Assembly: GCA_903936705.1 (NCBI GenBank)
Contig: CAIZWN010000022.1
Span: 1-61,761, forward strand
Length of the DNA stretch: 61,761 nucleotides
DNA from: an uncultured Myxococcales bacterium
GTDB lineage: Bacteria > Myxococcota_A > UBA9042 > DTJE01
Direction: 5' to 3'
Numbering within the stretch: position 1 is the first letter of the stretch; each line of letters starts with the position of its first letter. Under the pieces are notes generated by a model. That model was not told the origin of the DNA. It saw only the letters and a program-made list of their open reading frames with translations, and ran no database searches. This document shows positions 1 to 61,761 of the stretch, piece after piece. Position numbers and translations under genes: made by a program.

Positions 1-91
1 CGACGCGGCCCACTGTTTGAGGCCCACACAGGGGGCCGAGTTTGGGCCGCGAAGGCCGCCGGCCCCCAGTCGGGTGCGGGGGCACCGGTGC

Positions 92-175
92 GGCCCCGCA
101 CCCCCCCTCGGCCCGGACCCCTTCACCAGATACTCACGTGTCCCTACTCGCGCTTCTCAAAGATTCCTTGAGGTA
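92..175 (-). repeat. IS-end-like repeat, inverted partner of 61210-61269
   Basis: Read on the minus strand, 175-117 begins TACCTCAAGGAATC and continues with TTGAGAAG and GGGACACG, ending near AAGGGGT. The same words occur in the same order on the plus strand at 61210-61269, with scattered mismatches. A GC-rich block at 92-121 also resembles 61704-61733 in inverted orientation. The right-hand copy leads into a transposase start, so this is probably a diverged or truncated copy of the same element, with its interior pointing off the window. Confidence 0.55.
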
Positions 176-211
176 ACAAAATTTGACAGTGAATCACGGG
201 GCGTCGAATGC

Positions 212-241
212 TTGACTCATCGGCGCCCACGGCAAGATACT
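212..241 (+). promoter_or_regulatory. Possible sigma-70 promoter for the capA operon
   Basis: TTGACT at 212-217 matches the -35 consensus in five of six bases, and GATACT at 236-241 matches the -10 in four of six, with an 18-base spacer. The inferred transcript start lies about 80 bases before the CapA-like start codon. A second TTGACA at 183-188 has no good -10 partner. The call rests on motif and spacing only. Confidence 0.3.
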
Positions 242-331
242 GCGGCCAGGGTCGCATCGCAGCGAAAGGGCCACGCGGGCGAACGCCGACGCTGGTCAGC
301 CCGGATGCCACCTGACTGAGGTTGAGATTCC

Positions 332-1537
332 ATGCACATCGTACAAGCATCGGACCTTTTTGCCGGCACTCCCATGGGACTGAAGTCGCTGGTCCTGCTG
401 GAGCGCCCGACGGCAGGCCCTGTCGTGCGGTTGGCCGCAGTCGGAGACGTTGGCCTGTCAGGCCGCATCCGGCAGGCAGCCGAACGTTCGTCCTATGCCG
501 CGTTATTCAGCGAGGTAGCCCCGGTTCTTCAATCGGCTGACCTGGCATTCGTCAACATCGAATTTCCGCTGGCGGGCGCCGCCGGGGGAAACGGAATGTT
601 CTGTGGCGATCCTGCCTCGGCACACGCCCTTCGCGATGCCGGTTTTGTACTGGCCCAGTTGGCCAACAACCACGGATGGGATTTCGGGGCTGCCGGACTG
701 GACAGCACACTCAAGGCGGTTCGCGATGCCGGAATGGTTCCTTTGGGCGCTGGCGCCGACAGTGACGACGCACGACGCCTGGTCCGGACCGATCGCAACG
801 GGCTGCGCATCGGGTGGCTGGCCGCCGGCCGCACCCTGGTTGACCAGGACGGTCCCGGGCCGCGCTACTGGGAATACGACGAGGACCAGATTCTTCGAGC
901 CATCGAGAAAGCCCGCGGCGAAGTGGACGTTCTGGTGCTGGGGCTGCACGTCGGACTGATGTACCTGGATTATCCGGACCCTCGGTTCAAGCGTTTTGCC
1001 CAGCAGGCGATGTCGGCCGGCGCCGACCTCGTCCTGATGCACCACGCCCACCTGTTGCAATCGACACAGGTGACGCCCGAGGGCCGCGTCTGCCTGTATT
1101 GCATGGGCAACTTTCTGCTGGACTGGCGGGAAGGCAACGTCGAGGTCCGTACCATGGCCCGCGAACAGGCTGAGGCTGGAGTGTTCCTGTTCGACCTCGA
1201 CAGGCGCGGGGTGGCCACGGCCCGGATGCTGCCAACTTTCATCGACGAGGACGGCTGCGTACGATGGGCGACCGGCCCGCGCGGAGACCGCATCCTGGAA
1301 CGACTTGTCCGCATCAGCCGCGACATCGAGAGCGACTACCAGGCCGCATTCGGGCGCCAGCGCGTGCTGCGCAATGCCTGGCCGGTCGCGCAGGTCCTGG
1401 CGTTCCACGCGGCGAGGGGCCACTGGAGGATCGTGCTGGACATGTTGCGGCGGGTCCGCCCCGAACACGCGGCGATGCTGTGGCGATTCGTGTCGTCGCG
1501 CGCAAAGGGCCTGGTTGGGCTGACGGGGGAACGGTAA
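332..1537 (+). CDS. CapA-family protein (poly-gamma-glutamate/capsule synthesis type)
   Basis: A 401-residue protein of the CapA (PGA_cap) metallophosphatase-like family, often linked to capsule or surface-polymer production. Visible signatures are AAVGDVGLSG (about residues 35-44, the metal-site GD), FVNIEFPL (about 73-80), LANNHGWDFG (about 109-118), an HHAHLL segment near 238 and MGNFLLD near 258. I see no clear signal peptide or membrane anchor, whereas many CapA proteins have one. The stop overlaps the next start by one base (TAATG), so it is the first gene of a tightly packed operon with a tandem glycosyltransferase and an adenylating enzyme. The start is the first ATG after the non-coding edge, and its ribosome site is weak. 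The family call is firm; the substrate is unknown. Confidence 0.85.
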   Translation: MHIVQASDLFAGTPMGLKSLVLLERPTAGPVVRLAAVGDVGLSGRIRQAAERSSYAALFSEVAPVLQSADLAFVNIEFPLAGAAGGNGMFCGDPASAHALRDAGFVLAQLANNHGWDFGAAGLDSTLKAVRDAGMVPLGAGADSDDARRLVRTDRNGLRIGWLAAGRTLVDQDGPGPRYWEYDEDQILRAIEKARGEVDVLVLGLHVGLMYLDYPDPRFKRFAQQAMSAGADLVLMHHAHLLQSTQVTPEGRVCLYCMGNFLLDWREGNVEVRTMAREQAEAGVFLFDLDRRGVATARMLPTFIDEDGCVRWATGPRGDRILERLVRISRDIESDYQAAFGRQRVLRNAWPVAQVLAFHAARGHWRIVLDMLRRVRPEHAAMLWRFVSSRAKGLVGLTGER

Positions 1538-3918
1538 TGGGTGGCGCTCCGGTCAGAGTGGCCTTTCTGGACGACATCGACGGCGGGGATCTGCTGACCT
1601 GCGGATCGCGCAGAGTCCTGCTTGACCTGATTCTGGGGCTGGACCGGTCGAGGTTCACGCCATTCGTGTTTCTGCGAAACCCCGGCAAGGTCAGCCATAT
1701 GCTGGAGGAGGCCGGGATCACTGTCGAAACCACGGGCAGTTCGCCGCTGATGATGACCTCGTTCAAGGTTGGCGGACGGCTGGTCGTGAACCCTGCGGCG
1801 ATCGCCTGGAACGCCGCCTTGGTGCCGATCGAGGCGGCCAGGTACGCCGGTTTCCTGCGACGGCATCGCATCGAGGTTGCCTACCTCGCCAACTATCCCA
1901 CCCACATGTACGGCGGATTGGCGTGCCGGATGGCAGGCGTCCCGTCAGTCTGGCACCTCCAGGCCATCATCCAGGCCGGCAAGAAGCAACGCCTTCTGCG
2001 CGGAATCCACCGAAACTGGGGGATCATGATGGCTGCCAACACGGTTGCCATCTCGCACACCGTGGCAGAAAGTGCAGGCGGGGAAACACTGCCAAGGGTG
2101 ATCTGGAACGGCGTTGACACACAGCGGTTCTCGCCAGGTCGGCCCGAACGACGGCGCTTTCGGGAACTGGGGCTGGATCCTGGCGGACGCGGGCGCATCG
2201 TCGGCCTGGTAAGCCTGCTCAGCGAATACAAGCGCATCGACCTTCTGCCTCCGCTGGTCGAGGCTGTGGTTTCGCGCGCCCCGGACGTTTCGTTCCTGGT
2301 GTGCGGCGGCATCGATCAAGCAGGCGCCGGAGAAGCCAGCCGGGAAGACGGAGCTGCGTTGTTCCAACCTTCCGACGAACAGAAAAGCAGTGGCGTCGCA
2401 GCCAACTACCTGGCGGTGGTAGCTGACCTCGAACGCAGAAAGGTGCGGGACAACGTGATCTTCACTGGCCGGCGCGACGACGTCCCTTCGTTGTTGAAGG
2501 GAATGGATGTTTTCGTCCATTTGTGCGAGCGGGAGGGATTCGGTCTGGCGCTGGCCGAGGCGATGGCAACCGGCATTCCTGTCGCCACTTTCCAGTCGCC
2601 GACGGCCGCCGAACTGATCGACGACGGCGTCTCGGGCCTGCTGGCCGGAGGCCCCGAGGACGTCGGGCCTCTGGCCGCGGCTGTCCTGCGGTTGCTGGAC
2701 GACAAGGATCTGCGTGCACGAATCGGCGAGGCCGGCCGAGAGCATGTTGCCCAGCGGTTCTCGTGCGGGGCATTCGTCAAAGGGTTCGCTGACCTGTTCG
2801 AGGAACTTGCGCGCGGCAACAGGCGTAGGGCTTTCGTAGCCCCCTCCCCTGACGCCTACACGGGCGGGCCGTCGGCAAACACCAGGAACTTTCTTGCTTC
2901 ACCCGCCTTTGCCAGAAACGACGTCGTCATGGTCGATGTAACACCTCCGCATGGCGACTACTCGACGGCAAAACGGGCGTTGCACTCGATTCGCCTGTTC
3001 GGGCGGCTTGGCAAAGCCCTGGCTGTCAGGCGTCCCGAAGCCGTCTACCTGATGAGCGGGTCGCACACCGGTTTCTACGAAAAGTCGCTGATGGGGTTGG
3101 TCAGCCGCGCGTTCGGAGCCGGGACCGTACTGCACCTGGTAGGCGGCGAGTTCAGGACTTTCGCCGAATCGGGGCGTTTCAACCGGTTCGCAGTGCCATG
3201 GATGCTGCGGCGTACAACCCTGGTCGCTTGCGTGGGAGGTTCCTGGGCCGACTACGTGCGCTCCATCGCGCCGACGGCCCGGGTCAGGGACCTGCCGAAC
3301 CCGGTGCTTACGGCCCCAATCCTGGCTCGCACCCTCGACGTTAATCGCTCTACCGCCACTGTTGACGTTCGTTTCCTTTACGTTGGTCTGATGTCCCCCG
3401 TAAAGGGGCCGCTGGACCTGGTCGAGGCCTGTGACAGGCACCAGGCCAGGTTGCGGGGTTTGGTCCGCGTGACGCTGGCTGGTGGTGGATCTCTTCTGGA
3501 ATCGGTCCGCCAGCGGATCTCGAAAGCCGGAATCGCCGACTTTGTCGAGGCAGTCGGGTACGTCCCCGAGGAAGCCAAGCTTGACCTTTTGGCCGGAGCG
3601 GACGCCTTTGTGCTGCCATCCCGCGCCGAGGGCCTTCCCGTGGCCGTACTGGAGGCGATGGCTGCCGGATTGCCGATAATCGCCTCGGACGTGGGCGCCG
3701 TCCCGGATGTCGTGGACGACACGACAGGCATCCTGATACCGCCCGCTAATCCCGACGCCATAGCCGATGCCATGCTGAAGCTTGCACGCGCAGGGGCGCA
3801 CAGGCTGGTGTTGGGCCAGAATGGACGCCAGCGGGTATTGGATCGCTACGACGTCGAGGCGGTTGGGTCGACCCTTGACAGGCTATGGGACGAGGCCGCC
3901 TTGCTGCGTCGGGGGTGA
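1537..3918 (+). CDS. Tandem GT4 glycosyltransferase (two GT-B domains in one chain)
   Basis: A 793-residue protein that is two family-4 glycosyltransferases joined head to tail. The first half (about 1-420) has the nucleotide-sugar E-x7-E motif in EGFGLALAEAMATG near residues 332-340. The second half starts near FVAPSPDAYTGGPS at about 430 and repeats the motif as EGLPVAVLEAMAAG near 698-706. Each half has the usual N-terminal acceptor and C-terminal donor lobes. The enzyme probably adds two successive sugars to a surface glycan on the cytoplasmic face of the membrane. The ATG at 1537 overlaps the upstream stop; an in-frame GTG at 1534 is an alternative. The downstream gene starts two bases after the stop. 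The sugars are not predictable from sequence. Confidence 0.87.
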   Translation: MGGAPVRVAFLDDIDGGDLLTCGSRRVLLDLILGLDRSRFTPFVFLRNPGKVSHMLEEAGITVETTGSSPLMMTSFKVGGRLVVNPAAIAWNAALVPIEAARYAGFLRRHRIEVAYLANYPTHMYGGLACRMAGVPSVWHLQAIIQAGKKQRLLRGIHRNWGIMMAANTVAISHTVAESAGGETLPRVIWNGVDTQRFSPGRPERRRFRELGLDPGGRGRIVGLVSLLSEYKRIDLLPPLVEAVVSRAPDVSFLVCGGIDQAGAGEASREDGAALFQPSDEQKSSGVAANYLAVVADLERRKVRDNVIFTGRRDDVPSLLKGMDVFVHLCEREGFGLALAEAMATGIPVATFQSPTAAELIDDGVSGLLAGGPEDVGPLAAAVLRLLDDKDLRARIGEAGREHVAQRFSCGAFVKGFADLFEELARGNRRRAFVAPSPDAYTGGPSANTRNFLASPAFARNDVVMVDVTPPHGDYSTAKRALHSIRLFGRLGKALAVRRPEAVYLMSGSHTGFYEKSLMGLVSRAFGAGTVLHLVGGEFRTFAESGRFNRFAVPWMLRRTTLVACVGGSWADYVRSIAPTARVRDLPNPVLTAPILARTLDVNRSTATVDVRFLYVGLMSPVKGPLDLVEACDRHQARLRGLVRVTLAGGGSLLESVRQRISKAGIADFVEAVGYVPEEAKLDLLAGADAFVLPSRAEGLPVAVLEAMAAGLPIIASDVGAVPDVVDDTTGILIPPANPDAIADAMLKLARAGAHRLVLGQNGRQRVLDRYDVEAVGSTLDRLWDEAALLRRG

Positions 3919-3920
3919 CA

Positions 3921-5231
3921 ATGGGTATAGCAGCACGACTCTTCCCACTACTGCCGGATCCACTGCGCGATCTTGCCGTCACCCTTTTCAGCATCCTGAT
4001 TGACAGACGTCGCTTTGGGCCTGCCTACCGGACAGCGCTTGGCAGCATTACGGACCCGGGTTTTCCTGCCGCTCGCGAGCGCCTGGTTGTTGCCCGCATG
4101 GCGGCTCTTCTTGGCCGACCGATCTCCAGCCTGGAGGATTGTGGTCACGATACCAAGGACACGATTCGCAGACGGGTCCTGGAGCTTGGAAACGCCGGAT
4201 CCCTTGCCGGTACGCTGGAGTGGTCGACCGGAGGAACCACCGGCAACCCTGTCGACGTGCCAGTGACACCCTCCGAAGACGCGCTGAACACGGCACTGAC
4301 GCGTTCGTTCATCCTGAATGAACTGATGAACCTTTCTGACCCAAGACGGACTGCATACTTCACCGGAAAAGTACTGATGCCCCCCGGTCGCAACCATCCC
4401 CCTTTCTGGGTCAGGGACCTCAGGGGAAGGCGCCGCTACTACAGCATGTTCCACGTACTGCCGGCGAACATCCCGGCCTTTGCCGATGACCTCGACCGCT
4501 TCCGCCCGAACCTGCTGATCGCGAACCCCTCGCCACTGGCCCGTCTGGCGCGCCTCCTGGCGGCCGCCGGATGGACGCCACGCGAACCTCCCCTGGGGAT
4601 CTGGTCTATGGCCGAGGAACTGTTGCCGGCCGACCGCGAAGCCATCGAGGCAACATTCAGGTGCCCTGTTACGAACACCTACGGAATGACTGAAATGGCC
4701 ATCCTGGCGGCCGATTGCGTCCATGGAAACATGCACGTATGCGAGGCCTACGGGCGCACCGAGACAGTTCCCGCGGCCGGCGGGCGCCTGGAACTGGTCG
4801 GGACGTCATTCGTCCGCGAAAGGGTGCCTGTGGTGCGATTCCGTACGGGGGATCTTTGCGACGCCCTGGAGCGTATCGACTGCCCGTGCGGCAGGAAGGG
4901 ACTGGTGATTCGCGGACTTTCTGGAAGGGCGGTCGAGGTGGTCACGCTGCCCGATGGCAGGACCCTGACGGCGTCTCCGCTTGCCGACGTTCTGAGACGG
5001 GTCCCTGGCCTGGTCTGGTCACGCTTCGAGGTGCTGTCAGTGGACCGCTGGCGCCTGCGCTACCACTCCGCAACACGCCAGGATGAAGCTGTACTGGCCG
5101 AGGTCCGGAGGGAACTGGAACGAAGGGCCGCAGGGGTGACGCTGGAGGCAGCCTGGGATCCATCCCCGGTTCCGGCCGGCCCCAAGGACCGGCTGATAGT
5201 TTTTATATCCCCCGGGGATCATGAAACATGA
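3921..5231 (+). CDS. Phenylacetate-CoA ligase/CapK-like adenylate-forming enzyme
   Basis: A 436-residue AMP-binding superfamily protein of the phenylacetate-CoA ligase/CapK branch found in many polysaccharide clusters. The phosphate-binding loop STGGTTGNPV lies near residues 97-106, the adenine-binding motif YGMTEMA near 253-259 and the ATP-ribose motif RTGDLCD near 308. A small Cys pair (CPCG) follows, then a short C-terminal lobe. Members activate a carboxylate as acyl-AMP. In a glycan cluster the likely role is to supply an acyl or amide substituent, but the substrate is unknown. It lies two bases after the tandem glycosyltransferase and clearly shares its transcript. Confidence 0.83.
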   Translation: MGIAARLFPLLPDPLRDLAVTLFSILIDRRRFGPAYRTALGSITDPGFPAARERLVVARMAALLGRPISSLEDCGHDTKDTIRRRVLELGNAGSLAGTLEWSTGGTTGNPVDVPVTPSEDALNTALTRSFILNELMNLSDPRRTAYFTGKVLMPPGRNHPPFWVRDLRGRRRYYSMFHVLPANIPAFADDLDRFRPNLLIANPSPLARLARLLAAAGWTPREPPLGIWSMAEELLPADREAIEATFRCPVTNTYGMTEMAILAADCVHGNMHVCEAYGRTETVPAAGGRLELVGTSFVRERVPVVRFRTGDLCDALERIDCPCGRKGLVIRGLSGRAVEVVTLPDGRTLTASPLADVLRRVPGLVWSRFEVLSVDRWRLRYHSATRQDEAVLAEVRRELERRAAGVTLEAAWDPSPVPAGPKDRLIVFISPGDHET

Positions 5232-5348
5232 TCAACCATGCATGCCCATTGCTGTCAAAGGGCGAACCGATCCGGGCTTCATTCCGACTTTCGGCGTGGC
5301 TGAGTTAGGGCTAGACTCACCGTCCGGCATGTTTGTGCAGGGGCCTTG

Positions 5349-6545
5349 ATGTCCTGTTCGAAATTGCGGGTGCTGATAGTGCCATCCTGGTATCCCATGG
5401 CACCCGCGCCATCTTACGGAGTCTTCTTCCGCGAGCAGGCACAAGCCCTGGCTAGGGCGGGGCTCGGCGTTTCGGCGGTTTTTCCCGAGATGCTGCCGGT
5501 CTTGCGAGCATCCGAATTCAATGTCGCCCGCGACGTCTTGCGTGGTTCATGGGAGACCGATGAGGACGGGGTCTTGACGCGACGGGTCCGAAGTTTCGCC
5601 CCCGATCGGTGGCCAACGGTCAGGGCCTGGTATTGGACCGCTGCCTGCGAGGCCCTGATTCTGCGCCATTGCGCCAGGCATGGCAGCCCCGACCTCATCC
5701 ACGCACACGGTGCTGCCTGGCCATTTTCTGCCGGGGCGTTAAGCGCGCGTGCCGCAGCCGCGGTCCTTCGGGTCCCGTACGTGGTGACCGAGCACGCCTC
5801 GGTCTTTCTGGAGAACCGACCGTTCCCGTACGGGCAGGCCGTCCGGATCCGCCAAGGTCTTGCATCGGCAGCGCGCGTTGTCGCCGTCAGCAGGGCTCTG
5901 GCTGCCCGACTTCGCCAGTGGGTTGACGAGGACCGCCTCGAGGTCGTCGGAAACCTTGTTGATTCCAGGTTCTTCACGATCCCCGACATGCGTCCCCAAA
6001 ACCCTACAATCCTATGCGTGGCAGGATTGGTGCCGAACAAGGATGTTGCAGGGCTGCTGCGTGGATACGCGGCTGCGTTTCCCGACGAGGCGTCGCCGGT
6101 CCTGGAAATCGGCGGCGACGGCCCCGAGCGAGCCAGTCTTGAAACGGAAGTAACGCGCCTGGGCCTTTCGGGCAGGGTTCGGTTCCTTGGTCACCTGGAC
6201 CGGAACGGGGTCCGCGATGCGTTGTGGCGCTGCGGTCTTTTCGTCCTGAACAGCCACCTTGAGACATTCGGTGTCGCACTGGTCGAGGCACTCGCCACCG
6301 GTGTACCGGTCGTGGCAACGCGCTGCGGCGGTCCCGAGGACGTGGTAGGCGAGGCTGATGGCCTGCTTGTCCCGCACGGCAACCCGAAAGTCCTGGCCCG
6401 GACACTTCGCACGGCCTGGCAGGCGCGAGACCGGTTCGATCCAGTCGGACTGCGAGAACGCGCAGTGACGCGATTCGGGGATAGGGCAATCTGCAACCGT
6501 CTGATCTCGCTGTACGAAAACGTGCTGGCCGGCCGGGCGCGCTGA
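5349..6545 (+). CDS. GT4 family glycosyltransferase
   Basis: A 398-residue GT-B fold glycosyltransferase. The N-terminus has the acceptor-lobe pattern LIVPSWYPMAPAPSYGVFFREQ, split here as IVPSWYP and GVFFREQAQAL. The donor lobe has LCVAGLVPNKDVAGLLRG near 222-239 and the E-x7-E site in LETFGVALVEALATG near 302-316. A GGG-containing ribosome site (CAGGGG) precedes the ATG; a TTG one codon upstream is less likely. It follows the adenylating gene by 117 bases, is in the same direction and probably belongs to the same glycan pathway. It converges on the RuBisCO-like gene with 46 bases between stops. Confidence 0.86.
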   Translation: MSCSKLRVLIVPSWYPMAPAPSYGVFFREQAQALARAGLGVSAVFPEMLPVLRASEFNVARDVLRGSWETDEDGVLTRRVRSFAPDRWPTVRAWYWTAACEALILRHCARHGSPDLIHAHGAAWPFSAGALSARAAAAVLRVPYVVTEHASVFLENRPFPYGQAVRIRQGLASAARVVAVSRALAARLRQWVDEDRLEVVGNLVDSRFFTIPDMRPQNPTILCVAGLVPNKDVAGLLRGYAAAFPDEASPVLEIGGDGPERASLETEVTRLGLSGRVRFLGHLDRNGVRDALWRCGLFVLNSHLETFGVALVEALATGVPVVATRCGGPEDVVGEADGLLVPHGNPKVLARTLRTAWQARDRFDPVGLRERAVTRFGDRAICNRLISLYENVLAGRAR

Positions 6546-6591
6546 TTTCCATCTTGCGGAACCCAGGCTCGAGCGTCCGCCCGTCGGCCCC

Positions 6592-7782
6592 TCACTCGAC
6601 CAGCGATCGGAAGTACGCAGCATTGGCTGCAAGATCTGGCGACCGTTCGTACAACGCGCTTCCAATCAGGAACACCACGTCGTTGCCGAACACCTCCCGC
6701 AACTCCGGCACGCTGTCCAGTGCCAGGCCACCGGCCGGTACGGGAAATGCGGCTGGCACCCCATGCAAATCTTCCTTCAGCGCGCGGTCCAGTTTTGCAC
6801 ACTCGCTGCGGGCGAACGGAAACCTGCCACCCCAGCCCGGAAAGACCACCAGATCGGCCCCGGCCAGGCGCATCAACGTTCCCAGCATCACCGGCAACGC
6901 AATGCCATGAACACCGCTGGCAAAGAACGCGCCCGACAGCGCCGGATGCGCAATCACGGGCAGATCGGTTTCGCGCGAAACCACGCGAAGGAAGTCGGCC
7001 CCGACCACCAGCGGAGACAGCAGAAGAGCCCCGGCCCCGGCGTCGCGTGCAAAACGCGCCCGCTGGACCAACTGGTCGACAGGCCCAGTAACCGTCGGAC
7101 AGTACAGACAACGCCGCCCCGTTTCGAGATTCGCCTGGGCAACAGCGGAAGCCACCATCTCGACGCGCTCGAAGAATGGCGCGAACCGCTGACTGGTGAT
7201 GCCGTGGTCGTCCTTCACCAGATCGATCCCGCCACGGGCCAGGTCCCCGGCGTACGAGGCCAGTTCGGCACTTGATCGGCCCAGAGGCTTTGCCGCGGAC
7301 ATCAGCAGCGGGCGGTCCGGAACCCCAAGGCGCGCCCGCACCCCATCAATCCCGAAACGCGGACCGCCTATCGAGGCAGCCAGACCCGCCGTGGGCCTGA
7401 CCGATGAGACCTGGACACCGGCCCACAGGCTGACGTTGCCGAAAACCACGCTGAACAACTGCGAAAAGTCGGTCCCGACCACATCGGCCGGATAACGAAT
7501 AACGACTTCGCTGGCATCGCTGTCCAACGTTCTGACATTTTCGACGCGCCCCAGGACCTGGGTCTCGAAAAACGAGCCGGCGCACAATGAAGGGCTCACC
7601 TCGGCCGTCTGCTCGATTGCCAGCAACCTTGCTCGACGATCGGCATCGGCAGGGGGCCCTGCCAGCCGGTAGGTCACTACCAGACCCTCGTCCAGGTCGG
7701 CGGCAATCCCATCAGGCTGACGCGTCATAGCGAGTGATTCACCGGATGCAAACAGCGGAGAGGAAGGGAGGTCGTCAGACAC
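6592..7782 (-). CDS. RuBisCO-like protein (form IV-type)
   Basis: An approximately 396-residue member of the RuBisCO large-subunit superfamily, with an N-terminal domain (about 25-145) and a TIM-barrel domain. The carbamate/metal motif is GGIDLVKDDHG (Lys near residue 190 from the GTG start): the Lys and the second Asp are kept, but the usual Glu is His. The KP of the first catalytic loop is present (near 165), as is a His in VIAHPALSG (near 279). The loop-6 GKLEGE is absent, replaced by WGGRFPFARSEC, and the phosphate-site glycines differ. It should therefore not fix CO2. KDDHG-type relatives include sugar-acid decarboxylases/hydrolases and enolases. It is the last gene of a nucleotide-sugar operon, one base after the preceding stop. 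The start is uncertain: GTG 7782, TTG 7815 or ATG 7728. Confidence 0.85.
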   Translation of the reverse strand: MSDDLPSSPLFASGESLAMTRQPDGIAADLDEGLVVTYRLAGPPADADRRARLLAIEQTAEVSPSLCAGSFFETQVLGRVENVRTLDSDASEVVIRYPADVVGTDFSQLFSVVFGNVSLWAGVQVSSVRPTAGLAASIGGPRFGIDGVRARLGVPDRPLLMSAAKPLGRSSAELASYAGDLARGGIDLVKDDHGITSQRFAPFFERVEMVASAVAQANLETGRRCLYCPTVTGPVDQLVQRARFARDAGAGALLLSPLVVGADFLRVVSRETDLPVIAHPALSGAFFASGVHGIALPVMLGTLMRLAGADLVVFPGWGGRFPFARSECAKLDRALKEDLHGVPAAFPVPAGGLALDSVPELREVFGNDVVFLIGSALYERSPDLAANAAYFRSLVE

Positions 7783-7783
7783 G

Positions 7784-8038
7784 TCAGCGTTGCTCCCGCC
7801 TGAACACGCGGTCAACGATGGCCGGCACGTCCTTCAGGAACGCTGGGACCTTGGAAGCCTCGAAATCCCACTTCACGCGCTCTTGCAAGCGTTTGACCAC
7901 CGCGTCCCGGGCATGACCCAGATTCATCAAAAGGCGGGCACGCTGCTCGACCTCCGAACGCAGCATCTCTTCGAAACGCCCCGAAAGTTCCTTCACGAAG
8001 GTCTGGTTTTTCTTTGGGTGCATCCAGTCAAACGGCAT
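7784..8038 (-). CDS. Conserved-looking 84-residue protein of unknown function
   Basis: A small, charged, probably helical protein that starts MPFDWMHPKKNQTF and is rich in Glu, Arg and Lys. There is no signal peptide, membrane helix or Cys motif. The start is well supported: AGGAGG lies five bases before the ATG at 8038. Its stop is one base before the GTG of the RuBisCO-like gene, which suggests translational coupling, and it follows the WbpI-like epimerase by 76 bases. I do not recognise the family. The repeated Arg/Glu helix faces would suit a partner or assembly protein, but nothing in the sequence proves that. Confidence 0.7.
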   Translation of the reverse strand: MPFDWMHPKKNQTFVKELSGRFEEMLRSEVEQRARLLMNLGHARDAVVKRLQERVKWDFEASKVPAFLKDVPAIVDRVFRREQR

Positions 8039-8114
8039 GAGGGCCTCCTGGGGCGATTCGCCGGTCGGATTATCGGCCCCGGGACCGAGCACTGTCAATG
8101 CACCGGCCGCATCG

Positions 8115-9203
8115 CTATCGTGCAGCTTCAGCGGCAATCAACTCATCCACTATCAAATCTGATGCATGACCGTCGCCGTACAGATTGACCGGCCTGGCAG
8201 GCAATTGACTCCCATCAAGAAAGTGACACGCGGCCGCCGCGATCCTTCCTGCATCCGCCCCCGCAAGCACGTTCCAGCCGACGTCCACCAATTCGGTCCA
8301 CTCGGTTTCGTCACGCAACGTCACGCACGGCACACCCGCGAAGAACGCCTCTTTCTGAAGGCCGCCCGAGTCGGTGAGAACCAGCGAGGCCCGCCCCAAA
8401 AGCGCAAGCATCTCGAGGTAGGACACCGGTTCCGTGACGTGGACACCCATGGGCACATCAATGCCGGCCGCTGCGATTGCGCCTCGCGTCCGCGGATGCA
8501 CGGGCAGCAGCACCGGCAGTTCCAACGCCACCCGCCGAAGGCCCTCGAATATCCCGTTCAGGCGCACAGGGTCGTCGGTATTCTCGGCACGATGACACGT
8601 CACCAGTACAAACTTCCGGGACACTACAGCCTCAAGGTCGGATGCCAGTTCCGCCTGGCGCCCGCCGAATGCCAGTACCGCGTCGTACATCACGTCGCCG
8701 ACACGACGCACGCCGGAAGCCACGCCCCTGCCCTCACGCGCCAGGGCATCGATGGCCGCACTGGTGGGGCACAGCAGCAGGGCTGACACGGCATCGGTAA
8801 CGATCCGGTTGATTTCCTCGGGCATCGCCCTGTTGTACGAACGCAGCCCTGCCTCGACGTGATCGACCGGCACCCCCAGCTTGACTGCGGCCAGTGCCCC
8901 GGCCAGAGTCGAATTGGTGTCGCCGTATACCAGAACGCGGTCGGGCCGCGCGTCCAGGATGGCCCGCTCTATGCCCTCCAGCATCCGCCCCGTCTGGATA
9001 CCATGAGACCCCGACCCGACCCCCAGGTTCCGCCAGGGTTCCGGAATGCCAAGTTCCAGGAAGAACCGCCCCGACATCCCCTGGTCGTAGTGCTGACCGG
9101 TATGCAGCAGCAACTCCTCGATGCCTCTGGCTGCAAGTGCCCGGGCGACAACCGACGCCTTCACGAACTGGGGTCGGGCGCCAACAATCGTCAATACCTT
9201 CAT
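8115..9203 (-). CDS. wbpI: UDP-sugar 2-epimerase, WbpI-like (UDP-GlcNAc3NAcA 2-epimerase)
   Basis: A 362-residue non-hydrolysing UDP-HexNAc 2-epimerase. The start MKVLTIVGARPQFVKAS is the form seen in WbpI/WlbD-type epimerases rather than the GTRPEAIKMAP form typical of WecB. Other family motifs are YGDTNSTLAGAL, HVEAGLRSYN and MPEEINR (substrate and UDP site), and TDSGGLQKEA near 280. The likely reaction is C2 epimerisation of UDP-2,3-diacetamido-glucuronate to the mannuronate form, because WbpA, B, D and E homologues occur elsewhere in the window. Plain UDP-GlcNAc 2-epimerase activity remains possible. It sits 56 bases after the LegB-like gene, in the same direction. Confidence 0.82.
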   Translation of the reverse strand: MKVLTIVGARPQFVKASVVARALAARGIEELLLHTGQHYDQGMSGRFFLELGIPEPWRNLGVGSGSHGIQTGRMLEGIERAILDARPDRVLVYGDTNSTLAGALAAVKLGVPVDHVEAGLRSYNRAMPEEINRIVTDAVSALLLCPTSAAIDALAREGRGVASGVRRVGDVMYDAVLAFGGRQAELASDLEAVVSRKFVLVTCHRAENTDDPVRLNGIFEGLRRVALELPVLLPVHPRTRGAIAAAGIDVPMGVHVTEPVSYLEMLALLGRASLVLTDSGGLQKEAFFAGVPCVTLRDETEWTELVDVGWNVLAGADAGRIAAAACHFLDGSQLPARPVNLYGDGHASDLIVDELIAAEAAR

Positions 9204-9259
9204 TCGATCCGACCCCCGGCAGGCATCCGAAATCAGCCGCGCCGAAATCCGCACGAACC

Positions 9260-10261
9260 CTAGACGTTGTAGACGTCCGCCTTGTACAGGTCCAGGTGCT
9301 GTCGCATCCATGAAGCCGTGCGAGCAAGGCCCTCGCGCAGGTCCACTTTAGGCACCCAGCCCATCCATTCCCTGGCCCGCGAGGCGTCGCAGCAAAGGCG
9401 ATCCACCTCGCTGCCAGCCGGACGAACCCGCTGCTGCTCCTCGGAGACCTCGACGGAACATCCTGCAACATCCGCCGCCAGTCGCACCAGGTCACCGATC
9501 GAAACTTCTGCACCGGTTCCCAACTGGACGACCTCGCCCACCGCACGGTCGCAACGCGCCGCCAGCAGAAACCCTTCCACTATGTCATCGACGAAGTTGA
9601 AATCCCGCGTCGGCGCAAGCGCCCCCAGCCGGATCTGCGTGCGTCCCGAAAGCAACTGCGAAAGAATCGTAGGAATCACTGCCCGGGCGGACTGGCGAGG
9701 GCCAAAAGTGTTGAAGGGCCGCACCGTAACAACCGGCAGTTCGAACGACCGATGGTATGACTGCGCCATCATGTCAGCCCCGATCTTCGAAGCCGAATAG
9801 GGGGATTGCCCTTGCAACGGGTGGGCCTCGTCAATCGGTACGTACCTGGCGGAACCGTAGACCTCGCTGGTCGATGTGTGCACCACCCTGGATACGCCGG
9901 CGTCCCGGCAGGCCTCCATCAGGTTCAATGCGCCGGTTACGTTGGTTTCCACATAGCTGTGCGGGGCCACGTAGGAGTAGGGAATGGCTATCAGGCTGCT
10001 CAGGTGGAACACGACGTCCTGGCCTGCGGCGGCCTTGCGTACCCTGCCAGGATCCCGAATATCCCCGGGGAAGAACTCCACAGAATCCAGCAAGTCTTGC
10101 GAAACGTGCGGTTCCTCAAGCCAACCCCAGCGCCCCAACGAGTTGTAAAGGACCAGAGCGCGCACCCTGGCGCCCTGGGCAACCAGGCGTTCCACCAGAT
10201 GGCTGCCAATGAATCCGTCGGCACCCGTCACCAGGACACTGCGACCATCAAATGCGCCCAT
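9260..10261 (-). CDS. NAD-dependent sugar-nucleotide 4,6-dehydratase, LegB-like
   Basis: A 333-residue extended SDR. The NAD loop is VTGADGFIGSHL (11-22), the catalytic TSTSEVYG block lies near 129-136, and Y155-x3-K159 is in YSASK. The segment ALVLYNSLGRWGWLEE and the C-terminal ending YKADVYNV are characteristic of LegB-type UDP-N-acetylglucosamine 4,6-dehydratases of the legionaminic acid pathway. The product would be a 4-keto-6-deoxy HexNAc nucleotide. The upstream gene, a 4-ketoreductase-like SDR, ends 22 bases before this start, so the two may act in sequence. The ATG at 10261 directly precedes the SDR fold. No LegI, LegG or LegF homologues are evident, so legionaminic acid itself is not established. 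Confidence 0.8.
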   Translation of the reverse strand: MGAFDGRSVLVTGADGFIGSHLVERLVAQGARVRALVLYNSLGRWGWLEEPHVSQDLLDSVEFFPGDIRDPGRVRKAAAGQDVVFHLSSLIAIPYSYVAPHSYVETNVTGALNLMEACRDAGVSRVVHTSTSEVYGSARYVPIDEAHPLQGQSPYSASKIGADMMAQSYHRSFELPVVTVRPFNTFGPRQSARAVIPTILSQLLSGRTQIRLGALAPTRDFNFVDDIVEGFLLAARCDRAVGEVVQLGTGAEVSIGDLVRLAADVAGCSVEVSEEQQRVRPAGSEVDRLCCDASRAREWMGWVPKVDLREGLARTASWMRQHLDLYKADVYNV

Positions 10262-10283
10262 CTGCCCCCCTCGACCAGATCCC

Positions 10284-11219
10284 TCATCCAGCGGCAGGCC
10301 CGACCCCGGTTCCACGTGTCGCCAACCACGCCATCAGATCCCGGGATGTACTCGCCGCATCGAATTCGGCCTGCCATCCCAATTCGCGCAGGCGCTTCGT
10401 ATCAGCAACGATGCACTTCACGTCCACCGGCTTGACCCGCGCCTCGTCACGCTGGATCAAACACGCCATCCCGGCCGCCTGGGACAGCGCCAGAACGCGA
10501 TCTCTTACCGTCTCGCCATTCCCACAGCCCACGTTGTATGCCAAACCAGCCTGGCCCCGCTCGAGTATCGCCCGGAACGCGGAAGCCGCGTCACGAACGT
10601 CCAGAAAGTCCCGAACCGTATCGACGTTACCCAACCGCAACGCCGCCGCTCCCGAATGAATCTGCCGTGCCACGGCGCCCAGCACGGTTCCGGGCCCCTC
10701 GCCAGGACCCGTGACGTTGAACAACCTCGCGACCAGCAAGTCGATCGACCCGCGACGATGATACACGCGGACCAGTTCCTCCTGGGCCGCCTTTGTGAAC
10801 CCGTAGTACAGGATCGGAGCCACCGGATCGCTTTCGACAACACGACCGTCGGATCGCAGCGGAATGCCGTAGACAGAACACGATCCTGCCAGGAGGAAGC
10901 GACAATGGCAGCCGGCGGCAACCAGCGCATCCAGCAGCCCCAGCGTCATGCCAATATTCGCATTCAGCAGCCGCGCACGACCCTCGGCGTCTGCCGGTTC
11001 GATCGCCATGCCCGCCAGGTGGCACACTCGATCCGGATGCTCGTTGGCCACGATCGCGCCGATCAGGTCAGCCCTCGACAGGTCCACACAACGATCGTCC
11101 GGGTGCTCGGCCGGCTGAAGGTCCAGACCAACGACCCTGCAACCAGCAGCCCTCAGCCCAGCCACCAGCGGCCGGCCCGCAAAGCCCCTCGAGCCTGTAA
11201 CCATGACGGGTCCGGGCAT
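10284..11219 (-). CDS. SDR sugar-nucleotide reductase, RMD-like
   Basis: A 311-residue extended short-chain dehydrogenase that resembles GDP-4-keto-6-deoxymannose reductases. The nucleotide-binding loop is VTGSRGFAG (7-15), the Ser is in AGSCSVYG (111-118), and Y139-x3-K143 is in YYGFTKAAQEE. The substrate lobe has RLFNVTGPGEGPG near 165. It would reduce the 4-keto group made by a dehydratase such as the LegB-like enzyme encoded next. It is the first gene of the leftward operon that ends in the RuBisCO-like protein. GGGAGG lies ten bases and GGAAGG immediately before the ATG. The exact nucleotide and sugar are unknown. Confidence 0.78.
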   Translation of the reverse strand: MPGPVMVTGSRGFAGRPLVAGLRAAGCRVVGLDLQPAEHPDDRCVDLSRADLIGAIVANEHPDRVCHLAGMAIEPADAEGRARLLNANIGMTLGLLDALVAAGCHCRFLLAGSCSVYGIPLRSDGRVVESDPVAPILYYGFTKAAQEELVRVYHRRGSIDLLVARLFNVTGPGEGPGTVLGAVARQIHSGAAALRLGNVDTVRDFLDVRDAASAFRAILERGQAGLAYNVGCGNGETVRDRVLALSQAAGMACLIQRDEARVKPVDVKCIVADTKRLRELGWQAEFDAASTSRDLMAWLATRGTGVGPAAG

Positions 11220-11384
11220 CCTTCCTGTTCCTCCCGATCGCACGCGCCAGACTTCAGGCACATCGACCTGCTAGTCCGAACGGCACTCGAGGATACTGCG
11301 TTTTCAGCCGGCAACCCCACGCGAGGGGTCTATCGGACCCTGGAAACCGACGAATCATACCCCGGTCTGGCCGCCGGGGAATGC

Positions 11385-11413
11385 TTGAAGACTGACCTGG
11401 TCGGTTCTAACAT
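11385..11413 (+). promoter_or_regulatory. Possible promoter of the HAD phosphatase gene
   Basis: TTGAAG (11385-11390) and TAACAT (11408-11413) are separated by 17 bases in the divergent spacer 11220-11474, about 60 bases before the GTG start. Each hexamer matches consensus in four of six positions. Just upstream is a short stem, CCCCGG/CCGGGG, with an eight-base loop (about 11360-11379). This is only a weak motif match. Confidence 0.25.
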
Positions 11414-11474
11414 GGGCCAGGTCCATTGGGCAGGACAATCAAAAGGACCAAAGCCGGAACGAACGGGGGTTGAC

Positions 11475-12140
11475 GTGTCGCATTTCGGCGTTGTTTTCGA
11501 TCTTGACGGACTGCTTGTGGACAGCGAACGCGTCCAGGCAATGGCGTTCAACGCAGTGCTGGCCCCATATGGAATCGAGCTGAGCGACGACGATTTCGCG
11601 ATGTTCGTAGGGTATTCGACTGCTCAGAACTTCAATGACCTGGCAGGCAGGCATTCGAAGCTGGCACCTCATGTGCAAGAAATCCTTGCGGCCAAGGACC
11701 GCGCATACGCCGAACTGGTTGAGACCCATATGAAACCTATGCCCGGCGCCGTTGAACTGGTCAGGATGCTGCATGCGTCACAGGTTTCCATGGCGGTGGC
11801 ATCGTCATCATACCGTGTGGACGTCGAAGCCTGCCTTTGCCTGGTGGGCTTGTCGAATCTGCTGCCCACCCTGTCTCCAGGTGACGAGGTGGCGCGAACG
11901 AAACCCGCCCCCGACGTCTATCTGCGGGCCGTGCAATTGCTGGGAATCCCTGCCGCCTCGTGCGTGGCCCTCGAGGACGCCGAAGCCGGCGTGCGTGCCG
12001 CGAAAACTGCCGGCCTGAAGTGCATTGCAGTGCCAAACCGCTACACCCTTCGGCACGATTTTTCCGCTGCAGACCTGGTGCTGGAATCCCTGGAAGCGTT
12101 GACCCTTCCAGCGATCCTGGCGCTGTTGCAAACAAACTGA
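11475..12140 (+). CDS. HAD-superfamily hydrolase (beta-phosphoglucomutase/GPH-like)
   Basis: A 221-residue HAD subfamily I protein with an alpha-helical cap. Motif I is VFDLDGLLVDSE with nucleophile D9 and acid/base D11, motif II is the Ser in VASSSYR near 110, motif III is the Lys in RTKPAPDVY near 145, and motif IV is ALEDAEAGVRAA near 167. This pattern fits sugar phosphatases and beta-phosphoglucomutases. The GTG start is used because GGGGG lies five bases upstream and the DxD motif follows at once; no in-frame ATG precedes the fold. It is divergent from the sugar operon and about 240 bases before rph. Substrate unknown. Confidence 0.83.
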   Translation: MSHFGVVFDLDGLLVDSERVQAMAFNAVLAPYGIELSDDDFAMFVGYSTAQNFNDLAGRHSKLAPHVQEILAAKDRAYAELVETHMKPMPGAVELVRMLHASQVSMAVASSSYRVDVEACLCLVGLSNLLPTLSPGDEVARTKPAPDVYLRAVQLLGIPAASCVALEDAEAGVRAAKTAGLKCIAVPNRYTLRHDFSAADLVLESLEALTLPAILALLQTN

Positions 12141-12379
12141 CCATCGACCAGAAGCTCCTGATATCCGGCAGGCCTGATGCGCGGTCGAAGGTAGGTGTTC
12201 CTGTGGTTGCGCCGGATGGGCAGGGATTCAATTCTACTGCGATGGTAGGATGCCGGCTGGTTGCCGAGGTGAACCGGCACTTGCCTTGACCGACGTTGCT
12301 ATTTTGGGCGCTAGTCACGGCAGGGCACATCCCGATGAACGCCGCAGTGGTGTTCGTCGAACTCAAACGAGGCGCAATC

Positions 12380-13081
12380 ATGCGGACAGGTGGACGGCAG
12401 GCGGACAAGTTGCGGGAGGTAGGCATCCTGACGGGTGTCCAGAAGGACCCTTGGGGTTCGGTGCAGATTTCGTTCGGGGACACGGTGGTCCTGGTCGCTG
12501 CCACCGTCGCCGAGCAGGTTCCGGGGTGGCTGAAAGGACAGGGACGCGGCTGGATCACGGCCGAGTACGCGATGCTGCCAGGCTCTACTCCGGGACGCCA
12601 GGGGCGCGTGCAGAAGGGGCGTTCCGAGGAGATCCAGCGACTGGTCGGTCGCTCGCTGAGGGCAATGGTCGATCTTGTCGCGCTGGGAGAGCGGGTTATC
12701 ACGATTGATTGCGATGTCATCCAGGCAGATGCCGGCACCCGATGCGCGGCAATCACCGGAGGGTGCATTGCCGTCGAACTGGCAGTCCGACGCCTGGTCT
12801 CACAGGGGCAACTGGCTGCGTCGCCAGTGCGCCGGAGGGTATGTGCAGTTTCGTGCGTCGTCCGGGAGGGGCAGGTTCTGCTGGACCCGGACTACTCCGA
12901 GGACCACAGCGCCGACGTCGATGCCAACTTCGTCTTCTGCGATGACGGTCGCCTGGTTGAAATTCAGGGAACAGCCGAGGGCGAACCGTTCGACACAGCG
13001 GCCCTGGACTCCATGCTGCGCCTGGCAAAGGCAGGCGCCGATTCACTGTTTGACATCCAGCGTTCGGCACTGGGGACGTGA
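12380..13081 (+). CDS. rph: Ribonuclease PH
   Basis: A 233-residue phosphorolytic 3'-5' exoribonuclease that trims tRNA 3' ends using phosphate. Family landmarks are GGRQADKLREV at the start, GDTVVLVAATV, the RGWITAEYAMLPGST block with RQGRVQKGRSEEIQRLVGRSLR, DCDVIQADAGTR, and DYSEDHSADVDANFV near 180-195. The length agrees with the usual 235-240 residues. The ATG at 12380 gives the standard N-terminus; an upstream in-frame extension lacks homology and a ribosome site. The 239-base region before it shows no gene. The downstream gene begins 132 bases later. Confidence 0.95.
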   Translation: MRTGGRQADKLREVGILTGVQKDPWGSVQISFGDTVVLVAATVAEQVPGWLKGQGRGWITAEYAMLPGSTPGRQGRVQKGRSEEIQRLVGRSLRAMVDLVALGERVITIDCDVIQADAGTRCAAITGGCIAVELAVRRLVSQGQLAASPVRRRVCAVSCVVREGQVLLDPDYSEDHSADVDANFVFCDDGRLVEIQGTAEGEPFDTAALDSMLRLAKAGADSLFDIQRSALGT

Positions 13082-13213
13082 TCCGGCCGGGACATGGGTC
13101 GCGGGACGGACGCCGCTGACCGGCTTGGGGCAGGGATTGGAACAGCCCGGTCCAGGGGTTACACTTGCGACCGGTGGCACTGCGCGTTCAGGCTTCGATG
13201 CCCGGAGGCACCG

Positions 13214-14185
13214 ATGACAGTCGTCGAGTGCTCCTTGTGTCCGAAACAGTGCCGGATCCCCGAGGGTCGGGCCGGCGACTGCCGGATTCGCGTGAATGTC
13301 GGCGGCCGTCTGCGTGCTTCGACTTACGGCACGGTTGTCGCGGCTCATATCGACCCGATCGAAAAGAAGCCGTTCTTCCACTTTCACCCTGGTGCTACGG
13401 CATTGTCGGTAGCCACGGCCGGCTGCAATTTGCATTGCGATGCCTGCCAGAACTGGGAAATCTCCCAGGCTAATCCAGAGGATGTCGAGTCCCGTCCGCT
13501 GCCTCCTGACGAACTGGCCCGCATGGCGGTCAAGGAGGGCACTCCGTTTGTCGCATTCACTTACACGGAACCTATTGCCTACTACGAATATGCCTACGAT
13601 TCCGCAGTCGCTTGCACCAAACAGGGGATCGGCAGCGTTCTGGTGTCTGCCGGGTATGCAAACGACGGCCCGATGCGGGCGCTGCTGCGTGTGGTGCAGG
13701 CTGCGACCATCGACGTCAAGGCATTCGACGACGCCTTCTACCGGGCACGATGCGGTGGCAGCCTGAAGCCGGTGCTGAATACGCTGGTGGCCGCCAGGCA
13801 GGAAGGGGTCTGGCTGGAGGTGTCCAACCTGATCATCCCCGGCATGACCGACGATCCTGGAAAAATTGCAGATTTGTGCCGCTGGATGAAGGCAAACCTG
13901 GGCGAGGATGTTCCGCTGCACTTCCTGCGATTCGTCCCGCACTACCGCCTGCAGAACCTTCCGCCTACGCCGGTCCAGACGATGGATATGGCGTTGAAGA
14001 TCGCGCAGGACGCGGGGATTCGCTATGTCTACGTCGGAAACGTACCCGGGCACGCCTCGGGATCCACGCTGTGCGCGTCGTGCGGCGCCGTGGTGATCCG
14101 TCGCGAAGGTTACCGGTTGATGGGCATGAGCCTGTCAGGCGGGCGTTGCGCGTCGTGCAATGCCGCGATTCCGGGGGTATTTTGA
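13214..14185 (+). CDS. amrS: AmmeMemoRadiSam system radical SAM enzyme
   Basis: A 323-residue radical SAM protein of the AmrS type. The N-terminal Cys cluster CSLCPKQCRIPEGRAGDC (6-23) precedes the [4Fe-4S]/SAM motif C71-x3-C75-x2-C78 in CNLHCDACQNW. FTYTEP near 118 and the LIIPGMTDD segment near 213 belong to the barrel. The C-terminus has the typical pair CASC and CASC of a small zinc-ribbon-like tail. The reaction is unknown for the whole family. GGAGG sits five bases before the ATG. The gene leads a five-gene rightward cluster that contains the Memo and AMMECR1 partners and a membrane redox protein. Confidence 0.93.
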   Translation: MTVVECSLCPKQCRIPEGRAGDCRIRVNVGGRLRASTYGTVVAAHIDPIEKKPFFHFHPGATALSVATAGCNLHCDACQNWEISQANPEDVESRPLPPDELARMAVKEGTPFVAFTYTEPIAYYEYAYDSAVACTKQGIGSVLVSAGYANDGPMRALLRVVQAATIDVKAFDDAFYRARCGGSLKPVLNTLVAARQEGVWLEVSNLIIPGMTDDPGKIADLCRWMKANLGEDVPLHFLRFVPHYRLQNLPPTPVQTMDMALKIAQDAGIRYVYVGNVPGHASGSTLCASCGAVVIRREGYRLMGMSLSGGRCASCNAAIPGVF

Positions 14186-14406
14186 GGGATTTTCCCCATT
14201 GGCGAACCACCTGGGACGCGCGGGTTCCGATTTCCCGCCGAAGCTTCATGGCAACGGGCTTCGGATTGATCGCTTCGGCAGTGGCAGCCCGCATGGCAGC
14301 ACGAGAAGTGGAAGGTCCAGCCATACTTGCCAACGTAGGGAGGCCGATGCGACTGCGGCCCCTGACGCAAGAAGACCTGTACCGGGACCATTGCCTGGCT
14401 GGATAG
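14182..14406 (+). CDS. Small protein with a twin-arginine signal
   Basis: A 74-residue frame opening with TTG at 14182, which overlaps the AmrS stop (TTGA). GGGGG lies a few bases upstream. Its main feature is a Tat signal: SRRSFMATGFG followed by the hydrophobic LIASAVAARMAA, leaving a mature peptide of only about 35 residues that ends LTQEDLYRDHCLAG. It lies in a gap that would otherwise be empty between amrS and the Memo-AMMECR1 gene. Tat export normally serves folded, cofactor-bearing proteins, which is odd for so short a chain. It could be a chaperoned electron-transfer or metal peptide, or the remnant of a larger gene. The annotation rests on the Tat motif and the coupling. Confidence 0.5.
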   Translation: MRDFPHWRTTWDARVPISRRSFMATGFGLIASAVAARMAAREVEGPAILANVGRPMRLRPLTQEDLYRDHCLAG

Positions 14407-14419
14407 GTAGGAGGTCGTT

Positions 14420-16021
14420 ATGCGTGAACGCGAATTCGCGCAGCACGTTTCGCGCAACGTGGCAGCGTGGGTTGCGGCGGCCCTGGTCGTGGTGCTGTTG
14501 CCGACCGGGACTGCATGCAAGGGCAAGGGGGACGAAATCATGGCTATGAACCGCGACGACACCGGACCGAAGGCCCTGAACAGGAAGGTGCTGGATTCAC
14601 CGGTGGCCGGGTCCTGGTATCCGGCGGATCCGGTGGCCTTGAGGAAGGAACTGGAAAACAGCCTTGCTGCAGCCGACGTGACTGCGCGTCGCACCGGGTC
14701 GCGCGTGGCAGGCATCGTGTCGCCACACGCGGGCTACAGGTATTCCGGAGGGGTGGCGGCCTTCGGATACAGGCTGTTGCAGGGGCAGGCAGTCAGACGG
14801 GTGATCGTCATGGGCCCTTCGCACCATGTCGCGTTTCAGGGCATGGCCCTGCCTGATGCCACCCATTGGAGGACCCCGCTGGGGGAGGTACCTATCGACA
14901 CAACTGCCGTTGCCAGCCTGGCTAAAGTGCCGGGATTCGAGATACGACCTGGGGCATTCGCGCGCGAACACTCGGTGGACATGCAGGTGCCGTTCATTCA
15001 ATTGGTGGCGCCACAGGCGGTCCTGGTTCCAATCGTCGTGGGGAACTTGACGCCCCAGCAGGTCAGGGCGGCCGCGAACGCCATTCATCCTCTGCTGGAC
15101 GAGGGGACCGTGCTGGTTGCGTCGTCGGACTTTACCCACTACGGCGAAAACTTCGGGTACGTGCCCTTCCGGTCCGACGTGCCGGAGAACCTGAAGCGCC
15201 TTGCGGACGATGCATTGGCAGCCCTGCAGTCGGTGGACGCGGCGGCCTTTGACAGTCACCAGGAACGGACCGGCGACACGATCTGCGGACACAGTCCCAT
15301 ACAGGTGCTGCTGGAAGCGCTGCCGCGTACGGTCGAGGCCACTGTCCTGAAGTACGACACGTCGGGGAGGATGACCGGAGACTGGGCTCAGTCGGTATCA
15401 TACGCGTCCGTCGCGTTCCAGGTTCCTCCCGACAGGCGTGAGTTCCAGGGCATCCAGGTGCTTTCCGACGCCGACCAGCGCTTCCTGCTGGAACTTGCGC
15501 GAGAGACCCTGCGGCGGCATCTGGCCGATCGTCCGCTTCCGGATCCCGAACGGGAGGGAAAACTGCCGGATTCGGTCAAGAGGGATTACGGGGTGTTCGT
15601 CACGCTGAAGGAACACGGAGATCTCAGAGGTTGCATTGGGTCGATCGTGGCCGTCGAGCCGTTATGGGAAGGGGTGATTCGCAATACGGTAAACGCGGCG
15701 CAAAACGACTCGCGATTCTCGCCGGTCAGGTCCTCTGAGGAACCGCTGATCCAGATGGAGATATCCGTGCTGACGCCGCTTGCGGCAGTGCGGGGGCCCG
15801 AGGACATCGCCGTCGGGCGGGACGGCGTCCTGCTGACCAAGGGGCGGAATCGCGCGGTATTCCTGCCTCAGGTCGCACCCGAACAGGGGTGGGACCTGCC
15901 CACAACGCTGACACACCTTTCATCCAAGGCCGGGCTGCCTGGTGACGCATGGAAATCTGGGACCACGTTCGAGGTCTTCCAGGCCCAGGTGTTCCACGAG
16001 AAGGCACTGGAGCAGAAATGA
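14420..16021 (+). CDS. Exported Memo-AMMECR1 fusion (AmmeMemoRadiSam B and A)
   Basis: A 533-residue protein. Residues 1-33 form a signal peptide with a lipobox-like end (LLPTGTAC, Cys33), followed by KGKGDE. About 55-330 is the Memo domain, starting AGSWYPADP, with metal-site candidates in SPHAGYRYSGG, MGPSHH, EHSVDMQVPF, ASSDFTHYG and DTICGHSPI. About 345-530 is AMMECR1, with its hallmark LRGCIGSI near 402-409. Both families lack a settled function; Memo is a class III dioxygenase-like metal protein. The signal peptide is unexpected because most homologues are cytoplasmic. AGGAGG precedes the ATG at ideal spacing, which supports the N-terminus. Its stop overlaps the next start (ATGA). Confidence 0.9.
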   Translation: MREREFAQHVSRNVAAWVAAALVVVLLPTGTACKGKGDEIMAMNRDDTGPKALNRKVLDSPVAGSWYPADPVALRKELENSLAAADVTARRTGSRVAGIVSPHAGYRYSGGVAAFGYRLLQGQAVRRVIVMGPSHHVAFQGMALPDATHWRTPLGEVPIDTTAVASLAKVPGFEIRPGAFAREHSVDMQVPFIQLVAPQAVLVPIVVGNLTPQQVRAAANAIHPLLDEGTVLVASSDFTHYGENFGYVPFRSDVPENLKRLADDALAALQSVDAAAFDSHQERTGDTICGHSPIQVLLEALPRTVEATVLKYDTSGRMTGDWAQSVSYASVAFQVPPDRREFQGIQVLSDADQRFLLELARETLRRHLADRPLPDPEREGKLPDSVKRDYGVFVTLKEHGDLRGCIGSIVAVEPLWEGVIRNTVNAAQNDSRFSPVRSSEEPLIQMEISVLTPLAAVRGPEDIAVGRDGVLLTKGRNRAVFLPQVAPEQGWDLPTTLTHLSSKAGLPGDAWKSGTTFEVFQAQVFHEKALEQK

Positions 16022-19000
16022 GCCCGGTCTTCTCGTCCCGAGAGGCTAGGTACGCGGCGGCCGTCCTGGGCATGTTCACCCTGGTATCCCAGGCGGCTTT
16101 GCTGCGGGAATTCATGGTCCTGTACCGGGGCAGCGAACTGGCGCTGGGGGCGTTCTACGGATCCTGGTTTGTTGCAATTGCGGTCGCTGCGGCCGCGGCC
16201 GGAAACAGCCAATCGATCAGACGTGGCGCGGCGAGTGGCGCAAGGATGCTGCTGGCCATGTATCCGATCGGTGCAGCACTGGGACTGGTCCTGCTGGCCG
16301 GTGTCAGGCGGATGGCCGGGATTCCTTCGTGGGCTCCGATACCGCCGGATGTGACCATCATAGCCGGATTTGCGGCCACGCTTCCGGTCGGTTTCGTGAC
16401 TGGAGTACTTTTTCCGACCTTGTGTGACGCTGCAAACCCGGATGCCCAGCAAGGCGCCTCGTCCGGGTATGCCTGGGAAGCCGCCGGCGCCGTGGTCGGA
16501 GGTCTGGCTTCGGCCGCAATGTTCATGCTGGGTTTCGACGGGCCTACCGCCATCGCTTTAACCGGCCTTCCCGTGGCAGCGATCGCTTTGCCCTGGCGAG
16601 GGCGTCATTCGGCGCACGCAAGGTGGGTGCCAGTTGCGGTTGCCTCGCTGTGCCTGGCTGTGCTGGTGCCTCCAACCGGCCCGGCCTTGCGATCCGCACT
16701 TTCCGACATCCGCCTTCACAGCAACCTTTCGGGCGCGACCGTTGTCTCCGAAGTGTCCACTGCGCACGGGTTGGTGACGACTGCGCGCCTGGGATCTGGT
16801 ACCCACTTACTGATCGATGGTGAACTGGTGCTTGGTGTACCTTCCGGGCCCGACGTACCGGTGGAAGCCGCATTTCTCGCGGTCCAGCCGCTGCATCGCC
16901 AGCGGGCAATCGTCCTTGGGCCAGGACGCTTCGCCCTGGCGGTTTCATTGTGCCTGACGTTCGGACAGGTCGAGGTCGTAGGTCCGGACCGAGAAACGCT
17001 GGACGCGCTGCGCGGGGCGTGGGAGTCGGTCGAGGGAGTATTGCCCCCGAACCTTCGCCTGGTTGCCGGGGATCCCAGATCAAGAATCCGCGAGGCTTCA
17101 ACCGGCGCAGCGCTGTATGACCTTGTGATCGTCGGGGCCGGCGAACCGCGCACACTGCAAGACAACAGGCTGCATACGGTCGAATTCTTCCGGGAGTTGC
17201 AGAACGCCATGAACCAGGGCGGCGTGGCGGTGACGTCCTTCAGATCTGGCGAAAACGCCTTGACGCCCGAGGCTTTGCGCTTTGGCCGATCCATCCGTTC
17301 CAGCCTGGCTGCGGTGTTTCCCGAAGTCATGGCGGTCCCGGGTGATCCGGCACGCCTGTTTGCCACCGCTAATCGGGGACGCCTGACGCTTGATCGTGCA
17401 TCCCTGGAGCGCAGGGTACGCGAACTGGGGACATCGATTCCCGCAGCCATCGACCCGGCGCAGGTATCCCTGCTGGCTCACCCCGACCGTGCCGACTGGC
17501 TTGAGGGCCAGTTAGCTGCCGGGAACAACACCGAGGACCTGGTCAACCGCGATGATCGGCCAGTGGCTACATTTCTGTCCCTGCTTGCATCACTGCGAAT
17601 GACTGCCAGCGCCGGGGGGACTTTCCTGTGGGGGGCCCGGGAGGCTGGTCCGTTGCTGCCGATCGGCGCGTTGGTACTGGTTGTGCTGGTGGCCATGCGC
17701 CAGCTATTGCGCCGCCCCGGCGTTCCCGGTGCGGTGACGTCCCCAATGCTGATTGCCTTTGCTGGCGGGACGTCCATCGCGGCGACCATCGTGCTGATGG
17801 CCATCTGGCGGGCCCGCGTCGGCGCCCTTTACGGAGAGGTAGGTCTGGCTTCGTCCGCTGTGATGATCGGCGTGTTTCTTGGGGCGATCGCCGGAAGAAG
17901 ATTGTCCTTCCAGAACACTCGCCGGATGGCTTCGGCATTCTGCGTTGCGTCGGCTGGCGCGTTGCTGGCCATGTCGTGGACCCTTGATGCGACTGTCGAT
18001 TCATCGCCCATGGTCCTCCGCCTTTCGCTGGCCGCAATGCTGACGGTCTGCGGGGTGATCGCCGGCGCCGCGTGGCCGATTGCAGCAGTGCTTGGCGGGG
18101 CAGATCGGGTGTCGCAACGCCTGGAAGCGGCGGATCATGTCGGTGCCGCGACGGGTGCCGGCTTGGGCGGTCTTGCCGGCCTGGCGATTTTGGGGGCCGG
18201 CGGGGCGCTTCACGTTCTGGCCGCCGGCATGTGCCTAGTTCTGGTGATCCTGGTCGTTGATGCGGGCCTCGATACGGTTCCGGGCCGGCATTTCCTTGCG
18301 TCCGGAACCGGCCGCCTGCTGTCGGTCCGATCGTTTCCATCGCCGGCGGCGACCATCATCGTTGCGGCTGTGTTCCTGGTCGGCTTGTGGACCTGGCACG
18401 CCTCCCATGGCAGTGCCAGCGCCCCACGTACGCGGCTTTCCAGCGATGAATTGAGGGCGTTCGAGCGCTTTGATGCTTCCGAATGGCGGGAATCGCCTTT
18501 CGACCATTACAGGCTTACCGGGGTGGTAGATCCGACCGGTGATGCCGTGGTGGTGGCCAGCGCAGCAACCGGGCCAGGACCCGACGGGTACGGCGGACAG
18601 ATGAACCTTGCCCTGTCGATCGGTGATGACGGAATCGTGCGTCGGGTTGCAGTGCTGTCCCACCGCGAGACCCCGGCGTACACGACTGATCTGCCCGCAT
18701 GGATCCAGCATTTCAAGGGCATGAACATTCGGGACCTGGCGGCCGCGGGGGACCGTGCGGTGGACGCGATGACCGGAGCAACGGTCACCTCGCTGGCCGT
18801 GTCCGGAACTGTGGCATTGGCTGCCGGTCGCGTGGGCAACGAGATCCTGCACCTTCCGATGCCGACCCCGGCGCCTGAACGTCCGTGGCATGCGCCTTTG
18901 ACGGACCCATCTGTCTGGTACGCAATCGTGCTGCTGGCTGGCGCGATCGTGGTCCACTTCAGGGGCTCTGCCAACGTTCGCCTTGGCTTCCTGGTGGCCT

Positions 19001-19653
19001 CGGCTGTCGTCGGAGGCTGGCTGCTGAATGTCCAGCTTTCGGCCGGATGGCTTCTTTCGCTGCTGACGCTGAACCTGCCGTCGTTTACGGCGGCACCGGC
19101 GGTTGCAGTCCTTGGTTGGGGATTTCTGATGCTGGCCTTGGTTGTTGGACCTGTCCATTGTGCTCACGCCTGTCCGTTCGGGGCGATCCAGGAGTGTGTC
19201 TCGCTGATTGGCCAACGTCTGGGCCTGAAGGTTGCGATGCCTGCAAAGGCACACTCGGCCTTCCGCGCAATCAAGTACCTGGTGCTGGCCGCACTGGCGC
19301 TGCTGCCGTTCACATATAACGCCAGTGCTCGCCTGGACTGGGACCCGATGGCAGCCGTCTTTTCCGGAGGCACCGACGGCACCGGTGCGCTGGTGGTCAT
19401 CCTGTCATTGGCCGGATCGCTGTTCACGTTTCGCTTCTGGTGCCGCGGCTTCTGCCCTGTAGGCGCCTTCTTCAACCTGTTCAACCACCTGGCATGCCAT
19501 ATCGGACTGTCACCTGCTCGCCGACATGTCGCCTGCGACCTTGGAATCCGGGAGGCTGGCGATATCGACTGCCTGCAGTGCAACCGATGCACCAGAGAAG
19601 CCGGCACTCGCATGCCCACCGGATCCAACTTCACTCAGAAGGCTCAGCCATGA
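16018..19653 (+). CDS. Polytopic membrane protein: spermidine-synthase-like + FMN-binding + NapH/NosR-type ferredoxin domains
   Basis: A 1211-residue multidomain membrane protein. Residues 1 to about 230 carry several membrane helices. About 235-500 is a soluble spermidine-synthase-like Rossmann region (RAIVLGPGRFALAVS, then LYDLVIVGAGEP). A second block of helices runs to about 790. About 800-950 is an FMN-binding domain with the flavinylation motif D916-A-M-T-G-A-T922, in which T922 would carry FMN. The C-terminal part resembles NapH/NosR, with helices around C1048-x3-C1052-P and C1142-x3-C1146-P, then C1173, C1185, C1188 and C1191. Electrons probably pass between flavin and iron-sulfur sites across the membrane. 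The ATG overlaps the previous stop by four bases. The spermidine-synthase-like part keeps no clear catalytic motif. Confidence 0.85.
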   Translation: MSPVFSSREARYAAAVLGMFTLVSQAALLREFMVLYRGSELALGAFYGSWFVAIAVAAAAAGNSQSIRRGAASGARMLLAMYPIGAALGLVLLAGVRRMAGIPSWAPIPPDVTIIAGFAATLPVGFVTGVLFPTLCDAANPDAQQGASSGYAWEAAGAVVGGLASAAMFMLGFDGPTAIALTGLPVAAIALPWRGRHSAHARWVPVAVASLCLAVLVPPTGPALRSALSDIRLHSNLSGATVVSEVSTAHGLVTTARLGSGTHLLIDGELVLGVPSGPDVPVEAAFLAVQPLHRQRAIVLGPGRFALAVSLCLTFGQVEVVGPDRETLDALRGAWESVEGVLPPNLRLVAGDPRSRIREASTGAALYDLVIVGAGEPRTLQDNRLHTVEFFRELQNAMNQGGVAVTSFRSGENALTPEALRFGRSIRSSLAAVFPEVMAVPGDPARLFATANRGRLTLDRASLERRVRELGTSIPAAIDPAQVSLLAHPDRADWLEGQLAAGNNTEDLVNRDDRPVATFLSLLASLRMTASAGGTFLWGAREAGPLLPIGALVLVVLVAMRQLLRRPGVPGAVTSPMLIAFAGGTSIAATIVLMAIWRARVGALYGEVGLASSAVMIGVFLGAIAGRRLSFQNTRRMASAFCVASAGALLAMSWTLDATVDSSPMVLRLSLAAMLTVCGVIAGAAWPIAAVLGGADRVSQRLEAADHVGAATGAGLGGLAGLAILGAGGALHVLAAGMCLVLVILVVDAGLDTVPGRHFLASGTGRLLSVRSFPSPAATIIVAAVFLVGLWTWHASHGSASAPRTRLSSDELRAFERFDASEWRESPFDHYRLTGVVDPTGDAVVVASAATGPGPDGYGGQMNLALSIGDDGIVRRVAVLSHRETPAYTTDLPAWIQHFKGMNIRDLAAAGDRAVDAMTGATVTSLAVSGTVALAAGRVGNEILHLPMPTPAPERPWHAPLTDPSVWYAIVLLAGAIVVHFRGSANVRLGFLVASAVVGGWLLNVQLSAGWLLSLLTLNLPSFTAAPAVAVLGWGFLMLALVVGPVHCAHACPFGAIQECVSLIGQRLGLKVAMPAKAHSAFRAIKYLVLAALALLPFTYNASARLDWDPMAAVFSGGTDGTGALVVILSLAGSLFTFRFWCRGFCPVGAFFNLFNHLACHIGLSPARRHVACDLGIREAGDIDCLQCNRCTREAGTRMPTGSNFTQKAQP

Positions 19654-19862
19654 AACGTCTGGCCGCCATACTCCTGGTCCTGATGACGCTGGCCACGACT
19701 CTGCTGATCGCACGCGGCATGCTTGAAGGCGCTCAAGGCAGCCTGGTCGAGGGCGCCACCCCTGGCCTGCGGGCAGTCGACATGGACAGATATCTACGTC
19801 GTGTCCAGGAAGGCCGACTATCCGACCGGGAAGCCTTGTGGTGGGTACCACTGCAGCAGTAG
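19650..19862 (+). CDS. Small single-span membrane protein
   Basis: A 70-residue protein whose ATG overlaps the stop of the 1211-residue redox protein (ATGA). The N-terminus MKRLAAILLVLMTLATTLLIARG is one membrane helix or signal anchor; the remaining 45 residues are polar and extracytoplasmic if the positive-inside rule holds. The tail contains DMDRYLRRVQEGRLSDREALWW. I do not recognise a family. The position suggests an accessory subunit of the redox complex. About 155 bases without a gene follow before the next start. Confidence 0.65.
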   Translation: MKRLAAILLVLMTLATTLLIARGMLEGAQGSLVEGATPGLRAVDMDRYLRRVQEGRLSDREALWWVPLQQ

Positions 19863-20017
19863 CCCAAGGCAGGCAAATGGACCGGTTCCGACCGGCGCCC
19901 GCGCAGAAGTCGCCGTTGAAATGGCAGAGTTGCAACGCCCACATGGACGCAGCGTGGACGCCCCAGCCGGGATGACGTACAGTCGCTCCAGCACTTCGAT
20001 CTCGCATGGGAGGCACA

Positions 20018-20734
20018 ATGCAGGCGGTCCTGCTGGCCGGAGGACGAGGCACTCGACTCAGGCCGTTCGCGGCGTCTTTCCCGAAACCGCTGGTCCCCCT
20101 GGGTGACATGCCCGTTCTTGAGATTCTGGTCAGGCGGCTGCGTGCCCACGGGTTCGATCGGCTGACCCTAGCTGTCGGGCACCTTGCTCCGTTGATCGAG
20201 GCATACTTCCAGGATGGCGCGCGCTTTGGCGTGACCATCAGCTACTCGCGTGAAGGCGAACCGCTGGGAACCGCCGGTCCACTAGGACAGATCGACGACC
20301 TTGATGAAAACTTCCTGGTAATGAACGGCGATCTTCTGACGGACATGGATTTCAGAAGGCTGATGGACGTTCACGTCGCATCGGGAGCTGCTGTGACCGT
20401 GGCCCGCTGCAACCAGGATCACCAGGTCTCGCTGGGCGTCCTGACGGTGGACCCGAACGGGTTCCTGACGGGCTACGACGAAAAACCGGTACTGCACTAT
20501 GACGTCAGCATGGGAGCCTATGCCTTTCGGCGCGACACGGTACGTCTGAACATTCCGGCAGGCACCCGCAAGGATATGCCGACGCTGCTGCTGGAGCGCA
20601 TCGCCGCAGGCGACAGGATTGCCACGTGCCTGCACGAAGGCTTTTGGCTGGATATCGGCCGACCCGAGGACTACGGACGGGCCCAGGATCTGTACGAGTC
20701 GAATCCTGCGCTGTTCCTTGGGGAACAAGAATGA
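20018..20734 (+). CDS. Sugar-phosphate nucleotidyltransferase
   Basis: A 238-residue NTP-transferase-fold enzyme. The signature LLAGGRGTRLRPFAASFPKPLVPLGD occurs at the N-terminus (pieces AGGRGTRLRP and FPKPLVP), with VMNGDLLTD near 104-112 supplying the metal-binding Asp and LTGYDEKP near 150. It is short, like MurU or heptose-1-phosphate guanylyltransferases, with no left-handed helix or second domain. It would activate a sugar-1-phosphate as an NDP-sugar. GGAGG five bases before 20018 favours that ATG over one at 20006. Its stop overlaps the next gene (ATGA). Base and sugar specificity are not readable. Confidence 0.85.
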   Translation: MQAVLLAGGRGTRLRPFAASFPKPLVPLGDMPVLEILVRRLRAHGFDRLTLAVGHLAPLIEAYFQDGARFGVTISYSREGEPLGTAGPLGQIDDLDENFLVMNGDLLTDMDFRRLMDVHVASGAAVTVARCNQDHQVSLGVLTVDPNGFLTGYDEKPVLHYDVSMGAYAFRRDTVRLNIPAGTRKDMPTLLLERIAAGDRIATCLHEGFWLDIGRPEDYGRAQDLYESNPALFLGEQE

Positions 20735-21876
20735 TCGATAGCGCTGGGCGCCAGAACCCCGCCAGCCGACCGCGACCATCGGCGGACGATGCTGCGCTGC
20801 CGGATCTCCCCGATGTATCGATCGTCATAGCCGCCAGAAACGAGGAAGCGCACATCACATCGTGCCTTCAATCGATTTTCGATGCAGAACCCTTCGCACC
20901 TCGATTCGAGATACTGGTCGTCGATGGCGACAGTTCCGACGGGACGGCAGGCCTCGCTGGCAAGTTTGCCGCCTCGCATCCCGAGGTTCTTCTGTTCATC
21001 AACCCTCATCGATTCGCTCCACAGGGCTTCAACATTGGAATCAAGGCCGCTCGCGGGAACTGGATATTCATTCTGGGAGCCCACTCCCGATACGACCCTT
21101 CCTACTTTCGCCTGTGCCTGGAAACTGCCCGAAGGACTGGCGCCGAGAACGTCGGGGGATGCGTCGTGGTCGAGGTCCGCGAGGAGGGGCTGACTGGCAC
21201 GCTTGCCAAGGCGGTCGGATCCAGCCGCTTCGGCTTCGGCGCATCGCCGTTCCGCCGCCAGGATCCGCCGGAAGGCCCTGCCGACACGGCGGCTTTCGGC
21301 TGCTTTCCCAGGCGAACCTTCGAGACCTACGGGCTGTATGACGAGCGCCTGGTCTTGAACCAGGACTGGGAACTGAACCAGCGGATTCGCCGCGCAGGTG
21401 GCACCGTATGGCTGAATCCCGCAATCCGCCTGCAATACTTCGCGCGCCAGGACCCGCGAGTCATGATGGACAGGGCCTATGACACAGGGTTGTGGGTGGC
21501 CTACCTGTGGACGCTTGGCCCGTACACCGCGTCCGCGCGTCACGCGATCCCGGCAGTCTTCACCGCCGCCATGCTGGTGCCTGGTGTCAATATCGCGGCG
21601 CTGGCTGCACACCAGGCAACGGCCCTTGCCGCCGCTGTCGCCCAGGCAGTCCGCTTCGGTGACGCGCGGCTGCTGCCGACCCTGCCCCCGTTGTTCCTGG
21701 GCATCCACGCCGCTTACGGTGCCGGCACTCTGAAGGGTCTGTGGGACATCATTTCCGGACGGTCGCCGGTGTCCCTCCACGCAACCATCGAATACCTCCA
21801 GCCTGAAACGCATGGCGCGGGGCAACCAGCCTCGTCACCTGCGGCCGGGAAACCTCAGCCCAGGAGGCGATCATGA
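20731..21876 (+). CDS. GT2 family glycosyltransferase, membrane-associated
   Basis: A 381-residue GT-A glycosyltransferase. VSIVIAARNEEAHITSCLQS opens the fold near 30 (in part: IVIAARNEEAHI). The nucleotide-binding Asp is in VVDGDSSDGT near 68-77, the acceptor-side segment is DERLVLNQDWELNQRIRRAGG, and RRAGG is near 228. The C-terminal third is hydrophobic (ARHAIPAVFTAAMLVPG, LPPLFLGIHAAYG), which suggests membrane association like ExoA/succinoglycan-type enzymes. It is coupled by four-base overlaps to the nucleotidyltransferase before and the aminotransferase after, so the three likely make and attach one amino sugar. Confidence 0.86.
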   Translation: MIDSAGRQNPASRPRPSADDAALPDLPDVSIVIAARNEEAHITSCLQSIFDAEPFAPRFEILVVDGDSSDGTAGLAGKFAASHPEVLLFINPHRFAPQGFNIGIKAARGNWIFILGAHSRYDPSYFRLCLETARRTGAENVGGCVVVEVREEGLTGTLAKAVGSSRFGFGASPFRRQDPPEGPADTAAFGCFPRRTFETYGLYDERLVLNQDWELNQRIRRAGGTVWLNPAIRLQYFARQDPRVMMDRAYDTGLWVAYLWTLGPYTASARHAIPAVFTAAMLVPGVNIAALAAHQATALAAAVAQAVRFGDARLLPTLPPLFLGIHAAYGAGTLKGLWDIISGRSPVSLHATIEYLQPETHGAGQPASSPAAGKPQPRRRS

Positions 21877-23075
21877 CCGCACGCTGGCTGCAGTTGATGC
21901 ACGCCTTCGCACGGCCCGGCGAGGGCGACCCGCGGGACGGTTTCGGCCGCGACCTCGAGACGTGGTTCGGGGGCGCGGTTCGTGCCTTCCCGTACTTCAA
22001 GGGAAGGGTCGCCCTGCATGCCGTGTGCAGGGCTCTGGACCTGCGCCCCGGCGACGAGGTCGTGATGCCGGGCTTCACGTGCGTGGTAGTGCCTCGGGCG
22101 TTCCTGCCGCTGGGGGCGCGCGCGGTCTACGTCGACATCGACCCAGACACGTACAACGTCCGCCCCGAGGCGGTGCTGGCCGCCATCGGACCCAGAACGC
22201 GCATGGTGCTGGTCCAGCACACGTTCGGCATCCCGGCGCCGACTGCCGCACTGGTCGATGCCTGCGCACGGCGCGGTATCCCGGTTGTCGAGGACGCTTG
22301 CCACGCATTCGGGACCATGGTTGATGGCCGCCCTGCCGGCACGGTCGGGGACGCCGCCTTCCTGTCTGCGCAGTGGAACAAGCCTTTCACCACTGGTCTG
22401 GGGGGCATCCTGCTGGTTCGCGATCCCGACCTGGCTGCCCGGGTCGCGGCCGACCGCGTCTCGCTGGAACAGCCCGGCCGCGGCCAGGATGCCGAACTTG
22501 CGATTCTGCAGATGGCGCACGCCGCCCTGGTCACTCCCCGCACGCACGGCCTGGCGCAGGAGGCGTATCGCGCCCTCTCGGGCCTGGGCCTGGTGACTGG
22601 TTCATGGTCCGCAGACGAGTTCTCCGGCCCACTGCCGAATGGCTACTTCAAGGACATGGGACGGTCACAGGCCGTTGCCGGACGCCTGGCTGCCCGCAGC
22701 TTTGCCGCGAACGTCGACCACCGGCGCCACCTCCAGGACTGCTACCGCGCCCTGCTGGCAGGCACCCGCTTTGCTGCGGCCCCGGACATCCCCGGAACAG
22801 TCCTTTCCCGCTATCCGATTCGGGTCGCGAACAAGGCGGATGTCGTACGACACGCGACGAGATCAGGGGTCGAAATTGGTTCGTGGTTCGAAACGCCGCT
22901 GCACCCGATGCCTCTGTCACTGCACCCGGACTACGGCTACCAACCTGGGTCCTGCCCTGAGTCCGAACGGGCAGCCCGCGAGGTGGTGAACCTGCCGATA
23001 TCGGTCAGGTCGAACGAGGCCGACGCTGCCAGGGCCATACGCTTCCTGGAAAATCACGCAAGACCGGTTGGCTGA
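21873..23075 (+). CDS. DegT/DnrJ/EryC1-family PLP aminotransferase
   Basis: A 400-residue fold-type I aminotransferase-like protein. VVMPGFTCVVVPRAFLPLGA and VYVDIDPDTYNV match the substrate lobe. EDACHAFG (near 147) supplies the Asp that contacts the PLP ring nitrogen, and SAQWNKPFTTGLGG (near 166-179) contains the probable PLP Lys in WNK, where most relatives have SxxK or PSK. It would make a 3- or 4-amino sugar nucleotide. It is divergent from the PglE- and WbpE-like copies elsewhere in the window. It overlaps the GT2 stop by four bases and converges on a methyltransferase with 29 bases between stops. Confidence 0.84.
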   Translation: MTARWLQLMHAFARPGEGDPRDGFGRDLETWFGGAVRAFPYFKGRVALHAVCRALDLRPGDEVVMPGFTCVVVPRAFLPLGARAVYVDIDPDTYNVRPEAVLAAIGPRTRMVLVQHTFGIPAPTAALVDACARRGIPVVEDACHAFGTMVDGRPAGTVGDAAFLSAQWNKPFTTGLGGILLVRDPDLAARVAADRVSLEQPGRGQDAELAILQMAHAALVTPRTHGLAQEAYRALSGLGLVTGSWSADEFSGPLPNGYFKDMGRSQAVAGRLAARSFAANVDHRRHLQDCYRALLAGTRFAAAPDIPGTVLSRYPIRVANKADVVRHATRSGVEIGSWFETPLHPMPLSLHPDYGYQPGSCPESERAAREVVNLPISVRSNEADAARAIRFLENHARPVG

Positions 23076-23104
23076 CGAACGACGTCCAATGTCATGCCGC
23101 AAAT

Positions 23105-23989
23105 TCAGGCGCGCCGAGCCACCGCGAAGATGCCACCCTGAACGGCCAGCCTCCCGCCCGTCAGCGAAGCAAGCCCCTCGGATACAAGGTAGTAGGCGCG
23201 GCGCGTCAGATCCGGAGAGCCCTTGCCTCGCTCGGACTCTTCGAACCTGATGTCCTTGAACCCGGACCGCTCCAGGAGTGACACGACACCCCGGCGAGTG
23301 AAGGCCCAGTGGCTGGACCCCATCATGATCAGCCCGGATCGTCGCATCTGGCCTGACCACCGCAACACCTGGTACAACCACGCACGATTGGTCACGCGTA
23401 TAGCTATCCTTCCGTCTGGTACCAGCAGTTCCCGGATCTGGCGTAAGACATCGTCCGGCCGGTCCAGAAAGTACAGAACGTCGATCGCCATGGCGGCATG
23501 CACCAACCCCATGCCCTTCATTTCATCAAGCGTCGCGCAAAGCCTGGCTTCCGGAAGATTCGTTCGGGCCACATCCAATGCTCTTGCCGTCGAGTCGATC
23601 CCGACAGGTTCCCACCCTCGCGCAGCGAACTCGACAAGAAGGTGGCCGTAAGAACAGCCGAAATCCAGCACCCTTCGGTGCCCATGCCGCCCGGGGGCAT
23701 CGTCCACCAGTTCCACAATCCACCGGAAGTACTCCCTTCGGCGTTCCAGGAACTCGGCTTCATTCATCGGGTCCGTGTAGGAGGCAACTTCCAGCCGCGT
23801 TGCGCAGGCACGATCACCCTCAACCACATGCAGGCTGCCGCACCCCGAACATTCCCACAACGGCCAATCGACCACCCCGGGCCGCCCGGGATTCGCGGGA
23901 TCAATCCGGCACATCGGTACCGCGTGACCTGTTGCCTGGAAACGGCCCCCGCAGCATGGGCAGCCCCCGGGATGTACAGCCGACTCCAT
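23105..23989 (-). CDS. SAM-dependent methyltransferase with N-terminal zinc-ribbon
   Basis: A 294-residue class I methyltransferase. Two Cys pairs near the N-terminus (CPCC at 10-13 and CSGC near 47-50) resemble the small zinc-binding module of sugar-modifying methyltransferases. The SAM site is VLDFGCSYGHLL near 106-117, then GIDSTARAL, with AIDVLYFLDRPDDVLRQI further on. It could methylate a sugar or a small metabolite. It is a single minus-strand gene between two plus-strand glycan genes, starting about 160 bases from the O-antigen ligase-like gene. No acceptor can be assigned. Confidence 0.8.
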   Translation of the reverse strand: MESAVHPGGCPCCGGRFQATGHAVPMCRIDPANPGRPGVVDWPLWECSGCGSLHVVEGDRACATRLEVASYTDPMNEAEFLERRREYFRWIVELVDDAPGRHGHRRVLDFGCSYGHLLVEFAARGWEPVGIDSTARALDVARTNLPEARLCATLDEMKGMGLVHAAMAIDVLYFLDRPDDVLRQIRELLVPDGRIAIRVTNRAWLYQVLRWSGQMRRSGLIMMGSSHWAFTRRGVVSLLERSGFKDIRFEESERGKGSPDLTRRAYYLVSEGLASLTGGRLAVQGGIFAVARRA

Positions 23990-24147
23990 CCCTTCAACCC
24001 CTTAAGCGCGGAAGCATTGTAGGCCCACCAACACCCGCAAATCAAACGGCCAGCCACGCCATTCATTGTGGAAAATGGCCGGCTTCCGGTACGATGGTCC
24101 AGGATTTCATGAATATTCGAACCACACTTGTCCAGCAGGGGCATGCA

Positions 24148-26688
24148 ATGAACCGGATTTTCGGACACCGGTTGGCCGAACCGGTCCTGTCGATCACGAT
24201 TTGCGCTCTCGTATCGCTTCCCGCGCTGTGTCTGGGCGCCGCCTCGCCTGATTTGCGCATCGCCAGCGCACTGGCGGCCTTCGCTGTTGCATGGGGAGTC
24301 GCCGTGCGCGGCAGTGTCCGTTCGACGCGCTTTCCCGTTCCGGCCGAAGCCATTGTCATGGCAGTCGCAGCAGCCTTCACGGTCCTGCAGTCGCTTCCGG
24401 TTGGCCCAGTCGTGGCCGGTTGGCTTGGAGGCACCTCCGCCGATCGGATTGATCAGGTGGTCACCGCGACAGGGATCGCCAGTCCCTGGAGGACCCTTTC
24501 GGCGGATCCGGGGTCAACCCTGGTCGAAGGCATCCGCCTATGGGCCGGCGCCCTGATGCTGGCAACATTCACAGCCATCTCGGTCCGACGCAGGCGCCGC
24601 CGAACGATCCTGATGGCAGTTGCCATGATGGGTGCGCTGCAGGGCCTCGCCGGGCTCGCCACCGGGCTGTTCGGCATGGACATTCGCACGGCCTTCACGG
24701 ACAACCCTCTTGCCTCTCAACCCGGGTTCCACGGGACCTTCCTGAACGACAACCACACGGCAGGCGCCTTCAACCTTGCGGCCTTCGCGTTCCTTGGACT
24801 CGCCCTCGACACACCAAGCCCATTCCGGTTCGCATTCTATGCAGGTGCGGTCTGGATGGCCTGGGGCACTTTCATCGTCGGATCCGGAGGCGCTTCGCTG
24901 GTCCTGGTATTGACAGGGGCGATGTATCTGGCGTGGTCCACCTGGCTGTGCCCCGATCCGTCTCGATCCAGGCAGCCCAAGTCCATACGTGTGCTGCTGG
25001 CGGTCGGATTGGTGGCCGCCCTCGTACTGGCCTTCGTCGCCGTTGACCAGTGGGTCATCCGCTATGGGCAGGAATCGCAATTGGCGAGGTCGGTGGACGG
25101 CAAGACTCGCATCTGGGGACCGGCGCTGGAACTGGCCTTGGAACATCCTTTTGCCGGCGTCGGACGAGGGGCATTTCCTGTGGCAGTCACCGCCGTCAAC
25201 AACGTGCATCCATCGATGACCTACGACTACGTCGAAAACGCACCGCTGCAGGCGCTTGCTGACTGGGGATTTCCCGCTGGCATCCTTCTGCTGGCAATCA
25301 CGATCTTCCTGGGCATACGACTGCTGCTGGCGGCGTCCGATCGAAAACCCCTTCTGGCCGCCATGTTTGGTGTGGTGGCCGTCGCTTTGCAGAACCTGGG
25401 GGACTTCAGCCTCGAGATGCCTGGCATAGCCCTGCCGGTACTGGCGATTGTGGGCGCCGCAATCACCCACCGTCGCAGGGTCGCCAGCCAGGAAGGCCGC
25501 CCCCGCCACACGATCCGGGCACCGGTGGCCCTGGGGATCGCCTCCGCATCACTGGCGCTGGCCGTCCCCCTGGCGTGGGCTGGAAGCCAGTCCCTCGACC
25601 GTTCCCGCAGCACGCTTCAGGGCGTCTACAACAGGGTCCGGTCCGGCGAGCCCATCCCGGCAGATGTGGCTGAATCGACGCTGTCGTCCGCCGTCAAATT
25701 GCACCCGCACGACGCTTTCATGTTCGACCTCGGTTCACGCATCGCCTTTACGCAGGAACGGATGGATCGGGCTGGCGTACTTGCCGACGCGGCTCTGCTG
25801 CTTTTTCCACGATCGGTTTCGGCCGGGCTGGTCCGAATCGAGGTCGATCGAGCCCTTGGAAGGCCTGAGGAATCGACCCACCGACTAGCAACTCTTCTCG
25901 ACGTTCGACCCGACGCAGAGACGACCGTTTTCGATTTTCTTGAAAACGCACGATGGCCGGACGCCGATGTGGCGGCCTCCCTTCACGGCGATTCGGGCAC
26001 GCTGGATCGATACGTTGATGCGCTGGTTCGAGCCCGGAGATTGCCACAGGCAATCCGCGTGTTGAAGGCCAGGATAGCGCAGGAACCCGATGACCGGGCC
26101 TCCATGTTCAAGGCCAGCAAGCTGCTGCTGAACGTTGGCGACGTCGCAGCGGCCGACGAGACTGCAGTTCGCCTGCTGGCGCTGTTCCCCGAGACCCAGG
26201 ATGGGTGGCTGCTGCTGGCAAGGATAGCCCGGTTCCGGGACCAGAATCTCGAGGCACTTGCCCTGTTTCGCGAAGCAGCTTCGCGGGCCCCTGACTCCAC
26301 CGAGGCAGATCTAGGAATCCTGCGCAGCCTCCTGATGCTGGGCCGTGGCGAGGAATTTGCCGACATGGCACACCGACTGGAGGCACGCATCGGACGGGAC
26401 ATCTACACGCGATCCGAACTGCTGCAGATGATGGCGACCCGCGAGTCCCGGCTGGGCAGGTACGCAACCGCGCTGGACCGTCTGGAACAGGCCGAACGAC
26501 TGGTTCCATGGGACCCTATGATTCCCCTGGCCCGTGCGCGGGTTCGTCTGGCATCCGGAGATGTACCCGGCGCCCGACGGGAATTGCACCGCTGCCTTGC
26601 GCTGGACCCTACCCACCCCGAGGCGCGGCAGGCACTGGAGTCCCTGGACAACGTCAACCCGGCAAAGCTGCCGGACGAGGCCCCTTGA
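24148..26688 (+). CDS. O-antigen ligase/polymerase-like membrane protein with C-terminal TPR region
   Basis: An 846-residue protein. The first 450 residues have about eleven membrane helices and the large periplasmic loop of Wzy_C/WaaL proteins, including FHGTFLNDNHTAGAFNL near 190-206 and RIWGPALELALEHPFAGVGRGAF near 312 (key parts RIWGPALEL and GVGRGAF). From about 500 it is soluble and helical with tandem TPR-like units (DDRASMFKASKLLLNVGD, TQDGWLLLARIARF, YATALDRLEQAERLVP) to near the end. This layout resembles bifunctional ligases and oligosaccharyltransferases. The ATG at 24148 has CAGGGG upstream; an in-frame ATG at 24109 with AGGA is an alternative. Its end overlaps the convergent next gene by 35 bases. 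Confidence 0.82.
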   Translation: MNRIFGHRLAEPVLSITICALVSLPALCLGAASPDLRIASALAAFAVAWGVAVRGSVRSTRFPVPAEAIVMAVAAAFTVLQSLPVGPVVAGWLGGTSADRIDQVVTATGIASPWRTLSADPGSTLVEGIRLWAGALMLATFTAISVRRRRRRTILMAVAMMGALQGLAGLATGLFGMDIRTAFTDNPLASQPGFHGTFLNDNHTAGAFNLAAFAFLGLALDTPSPFRFAFYAGAVWMAWGTFIVGSGGASLVLVLTGAMYLAWSTWLCPDPSRSRQPKSIRVLLAVGLVAALVLAFVAVDQWVIRYGQESQLARSVDGKTRIWGPALELALEHPFAGVGRGAFPVAVTAVNNVHPSMTYDYVENAPLQALADWGFPAGILLLAITIFLGIRLLLAASDRKPLLAAMFGVVAVALQNLGDFSLEMPGIALPVLAIVGAAITHRRRVASQEGRPRHTIRAPVALGIASASLALAVPLAWAGSQSLDRSRSTLQGVYNRVRSGEPIPADVAESTLSSAVKLHPHDAFMFDLGSRIAFTQERMDRAGVLADAALLLFPRSVSAGLVRIEVDRALGRPEESTHRLATLLDVRPDAETTVFDFLENARWPDADVAASLHGDSGTLDRYVDALVRARRLPQAIRVLKARIAQEPDDRASMFKASKLLLNVGDVAAADETAVRLLALFPETQDGWLLLARIARFRDQNLEALALFREAASRAPDSTEADLGILRSLLMLGRGEEFADMAHRLEARIGRDIYTRSELLQMMATRESRLGRYATALDRLEQAERLVPWDPMIPLARARVRLASGDVPGARRELHRCLALDPTHPEARQALESLDNVNPAKLPDEAP

Positions 26689-28033
26689 CAGCTATCGACC
26701 TGATCGCCCCCTGCTCCAGGTGGAACGACTCGACCCTCGCCAGCAGGGCAATCAGGAATGCGAACACGGCCGCCGACAGGTTTGACGTCAAGAATTCACC
26801 GCTGATCATGGTCGAAAGCATCACCACAACCAGCAGTGGAATTCCCGGACTATGGGTACGGGTCCCAAGTTGAACGGCCTTGACCAGAAGAATTCCCAGG
26901 ACGATCTGCAGCAGAAGCCCCAACGGCAGGCCGTAGTAGAGGAACGGCCCGAAAAAACCGCTGTGCGAAGAAGCCCGGAAGTTCAAGACCGAACCCTCCA
27001 ACCCACCAACCCCCAGCCAAAGTTCCGACGTCGAGTACTGGCCCGTCGAGATCCAATCCCACTGCTGATCCCAGATGCTGACCCGCTTTTTTGCCGAGCC
27101 GGCAAGGTGCCCTCCTACGAAAGCAGTCTCAAAACGAGTTTCGATGATGTCCACAACCGACACCGATTCCCATTCGGACTGCCCGAACCTAAGGCTCAGC
27201 AGTACGACCGCGGTCGCCACCATCGGCAGCACCAGGCGCCAACGGGATTTCCAGGGACTGAAGACCCCCATCCCAAAAACACCAAGGACCCACGACACGA
27301 GGCCCGTGCGCGACAGCGAAAGCGTGGTCCCCAGGAAAGACAGAATGAACAGCACTGCCACCGGAGTCTGGCTTGCCAGGCGACGCCTCCCGATCATCGC
27401 CAGCCCAGCGGTTGCAGACATCGCCGCGATTGCGCCGACTTCCCAGGGACCCGAAAACCCCCCCACGGCACGCCGCATATGATCCTGCCACCTCGATTGA
27501 TAGGCCGTGTGATTGAAAAGATCATAGATGACGGGGCTGTACCCGTCGGCGACTACCAGGCTGAAGCCCACGATGATCGCGAACACGAATGATCGGCTTG
27601 CAACACGCGCCTTTTCAATGCTGTCGACGTACACCGCGACCATGAATACGGGCGGAAGAAACCGCATGTCCGCGGCAAAATTGATCAGCGGCAGCGTCCA
27701 CCCTAGCGACGGGTGGTTTATCAACAGGACCATCAGGCCCCAGGCATGGGCCACCATCGTCACCAGCAGCAGTACCAGGGTCAGTCGCATGACCCCCGGA
27801 TCCAGAACCCGCCGGATCTTGGACAAATCAACCAGCAGCAGGGCCATGCAAGAAAAAACATACAGATCGTGCAGTCCCAGCGGCAGGAAAGGAAACTGCG
27901 AGCGCACCCAGGCGTACGGGTACAGGAGCACAATCGGCCACATGAGGAATATCATGCGGGAACGCCGAAGTACCGTAAGGATCACGGCCGTAACCCAGAA
28001 CAGCAGGTATGCCGCAACGTAGAAACTGGCCAT
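26654..28033 (-). CDS. O-antigen polymerase/ligase-like membrane protein
   Basis: A 459-residue polytopic membrane protein with about eleven hydrophobic helices. A long loop near 300-370 contains KKRVSIWDQQWDWISTG and LWLGVGGLEGSVLNF, followed by SSHSGFFGPFLYYGLPLG, which fits the Wzy_C-type catalytic loop in which an Arg and a late His act. It probably polymerises or ligates repeat units on the periplasmic side. The ATG at 28033 follows an aminotransferase in the same leftward operon by 12 bases. It shares 35 base pairs of coding sequence with the convergent TPR ligase at the 3' end. Confidence 0.8.
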   Translation of the reverse strand: MASFYVAAYLLFWVTAVILTVLRRSRMIFLMWPIVLLYPYAWVRSQFPFLPLGLHDLYVFSCMALLLVDLSKIRRVLDPGVMRLTLVLLLVTMVAHAWGLMVLLINHPSLGWTLPLINFAADMRFLPPVFMVAVYVDSIEKARVASRSFVFAIIVGFSLVVADGYSPVIYDLFNHTAYQSRWQDHMRRAVGGFSGPWEVGAIAAMSATAGLAMIGRRRLASQTPVAVLFILSFLGTTLSLSRTGLVSWVLGVFGMGVFSPWKSRWRLVLPMVATAVVLLSLRFGQSEWESVSVVDIIETRFETAFVGGHLAGSAKKRVSIWDQQWDWISTGQYSTSELWLGVGGLEGSVLNFRASSHSGFFGPFLYYGLPLGLLLQIVLGILLVKAVQLGTRTHSPGIPLLVVVMLSTMISGEFLTSNLSAAVFAFLIALLARVESFHLEQGAIRSIAVKGPRPAALPG

Positions 28034-28045
28034 CAAACTCCCCGA

Positions 28046-29161
28046 TCACCGGAAGAAATCGTGGATAGCGTTGCAGACCTCGTCTATCTGCGCCTGGGTC
28101 AATTCAGGAAAAATCGGGATCGACAGGGCCTCGGCCGAGGCACGCTCGGCCTGCGGCATGTCGCCTGCCTTGTGACCCAGGTACGAAAAGCACTCCTGCA
28201 GGTGCAACGAACGCGGGTAGTACACCTCGGTGCCTATTTCGCGAGCCTTCAGGTGGGCCTGTAGCTCGTTTCGCCGACCTGGGATCCTAAGCGTGAACTG
28301 GTTCCATATGTGCCGCACATCAGACGGGTTTTCAGGAAGAACCAGCGCCCCGCTGGACTCGAGATCCGCCAGACGCTGGCAATACATCATGGCATTGCGC
28401 TGGCGCCCGGCCGTCCACCCGTCAAGATGGGGCAGCTTCACCGACAGGACAGCAGCCTGGATTGCGTCCAGCCGAAAATTCCCCCCCACGTCGGAATGGA
28501 AGTATTTCGGGTGCGAACCATGGTTTCGCAGACGAATCATCCGCTGGAACAGGGCCGGATCGCGGCACGTCACCAAGCCACCGTCGCCCACCCCCCCTAG
28601 ATTCTTGCTGGGAAAGAAGGAAAAGCATCCCGCTGCGCCCATCGAACCAGCCCGGCGCCCCTGATGTTCCGACCCGATAGCCTGGGCGGCGTCCTCTATC
28701 ACATGCAATCCATGCCTTTCTGCAATACCCAGGATCGATCCCATGTCAGCGCAGCGGCCGAACAGGTGGACCGGAAGAATTGCTCGGGTACGGGAGGTTA
28801 TCCGCTGCTCGATCCTGGCCGGGTCCAGGTTGAAGGACCCCGGGTCGATATCGACAAATACAGGCCGCGCGCCCACCCGATGCACGCATCCCGCAGTGGC
28901 GAAAAACGAGAAAGGCGACGTGATTACCTCGTCGCCCTGTCCGATACCCAGGCCCATCAGGGCCAGCAGCAGGGCATCGGTCCCCGACGACACCCCGATT
29001 GCATGAGGCACCGCACAATAGGCGGCGCAGCTGGACTCGAAGTCTGCGACGACCGGCCCCAGTATGAACTGTTGGGAGTCAAGGACCGCGGTGGCCGCCT
29101 TGACAACGTCCTCGCGCAGAGCGACATGCTGCGCCTTCAGGTCCAGCAACGGAACTCCCAT
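28046..29161 (-). CDS. wbpE: DegT-family aminotransferase, WbpE-like
   Basis: A 371-residue PLP aminotransferase. It starts MGVPLLDLKAQHVALRED and carries SSGTDALLLAL, PVFVDIDPGSFNLDP, VIEDAAQAIGS (PLP-ring Asp, near 160) and FFPSKNLGGVGDGG, in which SK provides the Schiff-base Lys near 188. This is the pattern of UDP-3-keto-sugar aminotransferases such as WbpE. The acetyltransferase of the same pathway is encoded directly upstream, which supports amination at C3 of UDP-GlcNAcA before acetylation. GGAGG lies five bases before the ATG. A 4-aminotransferase role cannot be excluded by sequence. Confidence 0.82.
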   Translation of the reverse strand: MGVPLLDLKAQHVALREDVVKAATAVLDSQQFILGPVVADFESSCAAYCAVPHAIGVSSGTDALLLALMGLGIGQGDEVITSPFSFFATAGCVHRVGARPVFVDIDPGSFNLDPARIEQRITSRTRAILPVHLFGRCADMGSILGIAERHGLHVIEDAAQAIGSEHQGRRAGSMGAAGCFSFFPSKNLGGVGDGGLVTCRDPALFQRMIRLRNHGSHPKYFHSDVGGNFRLDAIQAAVLSVKLPHLDGWTAGRQRNAMMYCQRLADLESSGALVLPENPSDVRHIWNQFTLRIPGRRNELQAHLKAREIGTEVYYPRSLHLQECFSYLGHKAGDMPQAERASAEALSIPIFPELTQAQIDEVCNAIHDFFR

Positions 29162-29233
29162 TCATCCTCCAACGCAGCCCCGGCGAATCACCCGCCAACA
29201 GCTGCTAGTCCGGAACGTCCCGACGTACGTCGC

Positions 29234-29878
29234 CTATCCCTCGATTTGCCGAATGCAGTCGGGGCCGACCTTGCGATATCGCAAACCGCATCGCGCCTCG
29301 TCCCCGTCGCGGATCGTTGTCAGCGAGCACGTTGCCTCGTTGCCCTCGAATCGCAAGCGCCCCCCGCACCGGCAGACCCACCCGATTGTCCTTGCCGGGT
29401 TCCCGGCAACAAGGGCAAACGACGGCACGTCACGAACGACCACGGCGCCTGCCGCGACAAAACAGGCCTCGCCAAGCTCGTGACCGCACACTATCACCGC
29501 CCCGGCCCCGATTGACGCATCCCGGCGCACCACGGTGCGCTGGTAGGCTTCCCGCCTTGCTATCGCCGCCCGTGGCAACGGGCTGGACAGGTTCGTGAAC
29601 GTCATCGACGGCCCACAGAAGACGTGGTCCTCCATGCTGACGCCGTCATAGACGTTGACGTTGTTCTGCAACTTGCACCCGCTGCCCATCACGACATCTG
29701 CCGCAACGAACACGTTCTGGCCAAGAATGCAGCCATCTCCGATCCTGGCGCCGGCCATTACGTGAGCGTGATGCCAGATCCGCGTGCCGGTGCCTATGTT
29801 CGAATCGCAGCGACCGTTGGCATCCGTCTCGCCATCGACAATCGCTGTGGCATGGGCAAAGTACGGCTTGGCGGACAT
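29234..29878 (-). CDS. wbpD: Hexapeptide-repeat N-acetyltransferase, WbpD/WlbB-like
   Basis: A 214-residue left-handed beta-helix acetyltransferase. Hexapeptide turns run from about 15 to 155 (IGTGTRIWHHAHVMAGARIG, VFVAADVVMG, SIGAGAVIVCG, CFVAAGAVVVRDVP). FALVAGNPARTIGWVCRCGG leads into a C-terminal Cys tail (CRCGG, then CSL) as in WbpD/WlbB. It would acetylate the 3-amino group of UDP-GlcNAc3NA using acetyl-CoA. The ATG at 29878 has GGGG about six bases upstream; a GTG at 29884 that overlaps the previous stop (GTGA) is possible. It lies between an epimerase and the WbpE-like aminotransferase in one operon. Confidence 0.84.
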   Translation of the reverse strand: MSAKPYFAHATAIVDGETDANGRCDSNIGTGTRIWHHAHVMAGARIGDGCILGQNVFVAADVVMGSGCKLQNNVNVYDGVSMEDHVFCGPSMTFTNLSSPLPRAAIARREAYQRTVVRRDASIGAGAVIVCGHELGEACFVAAGAVVVRDVPSFALVAGNPARTIGWVCRCGGRLRFEGNEATCSLTTIRDGDEARCGLRYRKVGPDCIRQIEG

Positions 29879-29880
29879 GT

Positions 29881-30888
29881 TCACCCCACCAGACGCCGAC
29901 CCAGCGACCGCTCGCGGCGCACTGCATCGACGACATCAGGATTTTCCAGGAACCACCTGGAGAAGGCAGCCACACCTTCCTCCAGCGTGGTCCCGGGCAG
30001 AAAACCAACCGCCGCCTTCAGGGCTGAGGCATCGGCCCAGGTCGCATTCACGTCGCCAGCCTGGGCCGGCAGCATCATGCGTATTGCAGGCCGACCCAGA
30101 TTGGTCTCAAGTGCCCGCAACAGCACGTCAAGTTCCCGCGGCTGACCCGCACCCACGTTGAAGACGCTGGCACCCGAAAGACCCGTATCAAACAACGCCA
30201 AGCGTGTCGCTTCGACCACGTCATCGACGTAGGTGAAATCGCGCCTCATGCTGCCACCGTCGAACAGCGGCACGGGCTCGCCGTTCGCGATGGCATCGGC
30301 GAAGGTCCATACCGCCATGTCAGGCCGGCCAAAAGGGCCATAGACAGTGAAATACCGCAGGCCGACCGTGCACAGACCATGAGTCGCCGCGAAGGCAGAT
30401 GCCATCAACTCGTCGGCGCGCTTGGTCGCGGCGTACAAGCTGACCGGTGCGTCGGCACGGTCGTCCTCGCGCCATGGCACGCGCAAGGAATTGCCGTAGA
30501 CGCTGGATGACGAGGCAAAAACGACTCGCTGGGTGCCGTGTCTGCGGGCCGCCTCCAGGATCGACAACATCCCGAGAACATTTGTACGTTCGTACTCGAA
30601 AGGGTGCTCGACCGAAAAACGCACACCAGTCTGCGCCGCCAGATGCACCACCAGCGCGGGACGGAGGTCCGCGAACAGCCCATCCGTCATCCTGGTGTCC
30701 GACACGTCCTGCACCAGTCCCAAAAAGCCCGGGATCTCCCTGAGCCGGCGCAAGCGTTCGGCCTTCAGTGCCGGGAAGAGGGGCTTGAGGTCGTCCACCC
30801 CAACGACCTCGTGACCATCAGCACAAAGCCGCCGCGCCAAGTGAAACCCGACAAAACCGGCAGCCCCAGTCAGCAGGATCGTGGCCAT
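29881..30888 (-). CDS. NAD-dependent sugar epimerase, UDP-glucuronate 4-epimerase-like
   Basis: A 335-residue extended SDR. LLTGAAGFVGFHLARRL (NAD loop from residue 6), VVHLAAQTGVRFSVEHP, the catalytic SSSSVYGN near 125-132 and the YAATKRADE Tyr/Lys near 153-157 are clear. GLRYFTVYGPFGRPDMA and RRDFTYVDDVV match UDP-glucuronate 4-epimerases. It would interconvert gluco and galacto forms of a UDP-uronic acid or related sugar. It is the first gene of the leftward operon epimerase-wbpD-wbpE-polymerase. About 315 bases of spacer separate it from the divergent lipoprotein gene. Confidence 0.84.
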   Translation of the reverse strand: MATILLTGAAGFVGFHLARRLCADGHEVVGVDDLKPLFPALKAERLRRLREIPGFLGLVQDVSDTRMTDGLFADLRPALVVHLAAQTGVRFSVEHPFEYERTNVLGMLSILEAARRHGTQRVVFASSSSVYGNSLRVPWREDDRADAPVSLYAATKRADELMASAFAATHGLCTVGLRYFTVYGPFGRPDMAVWTFADAIANGEPVPLFDGGSMRRDFTYVDDVVEATRLALFDTGLSGASVFNVGAGQPRELDVLLRALETNLGRPAIRMMLPAQAGDVNATWADASALKAAVGFLPGTTLEEGVAAFSRWFLENPDVVDAVRRERSLGRRLVG

Positions 30889-31203
30889 GCCGCAACACTC
30901 CCGGCAACGTTCCTAATGAACCGATCGCGTACGCCCAATGTTGTCCTGGAACCGGGTCCATGGACGCCGAATCGTACCCGCGGCAGGCCCGCACGGTCAA
31001 ACCGACAGGCTTGGCCCCGCCCGCATAAACGAAGCGGTTGCCATCCACACACCATTTTCATATTCTTCTCCGGATACTTTTTCTGGCCCCCGTTTGCCTT
31101 GTGTTCCTGATGACCCGGTTCCTTGTTGCTTCTGCGGAAGGAATCCCCGCGGATTTTCGACAAAGGCCCGGAACTCTAGTTTCCTGGACAGGAGTCGTTA
31201 CAA
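30889..31203. other. Divergent intergenic spacer
   Basis: This stretch separates the epimerase operon (left) from the CrtC-like lipoprotein (right) and must hold both promoters. I found no gene with a credible ribosome site here and no -35/-10 pair strong enough to call. The half nearer the lipoprotein (31040-31110) is relatively AT-rich for this genome, including TATTCTTC and ATACTTTTTC. Confidence 0.5.
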
Positions 31204-32535
31204 ATGAACGTTCGCAGCATGACCTGTTTGTTGGTCCTATCGTTCGTGAGCACGATCGCTGCGTGTGGCACCGATACCGTAAATCCGGCCGACGCGACAG
31301 AAGTCGCCGACACGTCGGTCAACTTGGACGATACGACCGTCGGTGGAACGGACACTGACGCGATCATCCTGTCCGACCTGCCAGCAGCCGACGACGCCAA
31401 CGCCGAAGTGGCACCCCCCGAGGAGTGTTCGTTCGTCGAGGCCTCCTGCGAGGGCAACAGCACGCTGACCTGCGTGAACGGCTTCGCACAAAGGCAGGAC
31501 TGCGGGGTCGACGCCTACTGCAACCACGGCGGATGCGAGGCTACCACCATCGTCCTTCCCAGGGATGCGGGCTCGCACATGGAGCAATCCGAGTGGTGGT
31601 ACTACACCGGCCATCTGGCTGATGGCGATCAACAATGGGGATTCGAGGTCACGATCTTCCAGTACGACTTCACTGAAATGTTCCAGACGCCCGGCCTGGG
31701 GTACATGTGCCACGTGGCCATTACGGACAAGACGGCAAAGGAGCATTACCACGTGGATACCGTCGCGCTGGAAACGAAGACCTGGACAGCGTCCCCCATT
31801 GTTCTGGAAGTCGATTACTGCCGCTTCGAGATCGGTGGCGACGGGAACGACCATATCGTTGGCGTGATTCCCGAAGGCCTGGAGAAGGACGGCAAGGCAT
31901 CGCCGTGGACGATCGATTTGACGGTCCAGCCACAAAAGCGCGTCGCGCGGCACGGCACCGACGGCATCATCCCAATGTCCGATTCAGGCGGAACCAGTTG
32001 GTACTACTCGTTCACACGATTGGCCGCCCAGGGAACGCTGTCGACGCCCGACGGCCAGCACACCGTGACTGGGCAGGCGTGGATGGATCACCAGTGGGGC
32101 GCATTCGACACGATGAAATTCAAGGGCTGGGACTGGTGGAGCGTCCAGCTCGAGGACGGATGGGAAATCATGCTGTTCCAGTTCACGAACTGGGATGGGG
32201 TCCTGGTGCAGAAGGCCGGCACCCTGATCGATCCCGACGGTAACCTGACGGCACTGGAAGGCATGGACGCATTCCTGATAACCCCGGTGCGCACCTGGCC
32301 CAGCCCACACACGGACGGCGTCTACCCAATGGACTGGGACATCACAATCCCTGAAGGCAACTGGAGCTTCAGTGTAACGACGTCAGTCGATGACCAGGAG
32401 ATGTACAACATCGCCCAGAACTATTGGGAGGGTGAGACAACCGTCACAGGTACCCGTTCCGGAACCGCCATCAAGGGCGTCGGCTACACCGAACTGACCG
32501 GATACGCGACCGACGCGTTGGACCCGCCGAAATAG
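31204..32535 (+). CDS. Secreted lipoprotein with Cys-rich module and CrtC/AttH-like lipocalin domain
   Basis: A 443-residue protein. The signal peptide ends in STIAAC (lipidation Cys21). An Asp/Thr/Ala-rich linker (22-73) leads to a compact Cys-rich module (CSFVEASCEGNSTLTC to CNHGGC, about 75-112, eight Cys). The main domain, from about 120 on, resembles carotenoid 1,2-hydratase/AttH lipocalin-like proteins: HMEQSEWWYYTGHL, WGFEVTIFQY, GQAWMDHQWGAFD and the WDWWSVQLEDG strand. It may bind or modify a hydrophobic ligand at the cell surface; the activity is unknown. The linker and Cys module are common in Myxococcota surface proteins. It is a lone plus-strand gene between two leftward glycan operons. 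Confidence 0.82.
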   Translation: MNVRSMTCLLVLSFVSTIAACGTDTVNPADATEVADTSVNLDDTTVGGTDTDAIILSDLPAADDANAEVAPPEECSFVEASCEGNSTLTCVNGFAQRQDCGVDAYCNHGGCEATTIVLPRDAGSHMEQSEWWYYTGHLADGDQQWGFEVTIFQYDFTEMFQTPGLGYMCHVAITDKTAKEHYHVDTVALETKTWTASPIVLEVDYCRFEIGGDGNDHIVGVIPEGLEKDGKASPWTIDLTVQPQKRVARHGTDGIIPMSDSGGTSWYYSFTRLAAQGTLSTPDGQHTVTGQAWMDHQWGAFDTMKFKGWDWWSVQLEDGWEIMLFQFTNWDGVLVQKAGTLIDPDGNLTALEGMDAFLITPVRTWPSPHTDGVYPMDWDITIPEGNWSFSVTTSVDDQEMYNIAQNYWEGETTVTGTRSGTAIKGVGYTELTGYATDALDPPK

Positions 32536-32571
32536 CGAATCCCGCCACAAAACCCCTGTTCTTCCGGGAAC

Positions 32572-33870
32572 CTACGCCTTGATGACCTTCGGATTAGGCT
32601 TGCGATATACGCCACGGGTGTCGATCACCAGTTTCGCGCTGTCCAGCAGGCCCGGCCAGTCAATGCCATCGTGATCGGTGGCAATCAGCACCGCGTCGAA
32701 CTCGCCCGCCCGATCCAGCGACACGCTGGGCCTGCCGGCATACCTCCCGTGTTCGCGAGACGGCGGCACCACTGGAATGAATGGATCGTGGTAGGAGACT
32801 TCTACACCTTCGCGCTCCAGCAACTCCCACAACTTGTATGACGGAGATTCCCGGGCGTCGTCCACGTTCTTCTTGTAGGCCAGACCGACCATCAGGAATC
32901 TGGCCCCGGCAAGCCCGCGCCCGCGCCGCGAAAATGCCTCCATCGCCTGCATCACGACCCAGTGCGGCATCGAGGTATTCACCTCGCCAGCCGTCTCGAT
33001 GAACCGCGAGGCTACGTCATACTCCCGCGCCTTCCAGGTAAGGTAGAAGGGATCGATCGGGATGCAATGGCCTCCCAGGCCTGGCCCGGGCGTAAACCGC
33101 ATGAAACCGAACGGCTTGGTCGCCGCCGCATCGATGACCTCCCAGACGTCGATCCCCATGCGGGTGAACACGACCTTCAACTCGTTCACCAGGGCAATGT
33201 TCACCGCACGAAAAGTGTTTTCCAGGATCTTCGCCGCCTCGGCCACCCGCGTTGACGACACCGGCACGACCCGCCGGATGACCCGCGCGTACAACGCCAC
33301 CGCAGCCGCCAGGGCCTCCGGATGATCCGCCCCAACGACCTTCGGTATGGTCACGGTCTCGAAATCCGGGTTGTTCGGATCCTCCCGCTCGGGCGAGTAG
33401 GCCAGCCAGAAGTCCACGTCGGCCTTCAGGCCGCTGCGTTCGAGGATCGGCCGCATCACCTCGTCAGTCGTGCCGGGATACGTCGTGGACTCGAGGATGA
33501 TCATCTGCCCCCGGCGCAGGTACGGCACAAGGCTCTCGCAGGACAGGACCACGTAGGTCATGTCGGGTTCGCGATTGATCGTCAAAGGCGTCGGGACGCA
33601 GATAAGGATCGCGTCGCACTCGCTGGCCCTGGCAAAGTCGGTGGTTGGCTGAAATCCCTCGCTGAGGCACAGGGCAATTGTCTCGTCCGGGATGTGCTTG
33701 ATGTATGTCTTTCCGCGCAGCAGGCAGTCCACCTTGGCCGAGTCGGTGTCCAGCCCGATTACCGGCACCCCCTTGCTGAGGAACGCCGCCGCCAGCGGCA
33801 GTCCCACGTACCCCAGGCCCAGGACACCAACTGTCGCCTGGCCATTCTCGATCCGTTCCTTCAGATCCAT
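32572..33870 (-). CDS. wbpA: Nucleotide-sugar 6-dehydrogenase, WbpA-like
   Basis: A 432-residue UDP-HexNAc 6-dehydrogenase. The NAD loop is VGVLGLGYVGLPLA near 15-28. YSPEREDPNN, ENTFRAVNIALVNEL and the catalytic Cys in GLGGHCIPIDPFY near 266 are present, with the C-terminal UDP-binding domain (LMVGLAYKKNVDDARESPS). The motifs fit the WbpA/WbpO group, which oxidises UDP-GlcNAc or UDP-GalNAc to the uronic acid using two NAD. This would be step one of a UDP-ManNAc3NAcA route with the WbpB, E, D and I homologues. GGGAGG stands three bases before an ATG at 33873 and six before 33870; I take the latter. Confidence 0.87.
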   Translation of the reverse strand: MDLKERIENGQATVGVLGLGYVGLPLAAAFLSKGVPVIGLDTDSAKVDCLLRGKTYIKHIPDETIALCLSEGFQPTTDFARASECDAILICVPTPLTINREPDMTYVVLSCESLVPYLRRGQMIILESTTYPGTTDEVMRPILERSGLKADVDFWLAYSPEREDPNNPDFETVTIPKVVGADHPEALAAAVALYARVIRRVVPVSSTRVAEAAKILENTFRAVNIALVNELKVVFTRMGIDVWEVIDAAATKPFGFMRFTPGPGLGGHCIPIDPFYLTWKAREYDVASRFIETAGEVNTSMPHWVVMQAMEAFSRRGRGLAGARFLMVGLAYKKNVDDARESPSYKLWELLEREGVEVSYHDPFIPVVPPSREHGRYAGRPSVSLDRAGEFDAVLIATDHDGIDWPGLLDSAKLVIDTRGVYRKPNPKVIKA

Positions 33871-33957
33871 CATCGACCTCCCAAAGAAACGCAAGGTACC
33901 ACCCGCCGCATCACAACCAGCCTCACGAAAGGGCCGCATGACCTGACAGCCGCGACG

Positions 33958-36411
33958 TCATTCCGCACCGCCGATATCCGGCTCGCGCATGTCGATGTCC
34001 ATCGCCGTCAGCATCGCCCGGACCCCAGCCCTGTCCGCCTCCATCGCTCGCTGAACCAGGTCGTCGACCCGGCGCGTCCATCCTTCAAAATCCCGCAATT
34101 CCGGCTGCGATATGAACACCTTGTCCACCTGCGTCGACAGGGCACAATCGCGGTCCAGCAGGAGTTCCTCGAACAGTTTTTCACCCGGCCTCAAGCCAGT
34201 AAAAACTATTGGAATCTCGCTGTCCCTGAATCCCGACAACCTGATCATGTCCCTGGCCAGGTCGACTATTCGGACAGACGTTCCCATGTCCAGAACAAAG
34301 ACTTCCCCCACGCGACCAATGGTCGAGGCCTTCAGCACCAACTGCGATGCCTCGGGGATTGTCATGAAGAACCTGGTCACATCCGGATGCGTCACTGTGA
34401 CCGGGCCACCGCGCGCGATCTGTTCCCGGAAGACCGGAATGACCGAACCCCGAGAACCAAGAACATTGCCGAAGCGAACCGATGAAAACCTGGTCTGTCC
34501 ACCTCGGGCCCCCAGCGACCGCACGATCAACTCGGCAACCCGCTTGGTCGCACCCATGACCGAGGTCGGATGCACCGCCTTGTCGGTTGACAGCATCACG
34601 AACGCCTCGGCCCCGCTGGCCGCGGATACCTCGGCGACATTCCGGGTGCCCAGGACGTTGTTCTCGACCGCCTCGAAGGGGTTCTCCTCCATCAGAGGCA
34701 CGTGCTTGTACGCGGCGGCGTGCAGCACAACCTCGGGACGGTACGCTGCGAAAGCCCGTTCAAGCTTGTCCCGCCTGCGAACGTCCATCACCACGGCTAC
34801 CGTCTTCAGTCCAGGCTGCCTCCACGCAAGTTCACCGCGAATCTGGAACAGATTGTTTTCGTCCTTGTCGACAAGGATCAGCAACGCCGGATCAAGCGCA
34901 GCAAGCTGGCGGCAAAGCTCGGACCCTATCGAGCCACCAGCGCCGGTCACCAGGACCCGGCGCCCCCGGTACATCGGGGCCAGCATAGGGTCATCCTTCG
35001 CCAGATTCTGAACCTCGCGACCCAGCAGATCCTCGATGGCAACCTCGCGCACCGGCGAAACCTGCGCCTGACCGGAAATAAGTTGCGACGCGCCGGGAAG
35101 CACCAAAACACCCGCACCGCGACGTGCGCACCTCTCGGTGATTTCGACCCTCATCTGCAGCGGCAGATCGGCAATGGAAAGCAGTGCCTTTGAAAACCCG
35201 GTGCGGCCCTGTACTTCCTCCATGTCATCCAGCGAACCAAGGACCTTCCGGCCATCAATCTCCAACCCGCGCTTGTCCGGGTCGTCGTCCAGAAAACCAA
35301 CAACCGACAAGCCCAAAGTCGGACGCAGCCGGATTTCGTGCGCAATTGCACGCCCGTTGTCGCCGGCGCCAATCACGATGGTCTTCTCCAATGTCACGGC
35401 CGGAACAGGGGAAACGGATGTGGTCTCGTGCAGCCAGCGCCGCAGAAAGCGAACGCCCACCATCCCAAGGAAGGACAGGACGCCCTCGAAGAGGATGACG
35501 CTCATCGGAACCCGATAGTACGGATTCTCGGGCTGCACCAGCCGGAAGGCCAGAAGAACTGCGGTCACGGCGCCAACCGATTTCGCGAACCTGAAGACCT
35601 CGTAAATCGACACGTACCGCCACAAAGTCCGATAGACGCCGAACACGACATTCATCAGCAGACGGGCAAGCACCGTATATGGAAGCAGCAGGATCAGTTG
35701 CTTGCGGAACAGGTCCGGAGGATCGAAGTCGAACCTCAGCGCGAATGCCAGCAGGAATGCCGCTGCCACGACCGTCGCGTCGGCAAGGACCTGTACGGCA
35801 CGACCGAACCGCCCGAACACGCGAATCAACGCGATCAGCAACGTGGCCAGAATGACCCTGACATCCTCGACCATCGAGCGGCGCTGAAGGTACTGCATGT
35901 TCAGGCGCAGCTTGTGCGGCATCACCTCGCCGATATAGGTCCCCTCGGGATCAGCAGACTTCGACAGCAGCAGGTTCTCGTCGAAATACGTGATCGAGGC
36001 GTAGTCGGTGATTCCGGGGCGCACCGACAGCACGCGGCGCTGCTCGGCATCGTACATGGCAACGTACTTGGGGACCTCGGGCCGGGGGCCGACCAGGGAC
36101 ATGTCGCCGATCAGGACGTTCCACAACTGGGGCAGTTCATCCAGCTTGGCCGATCGCAACACACGCCCGATCGGGGTGATCCTGGGATCCCCGGCAACGG
36201 TCAACTGCAGTCCCATCCTTGGGGCGTCGGCAACCATCGTCCGGAATTTGATCAGAAAAAACTCGCGCCCGTCACGACCGGCGCGCACCTGCCTGAACAG
36301 CGCCGGACCCCGGCTGGTAAGCCGAATCCACACTGCTATCCCCAGCAGAAATGGCGCCAGGATCAGCAGCCCCAATGCCGAAAAGATTATGTCGAAGACG
36401 CGCTTTGCCAT
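33958..36411 (-). CDS. Fusion of initiating sugar-phosphate transferase and WbpM/PglF-like 4,6-dehydratase
   Basis: An 817-residue fusion. Residues 1-195 are a monotopic phosphoglycosyl transferase: N-terminal membrane helix, LIKFRTM (53-59), catalytic DE dyad at 91-92 in DELPQLWNV, and SLVGPRPE (105-112). Residues 200-360 hold four or so membrane helices, and about 345-480 a first Rossmann unit (VIGAGDNGRAIAHE). The dehydratase domain begins VLVTGAGGSIGSEL near 485 and uses the FlaA1-type Ser-Met-Lys triad (STDKAVHPTSVMGATKR, near 605-622). The dehydratase would make a UDP-4-keto-6-deoxy HexNAc, and the transferase would load the finished sugar onto undecaprenyl phosphate. An aminotransferase gene ends six bases upstream. 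Confidence 0.88.
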   Translation of the reverse strand: MAKRVFDIIFSALGLLILAPFLLGIAVWIRLTSRGPALFRQVRAGRDGREFFLIKFRTMVADAPRMGLQLTVAGDPRITPIGRVLRSAKLDELPQLWNVLIGDMSLVGPRPEVPKYVAMYDAEQRRVLSVRPGITDYASITYFDENLLLSKSADPEGTYIGEVMPHKLRLNMQYLQRRSMVEDVRVILATLLIALIRVFGRFGRAVQVLADATVVAAAFLLAFALRFDFDPPDLFRKQLILLLPYTVLARLLMNVVFGVYRTLWRYVSIYEVFRFAKSVGAVTAVLLAFRLVQPENPYYRVPMSVILFEGVLSFLGMVGVRFLRRWLHETTSVSPVPAVTLEKTIVIGAGDNGRAIAHEIRLRPTLGLSVVGFLDDDPDKRGLEIDGRKVLGSLDDMEEVQGRTGFSKALLSIADLPLQMRVEITERCARRGAGVLVLPGASQLISGQAQVSPVREVAIEDLLGREVQNLAKDDPMLAPMYRGRRVLVTGAGGSIGSELCRQLAALDPALLILVDKDENNLFQIRGELAWRQPGLKTVAVVMDVRRRDKLERAFAAYRPEVVLHAAAYKHVPLMEENPFEAVENNVLGTRNVAEVSAASGAEAFVMLSTDKAVHPTSVMGATKRVAELIVRSLGARGGQTRFSSVRFGNVLGSRGSVIPVFREQIARGGPVTVTHPDVTRFFMTIPEASQLVLKASTIGRVGEVFVLDMGTSVRIVDLARDMIRLSGFRDSEIPIVFTGLRPGEKLFEELLLDRDCALSTQVDKVFISQPELRDFEGWTRRVDDLVQRAMEADRAGVRAMLTAMDIDMREPDIGGAE

Positions 36412-36417
36412 GCCGTG

Positions 36418-37644
36418 CTAGGCCCCCCTTGGCAGAAACGCCTGGTCGAGGCTGTCGCGCACGGCGCGGATGACGCGATCCACGTCTCCATCCGTCATCC
36501 GTGTGTAGATAGGCAGCGACACCGACCGCAGGAACGACGAGTGCGCCACCGGAAAATCACCGGGCTGCCAGCCGTATCGCTTGCTCCAGTATGGATGCAG
36601 GTGCAGCGGGATGAAATGAACCGAGGTGCCGATACCACGCTCGGTCATGGCCGAAACGAAACGGTCGCGATCCACCCCATTCAACCTTATGACAAACAGG
36701 TGCCACGCATGGACATCACCGGGGGCTGCGACCGGTGGCAATTCCAGGCGCTGGTCGCCGGCAAAAGCATTGATGAAGGCGTCTGCCACAACCTTGCGTC
36801 GTGCTGCCATCGCATCGCAACGAGCCAACTGTCCAAGGCCCAACGCAGCCGCCGGGTCCGTCAGGTTGTACTTGAAACCTGGGGCTACCACCTCGTAGTA
36901 CCACTGGGGCCGGTCGCTGACATACCGATCCCAGACGTCCCGGTTTATGCCATGCAAACGCATGACTCGCATGCGATCGGCGATCGCCGCATCCGCGGTC
37001 ACCGCCATCCCCCCCTCGCCGGTTGTTATCGTCTTGGTGGCATAGAAACTGAAAACGGTGACGTCCCCAATGGTGCCGACAAACCGGCCCCCGCTGGTCG
37101 CAGGCAGCGCGTGTGCGGCGTCCTCGACGATGCGCATGCCCTTCGCATGCGCAATTTCAACAAGTTGCTTCATGTCGCAGGCAAGGCCGGCAAAGTGGAC
37201 CGGCATCAGCACCTTCACCCGACCTGCATTGACCGGATCCTGGTGCCCCAAGCGATCAAGCGCTTCTTCAACCTTCGCGGGAGAAAGGTTCATCGTAGCA
37301 GCGTCGATGTCCGCAAGAACGATTTCGGCGCCAAGGTATCGCACGACCTCGGCAGTCGCAGTGAACGTGTTAGGTGTGGTCAGGACCCTGTCGCCCGGCC
37401 CGACGCCCAAAGCCTCCAGCGCCAGATGCAGGCCTGCCGTCGCCGAATTCACGGCCACGGCAAACGGCGCACCGACGTATCGCGCGAACGCCTCCTCGAA
37501 CTGTTTCGCCCGGGGGCCTGTGGTCACCCAACCACTTCGAAGGGCTTCACCCACAGCAGCAATGTCGTCCTCCGAAATGTCCGGAAGGGCAAATGGAAGA
37601 AAGGGCGTTGCGCGGTCCAAAGTCGAACTCCGTCTTGCGCACAT
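36418..37644 (-). CDS. DegT-family aminotransferase, PglE/ArnB-like
   Basis: A 408-residue PLP aminotransferase. The segment [19 protein letters not shown], then [31 protein letters not shown] (near 190, PLP-ring Asp) and [14 protein letters not shown] (Schiff-base Lys near 213) match ArnB, PglE and similar 4-aminotransferases. The product of the neighbouring dehydratase domain, a UDP-4-keto-6-deoxy sugar, is the expected substrate, giving a 4-amino-4,6-dideoxy HexNAc. The ATG at 37644 is chosen; a GTG at 37650 is possible. Six bases separate its stop from the fusion-gene start, so the two are co-translated. Confidence 0.84.
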
Positions 37645-37716
37645 CGGCACGGTAACACAAGACCAGCTGCCTCGATGGCCATCCTGGCACCAGGGGTCCC
37701 CGGGCCCGCCCCCTCT

Positions 37717-38748
37717 CTACGGCTTGACCGGCCTGCCTTCCTTGGCCGACTGGTAGATGGCCAGAATCAATGCCAGAGACCGACGACCTTCCCGACCATC
37801 GGAAGAAGGCGCCGCACGCCCCCTGAGGACCTCGATGACATTCCGGTAGTAGCCCGAATGACCGTGGCCGTAGACCGTCGGCGGCGTATAGCCGGCCTCG
37901 CGCACTTCGCGGTCCTCGTCACGATATCGATCAAAATCCCACTGCTCGATCCTGTTCAGCGCAATACCGCCGACACGTGCGGTACCCTGCAATCCCATCA
38001 ACGTGATCGAGCCTTCCAGATTCTTCGGGTACACCAGCATCGTCACGTTAAGCGTCGCGATCATGCCACTGTCGAACCGCACCACGGCGGCTCCGGTATC
38101 TTCGGCCTCGATCTTGCGACCCAGAGTCCCGGTCAGCGCCACCACTTCGCTGATGTCCCCTCCCAGCCACTGGGCCAGATCGACATAATGCGACGCCTGG
38201 TTCATGAACGCGCCGCCATCCAGCGACCATGTGCCTCGCCACGGCGCCTCGTCGTAGTAGTCCTGTGGCCTCGTCCAGAAGACGTTGACCTGCATGAAGC
38301 AGTGTCGCCCGAACCGGCCCTTGTCCAGCGCCCGGCGCAGCAGTTCGACCGTGGGATTCAACCGGTTCTGCAGGACCGTGAACAGCCGCACGCCCTGCCG
38401 ATCGCAGGTATCGATCAGCCGGTCCACCCTGGCCAGATCAATACCCAGAGGCTTTTCGGACACGACATGAAAACCGGCCTCGGCGGCGGCAATGCCATGC
38501 TCGGGATGCAGCCCCGATGGCGTGCAGATAGAGACGGCGTCGAAACCTCCGGCCGCAAGCATATCGGCCTGCGAGGTGAACCAGGGCACCCCGCCAGCCC
38601 TGACCGAAGCTGCCTGTGCCCGATCGGCCACCACGTCGCACACCGCGGCAACCTCGGCCTCCTCGCGGTTCGCCGCCAACGCATCCAGGTGATACCCCGA
38701 GATCCGCCCGCAACCGACGATCGCAAAACGCAGTCTTCGACCTTCCAT
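37717..38748 (-). CDS. wbpB: Gfo/Idh/MocA oxidoreductase, WbpB/WlbA-like
   Basis: A 343-residue NAD-dependent sugar-nucleotide oxidoreductase. The Rossmann start is FAIVGCGRISGYHLDAL, EKPLGIDL (near 95-102) holds the catalytic Lys, and the substrate domain has QNRLNPTVELL, RGTWSLDGGAFMNQASHYVDL (in part: DGGAFMNQASH, near 175-185) and YPKNLEGSI. This matches UDP-N-acetyl-glucosaminuronate 3-dehydrogenases, which create the 3-keto group used by a WbpE-type aminotransferase. GGGAG lies about six bases before the ATG at 38748. It leads the leftward run with the PglE-like gene and the transferase-dehydratase fusion. Confidence 0.83.
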   Translation of the reverse strand: MEGRRLRFAIVGCGRISGYHLDALAANREEAEVAAVCDVVADRAQAASVRAGGVPWFTSQADMLAAGGFDAVSICTPSGLHPEHGIAAAEAGFHVVSEKPLGIDLARVDRLIDTCDRQGVRLFTVLQNRLNPTVELLRRALDKGRFGRHCFMQVNVFWTRPQDYYDEAPWRGTWSLDGGAFMNQASHYVDLAQWLGGDISEVVALTGTLGRKIEAEDTGAAVVRFDSGMIATLNVTMLVYPKNLEGSITLMGLQGTARVGGIALNRIEQWDFDRYRDEDREVREAGYTPPTVYGHGHSGYYRNVIEVLRGRAAPSSDGREGRRSLALILAIYQSAKEGRPVKP

Positions 38749-38816
38749 CGACACTCCCGTCATGCCACTCGCCTGCCGCCTGCCCGAATCTGCAGCCGGG
38801 TTCCGATACCTCACGA

Positions 38817-39167
38817 TCAGGCGCGGAAGACAATCCGCTTGACCTGCACCAGCGGAATCTTCTGGTTGCCGTCGTCATTCTGGAGGGTCGCCCATGCCTG
38901 GTCCACCTCGACCAGGGTCGCCCCATCCGGCAGCCCGATCTCCAGCGTCCCGTCTGGCATAAGCTTGACGTGCTTGCCGACACCCGGTTTCAGCATGCTC
39001 ACCAGGGCCACGTTGGCCTCGGACTGCTCGTCGCCCTTGTACGCGTTCTTGAACTCCCGGATGCCCTTGCCCAGGCCACTCATGACCGCAGGAATGCGCC
39101 CGGCACCGAACAGCAGCAGGATGACGATCACAATCAGAACCAACTCGGTCGTGCCTATACCGAACAT
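38817..39167 (-). CDS. tatA: TatA/E-type Sec-independent translocase protein with an extended C-terminus
   Basis: A 116-residue protein. Residues 1-48 are classic TatA: one membrane helix (TELVLIVIVILLLFGAGRIP), the FG hinge and an amphipathic helix with GLGKGIREFKNAYKGDE. After residue 50 the usual charged, unstructured tail is replaced by a predicted beta-rich segment with LMPDGTLEIGLPDGATLVEVDQ and LVQVKRIVFRA. TatA multimers form the pore for folded proteins carrying twin-arginine signals, such as the mini-protein at 14182. GGGAGG precedes the ATG. No tatB or tatC is visible in this window. The TatA call is good; the purpose of the tail is unknown. Confidence 0.82.
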   Translation of the reverse strand: MFGIGTTELVLIVIVILLLFGAGRIPAVMSGLGKGIREFKNAYKGDEQSEANVALVSMLKPGVGKHVKLMPDGTLEIGLPDGATLVEVDQAWATLQNDDGNQKIPLVQVKRIVFRA

Positions 39168-39206
39168 GGAAACCTCCCAGGGACCGGCCGCAGGCCCCAA
39201 ACGTCC

Positions 39207-40457
39207 TCAGAACTTTATCTTTCCCAGCCCCTTCACGGCGTCCACGGCCTTGCCGGCCTTTTCGCCAATCCCCTTCACCTGATCCATCGTCTTCGTCACC
39301 GAATCGACCGACTGCTGGGGCGCGGCAAGCACCTTGTCCGCCTTCGCCACGTACTCGTCAGGCTTGGCCAACGCGTCGTCCTGCGACTTCAGCGCCCCGT
39401 CCAGACGTTTCGTCGGGTCATTGCCGTTCTTGTCCTTGCGTCCGAACGAATTCTTCGCCACCTTTTCGCCGTCCACCATCTCCACGGTATCCGCCCACGA
39501 CACGATCAGGTCCCATTGGGTGTCCCAGTCGATCGGCACCAACCGAACCCTCGGATGACCCAGCAGCTTCATCAGAATGTATGCCTGAATCTTGCTGTGA
39601 GCCTTGAACCAGATGTGCGGCTGGGCACGAGAGTGCTTGTCTTCACCGCCCTCTTCCACCACCCAGCCAAGTTTTGGCGTGCGCAGCACCTCCACAAGCT
39701 TGAAGACGCTTTCCTCGCCAAGATCCTTGTCCTCGGCCTGCATGCCGTTCAGCACCTTGACCTTTGCGTACCCCGTGGCCCGCTTGAACCCCGGTTCGTC
39801 ACGCATCGCCTCGAAGTCCGAATCGGTACGAGCCTTCTTCAACCGCGCGATACTATCGGCGGTCGCCAGGTCCGACAGGCGCACAAGATACTCGACCGCA
39901 TCGGAGCGATTCCCGTCGCGAGCCGAGGCGCAGGCAACGTCGTAAAGCAGTTGCACGCTGGCCGGGTCCTTCGCCAAGCCCTCCTGAAAGACCACAATCG
40001 CCTCGCGCCACTGCTTCCTGCCAAACAGGTCCATACCCCGTTTATGGCTTTCCACGGCCGCCTTGCGGTCGGCGTCGGACGCCGTGTGGGCGCGGTACTT
40101 CTTGCGCTTGGCATCAGCCACGGGCCTGGGAGCGTTCGGGTCCTCGGTTTCGGGGGAAAACCCAAGTCGCCCCAAGGCAGCTTTTGCCAGATGGCGCGCC
40201 TCGACATCGCCTTCCTTGTACACCCGCTGGAATGCCTGGGCAGCAGCCTGCCTGCGCTTGGCATCCATCCCGTCCAGGCTCCTGTAGGCTTCCCACAGGC
40301 CCAGGCAGTTTCTGAGGTCGGCCAGCAAAGCCTCGCCAGGTGACTGAAGCAACGCGTCGCAGTTGCCCTTCTCGCGTTCCCACGCCGGCTGTGCCGAAGC
40401 AGGAACCGCGACAAGCAAAGCTCCCAGCACAAGAGTCCATTTAACCTGTTGACTCAC
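39207..40457 (-). CDS. Periplasmic TPR-repeat protein of unknown function
   Basis: A 416-residue exported protein. The GTG at 40457 gives a signal peptide (VKWTLVLGALLVAVPASAQPAW), cleaved after ASA. About 30-100 and 140-200 contain helical repeats of TPR type (AVESHKRGMDLFGRKQWREAIVVFQEGLAKDPASVQLLYD, key parts RGMDLFGRKQWREAI and FQEGLAKDP). The middle (about 215-340) is a mixed domain with PHIWFKAHSK and WDTQWDLIVSW, and the C-terminus is a Lys/Asp-rich coiled segment. I do not recognise the central domain. It ends 39 bases before tatA starts, so the two may share a transcript. Confidence 0.68.
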   Translation of the reverse strand: MSQQVKWTLVLGALLVAVPASAQPAWEREKGNCDALLQSPGEALLADLRNCLGLWEAYRSLDGMDAKRRQAAAQAFQRVYKEGDVEARHLAKAALGRLGFSPETEDPNAPRPVADAKRKKYRAHTASDADRKAAVESHKRGMDLFGRKQWREAIVVFQEGLAKDPASVQLLYDVACASARDGNRSDAVEYLVRLSDLATADSIARLKKARTDSDFEAMRDEPGFKRATGYAKVKVLNGMQAEDKDLGEESVFKLVEVLRTPKLGWVVEEGGEDKHSRAQPHIWFKAHSKIQAYILMKLLGHPRVRLVPIDWDTQWDLIVSWADTVEMVDGEKVAKNSFGRKDKNGNDPTKRLDGALKSQDDALAKPDEYVAKADKVLAAPQQSVDSVTKTMDQVKGIGEKAGKAVDAVKGLGKIKF

Positions 40458-40566
40458 GAACCACCCCCGGGTGGACCAGCCGATTCTATCCGAAAAGTTC
40501 ATCGGATACTGCGCCAACAACCCTTGCACGTACATGCAGGTGCCGGTGGAGCTGGCAACCCGGTCC

Positions 40567-42495
40567 CTACCTGGCGGGCTGGGCCACGGTCTTTTCGATC
40601 TCGTCCAGGGTCGAGGCAAACAGGTCGAAAGCTGCCTGCATCGCGTCAGGCCTGGTAAGGTCCACCCCAGCACGCTGCAACGTCTGCACCGGATACTCGG
40701 ACCCGCCGCTCTTCAGGAACGCCAGGTACGATGCAACGGCTTTCTTGTCGCCCGCAAGCACCTTTGTGGAAAGCGATATCGACGATATCAGCCCGGTAGC
40801 GTACTGGTAGACATAGAAGTTGTAGTAGAAATGCGGGATGTAGGCCCACTCGTACCCGTCCTCAGGCCCCTTCTGGAAACCGGGGCCGTAGTACTTGCCG
40901 ACAAGGGCCCCGTAAATCTCGGCCATGCGTTCGGCCGTCAGCGCACCGCCATTCTCGATTTCGGCGTGCACCGAGCGCTCGAACTCCGCGAACATCGTCT
41001 GGCGGAACACCGTGGTGCGCAGACCCTCCAGGCGACGGTTCAACAGGTAAAGTCTCTCGTCCCGCCCCTTCGCCTTCTTCAACAGGTGGTCCAGCAGCAG
41101 TTGTTCGTTGAACGTCGATGCAATCTCGGCCAGGAATATGGGCGCATCGGCATCGACGAAGGGCTGGGTCGTGCTGGCAAGATGGAAGTGGAGGGCATGG
41201 CCGAATTCGTGGGCCAGAGTGAAGGCATCCTCCAGTTCGTCCATGTGGTTCAGGAAGACGATCGGGTGTTCGCCGTAAGCCGCATTACAGTAGGCCCCAG
41301 GTCGCTTGCCAGCCGCGGGATACACGTCAACCCAGCCTGAAGCCGGGTCCAGCCCCTTCGACATGACGTCCAGATAGGCCTTGCCCATGGGCTTCAACGA
41401 CTCCATCACCATCGACACCGACTGCGGGTAGGTCGCGGTGCTGCGGGCTGACGGGAACATGGGCACGTACAGGTCGTAGTAGTGCACCGCATCGATCTTC
41501 AACAGCTTCTTGCGCAACTCCACGTACCGGTGCAGGGTGCGCGGCAGGTTCTTTTCGGTCACCTGGATCAGAGTGTCATAGACCGCTGTCGGCACCGCGT
41601 TGTCGTCCACCGATGCCTCAAGTGCCGACGAATACCCCCTGGCCCTGGCAACAAAAACGTTGCCCTTGACCGCCGCATCCAGCGAGGCAGCAAACGATCG
41701 CGCGTGGTCCTTCAGCGTGGACAGGAACGCACCGACGGCCGCCTTGCGAACGTCGCGGTTTGTCGAAGACCTGAAGCGGGGGAACGACGCAAACGTCAGC
41801 GCCGCCTCCTTTCCCGACTCGTCACGAATCTTGGGAAAAACCGTGTCCTCTTCGAGGGCACCATGAATGGACTGAGGTGCGGCACGCAGATCACCTGACA
41901 ACGCGATGATCTTCTCCTGATCCTTCGACAGCACATGCGGCCGCCGCCGAATCAGATCGTCAACGTAGTGCACGTACTTGGACAGGCGCTTGTCCCCCGA
42001 CACCAACGCCTTCAGTCGCTGGGGGTCCATGGCCAGCAACTCAGGTTCGACGAAAGCCGCATCCCTGTCGAACTTCGTGAACAAGGCTTGCGCCCGATCG
42101 GCCCTTGCCTTTGCTTCCGGCACGGTGCGGTCGGTGGTGAAATCGGCATCGGCATAGGCACCCAACCGCAGGACCTCGCGCTTGACGTCCATGACCAGGT
42201 CCAGGCATGCCCCGATCGTAGCCGCGTCCCTGGACAACGAACCGGCAAACGGGGCGATCCCGACCAGACGCGCCTCTACCTGGACGTATGCAATCTCCCA
42301 TGCTTTCGCATCTGCAAACAGATTGGAAAGGTTCCACCGGTACTCGCCTGGAATCTCGGCCCGCTTTGCGTCACCTTTCGGGGCGTATGCCGGCCATCCT
42401 GCGGCGGCATCGACCGGCGCCAGCAATCCGGCAGCGCACAAAACACATCCGCAAGCAAACATTGGTCTTTGTCCGGTGGTCTTGAATAAGGACAT
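40567..42495 (-). CDS. Oligoendopeptidase F-like M3 metallopeptidase with signal peptide
   Basis: A 642-residue M3 zinc peptidase. The HExxH motif is in LAHEFGHALHFHLAS near residue 440, with the downstream Glu in FLAEIASTFNE (near 468). The N-terminal PepF domain starts around 45 with EIPGEYRWNLSNLFADAKAW. The first 35 residues form a hydrophobic signal peptide (MFACGCVLCAAGLLAPVDAAA), unusual because PepF enzymes normally act in the cytoplasm on short peptides. An extracytoplasmic peptide-clearing role is inferred. GGGAGG is nine bases before the ATG. It shares a divergent promoter region with the PIG-L deacetylase gene. Confidence 0.86.
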   Translation of the reverse strand: MSLFKTTGQRPMFACGCVLCAAGLLAPVDAAAGWPAYAPKGDAKRAEIPGEYRWNLSNLFADAKAWEIAYVQVEARLVGIAPFAGSLSRDAATIGACLDLVMDVKREVLRLGAYADADFTTDRTVPEAKARADRAQALFTKFDRDAAFVEPELLAMDPQRLKALVSGDKRLSKYVHYVDDLIRRRPHVLSKDQEKIIALSGDLRAAPQSIHGALEEDTVFPKIRDESGKEAALTFASFPRFRSSTNRDVRKAAVGAFLSTLKDHARSFAASLDAAVKGNVFVARARGYSSALEASVDDNAVPTAVYDTLIQVTEKNLPRTLHRYVELRKKLLKIDAVHYYDLYVPMFPSARSTATYPQSVSMVMESLKPMGKAYLDVMSKGLDPASGWVDVYPAAGKRPGAYCNAAYGEHPIVFLNHMDELEDAFTLAHEFGHALHFHLASTTQPFVDADAPIFLAEIASTFNEQLLLDHLLKKAKGRDERLYLLNRRLEGLRTTVFRQTMFAEFERSVHAEIENGGALTAERMAEIYGALVGKYYGPGFQKGPEDGYEWAYIPHFYYNFYVYQYATGLISSISLSTKVLAGDKKAVASYLAFLKSGGSEYPVQTLQRAGVDLTRPDAMQAAFDLFASTLDEIEKTVAQPAR

Positions 42496-42522
42496 CGTTA
42501 TGGCCTCCCAGAAAGACGTGGC

Positions 42523-42567
42523 GATTCTAGCGTACGTTGACGCGGTGCAAAGGGTACGCCTAGAATC
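42523..42567. promoter_or_regulatory. Palindromic divergent promoter between the M3 peptidase and PIG-L genes
   Basis: GATTCTAGCGTAC (42523-42535) is mirrored by GTACGCCTAGAATC (42554-42567), an inverted repeat with a single extra base. Rightward, TTGACG (42537-42542) and TAGAAT (42561-42566) match the consensus in five of six bases each, with an 18-base spacer. The left arm gives the same TAGAAT -10 on the minus strand, with a weaker TTTGCA -35. The -10 elements therefore sit inside the repeat arms, so one bound protein could block both directions. Confidence 0.6.
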
Positions 42568-42620
42568 CGGCGTACGCAAAACCGTTCCCGGGATTCACCC
42601 GGCGAAAGGAGAGCCCCCCG

Positions 42621-43511
42621 ATGTACAGCATGTCCCAGTGGCCCGACATCGTCTTGTCACCTGCGGCCAGGCCCCTGATAGTCCTGGCCCATCCTGACGA
42701 CGAGATCGCCTGCGGCGGTCTGGCGCAACGTCTGCCGGCGTCAACCCGTTTCATGTGGGTCACCGACGGCGATGGGCTTGCCGAGGGCGCCGAAATGCGT
42801 CGTTCCGAGTACGCATCTGCCCGACGCCTCGAGAGCGAGGCCGCGATGGCCACTCTTGGGGTGTCGCCTGACCGACTGCGGTTCCTGGGAAACAGCGAGG
42901 TGGCGATCTTCGATGCGCTTGCCAGGTGTGCCAGCCGGCCTGACGCTCGTCACGACGTTTTCGAACACGCCAGAACGATGGCACGACAGGTCGCCGCCGA
43001 GGTCCTTTCGATGCGGCCGGACGTGGTGTTTACCGTCGCTTGGCAGGGGGCACACCCGGTACACGATCTGGTCCATCTGCTGGTGCGCCGCGCCATCGAA
43101 GACCTGCCCAGGACACTGCTGTTCGAGATGCCATTGTTTGACCCATGGGCGATCATTCCACTGCGTTTTCCACGCTGGCATACAGGAACGGTTCACGAGG
43201 TACGACTGACCCCAGCCGAGACCGATGCCAAGCGTCGAATGGCCGCCTGCTGGCCTTCGCAGGACGTCGTCCTTGACCCGCTTCGCACTGTGATCGCGGT
43301 GGCCGGAGGCCTTCTGGGAATCGCCGGCCGCGGTTTCAATCTTGACACCTTGCTGGCGGTGGAACATTTCGCCCCAGTGCCCCGCGACCGCGACTATCTG
43401 CGAAGCCCGCACGGCCTTGGCCTGCTGGACAACCCGCTCGAACGATACAAGGGCGTCCGAATCTCCCACGCCTCCTCGCTGGCGCCGATCGTCCAGGCCC
43501 TGTCAGCCTGA
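42621..43511 (+). CDS. PIG-L family deacetylase
   Basis: A 296-residue LmbE/PIG-L fold zinc hydrolase. The metal motif AHPDDEIACGG is at residues 23-33 and the second His cluster is in GAHPVHDLVHLLVRRA near 143-158. These enzymes remove N-acetyl groups from GlcNAc-containing or related molecules. VTDGDGLAEGAEMRRSEYA is the usual second loop (VTDGDG). The start is ATG 42621, with GGAGAG about nine bases upstream; ATG 42630 is an alternative. No membrane segment is seen, so it is probably cytoplasmic. It is divergent from the M3 peptidase. Its substrate may belong to the glycan pathways but cannot be stated. Confidence 0.88.
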   Translation: MYSMSQWPDIVLSPAARPLIVLAHPDDEIACGGLAQRLPASTRFMWVTDGDGLAEGAEMRRSEYASARRLESEAAMATLGVSPDRLRFLGNSEVAIFDALARCASRPDARHDVFEHARTMARQVAAEVLSMRPDVVFTVAWQGAHPVHDLVHLLVRRAIEDLPRTLLFEMPLFDPWAIIPLRFPRWHTGTVHEVRLTPAETDAKRRMAACWPSQDVVLDPLRTVIAVAGGLLGIAGRGFNLDTLLAVEHFAPVPRDRDYLRSPHGLGLLDNPLERYKGVRISHASSLAPIVQALSA

Positions 43512-43677
43512 CAGCAAGCCTGTCGAGCCTGCCATGCCTGCCAGCCCACCTTTCACGCAGAAAGGCCAGAAAGATACGCGGGTCCGGCAGGTGGACACAG
43601 GGCGGGCGCTGGGCGGATTGACCCGAATCCGGTACAGGCGTACCATCGGGCGACTTTTGGCTCGCTGGAGAATTTGC

Positions 43678-45549
43678 ATGAGAACGACATCTCTCCGTTG
43701 GCTGGCAGCGCTGACGGTCCTGACCGCGCTGATCGGGACCTCTGCGTGCAAGAAGAAGGACGGCGCCACCGAGGCCGCCAAGGCGGCAATGGCTTCGGAC
43801 GTTGGCGCGATTTCCATGCCAGCCTCGATTATCGGGTTTGCCGGCGCCAGGTCGATGGATGACCTGACCGGCACCATCAGCTCGATAGCCTCAAAGTTTG
43901 CGCCCGAACTGGGGGCGATGCTGGGAGACCAGATCCCCGCGCTGCTTCGAGGCAAGGTTCTTGGCATCAAGAACCTGTCGTGGCTTGATTCACAAAAGCC
44001 GATCAAAGTAGTGGTGGTGGACTTCAAGGTATACGCCAAGCCTTTGATTTTCCTTCTGCCTATCAAGTCCAATGACCTCCTTTCGGCGGCGCTCCCCGAC
44101 AACAAGGCCCCCGCGGCCCCCGACAACGAAACCAGGTTTGCTTCCCCGAATGGAACTCCCGTCTTCCTCAACACGGTCGGCGATTACGCCGTTTTTACGC
44201 TGGACGAGAAGGTGTTCGCCACCGCCAAGGCCTTCCTGGAAGGGGATTTCTCGCGGTACGCGTTTTCTGAAATCCTGGACGTCCAGATCTCCTCGACAAA
44301 CGTCCAACTGGTTGCAGGAGCCGAACTGGCCAAGGCCAAGGAAGGGTTGGAAACAAGCCTTGGCCAGGATCCCACCGCCCAGCTTCTGCCCGGCATGGCC
44401 GATCTGATCAAGAAGGAGATCGAGATGCTCCTGGACGTCGTCAAGCAGACGCAGTACCTGCGCCTTGTCTTGCGCTGGGACAACGCCGACCTGGATATCG
44501 CCGCCTCGCTGAAGGTCGTCGATGGTCTGGGACTGTCCAAGTTCGTAGCCGACACCGGCACTCGCAAGATGGAGCTGTACAAGACCCTTCCGGGTGACGC
44601 CTGGCTGGTTTTCGCCAGCAATATCGACCCGAAGACCTTCGCCGGCTGGACCGAACTCGGTATCGATTTCTGGATGAAGTCGCTGCAGATGACCCCCGAG
44701 GAATCGGCCCAGCTGAAGCAGCTTTCCGAGGAGGCAATGGCGGTCCAGAAGGGTGACAACGCTTTGTACTTCGGCCGCGAGGGCGAGTTCCCGCTGCGCA
44801 TCCTGACGGCGACCGCGGTAACAGACGGCACCAAGGCAAAAGCGGTCACGTACGCACTGTACAAGATGCTGCTGGGCAAGGCCGGTGCGGCCATCGAGAG
44901 GAACGCCGGCCCCGAGCTGAAGGCCCTGCCGAAGCTGGACTGGACTTCGACGACCTCGCTGATCACCGGCCTGCAGCCCGTCCTTGCAACATCCGGAGTC
45001 ACCGCAGGCATCAAGGAAGCGACCGTCGGCGAACTGTCTGCAGACGTGGTCGACATTTCCGTGGACTACTCGAAGGTACCTGGAGGCGCCAGCGCTGCCG
45101 AAATCGAGCGCGTGGCCCGGATGATCGGAAACAAGGTCAGCGGCGCGCTAGCCTTCGACAAGACCCGCATGTACTTCGGGTTCGGACGCGATGCCGTGGC
45201 TGATCTTGGCGCGCTCTCCAAGGCCTCGGCCGGTACCACCTCGACACTGGCCCCCATAATCGACAAGGCCGGTTTTACCCCGGCCCTGGCAGTCTGGCTG
45301 TCGGTCGTTGACCTTCTGAAGGTCGTCGCCTATTTCGACCCGTCATTCGTCAGGAATTTCCCGGGGCTGGCCACCGCAAAACCGGATGCCGGCCTGTCCT
45401 TCGTCATTGGTGGTCGCAACTACAACCTGCTGGACCTGCGCCTTGGGATTCCGGTTGCCCGTCTGGCAGACCTGATGCCCAAGCCTGGTCAGGCCCCCGG
45501 CGGCGGCGCACCCATGGCACCGCCTCCTGCCGCGCCGCCAGTGCACTAA
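43678..45549 (+). CDS. Large lipoprotein-like exported protein of unknown function
   Basis: A 623-residue protein with an N-terminal signal ending LIGTSAC (probable lipidation Cys24) followed by KKKDG. The body is repetitive in style, with alternating helices and strands (GLETSLGQDPTAQLLPGMADLIKK, VDGLGLSKFVADTG, LPGDAWLVFASNIDP), and ends in a Pro/Ala/Gly-rich tail (GGGAPMAPPPAAPPVH). PGDAWLVFASNIDP and the LSKASAGT segments recall large surface proteins that report energy-like quantities, but I do not recognise a family. The ATG at 43678 has GGAG eight bases upstream. Placement after the PIG-L gene by 166 bases may be coincidental. Confidence 0.65.
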   Translation: MRTTSLRWLAALTVLTALIGTSACKKKDGATEAAKAAMASDVGAISMPASIIGFAGARSMDDLTGTISSIASKFAPELGAMLGDQIPALLRGKVLGIKNLSWLDSQKPIKVVVVDFKVYAKPLIFLLPIKSNDLLSAALPDNKAPAAPDNETRFASPNGTPVFLNTVGDYAVFTLDEKVFATAKAFLEGDFSRYAFSEILDVQISSTNVQLVAGAELAKAKEGLETSLGQDPTAQLLPGMADLIKKEIEMLLDVVKQTQYLRLVLRWDNADLDIAASLKVVDGLGLSKFVADTGTRKMELYKTLPGDAWLVFASNIDPKTFAGWTELGIDFWMKSLQMTPEESAQLKQLSEEAMAVQKGDNALYFGREGEFPLRILTATAVTDGTKAKAVTYALYKMLLGKAGAAIERNAGPELKALPKLDWTSTTSLITGLQPVLATSGVTAGIKEATVGELSADVVDISVDYSKVPGGASAAEIERVARMIGNKVSGALAFDKTRMYFGFGRDAVADLGALSKASAGTTSTLAPIIDKAGFTPALAVWLSVVDLLKVVAYFDPSFVRNFPGLATAKPDAGLSFVIGGRNYNLLDLRLGIPVARLADLMPKPGQAPGGGAPMAPPPAAPPVH

Positions 45550-45615
45550 TAGAAAGCAATCTCGGCACCAGCCCTGCCCCAGCCTGAAACCGTGTATTTC
45601 CACCGGCAAATGCAC

Positions 45616-45652
45616 CCTTGACGCACTGATCCCTTGCGTTAACCTTGACGCA
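45616..45652. promoter_or_regulatory. Direct and inverted repeats before the 45682 gene
   Basis: CCTTGACGCA occurs twice, at 45616-45625 and 45643-45652, 27 bases apart. The second copy also ends a small inverted pair (TGCGT at 45635-45639 and ACGCA at 45648-45652). The block lies 30 bases upstream of a strong ribosome site. It could be an operator or tandem -35 elements, but no matching -10 is seen. Confidence 0.3.
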
Positions 45653-45681
45653 GGCCTGTGTCATTTCTCTCAGGAGGAATC

Positions 45682-46509
45682 ATGGAAAATTCGAATCTGG
45701 TACTGACTATTCCGCAGGGGTCGGTAATCGCCACAAGTCTTGGGATTGCCGGCCTGGCCAAGCATCTCAGCCCCGGCTCGGGCAAGCACTTCCACGGCAG
45801 GGCGATCTACGTGGATCTGGCTGTCAAGGACTGCACGGCAGCATTCGACTTCCAGGATCAGGGAGGATGGCGCAACGCACAGGCCGATACGAACTCGGCC
45901 CTGGCTGGAGTCTGTTCAGGCAAGCGCACCAAGACCGCGCTTTCCAACTCGGCCTTTGACGCAACCCCTCTGGATGCCTTCAAAGCCGCGTACATAATCA
46001 AGACCGGAGGACAGGTTCTCGAGATGGAGCCCTTCATCGACCTGGTGAAGTTCAGCTCCGTCGATTGCCCTGACGGCTTGACGCCCCAGGCCATCGCCCA
46101 GCGGATCGGACAGCCCGAACCGATGAGTCGCAAGCCCAGGATGTACCTGGTGTTTGCGCCGGTCGAACTGCTGGTCATCAGCAATCTGACGCCAATCGAA
46201 TACGCCTGGTACGCGACCCGCAGGACCGGCAAGATTTTTCGCCAGTGCTGCTTCGCGGAACTGAAGTCAGTCCAGACCCAGCTTGCCGCCCACGCTCGCT
46301 ACGAGGAATGCTTCCGGGAGATCTCGGAAAAGCCCAGCAAGAAAACCAAGACAGTGGCACTGACCAACCTGCTGAACAATGTGCCTTTCCAGGCATGGAC
46401 AGGCTTCGACCGGAAGGTCGAGGGCGGCCTGTACTTCGCCGATAACAAGCATCTTCTGGTCGCCAGGTTCCCGCAGACGCTGCCCTGGGACTGGGAGAAA
46501 GCCCTCTAG
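45682..46509 (+). CDS. Hypothetical protein, 275 residues
   Basis: A soluble-looking protein with no signal peptide or membrane helix. The start is firm, with AGGAGG five bases before the ATG. The N-terminus MENSNLVLTIPQGSVIATSLGIAGLAKHL and the segment KHFHGRAIYVDLAVKDC precede a Cys-containing middle (CAAF, CSGK, RQCCFAEL) and a Lys-rich stretch (EKPSKKTKTVALTNLLNNVPFQAW). The last part (FDRKVEGGLYFADNKHLLVARFP) looks like a small beta sheet. I cannot assign a family. Lower similarity to its neighbours and a lone promoter-like block suggest an independent transcript that converges on the response-regulator gene. Confidence 0.62.
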   Translation: MENSNLVLTIPQGSVIATSLGIAGLAKHLSPGSGKHFHGRAIYVDLAVKDCTAAFDFQDQGGWRNAQADTNSALAGVCSGKRTKTALSNSAFDATPLDAFKAAYIIKTGGQVLEMEPFIDLVKFSSVDCPDGLTPQAIAQRIGQPEPMSRKPRMYLVFAPVELLVISNLTPIEYAWYATRRTGKIFRQCCFAELKSVQTQLAAHARYEECFREISEKPSKKTKTVALTNLLNNVPFQAWTGFDRKVEGGLYFADNKHLLVARFPQTLPWDWEKAL

Positions 46510-46584
46510 GCAAACCCGGAAAAATCTCACGCCACAAGTAACTGGCTCAGCCTGAGCAAACTGTCAACACGCGTAACCAGAAGG

Positions 46585-47958
46585 TCACGGCTCGCCGCGA
46601 TCGGCCCATCGCTCGCGCTGACGGTACAAAGTGCGCCTGTTGATGCCCAGAATCCGGGCAGCTCGCTCCTTGTTGCCCCCTGTCTCGGCAAGCACATGCA
46701 AAATGTACCGACGTTCAACCTCGCGCAACGGCGGCAAAGGGCCACCCGCCGGCCAGGGAGTCCCGTTGGCTTCACCCGGGCCAAGGGCAGGAAGGTCGTC
46801 CTCGTCAATGACGTCGCCGTTGGTCAGCACCACCAGCCTCTCGACGATATTTTCCAACTCGCGCACGTTGCCTTCCCATGGTCGCCTCATCAGCGCATCC
46901 ATGGCGCGCGGCGTCAGGCGCCTGGGCTCGGTGCTGGTGCGGCCTGCAAACGACTTCAGGAAGTGATCGACCAGCATCGGGATGTCCTCGACCCGTTCGG
47001 CCAGCGACGGCAGGCGGATAGGGATGACACTGAGACGGTAGTATAGATCCTCCCTGAAGGTCCCCTCTCGCACTGCCGTCTTCAGATCCCTGTGCGTTGC
47101 TGCGATGATCCGACAGTCCACGGGCGCCGACTTCGACGAGCCAACAGGACGAACCTCGCGATCCTGCAAGACCCGAAGCAGCTTGGCCTGTAGGGCCATT
47201 CCAAGATCGCCGATCTCGTCCAGGAACAGAGTCCCACCGGAGGCTTCGGCAAACAGGCCGCGCCGCGCGGTATAGGCGCCGGTGAAGGCGCCGCGCGTAT
47301 GCCCGAACAGCTCGCTTTCCAGCAGTCCTTCGGGAATCGCACTGCAGTTGACCGGCACGAAAGGACCATGCGCACGCCGACCGCCAAAGTGGACGGCCCG
47401 CGCGACCAGTTCCTTGCCTGTGCCGGAATCGCCCAGGATCAGGACGTTGCTCATGGAATCGGCAACCAGTTCCACCAGGCGAAAAACCTCCCGCATCGCC
47501 TTGCTGCGACCGATCAACTGCTGAATCCCGAAGCGATCGCCCACCTCGCGGCGCAGCCGACGGTTCTCCTGCACCAGGCGTCGCTGCTCGACAGCCTTGG
47601 CGACAAGAGCCTCCATCTCCCGCATCTTGAAAGGCTTGGTCACAAAGTAGAAGGCGCCAGCCTTCATGGCCTCAATGGCGCGATCGATCGAACCGAATGC
47701 CGTCACGATTATTACAGGGAGGTCGGGGCGGTCGGCCTTGACCCCCTGGAGAAGCTCCATTCCATCGCCATCTCGCATACGAAGGTCTGTTACAACAACG
47801 TCGAAATCGCCGTTGCGAACCTTCTCCAGTCCCTCGGACCCTCCCCTGGCTCCCTCTGCTTCGTAACCAGCCCTTCCAAGGAAATCAACCAGAAGATCGC
47901 ACATCTCCTGTTCATCATCCACAACCAGCACTGCCGCTCTTCTTTCGGCATCCGCCAT
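46585..47958 (-). CDS. NtrC-family sigma-54-dependent response regulator
   Basis: A 457-residue regulator. The receiver domain (about 8-122) has the phosphorylation Asp58 in VVVTDLRM, the acidic pair DDE at 14-16 and the Lys in VTKPFKM near 107. The AAA+ domain (about 148-380) has Walker A GDSGTGKE, the sigma-54 contact loop GAFTGA near 222-227 and GGTLFLDEIGDL. A Fis-type helix-turn-helix ends the chain (NKERAARILGINRRTLYRQRERW). It activates RNA polymerase with sigma-54. GGGAGG lies six bases before the ATG. The partner kinase is encoded divergently, 67 bases away. Target genes are not identified here. Confidence 0.93.
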   Translation of the reverse strand: MADAERRAAVLVVDDEQEMCDLLVDFLGRAGYEAEGARGGSEGLEKVRNGDFDVVVTDLRMRDGDGMELLQGVKADRPDLPVIIVTAFGSIDRAIEAMKAGAFYFVTKPFKMREMEALVAKAVEQRRLVQENRRLRREVGDRFGIQQLIGRSKAMREVFRLVELVADSMSNVLILGDSGTGKELVARAVHFGGRRAHGPFVPVNCSAIPEGLLESELFGHTRGAFTGAYTARRGLFAEASGGTLFLDEIGDLGMALQAKLLRVLQDREVRPVGSSKSAPVDCRIIAATHRDLKTAVREGTFREDLYYRLSVIPIRLPSLAERVEDIPMLVDHFLKSFAGRTSTEPRRLTPRAMDALMRRPWEGNVRELENIVERLVVLTNGDVIDEDDLPALGPGEANGTPWPAGGPLPPLREVERRYILHVLAETGGNKERAARILGINRRTLYRQRERWADRGEP

Positions 47959-48025
47959 GATCGCCTCCCTCAGTCGCAGCACCAGATCCGGCACACGCGA
48001 GGCAGCCTAGCACACCCGTGGCTTA

Positions 48026-49390
48026 TTGTCCCATGTCACCGACCAGCACGATTGTCGATATCCCGTGATACCCTCGGTCAAGGTTGCGGCCCTGAGGTAT
48101 GCCATCGAGAAGCGCGTCGGCACAGCAGCGCAGGACGCCGAAATTGCGACCAGAGGTGACCAGCGCCGGCAGGAGATCCACGGCGCCCTGTCCGAGGCAC
48201 TGGTCGTCGCACTGGGTCCCGAGGACGTCGCCCGCGCCGCCATCGAGGCGGTCGAACGCATGGGCGCGCCCTGGACAGCCTTCCTGCTGGGCAGCGGGAT
48301 TCCCGAAGGCTCGGCACCGACCCAGTCGAATCGCCCCCGCGTTCTTGCCTCGTCCGGAATGGACGAACAGGCGCTGCAGGCTCTGGGCGATCGTCCCGAT
48401 GTCCGCGAGTGGTTGGCCAACCCTGCCGGTCACTCCCCGTACTCCGTCGTACCAGCCGACAAACCCCACGGCGCGGTACTGGGACTGTTTCGCCTGAGGG
48501 GCCGGGCCGACGACCTGGGCTGCCTTGCCGTGGCCGCCCTGCCGTCGGCAGCCCGCGACGAGTCGTTCTGGGACCTGCTTGCCGCCGTAGCCAACTGGTC
48601 GGGAGTGGCACTTGAACGCGCCCTGCTGCACCGCCGACTCGAGATGGCATTTGCCGAGGCGCGCAACACCCAGCGAAGGCTGCTGCAGGCCGAGAAGCAG
48701 TCCGCCATTGGCAGACTGGCCGCCGGGCTGGCTCACGAAATCGGGACTCCCCTGAATGTCATCTCGGGTCGGGCCGAGATGCTGCTGGAGGAGATCGGCG
48801 GCACAAGCCAGCGCTCGGCGCAGTCGCTGAGATCGATCATCACCCAGATCGAACGGATCACCGGGCTGGTAGGCCAGTTGCTGGACTTTGCACGCGAGCA
48901 CGCCCCCGCCAGGGGACAGGTTCCGCTGGCCGACGTCATTGGCGCGGTTCTCGAACTTCTGGAGCGGGCATTCGCCAAGGCCGGCGTCGAGGTTTCAACA
49001 TCCATAGCCTCCGATCTGCCGAAGGTCAGGGCCGACAAGAACCAGATGCAGCAGGTGTTCATCAACCTGCTGATGAACAGCATCGACGCCATCGTGCTGG
49101 ACCCGGAACGCGCCACAAAGGGCCGCGGGCACATAGTCGTTTCGGCAAAGGCGGTATCGCGCGAACTGGTCAAGGTCCGGGTCGAGGATGATGGTCACGG
49201 AATCGAGGCCGCGAACCTGAACAAGGTCTTCGACCCGTTCTTCAGCACCAAGCCAGTAGGGACCGGGACCGGCCTGGGGCTGGCCGTCGTCTATGGAATC
49301 GTGGCCGAGCACGGTGGAACGATCGACATCCAGAGCCGCTGGACCCAAGGCACGACTGTCACGTTCACCCTGCCTGTCAGCCCCGATTGA
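48026..49390 (+). CDS. Sensor histidine kinase, partner of the NtrC-like regulator
   Basis: An approximately 454-residue kinase with no clear membrane helix. About 45-205 is a GAF-like sensory region (ALSEALVVALGPEDVARAAIEAVERMG, CLAVAALPSAARDESFWDLLAAVANW). A coiled segment precedes the HisKA H-box, LAHEIGTPLNVISGRAE, with the phospho-acceptor His near 237. The HATPase core shows the N-box (QQVFINLLMNSIDAI), VEDDGHGIEAANLNKVFDPFFSTK and the G2 loop GTGTGLGLAVVYGI. It would phosphorylate Asp58 of the divergent regulator. Start uncertain: TTG 48026 or GTG 48065, neither with a strong ribosome site. The domain calls do not depend on this. Confidence 0.9.
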   Translation: MSHVTDQHDCRYPVIPSVKVAALRYAIEKRVGTAAQDAEIATRGDQRRQEIHGALSEALVVALGPEDVARAAIEAVERMGAPWTAFLLGSGIPEGSAPTQSNRPRVLASSGMDEQALQALGDRPDVREWLANPAGHSPYSVVPADKPHGAVLGLFRLRGRADDLGCLAVAALPSAARDESFWDLLAAVANWSGVALERALLHRRLEMAFAEARNTQRRLLQAEKQSAIGRLAAGLAHEIGTPLNVISGRAEMLLEEIGGTSQRSAQSLRSIITQIERITGLVGQLLDFAREHAPARGQVPLADVIGAVLELLERAFAKAGVEVSTSIASDLPKVRADKNQMQQVFINLLMNSIDAIVLDPERATKGRGHIVVSAKAVSRELVKVRVEDDGHGIEAANLNKVFDPFFSTKPVGTGTGLGLAVVYGIVAEHGGTIDIQSRWTQGTTVTFTLPVSPD

Positions 49391-49416
49391 AAGACGCGAT
49401 TTCGGGATGTCCGGGC

Positions 49417-51027
49417 CTACAGCTTCGGCACGCCCACCGTGAACAGCAGGGTCTTGAGGTCCGAGTCCGTAAAGCGGAATCCGGCGCCGACAAAGTAGTC
49501 GCGCCCCCGGCGGTTGAAAGCGTCGTCAATGCCGGCCGACACGTAGAACACATTGAACAGCGTGTACATGACCGAACTCTTCAACCGTGGCCACTTGTCC
49601 GCCGTGAAGTCGAACAAATCAGCCGTCAGCTTCAGGCTGTCCTTGAAGAACTCGAAATCCATGCCAACACCGCCGGAATTCTCGATCAGGCCAAAACGGC
49701 CAGTCCAGAAGGCGTACCGCCTGGCGTACTCCAGCGTGAACTTCACCTGCGACTCCTTGGTCTCGGTAATGCGCTCGGTGACTGCGCCGGGGACACGAGG
49801 GTCATTGGTCAGGGTCAGCCTTTCGGTCGTGCTGGTCTTGCCACGCGGGTCGAAAACCAGTTCGATCAGGTAGTACTTGGACTTGTCGGGCTGCAGGCGC
49901 AGTGTCAAATAGTTCTTCAACGCCCTCTGGTACAGGTTGAATTCGGTGCGAAAACCAATCTGCGTCTGAAGTCGCGTAACCGATTTGACCAGGGTGCCGA
50001 CATCGTCAACAACCCCCTCGACCTTCTTCACAACGGTATCGTCGTTGACCAGCGAGCCAATCGCGCCCTGCCCGCCATCGATCTTGCGGGCAATACTGGC
50101 CACCGACCGGGTCGCTTCCTCCATGTGCACCAGCGATGTGGCCAACTTCTCCAGGGCCTCGTCGATGCGCGAAACACGCTGGTCGGAACCTGGCCCTGTC
50201 ATCGCCAGCTTCAACTCGCGGGTGATTACCTCGATGTTCTTCATGGACGCGGCAAGGCTCTCCACCGACGCCGAGCTCATCCGGGCCGCATCGCGCGAAA
50301 AACGCTCGACGTTCTCGGCGATCCGATCCAGCCGACCACCCTGATCGCCGGTTGTCACCCGATCCACGAATTTCCGCACGTCCTCGGCCGCCATCGCGAT
50401 CGACTTCGAGGACAGGGCCACATCCTCCAGCACCCGGTCGATCCTCGCCTGCCCCGAAGCGCCACCGACGGTACCCGCCAAGGCCCCGGTAACCACTTGG
50501 ATATCACTGGCAATCTTGTCGATTTTGGGAAGGATATCGGCCGTCTTCTCGAACCGGTTGGCTATGGCCATCAGCCCGGCCTCGCCAACCACGTTCGGGA
50601 TCGAATCGCCGTCCTTCAGGGTTTCGCCAGCAGCCCCCGGGGCGATCTCCAGGTAGTAGTCGCCCAGCATTGTCGCCGCGCGCCGCGTTATCGTTGCCGC
50701 GTGTATTCGTCGGCCGTCCGGTCCCGGGATTCCAGCGTACAGGACGATCTTTTCGCCCAGCCTGATGGTCACTCGCGCCTTGGTGGCCCCGTCGCCCAGG
50801 GTGACCAGCTCGATGCCCTCCATCGTCCCTACCGGAATCCCCGAAACGGTGACTCGACTGTGCGAGGCAAGCCCCGACACGTCGTCGAAATCCGCATTGA
50901 CACGATAGCCATCGCCCTTGCCCACAATCGGCTTCTGCACCGTTCCGAACAGGGCAACAAAGACGATGACCGCCCCGATGGACATCAGGCCCACCATCAG
51001 CGGTGCGCGAACGCGCTTGAACGTCAT
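49417..51027 (-). CDS. mlaD: MCE/MlaD-family protein with long helical region and C-terminal beta-rich domain
   Basis: A 536-residue protein, far longer than the approximately 180 residues of E. coli MlaD. One membrane helix (about 11-33) is followed by a single MCE domain (about 38-125; ADFDDVSGLASHSRVTVSGIPVGTM, ATMLGDYYLEI). About 150-330 is a long helical stretch (VEDVALSSKSIAMAAEDVRKF and repeats of similar character). From 345 to the end, alternating strands with aromatic borders (YYLIELVFDPRG, FTLEYARRYAFWTGRFGLIE, YFVGAGFRFTDSDLKTLLFTVGVP) resemble an outer-membrane barrel. It may carry lipids across the periplasm. The start overlaps the MlaF stop (ATGA). Confidence 0.86.
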   Translation of the reverse strand: MTFKRVRAPLMVGLMSIGAVIVFVALFGTVQKPIVGKGDGYRVNADFDDVSGLASHSRVTVSGIPVGTMEGIELVTLGDGATKARVTIRLGEKIVLYAGIPGPDGRRIHAATITRRAATMLGDYYLEIAPGAAGETLKDGDSIPNVVGEAGLMAIANRFEKTADILPKIDKIASDIQVVTGALAGTVGGASGQARIDRVLEDVALSSKSIAMAAEDVRKFVDRVTTGDQGGRLDRIAENVERFSRDAARMSSASVESLAASMKNIEVITRELKLAMTGPGSDQRVSRIDEALEKLATSLVHMEEATRSVASIARKIDGGQGAIGSLVNDDTVVKKVEGVVDDVGTLVKSVTRLQTQIGFRTEFNLYQRALKNYLTLRLQPDKSKYYLIELVFDPRGKTSTTERLTLTNDPRVPGAVTERITETKESQVKFTLEYARRYAFWTGRFGLIENSGGVGMDFEFFKDSLKLTADLFDFTADKWPRLKSSVMYTLFNVFYVSAGIDDAFNRRGRDYFVGAGFRFTDSDLKTLLFTVGVPKL

Positions 51028-51791
51028 CCGGCAGCCTCCAGGGTCAGCGGGCCGGTGCCCGAAAGGTAGATGAAGCGCCGAACCACCTCGTTCCGACTGT
51101 TTCGGACCTGTTGGGCAGTTCCCTGGACCTCGACGCGACCGTTCGACAGCATTGCAACCTTGTCGGCCATGCGGAACGAAGATGCCATGTCATGGCTTAC
51201 CACAAGCGACGTGATCTTCAGTTCGCGCCGGGCAGTCAGGATCATGTCCTCGACGTTCTCGCACATGATCGGGTCCAGGCCTGTCATCGGTTCGTCGTAG
51301 ATCACGATTCGGGGGTCCAGGATCGTTGCCCGCGCCAGCCCCACGCGCTTTCGCATGCCTCCCGACAACTCGGACGGGAACTTTTCCTCGACGTTGCTGA
51401 GGCCCAGTTGCAACAGCCGCCCCAGTGCCTTGTCGCGCATCTGGCGCTGGGTCAGGCTTGTGTGTTCGACCAGCGGGAAGATGACGTTCTCCAGCACCGA
51501 CATGCTGTCAAACAGCGCCGACTGCTGAAACAGCATCCCGAATTTCCGGCGGATCACGGTCATCTGGCTTTCCGGCAGATGGGTTATGTCCTGCCCATCA
51601 ACCTCAATGGAACCCTCATCGGGCCTCAGCAGCCCGATAACGTGCTTGACCAGGACCGACTTGCCACAACCCGACGGCCCGATCACGACCGTGATGCCGC
51701 CATCCTCCAGATCCAGATCCACACCGCGCAGGACGGCCACGCCGCCGAACGACTTGTAAAGCCCCTTGATGGATACGATTGGGGCTGCCAA
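51024..51791 (-). CDS. mlaF: MlaF-type ABC transporter ATP-binding protein
   Basis: A 255-residue ATPase. Walker A is GPSGCGKS near 38-45, then the Q-loop, the signature ELSGGMRKRVGLARA near 139-153, Walker B IVIYDEPMTGLDP near 160-172 and the switch His in VVSHDM near 198. It would power lipid movement through an MlaE permease coupled to the MCE protein encoded next. The start is TTG at 51791, supported by AGAGGG six to eight bases upstream and by the MAAPIVSIKGL frame; no in-frame ATG or GTG fits. No mlaE lies beside it in this window, which is unusual for the family. Confidence 0.9.
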   Translation of the reverse strand: MAAPIVSIKGLYKSFGGVAVLRGVDLDLEDGGITVVIGPSGCGKSVLVKHVIGLLRPDEGSIEVDGQDITHLPESQMTVIRRKFGMLFQQSALFDSMSVLENVIFPLVEHTSLTQRQMRDKALGRLLQLGLSNVEEKFPSELSGGMRKRVGLARATILDPRIVIYDEPMTGLDPIMCENVEDMILTARRELKITSLVVSHDMASSFRMADKVAMLSNGRVEVQGTAQQVRNSRNEVVRRFIYLSGTGPLTLEAAG

Positions 51792-51945
51792 TCCGGGACC
51801 CTCTTGAAGCTGTTCGCCAGCATTCTAGCGCGCCGAACAGGATACGGAAAATGAAATCGAAACCATACGCGAAACCGATATTGCCGATCGAAACGATTGA
51901 GGGGCGCAAAGCGCAGCGGGCCGAAGCGTACCGAACGGGGTCGGT

Positions 51946-52347
51946 CTAGCGCTTGCTGTACTGGAAGCGCTTGCGGGCGCCGGGCTGACCGTACTTTTTG
52001 CGCTCCTTGGCGCGCGGGTCGCGGGTCAGCAGCCCAGCCTTCTTGATCGGGCTGCGCCATTCATCGGTGTTCATCGCCGAAAGGCAGCGGGCGATGCCAT
52101 GCCTGACAGCGCCGGCCTGACCTGTCTCGCCGCCGCCGCGAACGGTCGCGACGACATCGAAGGCCTCGGCCTGCTCGATTACGGTCAGGGGCTGCCGCAC
52201 CATGATGACGTGATTCGGACGGCAGAAATAGTTGGAGACATCGCGGCCATTGACGGTGATCTTGCCGGTGCCAGGCACCAGCCTCACGCGCGCCGCAGCT
52301 TCCTTCCGACGACCGGTAGCCAGGGGAGACGGGTTCACTTCAGACAT
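51946..52347 (-). CDS. rpsI: Small ribosomal subunit protein uS9
   Basis: A 133-residue S9 protein. [27 protein letters not shown], in parts [10 protein letters not shown] and [11 protein letters not shown], opens the fold. The C-terminal tail [18 protein letters not shown] reaches the ribosomal P site in known structures. The length is normal. It follows rplM by 11 bases, the conserved bacterial order, so one promoter upstream of rplM probably serves both. About 150 non-coding bases separate it from mlaF downstream. Confidence 0.97.
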
Positions 52348-52358
52348 GACGTCCTCGC

Positions 52359-52796
52359 TCAAACCTTGGAAATATCCAGAACCTCGGGCTTCTGGGCCTC
52401 GTGCGGATGCGTGGCGCCGGGGTATACCTTCAGCTTGCGCAACATCGCACGACCAAGCGGCCCCTTGGGCAGCATGCCCTTGACGGCCTTCCACATCATG
52501 TACTCGGGCTTCGTTTCCATCATCACGCGCAGGGTGCGCTCGCGAAGATGGCCGATGTACGGCGTATGCCAGCGCCACAGCTGCCCGTCGAGCTTGTTGC
52601 CCGTCAGACGCGCCTTCGAGGCGTTCAGCACGACGACGAAGTCGCCCACGTCGGCGTGGGGGGTGTACTCGGGCTTCGTCTTGCCACGCAGGATCATCGC
52701 AATACGGGCAGCGGCGCGTCCCAGCGGGACCCCGTCCATATCGACGGTGTACCAGCGCTTGACCACGTCACCCGTCGCAAAACTCGTTGTACCCAT
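52359..52796 (-). CDS. rplM: Large ribosomal subunit protein uL13
   Basis: A 145-residue L13 protein of the 50S subunit. [25 protein letters not shown] near the start (WYTVD, LGRAA), [19 protein letters not shown] and [31 protein letters not shown] (MLPKG, LKVYPG, HPHEAQ) are diagnostic. It binds 23S rRNA early in assembly. The start at 52796 gives a slightly extended N-terminus of about 12 residues. The promoter must lie in 52797-52880, the space left before the convergent side of the methyltransferase-MTHFR gene. Confidence 0.97.
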
Positions 52797-52880
52797 GGTC
52801 CCTGACCTCGCGTTCCAAACAACAGGGCGACTCTTTTACCCGAATCGGATACCGGAGTCAAGCCTGGAATCCAGAAAGAA

Positions 52881-54743
52881 TTACGGAACGTCCGATGGAG
52901 TGACCGGCAACGGCAGACCGTCCAGGACCGAAATCGCCGTCTCGTAGCGATCGAAAGGAGGCATCAGGTACAGCCCCTGCACGCTGGTCAGGAACGCCAA
53001 AGCCAGTTCACGCGCGATCCGTATGCCCTCTTCGCGGGCCGCCGGCCCGGTCCCGGCACCGCGCATCCGCTCGCGGATCGCCGCCGGAATCGACATCCCC
53101 GGGACCTCGTTGTGCAGGAACTCGGCGTTCCGGAATGAGGCCAGTGGCAGCAGGCCCATCAGCACCGGCACCCCGATGCCGTCCAGTGCGTCCAGGAACT
53201 TCTGCATCACCCTGAAATCGAAAACCGGCTGGGTCATCACGTACTCGGCGCCGGCATCGACCTTCTTGTGCAACCGCGCCACTTCGCGAGGCAGGTCCAG
53301 CGCCCCTGGCTCGGCGCCGCATCCCTTCACGAAACCCGTGGGCAAGGGCATCCGACGCCCAGACGGTTCGACGCCGCGGTTCAGGTTCCCGATCAAACGC
53401 AGCAGCCCGACCGAATCGAGGTCATAGACGGTGGTGGCGTTCGGGTAATCGCCAAGCTTTGCCGGGTCACCGGTCACGACCAGAAGGTCCCTCAACCCCA
53501 GCGAGTGCGCGCCCAGCAGATCCGACTGCAGGCCCAGCAGGTTCCGGTCGCGGCACGTCACGTGAATGATGGGGTCGATCCCGACCTCGCGCCGCAGCAG
53601 CACGCCCAGGGACAACGGCGACATGCGCACCGTCGCACGCGGTCCATCGGCGATGTTCACAAAGCGAACCCCGGCATCCTTCAGGCGCCTGGCTCCCTCG
53701 ATGGCTCTTGCCGGGTCGATACCCGGGGGAGGATCAACCTCGACGCTGACCACGAAGCCCTTTGTCAACGCCTCGCCAAAAGCGGATCGCTGTGCCAGGG
53801 GCACCGTCGCCGGCCCATCACCAGGACCGTCCAGGACCTCCGATGCAATCCCGGCAACCTGGATTCGGCCCCCGCTGACCATGCGGACCTCGGCGGCCAC
53901 CTGCCTGATATGTTCGGGCGTGGTGCCGCAGCAGCCGCCAACCGCCCTTACCCCGCCGGCAATGCCGCGCTTGGCGTGCTCGCCGAAGTATTCGGGGGTG
54001 GTCATGTACAGGACTCGCCCCTCGACACGGCGCGGAAGGCCGGCGTTCGGCTGGACCAGCACCGGCTTCCCGGCACCCAGCATGCGCTTTCCGACCTCGC
54101 CCAGAATGCTGGGCCCCTCGCCGCAATTGGCTCCGACGATGTCCGCACCACACCGGCCCAGCAGCGATGCCGCCTGCTCGGGGGTCAGGCTGTCGCCGGT
54201 CAGGCGGTCGGTATCAAAAACCATCGTCGCCGCCAGCGGCATCTTGCCCAGTTGGCGCAGGGTCTCCAGAGCAACCCGCATCTCGAGGGGACTGCGGAAG
54301 GTCTCCAGGACCAGCGCGTCAGCCCCGGCATCCAGCATTGCCAAGGCGGCCTCGCGCAGGGCCTCGCGGATCGGTTCCAGCGACGAAGGGTCACCGGCGT
54401 CGGGAATCAGCCCGGTCGGGCCGATCGATCCTGCCACCCAGGCACGGTCGCCAGCCACTTCCTTGGCAAGGCGCACGCCAGCCGTCACGATGTCACGAAC
54501 CTTGCCGTCAAGGCCGAACCTGGCCAGCCGCGCGGCGTTCGCCCCGAATGTGTTCGTCATCAGGACCATCGCGCCCGCCGCCAGGTAGTCCTCGTGGACC
54601 TTCCGGACCATGTCGGGGCGCGAGAGGTTCAATTCGTCGAAATTCCGGTTGATGAAAATCCCGCGACCATACAGCAGCGTGCCCATCGCCCCGTCGAAGA
54701 CGACGGGTGACTCGGCCAGCCGTTCAAGAAGAGAGCCTTTCAT
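52881..54743 (-). CDS. Bifunctional homocysteine S-methyltransferase / methylenetetrahydrofolate reductase
   Basis: A 620-residue fusion like YitJ. The N-terminal homocysteine methyltransferase (1 to about 290) has its zinc ligands at C207 (GANCGEG) and C271-C272 (GGCCGTTPEH). The C-terminal MTHFR barrel (about 315-620) has VSVEVDPPPGIDP, HVTCRDRN and the LVVTGDPAKLGDYPN segment (VVTGDP). The fusion joins 5-methyl-THF generation with methyl transfer to homocysteine to give methionine. GGAGG sits five bases before the ATG at 54743, and a good sigma-70 promoter lies upstream. It is divergent from pdxA. Whether the N-domain uses methyl-THF or S-methylmethionine is not decided by sequence. Confidence 0.9.
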   Translation of the reverse strand: MKGSLLERLAESPVVFDGAMGTLLYGRGIFINRNFDELNLSRPDMVRKVHEDYLAAGAMVLMTNTFGANAARLARFGLDGKVRDIVTAGVRLAKEVAGDRAWVAGSIGPTGLIPDAGDPSSLEPIREALREAALAMLDAGADALVLETFRSPLEMRVALETLRQLGKMPLAATMVFDTDRLTGDSLTPEQAASLLGRCGADIVGANCGEGPSILGEVGKRMLGAGKPVLVQPNAGLPRRVEGRVLYMTTPEYFGEHAKRGIAGGVRAVGGCCGTTPEHIRQVAAEVRMVSGGRIQVAGIASEVLDGPGDGPATVPLAQRSAFGEALTKGFVVSVEVDPPPGIDPARAIEGARRLKDAGVRFVNIADGPRATVRMSPLSLGVLLRREVGIDPIIHVTCRDRNLLGLQSDLLGAHSLGLRDLLVVTGDPAKLGDYPNATTVYDLDSVGLLRLIGNLNRGVEPSGRRMPLPTGFVKGCGAEPGALDLPREVARLHKKVDAGAEYVMTQPVFDFRVMQKFLDALDGIGVPVLMGLLPLASFRNAEFLHNEVPGMSIPAAIRERMRGAGTGPAAREEGIRIARELALAFLTSVQGLYLMPPFDRYETAISVLDGLPLPVTPSDVP

Positions 54744-54786
54744 CAAGCCTCCGGACAAGTGCTGATCAAGGTTCCAAGCCGCCCGA

Positions 54787-54815
54787 ATTATGGGCGAGGC
54801 CCCGATAAGGGTCAA
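54787..54815 (-). promoter_or_regulatory. Promoter of the methyltransferase-MTHFR gene
   Basis: On the minus strand, TTGACC (54815-54810) and CATAAT (54792-54787) are separated by exactly 17 bases, each matching five of six consensus positions. The inferred leader to the ATG at 54743 is about 37 bases and contains the GGAGG ribosome site. On the plus strand, TACAAT (54835-54840) at the pdxA start could be the opposing -10, but has no clear -35. Confidence 0.6.
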
Positions 54816-54838
54816 TTGCCGGACCGGCTTGGCGTACA

Positions 54839-55882
54839 ATGGCGCCCATGAATAGGGATGAAGAACCTACCCGGATGCCCTCGACGCCCTCTACGCCAAC
54901 GACGCCATCGACGCCCTCTACGCCAACGACGCCATCGACGCCCTCTACGCCAACGACGCCATCGACGCCATCGACAATCGGCATCACGCTTGGCGACCCG
55001 GCAGGCGTCGGGCCTTTGTTGATCGACCAGGCGCTGGAACGGCATGTCGGGGAGCTGTCGATCCGCCTGTATGGCCCCCAGGAACTGGTCGCGCCTCTGG
55101 CACTGAATCACCCGGGTTGCACGGCGGTTCCCACATCATCCGGCCTTCACGGGGTGATTCCAGGCACCTACACCGCCGCATCGGGAAGCGCATCGCTGCT
55201 GGCGCTGCAACGGGCCAGCCTGGATCTGGCTTGCGGGCGGCTGGCGGCCCTGGTCACGGGTCCCATCGACAAGCACGCCTTGTCAGACGCCGGCCTTGCC
55301 TTCCCAGGCCAGACCGAACTGGTGGCTTCGGCTTGCGGGGTCAAGAGGTTTGCCATGATGCTGGCCGGCCCACGCCTGCGCGTCGTGCTGGCGACGACCC
55401 ATCTTGCGCTGCGGGATGTTCCGGCGGCGATCACCGAGGACGCCGTTTTCGACGCGGCCGATCTTGTTGCCGACCACCTCAGACGTTTCGAGGCCATGCC
55501 TTTCCCGCGTATCGCCGTGCTTGGCCTGAACCCGCACGCCTCGGACCGGGGCCGTTTTGGCGACGAGGAGGCCCTGGCAATTGCGCCGGCTGTGGCCCGC
55601 CTGCAAAAGGCCGGAATCGACGCCACAGGGCCGCTGCCTGCCGACACCGCCTTCCACCATGCGGTCGAGGGGGCCTTCGATGCCGTTGTCGCGATGTATC
55701 ACGACCAGGGGCTGGGGCCGCTGAAGCTGCTGCATTTCACATCGGCCATCAACGTGACCCTTGGCCTTCAGCACCCCAGGTGCTCACCCGACCACGGGCC
55801 GGCCTTCGACCTTGTCGGGACTGGCCGCGCGGACCCGGGCAGCATGATCCAGGCGCTGCGCTTTGCGGCCCGATGCACCTGA
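54839..55882 (+). CDS. pdxA: 4-hydroxythreonine-4-phosphate dehydrogenase with repeat-encoded N-terminal tail
   Basis: A 347-residue PdxA for pyridoxal-5'-phosphate synthesis, which oxidises 4-phosphohydroxy-threonine with NAD. The catalytic core starts at IGITLGDPAGVGP (near 47). Three metal His are visible: ATTHLALRDVP, GLNPHASDRGRFGDEE and MYHDQGLGPLKLL. Before the core lies an added tail, (STPSTPTTP) three times, encoded by a perfect 27-bp tandem repeat. Usual PdxA proteins lack this tail. Start uncertain: ATG 54839, 54848 or 54875; TACAAT at 54835-54840 could be a -10, which would place the start later. The tail is probably disordered. Confidence 0.9.
   Translation: MAPMNRDEEPTRMPSTPSTPTTPSTPSTPTTPSTPSTPTTPSTPSTIGITLGDPAGVGPLLIDQALERHVGELSIRLYGPQELVAPLALNHPGCTAVPTSSGLHGVIPGTYTAASGSASLLALQRASLDLACGRLAALVTGPIDKHALSDAGLAFPGQTELVASACGVKRFAMMLAGPRLRVVLATTHLALRDVPAAITEDAVFDAADLVADHLRRFEAMPFPRIAVLGLNPHASDRGRFGDEEALAIAPAVARLQKAGIDATGPLPADTAFHHAVEGAFDAVVAMYHDQGLGPLKLLHFTSAINVTLGLQHPRCSPDHGPAFDLVGTGRADPGSMIQALRFAARCT
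54881..54961 (+). repeat. 27-bp perfect tandem repeat, three copies
   Basis: Three identical 27-base units (54881-54907, 54908-54934, 54935-54961), each starting TCGACGCCCTCTACG, are followed by a partial fourth unit (TCGACGCCA). They encode STPSTPTTP within pdxA. Perfect identity between units points to recent expansion by slippage or recombination. Any change in copy number alters the protein by nine residues without shifting the frame. Confidence 0.9.
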
Positions 55883-55932
55883 CTCGGTGCCGGCGACACG
55901 GATCAGGTTGAACGCCGGGCCGCAAAACCCCC

Positions 55933-55960
55933 TTGACAGCAAACCTCGTTCCAGTAGATA
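55933..55960 (+). promoter_or_regulatory. Candidate promoter of etfBA
   Basis: A perfect -35 TTGACA (55933-55938) is followed after 16 bases by TAGATA (55955-55960), a poor -10 with three of six matches. Placing the -10 one base later gives AGATAT. The leader to the etfB GTG is about 65 bases and contains AGGAGG. A small CCGGCG/CGCCGG stem before it (about 55890-55918) could end pdxA transcripts. Confidence 0.4.
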
Positions 55961-56032
55961 TCGTTTCCACTTGTCTCGACCAATGCCCGTGGCAACGGGT
56001 CAACGTCGAGCCCCTACCAAAGAGGAGGCGCC

Positions 56033-56782
56033 GTGAAGATCCTAGTCACAGCCAAGCGGGTCACAGACCCCGACGCGAAGATCCGGGTCAAGCCGGACGG
56101 CACCGGCATCGAGACCGCAGGTCTCGAGTACAAGCTCAACCCGTTCTGCGAGAACGCCATCGAGGCCGCGGTGTCGATGGTCGAGAAGCACGGCGGCGAG
56201 GCTATTGCAGTCACGATCGGCACCGCCGACGTGGAACAGAACCTGCGCACGGCCCTGGCCATGGGCTGCGAGCGGGCCATCCGCGTGGAAATCGCGGACG
56301 ACCAGCTGGATTCCGACCTGACCGCGCGCATCCTGGTCAAGCTGTTCGAAACCGAGAAGCCTGACCTGTTCTTGTTGGGCAAGCAGGCTGTCGATGGCGA
56401 CTCCAACCAGGTCGCCCAGCTTGTGGCCGAAATGCTGGATTTGCCCCAGGCGTGCTTTGCTTCGGGCATCGTTATCGAAAACGGCGAGGCTGTGGTCACG
56501 CGCGAAATCGACGGCGGCATCGAGACCATCGCGGTCAAGCTGCCGGCGGTTGTCTCGGCGGATCTGCGCCTGAACACGCCGCGACTTCCCACGCTGCCGA
56601 ACGTCCTGAAGGCCAAGCGCAAGCCACTGCAGGTATTGACGCCGGCCGCCCTGGGCGTGGACACCGCACTGAAGGTCGCGACGGTCGCCTACGAGGCGCC
56701 CCCGCAACGCAAGGGCGGCATCAAGGTGAAGACTGTTCAGGAGCTGGTCGAGAAGCTCCAGAACGAGGCGAAGGCGCTGTGA
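56033..56782 (+). CDS. etfB: Electron transfer flavoprotein subunit beta
   Basis: A 249-residue ETF beta subunit. KILVTAKRVTDPDAKIRVKPDG begins the chain (VTAKRVTDP), followed by NPFCENAIEAAVSMVEKHGGE and GTADVEQNLRTALAMGCERAI. LFLLGKQAVDGDSNQVAQLVAEML matches the AMP-binding region (GKQAVDGDSNQV). With EtfA it carries FAD and passes electrons between dehydrogenases and the quinone pool or other partners. The GTG start has AGGAGG at ideal spacing. etfA begins 38 bases later in the same transcript. Confidence 0.95.
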   Translation: MKILVTAKRVTDPDAKIRVKPDGTGIETAGLEYKLNPFCENAIEAAVSMVEKHGGEAIAVTIGTADVEQNLRTALAMGCERAIRVEIADDQLDSDLTARILVKLFETEKPDLFLLGKQAVDGDSNQVAQLVAEMLDLPQACFASGIVIENGEAVVTREIDGGIETIAVKLPAVVSADLRLNTPRLPTLPNVLKAKRKPLQVLTPAALGVDTALKVATVAYEAPPQRKGGIKVKTVQELVEKLQNEAKAL

Positions 56783-56820
56783 CGCGCCGGGACGGGCAGC
56801 CGTCCCGAGGAGGCATCCAC

Positions 56821-57789
56821 ATGGGTACGACACTGGTGATCGCCGAGACCTTCGGCGGCAAGCTGCGCAAGTCAACCTTCAATGCCGTCACCTTCGCCAA
56901 GGCCCTGGCCGCGAAGACCGGTGGCGATTTCGCCATCGGCCTGCTGGGATCGGGCGTGGCTGGGCTGGCTGGCGAGCTGACCGGATATGGCGCCAAGGCA
57001 GTCTATGTTGCCGACAACGCCGGATTTGCAAACTACCTGGGCGGGCCCTGGGCCAAGGCCGTGGCCGCCCTGGCGGATCAGGCTGGCGCGACATCCGTTG
57101 CCGCCACGTCATCCACGTTCACTCGCGACCTGCTGCCCCGCGTCGCTGCCCGCATGGGCGCCGGCATGGTCAGCGAGGTCCTTTCCGTCGTCGATGGTAC
57201 GAAGTTCCTGCGCCCGATGTGGGCCGGCAACGTCGTGGCCACCGTCGAGGTCAAGACCCCCAAGGCGGTCTTCTGCGTCCGCGGCACCGAGTTCGACGCC
57301 GCGCAGGCCACCGGCGGCGCGTCCCCGGTCCAGGCCGTGGCAGTAGCCCCCGAGGACAACGGCAAGCAGCGCTATGTCAAGTTCGAAGCAGTAGTCAGCT
57401 CCCGTCCCGACCTGGCCGAGGCGGCTGTGGTCGTGGCCGGCGGCCGCGGCCTGAAGGACAAGGCTGGCTTTGCAATTCTGGACCCGCTGGCTGACCTGCT
57501 GAAGGCGGCCATCGGCGGTACCCGCGCCGTAGTCGATGCCGGCATCGCACCGAACGACCTGCAGATCGGCCAGACCGGCAAGGTCATCGCGCCCCAGCTG
57601 TACATCGGCGTCGCCCTCTCGGGCGCCATCCAGCACATCGCCGGCATGAAGGCATCCAAGACGATCGTCGCGATCAACAAGGATCCCGAAGCCCCGATCT
57701 TCTCGGTCGCCGACTATGGCCTGGTCGCCGACGCCTTCAAGGCGGTACCGGAACTGGTCGAGGAAATCCGGAAGATCAAGGGCGTGTAG
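56821..57789 (+). CDS. etfA: Electron transfer flavoprotein subunit alpha
   Basis: A 322-residue ETF alpha subunit. The C-terminal FAD-binding part has [56 protein letters not shown] (key words [20 protein letters not shown], the FAD signature) and [20 protein letters not shown]. The N-terminal half is the beta/alpha domain beginning [18 protein letters not shown] precedes the ATG by eight bases. It ends the two-gene operon with etfB; no ETF:quinone oxidoreductase or acyl-CoA dehydrogenase is adjacent, so its electron donor is not shown here. Confidence 0.95.
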
Positions 57790-57869
57790 AACCCTTCGGC
57801 CCTTTGCCCTCCGCCCCTCCTGTACAACAACTTGCAGATGCGTGACGTCTGGAAGCAGGGCGCATCAAT

Positions 57870-58556
57870 CTAGGTTTGCGGCACGACAACGCGTTCCCAC
57901 GACCGGCCTTCGGTCGTGACCTTCTGCAGTTCACCCGCGGCGTCCAGGGTCAGGCTGAAAGTCCCGCAATCCCCCTCGACCTTCCATGTCTCCTGGCCCT
58001 CGACCTGGTTGTCTTTGCGCACCAGCGCCTTTCCGGGCGCCGTGGAAGTGGTTCCCATGCAAGCGACGTCATGCTCGGTCCGACCGCGAACCAGCAGCCA
58101 CGCCAGCAGCGGCTGATCGGGTTCCAGCGGCACGATCTCGTTCGCGGCACCCAGGTCCACCACCTTGGATTTCTGGCCATCCTCCATCTCGAAGCGGATC
58201 TTTGCCTTGCCATCCAGAACGAATGCCATCCAGTACAGCGCGGATTTTCCCTTGGTCTTCCAGCGCTTGTAACGCCCCAGAAACCCCTTCGAATCCAGTT
58301 CAGCGTACGTCCGCACGTCGGGCCGGCCAGGCTTCGGTTTTCCTACCGCCTTCGCGTCGGCATACGTCATGGAAACCGCAAAGACGCCACTGTCCCCGGA
58401 CACGACACTTAGGTCGTACCGGCCTGCCGCCTTCCCACCCTTTGCAGCCTTGAACTGCCATGGCACCACGCGATCCTTCTCGCCGGCCAGGCCAGGTGCA
58501 GCCAGCGCCAGCACAAGGCCAAAAATTCCCGCAGTCGATATCGAGGCACGCATCAT
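57870..58556 (-). CDS. Small secreted protein of unknown function
   Basis: A 228-residue protein with a clear signal peptide (MRASISTAGIFGLVLALAAPGLAG) and a beta-rich mature part: GRYDLSVVSGDSGVFAVSMTYADAKAVG, LYWMAFVLDGKAKIRFEMEDGQKSK, and two Cys (VACMGTTS near 180 and GDCGTFSL near 207) that may pair. GGAG lies a few bases before twin ATG codons at 58556 and 58553. I do not recognise the fold. It follows the secreted caspase-FGE gene in the same direction, after a long hairpin, so it may be a partner or inhibitor. Confidence 0.66.
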   Translation of the reverse strand: MMRASISTAGIFGLVLALAAPGLAGEKDRVVPWQFKAAKGGKAAGRYDLSVVSGDSGVFAVSMTYADAKAVGKPKPGRPDVRTYAELDSKGFLGRYKRWKTKGKSALYWMAFVLDGKAKIRFEMEDGQKSKVVDLGAANEIVPLEPDQPLLAWLLVRGRTEHDVACMGTTSTAPGKALVRKDNQVEGQETWKVEGDCGTFSLTLDAAGELQKVTTEGRSWERVVVPQT

Positions 58557-58678
58557 CACTCTCCTTCCCCCGGTTCCCGGCCGGTATTCTAGGCCAGCCG
58601 GTCGCACAAGGGAAAAGCGACGCAGGCGGCCTGTCTGTCGCGGGACGTCCGCGACTGCGGTTTTCCAGCCCCAAGGAA

Positions 58679-58756
58679 GCGCGTCCGACCTGGCAGCCCG
58701 TTTCCATTTCCGCCCTGCTGCGCGGGCGGGGAAACAGCCTGCCAGGCCGGACGCGC
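58679..58756. repeat. Long near-perfect inverted repeat (hairpin)
   Basis: Arms of 27 bases (58679-58705 and 58730-58756; the left begins GCGCGTCCGACCTGG) pair with three mismatches. Inside, CCGCCC (58710-58715) pairs with GGGCGG (58724-58729) around an eight-base loop, with a four-base bulge (ATTT) on the left. A smaller stem follows at 58758-58772 (GCCC, CAAAA, GGGC). No T-run trails it on the minus strand. It occupies most of the 243 bases between the caspase-FGE stop and the next gene. Confidence 0.8.
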
Positions 58757-58799
58757 AGGCCCCAAAAGGGCTGAGAGTTAAGCGTTGAGAACCAAGGGT

Positions 58800-60914
58800 T
58801 CACGGGGTGACGAGCCTCAAGACCCGGAAGCCCAGGAAGTCGTTGCGGAAGCCGGGGGCAAACCTGCTCCGAAAGGCGGAACGGAGGACGCCGGCGCCGT
58901 TGTACCACGACCCCCCGCGACCCACCCGAAACGAGCCCGCTGGGGATTCCCACGCCCTGCCATCAGTCGGAGCCCCACCATACGATTCGTGGTACCAGTC
59001 CTGGACCCATTCCCAGACATTCCCGGCCATGTCGCACAAGCCCTGTACCGTGTTTCCGGCTGCCTTCGAACAAACCGGCCAAGTGCCGCTCCGACCGCAA
59101 CCCAAGCCACCGTCATTCATTACTGCAAGATTGCAGTTCGCGTCCTTGTCTCCCCACGGATACTTCTGGTTTCGGCCGCCACTACGTGCCGCGTATTCCC
59201 ATTCCGCCTCGGTCGGAAGGCGCCCGCCGACCCACCTGGCAAAGGCATTTGCCTGATCCCAATCAACGCACACCACTGGCTGATCCTTTCCCTGGAACCC
59301 GGCGCCCAGGTTCCCCTGTGCCCACGACGATCCGTTCCAGACATAGCAACTTCCATCCGAGACGTGGGCCGGCGTACAAGCCCCTGCGCTGACGCAGGAT
59401 TGGTATTGCCCGAAGGTCACCTCGCTTCTCGTCATCTCGAACGTCGGCACCGTGACCTGGTGAACAGGCTTTTCATCACCTGCGCCATCATTCGAGCCCA
59501 TCTGGAACGAGCCACCGGGGACCAGGACCCAGTCAAGCATGTCCACCGTGCCAGCAGGCAGCCAGTCGGCAAGCGACGCCACATATGGATTGTCGGACGA
59601 CTTCTTGCCGTAGGCCGCGACGAACGCTGCCGCCCAGCGGCGCTTGTCCTCGGACTTGATGACCTCCAGAGGCAGCAGCCTTGCCAGGCGAGCCCAGTCC
59701 TTGTCGCGCGCGACGCCTCGAGCCAGCCTGGCTTCCTCGGCGGCCTTCTGCTGGGCCACGAAGTTCTCCCATTCGGCGGCGCGCCTGTCGGCCATTTCCC
59801 GGAACTGACTGAATCGGCGGGACAAGCCTTGCCACGAGGCAATCTTTTCCGCTGGCGCCGCGCCTGACTTGTCCAGCTTCAGCGTTTTGTCGTACATCTC
59901 CATCGCATCGACGTCCACGGTATCCAGGTCCAGGCTGCCAGCCCGGGCATCGAAATCGGCCACGCGCGCAACGGTCGGCAGCGCAGGCAGCGCCGTCACC
60001 TCGAAGTTCATTCCCCCTGCGGGACGGCGCGCAAGGGCGGCAAGGTCGGGGCCGCGCTCGCGACCGGAACGGGCCACCTGGGCTGCGACGTCACCCAACA
60101 GCGTCGGCGTCTGATCGCGGTCGCGCACCACTGCCCGCATTACCGATTCGGCATAGCGCTGAAGTTCCCCTGCCGTCAGGTTGCCGTCGCCGTCCTCGTC
60201 TGCCCAGCCACGCAGGCCACCCAGCACCAGATAGCTGAAGGCCGGACGCGAAGTTCCAGGCAACGCCCCCGCGTACTGGTTCGACCTGGCGGCAGTCAGG
60301 ATCGCAAAGCGCCGGTCGGCCGACGCTTCCGCGGTAACCACCAGGGGCTGCAGACCCGCGACAATCGCCTCGCCGCTTCCTGACTTGCCGGAAAAACAGG
60401 CGTCCAACACCACCCGAATGCTGCCGGCGCGGGTCCCGGACAGCAGCTTCAACAGGTCCCCGCGCGCCAGCCCCCGCGAAGCCAGACTGCGAGCCGTCTG
60501 CTGCACGTCAACCGCCAGCAGCAGCCCGTCCTTCCCGTCCTCGCGGGGGGCGCCGTGACCGACGAACACGAACCACAAGGTCCCCTGCGGCGAGGCCTCG
60601 CCAGCCGCACGCACTACCGCATCCCGGATGTTTTCCACCGAAGCATCGGAATCGCGCAGCAGCGCAACACGGGAAACAGGAACCTTTCGCGCCCGCGTCA
60701 GCCAGTCGTGCCAGGCATCGGCATTCGACCTGGCCCCCGCAACACGCGGCACAAAGGCATAGTTCTCGATACCCACAACCACCGCGGCATCACCCTCGCC
60801 ACCACCAACAATCGGCGCCGCCCCGACCTCGGGCCACGAAGCCGTCTGGGCCAGGGCACCAAGCGGCAGCAGCATCAACGACAAGACCGCAACCGTGATT
60901 ACCTGACGAATCAT
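58800..60914 (-). CDS. Secreted caspase-like (C14) protease with EF-hand loop and FGE/SUMF1-type domain
   Basis: A 704-residue exported protein. A signal peptide (about 1-23, ending GALAQ) precedes a caspase fold with catalytic H120 (FVGHGAPRED) and C173 (LDACFSGKS). DEDGDGNLTAGE (239-250) is a complete EF-hand calcium loop within it. About 300-450 is helical and Arg/Glu-rich. From about 455 a formylglycine-generating-enzyme-like domain runs to the end: WVLVPGGSFQMGSNDG, LPTEAEWEYAARSGG, GLCDMAGNVWEWVQDWY and RGGSWYNGAG. In related proteins this C-terminal fold often binds ligands or substrates rather than making formylglycine. It is probably a regulated extracellular protease. The ATG at 60914 is used rather than the TTG before it. 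Confidence 0.9.
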   Translation of the reverse strand: MIRQVITVAVLSLMLLPLGALAQTASWPEVGAAPIVGGGEGDAAVVVGIENYAFVPRVAGARSNADAWHDWLTRARKVPVSRVALLRDSDASVENIRDAVVRAAGEASPQGTLWFVFVGHGAPREDGKDGLLLAVDVQQTARSLASRGLARGDLLKLLSGTRAGSIRVVLDACFSGKSGSGEAIVAGLQPLVVTAEASADRRFAILTAARSNQYAGALPGTSRPAFSYLVLGGLRGWADEDGDGNLTAGELQRYAESVMRAVVRDRDQTPTLLGDVAAQVARSGRERGPDLAALARRPAGGMNFEVTALPALPTVARVADFDARAGSLDLDTVDVDAMEMYDKTLKLDKSGAAPAEKIASWQGLSRRFSQFREMADRRAAEWENFVAQQKAAEEARLARGVARDKDWARLARLLPLEVIKSEDKRRWAAAFVAAYGKKSSDNPYVASLADWLPAGTVDMLDWVLVPGGSFQMGSNDGAGDEKPVHQVTVPTFEMTRSEVTFGQYQSCVSAGACTPAHVSDGSCYVWNGSSWAQGNLGAGFQGKDQPVVCVDWDQANAFARWVGGRLPTEAEWEYAARSGGRNQKYPWGDKDANCNLAVMNDGGLGCGRSGTWPVCSKAAGNTVQGLCDMAGNVWEWVQDWYHESYGGAPTDGRAWESPAGSFRVGRGGSWYNGAGVLRSAFRSRFAPGFRNDFLGFRVLRLVTP

Positions 60915-61403
60915 CAAATCAACCCCTCGCAGAAGAACCGCGTCAACACTAATTCCCCAGGACGATACGTGGCGCCAAACCCACCCGGCAGACTCGTATC
61001 CCCAATACTTGCACTGCCGCCAAGTATCAAAGCCATGCCGCCGCTAGTCAACGGCGTCGGCCATCCCATAATCCACCGCCTGGGTCAGCGGGACCCAGTT
61101 CGGGAGTATTCAGAGACGAGTTTTAGCCACCTATGCGGCTCGAGGCCACCGTCGCGGGTTGATCGTCGCCGCTTTATCGCCCGAATCGGTAATCGATAGC
61201 TGCTTTCGGTACCTCAAGGAATCGTTGAGAAGAGCAAGTTGGGACACGCGCGTATCTTGGGGAAGGGGTACGTGGCGGTGGGACAGGGTGTCGTGGAGCC
61301 TTTCTTAGGTGCTGAAGAAAGGGTAGCACCTCGGCGTTTCCTTCATCTTTAGGTTTATGACGCGTCTTACCAATAATCGTTTCATCAACGAGGTGAACGG
61401 ATC
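60915..61403. other. Non-coding stretch before the transposase fragment
   Basis: No gene with a ribosome site is seen over 489 bases. Near the caspase gene are two inverted pairs: GATACG/CGTATC at 60963-60968 and 60995-61000, and ATACTTG/CAAGTAT at 61005-61011 and 61021-61027. On the minus strand, TTGATA (61029-61024) precedes a poor -10 (TATTGG) by 17 bases, so regulation of the caspase gene may lie here. From about 61210 the sequence belongs to the IS-end-like repeat. Confidence 0.5.
61210..61269 (+). repeat. IS-end-like repeat, right-hand copy
   Basis: TACCTCAAGGAATC opens the block, followed by TTGAGAAG, GGGACACG and AAGGGGT in the same order as on the minus strand at 175-117. It lies about 140-200 bases before the transposase start and points into it. 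It is probably near the 5' end of an insertion sequence. The outer end of the element is not defined. Confidence 0.5.
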
Positions 61404-61747
61404 GTGCCGCAGGACATGCATTTTCATGTGCGAAATTTAGGGTGGCCCAAGCTGGCTGACGGCTCTGGCGGGTCTGCCTTTGTACCTGGACCTGATCGCG
61501 GTTTACGGCTGTCCTTCTGGCGACACATGCAGGCGCGGACTGGCGCCCAGGAGTGGACGGACGCGCAGATTCTGACGGCGCTGATGGTCCTGCACCTGGC
61601 CGGGGGCGACTGCGTGGACGGCCTTCGGACGCTGGAAGCGGACGAGGGTTTCTGTCTGCTGCTTCCTCCTGTCCCGCTGCCGCGCACCAATAAACGTCCG
61701 CGGGGTCCGGGTCGAGGGGGGGGCGGGGCCCTTTGGAGGACCAGCGG
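61404..61747 (+). CDS. Transposase N-terminal part, truncated by the window edge
   Basis: A frame with no stop running to the edge (GTG 61404, GAGGTG nine bases upstream; ATG 61416 in the same frame). The N-terminus is followed by WPKLADGSGGSAFVPGPDRG, EWTDAQILTALMVLHLAGGDCVDGLRTLEADEGFCLLLPPVP and further basic residues. LHLAGGDCVDGLRTLEADEGF is typical of the N-terminal part of DDE transposases of the IS1380/IS4-like kind. The DDE catalytic core would lie beyond the edge. The last residues before the edge (GRGGGGALWR) do not look like this family, so the sequence may already be faulty there. Confidence 0.6.
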
Positions 61748-61761
61748 AGATCGGAAGAGCA
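61748..61761 (+). other. Illumina adapter sequence at the contig end
   Basis: AGATCGGAAGAGCA equals the first 14 bases of the standard Illumina TruSeq adapter. It is an untrimmed read-through artefact rather than genomic DNA and confirms that the window ends at a contig edge. The transposase frame should be cut at 61747 or earlier. Confidence 0.9.

Follow-up and report, generated by a model that had tools for sequence, protein, structure and literature searches.

Five adjoining genes of an uncultured Myxococcales bacterium are, as far as their sequences tell, a conserved unit. This unit appears to encode an AmmeMemoRadiSam system that works on the extracytoplasmic side of the membrane, with the radical SAM enzyme AmrS docked on a flavin/iron-sulfur conduit. 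The probability of this reading is put at about 0.5. Export of the AmmeMemoRadiSam proteins to the extracytoplasmic side is, taken separately, well supported by signal sequences and phylogeny. The AmmeMemoRadiSam families span all domains of life, human MEMO1 and AMMECR1 belonging to two of them, and have no settled function. From an exported version that comes with few partners of its own, one can tell which components form a set, and the function becomes accessible to testing. If the reading is correct, AmrS would be the first known case of a radical-SAM enzyme acting outside the cytoplasm, breaking the working rule that confines such chemistry to that compartment, and the helpers needed outside, an electron donor and a supply of SAM, should be encoded beside the exported system.

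The window, which is the whole stretch of 61,761 nucleotides that was analysed, was originally predicted to hold five tightly coupled genes on the plus strand between positions 13214 and 19862. All five are present at these coordinates, with neighbours either overlapping or lying a few bases apart, and their order recurs across phyla. The genes and the parts of the largest one are as follows.

13214..14185, plus strand: AmrS, a radical SAM enzyme of the exported-clade type, 323 amino acids (TIGR04337, 361 bits)
14182..14406, plus strand: Tat mini-protein, 74 amino acids, with a TTG start overlapping the AmrS stop
14420..16021, plus strand: Memo-AMMECR1 fusion, 533 amino acids (PF01875, 206 bits; PF01871, 167 bits)
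16018..19653, plus strand: redox protein, whole, 1211 residues, with FMN_bind and two Fer4_5 motifs
16018..18351, plus strand: residues 1-778 of the redox protein, spermidine-synthase-like membrane module (PRK03612, 40 bits)
18547..18852, plus strand: FMN-binding domain, approximately residues 844-945 of the redox protein (PF04205, 43 bits)
18895..19653, plus strand: NapH/NosR-like five-helix module of the redox protein (PF12801, 42 bits; NosR-like, 61 bits)
19650..19862, plus strand: small single-helix membrane protein, 70 amino acids, matching no curated family

The AmmeMemoRadiSam triad scores above the curated NCBIfam cut-offs, with 361 bits for TIGR04337 (cut-off 220 bits), 230 bits for TIGR04336 and 165 bits for TIGR04335. 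The Tat mini-protein and the 70-residue membrane protein have no Pfam or NCBIfam name beyond weak Tat-signal matches, and the TIGR01409 cut-off is reached only by the mini-protein of locus L059. Nevertheless, both small proteins are conserved across phyla. Greedy gene calling produced false long reading frames in GC-rich loci, and the conclusions are based on profile hits instead. The flanking genes, read from their translations, are an RNase PH upstream and nucleotide-sugar and glycosyltransferase genes downstream; they are apparently unrelated to the cluster.

A Memo-AMMECR1 profile run against 84,980 species gave 80 loci, and a search for the membrane protein in 284 genomes of the phylum brought in 24 genomes, the close matches nearly all adjoining a Memo-AMMECR1 gene. 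The order AmrS, Tat mini-protein, signal-bearing Memo-AMMECR1, redox protein and small membrane tail recurs in at least eight phyla: it is found in Myxococcota, Planctomycetota, Verrucomicrobiota, Kiritimatiellota, Lentisphaerota, Hydrogenedentota, Spirochaetota and Bdellovibrionota, and in two Pseudomonadota assemblies. The members of the cluster come almost entirely from metagenome assemblies.

The Memo-AMMECR1 fusion begins with a lipoprotein-type leader (VVVLLPTGTAC), a hydrophobic stretch ending in TAC before a lysine and placed ahead of the Memo and AMMECR1 domains, in agreement with the lipoprotein-like signal described originally. A strong leader precedes Memo in 53 of 56 loci of the exported clade, the remaining three being borderline or partial, and in none of 12 cytosolic loci. 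The predicted export of Memo-AMMECR1 is thus supported by the comparison of leaders.

The mini-protein of the window has the Tat motif SRRSF, a hydrophobic stretch and the C-terminus ...RPLTQEDLYRDHCLAG. An RR-containing mini-protein lies in 51 of 52 gaps between AmrS and Memo, 47 of them with RRxF, and the hydrophobic stretch follows the motif. The single exception, L169, has a short LAG-ended frame that the rule overlooked. The C-terminal residue is glycine (WxG or LAG) in 49 of the 51 mini-proteins, those of L051 and L118 lack the glycine tail, and an alignment of relatives shows a conserved tail of the form YPGxVxPL...KWxG.

Among 113 distinct AmrS sequences, 52 adjoin a mini-protein and 12 carry a Tat signal at their own N-terminus, these 12 having been chosen by reading the frames. 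The signal-peptide tests used throughout are simple hydrophobicity rules rather than a trained predictor. Examples are L112 (MYQRCPRRQFLKMSTACAGGAFLALSG), which also matches the Pfam Tat signal weakly, and L063 (MVINRRQFLKAIGTCTALS). The Tat call for L034 was discarded as a read-through upstream of the likely start. Tat-bearing AmrS adjoins an exported Memo-AMMECR1 in L063, L079, L092, L112 and L132. A Tat signal on AmrS and a mini-protein next to it do not occur together, and no cytosolic AmrS among the 113 is accompanied by a Gly-ended mini-protein.

In a maximum-likelihood tree the 12 Tat-AmrS, the 52 mini-protein-linked AmrS and five unlabelled members form one clade with support of 100/96. 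This clade stands apart from the cytosolic AmrS and holds no AmrS whose Memo is leaderless. Because both types fall into a single supported clade, AmrS itself is probably exported, and export most simply arose once in the sample, taking two forms, a signal on AmrS or one on a separate mini-protein. TatC is encoded elsewhere in the genome of the window. The original prediction listed the mini-protein as one of the five genes and counted two exported members. The Tat motif and the Memo-AMMECR1 leaders are indeed there, but the mini-protein is best read as the detached export signal of AmrS, and the exported members are probably three, AmrS included.

The AmrS of the window has the radical-SAM cluster motif CxxxCxxC (C71, C75 and C78), which is invariant in 53 AmrS sequences. 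Its N-terminus differs from that of other types. Cytosolic and Tat-bearing AmrS start with a segment like KEAMYYKQLPEMRVEC just ahead of the first cysteines, and in an AlphaFold2 model of L112 this segment is placed very confidently (pLDDT 98). In the five-gene loci AmrS starts at the cysteines and the N-terminal EAxYY segment is missing; the protein of the window begins at the CxLCP motif, and its match to TIGR04337 starts at model position 12.

A resembling segment is found at the other end of the cluster. The small membrane protein ends in a periplasmic tail, ...LRRVQEGRLSDREALWWVPLQQ, that looks like the segment missing from AmrS (DREALWWVPL in the window, DHEAMYYRKL in L108, NKEALFYKKL in L103). 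The loci in which AmrS is short of the segment are exactly those whose small protein bears a similar stretch. Searched with a matrix built only from AmrS N-termini, 35 of 45 loci show the tail after the NapH module (p<0.05). In 25 of 47 loci it forms the end of the redox protein as a fusion, and the charge bias places the N-terminus inside, and the tail thus outside, in 34 of 40. The small membrane protein therefore looks like a docking tail for AmrS. We infer that AmrS would dock on it in trans at the outer face of the membrane, a step kept conditional because the likeness spans only about 10 residues and because such a segment stands twice in L051 and L118, once on the mini-protein and once on the small tail, which a simple split would not predict.

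The conserved end of the mini-protein could be explained differently if AmrS stayed in the cytoplasm and modified the mini-protein as a RiPP-like substrate, altering the C-terminal glycine or other tail residues. The finished peptide would then leave the cytoplasm, and Memo-AMMECR1 and the redox protein would use or anchor it. This explanation would account for the nearly invariant glycine and the YPGxVxPL...KWxG tail, and it accords with the fold of AmrS: structure comparison assigns L112 to the PFL-activase fold, and the closest structure is a PFL-activase solved with a peptide substrate. A radical SAM enzyme related to AmrS is also placed in peptide-processing systems in PMC7159879. It is considered unlikely, since the same clade contains AmrS with a Tat signal and no mini-protein, the mini-proteins of L051 and L118 do without the glycine tail, and loop charges put the AmrS-like tail of the small protein on the outer side.

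Three parts make up the redox protein: residues 1 to about 800 are a spermidine-synthase-like membrane module, and an FMN-binding domain and a NapH/NosR-like module follow. The FMN_bind and Fer4_5 assignments of the original prediction stand, but the spermidine-synthase-like first two thirds of the 1211 residues had gone unnamed. An AlphaFold2 model built from 40 relatives has a pLDDT of 89.8 and a pTM of 0.88. According to the charge of the loops, the N-terminus is inside and is followed by seven helices, the spermidine-synthase-fold domain (residues 241-545) outside, and eight further helices, seven of them in succession and the eighth (779-798) leading into the FMN domain. After the FMN domain, which is again outside, five helices lead to an Fe-S C-terminus inside.

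The fold domain matches spermidine synthase 1uir with a TM-score of 0.65 on the target, and Pfam Spermine_synth gives 41 bits in L095. Like the membrane-bound polyamine aminopropyltransferases (PRK03612) and spermidine synthase, it keeps the nucleotide-site residues G301, D324 and D368. In contrast to these enzymes, it is predicted to lie outside, and the first position of the DxxD motif (373) is never Asp in the 40 relatives, the second being D or E in 33 of 40. A plain spermidine synthase was rejected on the catalytic residues. Since the first catalytic Asp is not kept although the nucleotide-site residues are, an ordinary aminopropyltransferase activity is unlikely, and it is a fair guess that the domain binds an adenosyl compound.

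The FMN domain has the flavinylation motif DAMTGATVTS, in which GAT is invariant and position 924 carries a serine or a threonine in all 40 relatives. One ApbE flavin transferase is encoded in the genome of the window, on contig C68, outside the cluster. The C-terminal module has two CxxxCP motifs and a C-terminal CxxCxxC, with C1048, C1052, C1142 and C1146 invariant, and is most like NosR and NapH (61 and 40 bits). It shares with NosR the FMN domain, the membrane helices and the CxxxCP motifs, but its 60.7 bits are far from the cut-off of 1000 of the NosR model, and identity with NosR was rejected.

The flavin/iron-sulfur protein belongs to the cluster, as predicted. All three redox domains occur on the same fragment for 37 of the 52 mini-protein-linked AmrS, whereas no redox domain is found nearby for 46 of 49 AmrS that have neither mini-protein nor Tat signal. 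AmrS loci outside the exported clade that lack the redox gene also lack leaders, and the exported-clade clusters mostly have both signal peptides and the redox gene, which goes against the refutation named originally, that most homologous clusters would be short of one or the other. In the 284 genomes of the phylum the membrane-protein profile leaves a gap between specific matches of at least 148 bits, found in 28 genomes, and weaker ones of 126 bits or less, which resemble general spermidine synthases or NosR proteins. Exported-type AmrS is present in 26 of the 28 genomes with a specific match and in 4 of the 256 others; Fisher's test gives p ~2e-30, which is only a guide, as related genomes share ancestry and are not independent. 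The FMN module is not universal, however, because most loci with Tat-AmrS lack an adjacent FMN/NapH gene and 3 of the 12 have only the spermidine-synthase-like part.

The redox protein might instead have another role in the periplasm, for example to reduce or load Memo at its Fe/Cu site, an external metal or an oxidase; AmrS and the mini-protein would then only aid assembly, after the manner of NosR with nitrous oxide reductase. The NosR/NapH-like C-terminal module would suit such a role. The metal-ligand region of Memo is also conserved when aligned to the metal site of MEMO1 (H103, H135 and C289), a protein described in PMC11918410 as binding Fe(II) or Cu(I). Nevertheless, the redox protein and exported-type AmrS go together from genome to genome, even where their genes are not adjacent, and the tail fused to it resembles AmrS and not Memo, making this alternative improbable. 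That unrelated housekeeping genes merely share an operon is hardly credible: RNase PH and the sugar genes on either side do look unrelated, but the survey for the same gene order rules out chance adjacency because this order is found in many phyla, genes are fused and the proteins co-occur at the level of genomes.

In the preferred reading, an extracytoplasmic system with docked AmrS, the enzyme would fold, Fe-S cluster included, in the cytoplasm and would then be exported in the folded state by Tat as the passenger of the mini-protein. Outside, the small membrane protein would offer its periplasmic tail as the docking site, which would restore the missing N-terminal segment and tie AmrS to the large membrane protein. 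The latter would take up electrons on the cytoplasmic or quinol side and pass them on by way of its Fe-S clusters and a covalent FMN. Their recipient would most likely be the [4Fe-4S] cluster of AmrS, the redox protein taking the part that flavodoxin plays in the cytosol. The spermidine-synthase-fold domain, predicted outside, would probably bind SAM or an adenosyl product, and the membrane-anchored Memo-AMMECR1 would act with AmrS on a substrate at the same membrane face.

Radical-SAM chemistry needs SAM and electrons of very low potential, and the FMN potentials of RnfG/NqrC-type proteins exceed what a radical-SAM cluster usually requires. The membrane potential would favour an outward flow of electrons; the FMN potential may be too high for AmrS. 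Delivery of electrons to AmrS is put forward tentatively, its chances falling slightly short of even. A complete radical-SAM reaction outside the cytoplasm, combining Tat-exported AmrS, the membrane electron conduit and SAM supplied through the membrane module with the spermidine-synthase-fold domain as its receptor, is rather doubtful; no description of SAM outside the cytoplasm was found in the literature searched.

The cytosolic form of AmmeMemoRadiSam (TIGR04335, TIGR04336 and TIGR04337) has the same three families, often in adjacent genes, and the same motifs. The form described here differs in that Memo and AMMECR1 make up one exported protein, that AmrS is accompanied by a Tat mini-protein or bears a Tat signal itself, and that a flavin/Fe-S membrane protein joins them; the cytosolic clade has no such feature. 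Predicted export of AmrS resembles the Tat hitchhiker export of hydrogenases and formate dehydrogenases, in which, according to PMC10924467, a signal-less cofactor protein is carried by a Tat-signal partner. Here, however, the carrier would be a mini-protein of about 50-90 residues and not an enzyme subunit. A search for Tat-exported radical-SAM enzymes found none in the literature covered. Burroughs et al. 2019 (JBC), which PMC7159879 cites for "Memo-Ammecr1 systems", may contain an earlier mention of membrane-linked versions.

The redox protein resembles the NapH-like flavinylated electron-transfer systems of Meheust et al. 2021 (PMC8238504), in which an extracytosolic FMN_bind domain with a flavinylation motif is followed by a PF12801 membrane module and ApbE is encoded in the genome. 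It differs from them in that its partners are AmrS and Memo-AMMECR1, which are absent from the main text of that paper; AMMECR1, Memo and AmrS do not appear in the main texts of the other extracytosolic flavinylation papers covered either. Fused in front of it is a spermidine-synthase-like membrane module, a combination with NapH for which the search returned no literature, and ApbE lies outside the cluster. Different forms of the system can be present in one genome. G286 has three versions, one of them cytosolic, one with the five genes and one with Tat-AmrS, and the genome of the window encodes a second Memo elsewhere, without a leader.

Genes that are possible electron sources adjoin the redox protein in two relatives within the phylum of the window:

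L039, 3156-9998: Rnf-type genes, as read by eye
L047, 1161-3396: an RnfC/PduS-like gene

The Tat mini-protein lacks the Gly tail at two loci:

L051, about 5960-6140: Tat mini-protein without Gly tail
L118, about 5690-5880: Tat mini-protein without Gly tail

The C-terminal end of both is an AmrS-like segment (AGRKAMFFRKGA, FREANWYRRGGKSP), and these mini-proteins look as if they were pieces cut from a Tat-AmrS, the form of AmrS that carries its own N-terminal Tat signal. Two genes behind Tat-AmrS, alike between both loci concerned, are possibly part of the Tat-AmrS branch:

L079, 10209-12434: two-gene pair
L112, 5645-7857: two-gene pair

One gene encodes a membrane-anchored protein starting with MKNLFL and the other a lipoprotein-like protein; the pair is followed by genes that read as carA-like and carB-like. 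The gene and domain order of a further locus is a rearranged version, in which the spermidine-synthase-like module is directly preceded by an AMMECR1 domain and followed by Tat-AmrS:

L190, 2551-6876: AMMECR1 domain, spermidine-synthase-like module, Tat-AmrS

Memo-AMMECR1 proteins have a second AMMECR1 domain at eight loci of Scalindua, Brocadiaceae and other Planctomycetota (L096, L104, L107, L115, L116, L117, L123 and L131). Most of these proteins carry an exported leader, and no full-length AmrS adjoins their genes at the eight loci. The genome of the window itself has a second Memo gene, lacking a leader, which presumably represents the cytosolic system:

G000 contig C75, 32231-33016 (L002): leaderless Memo gene
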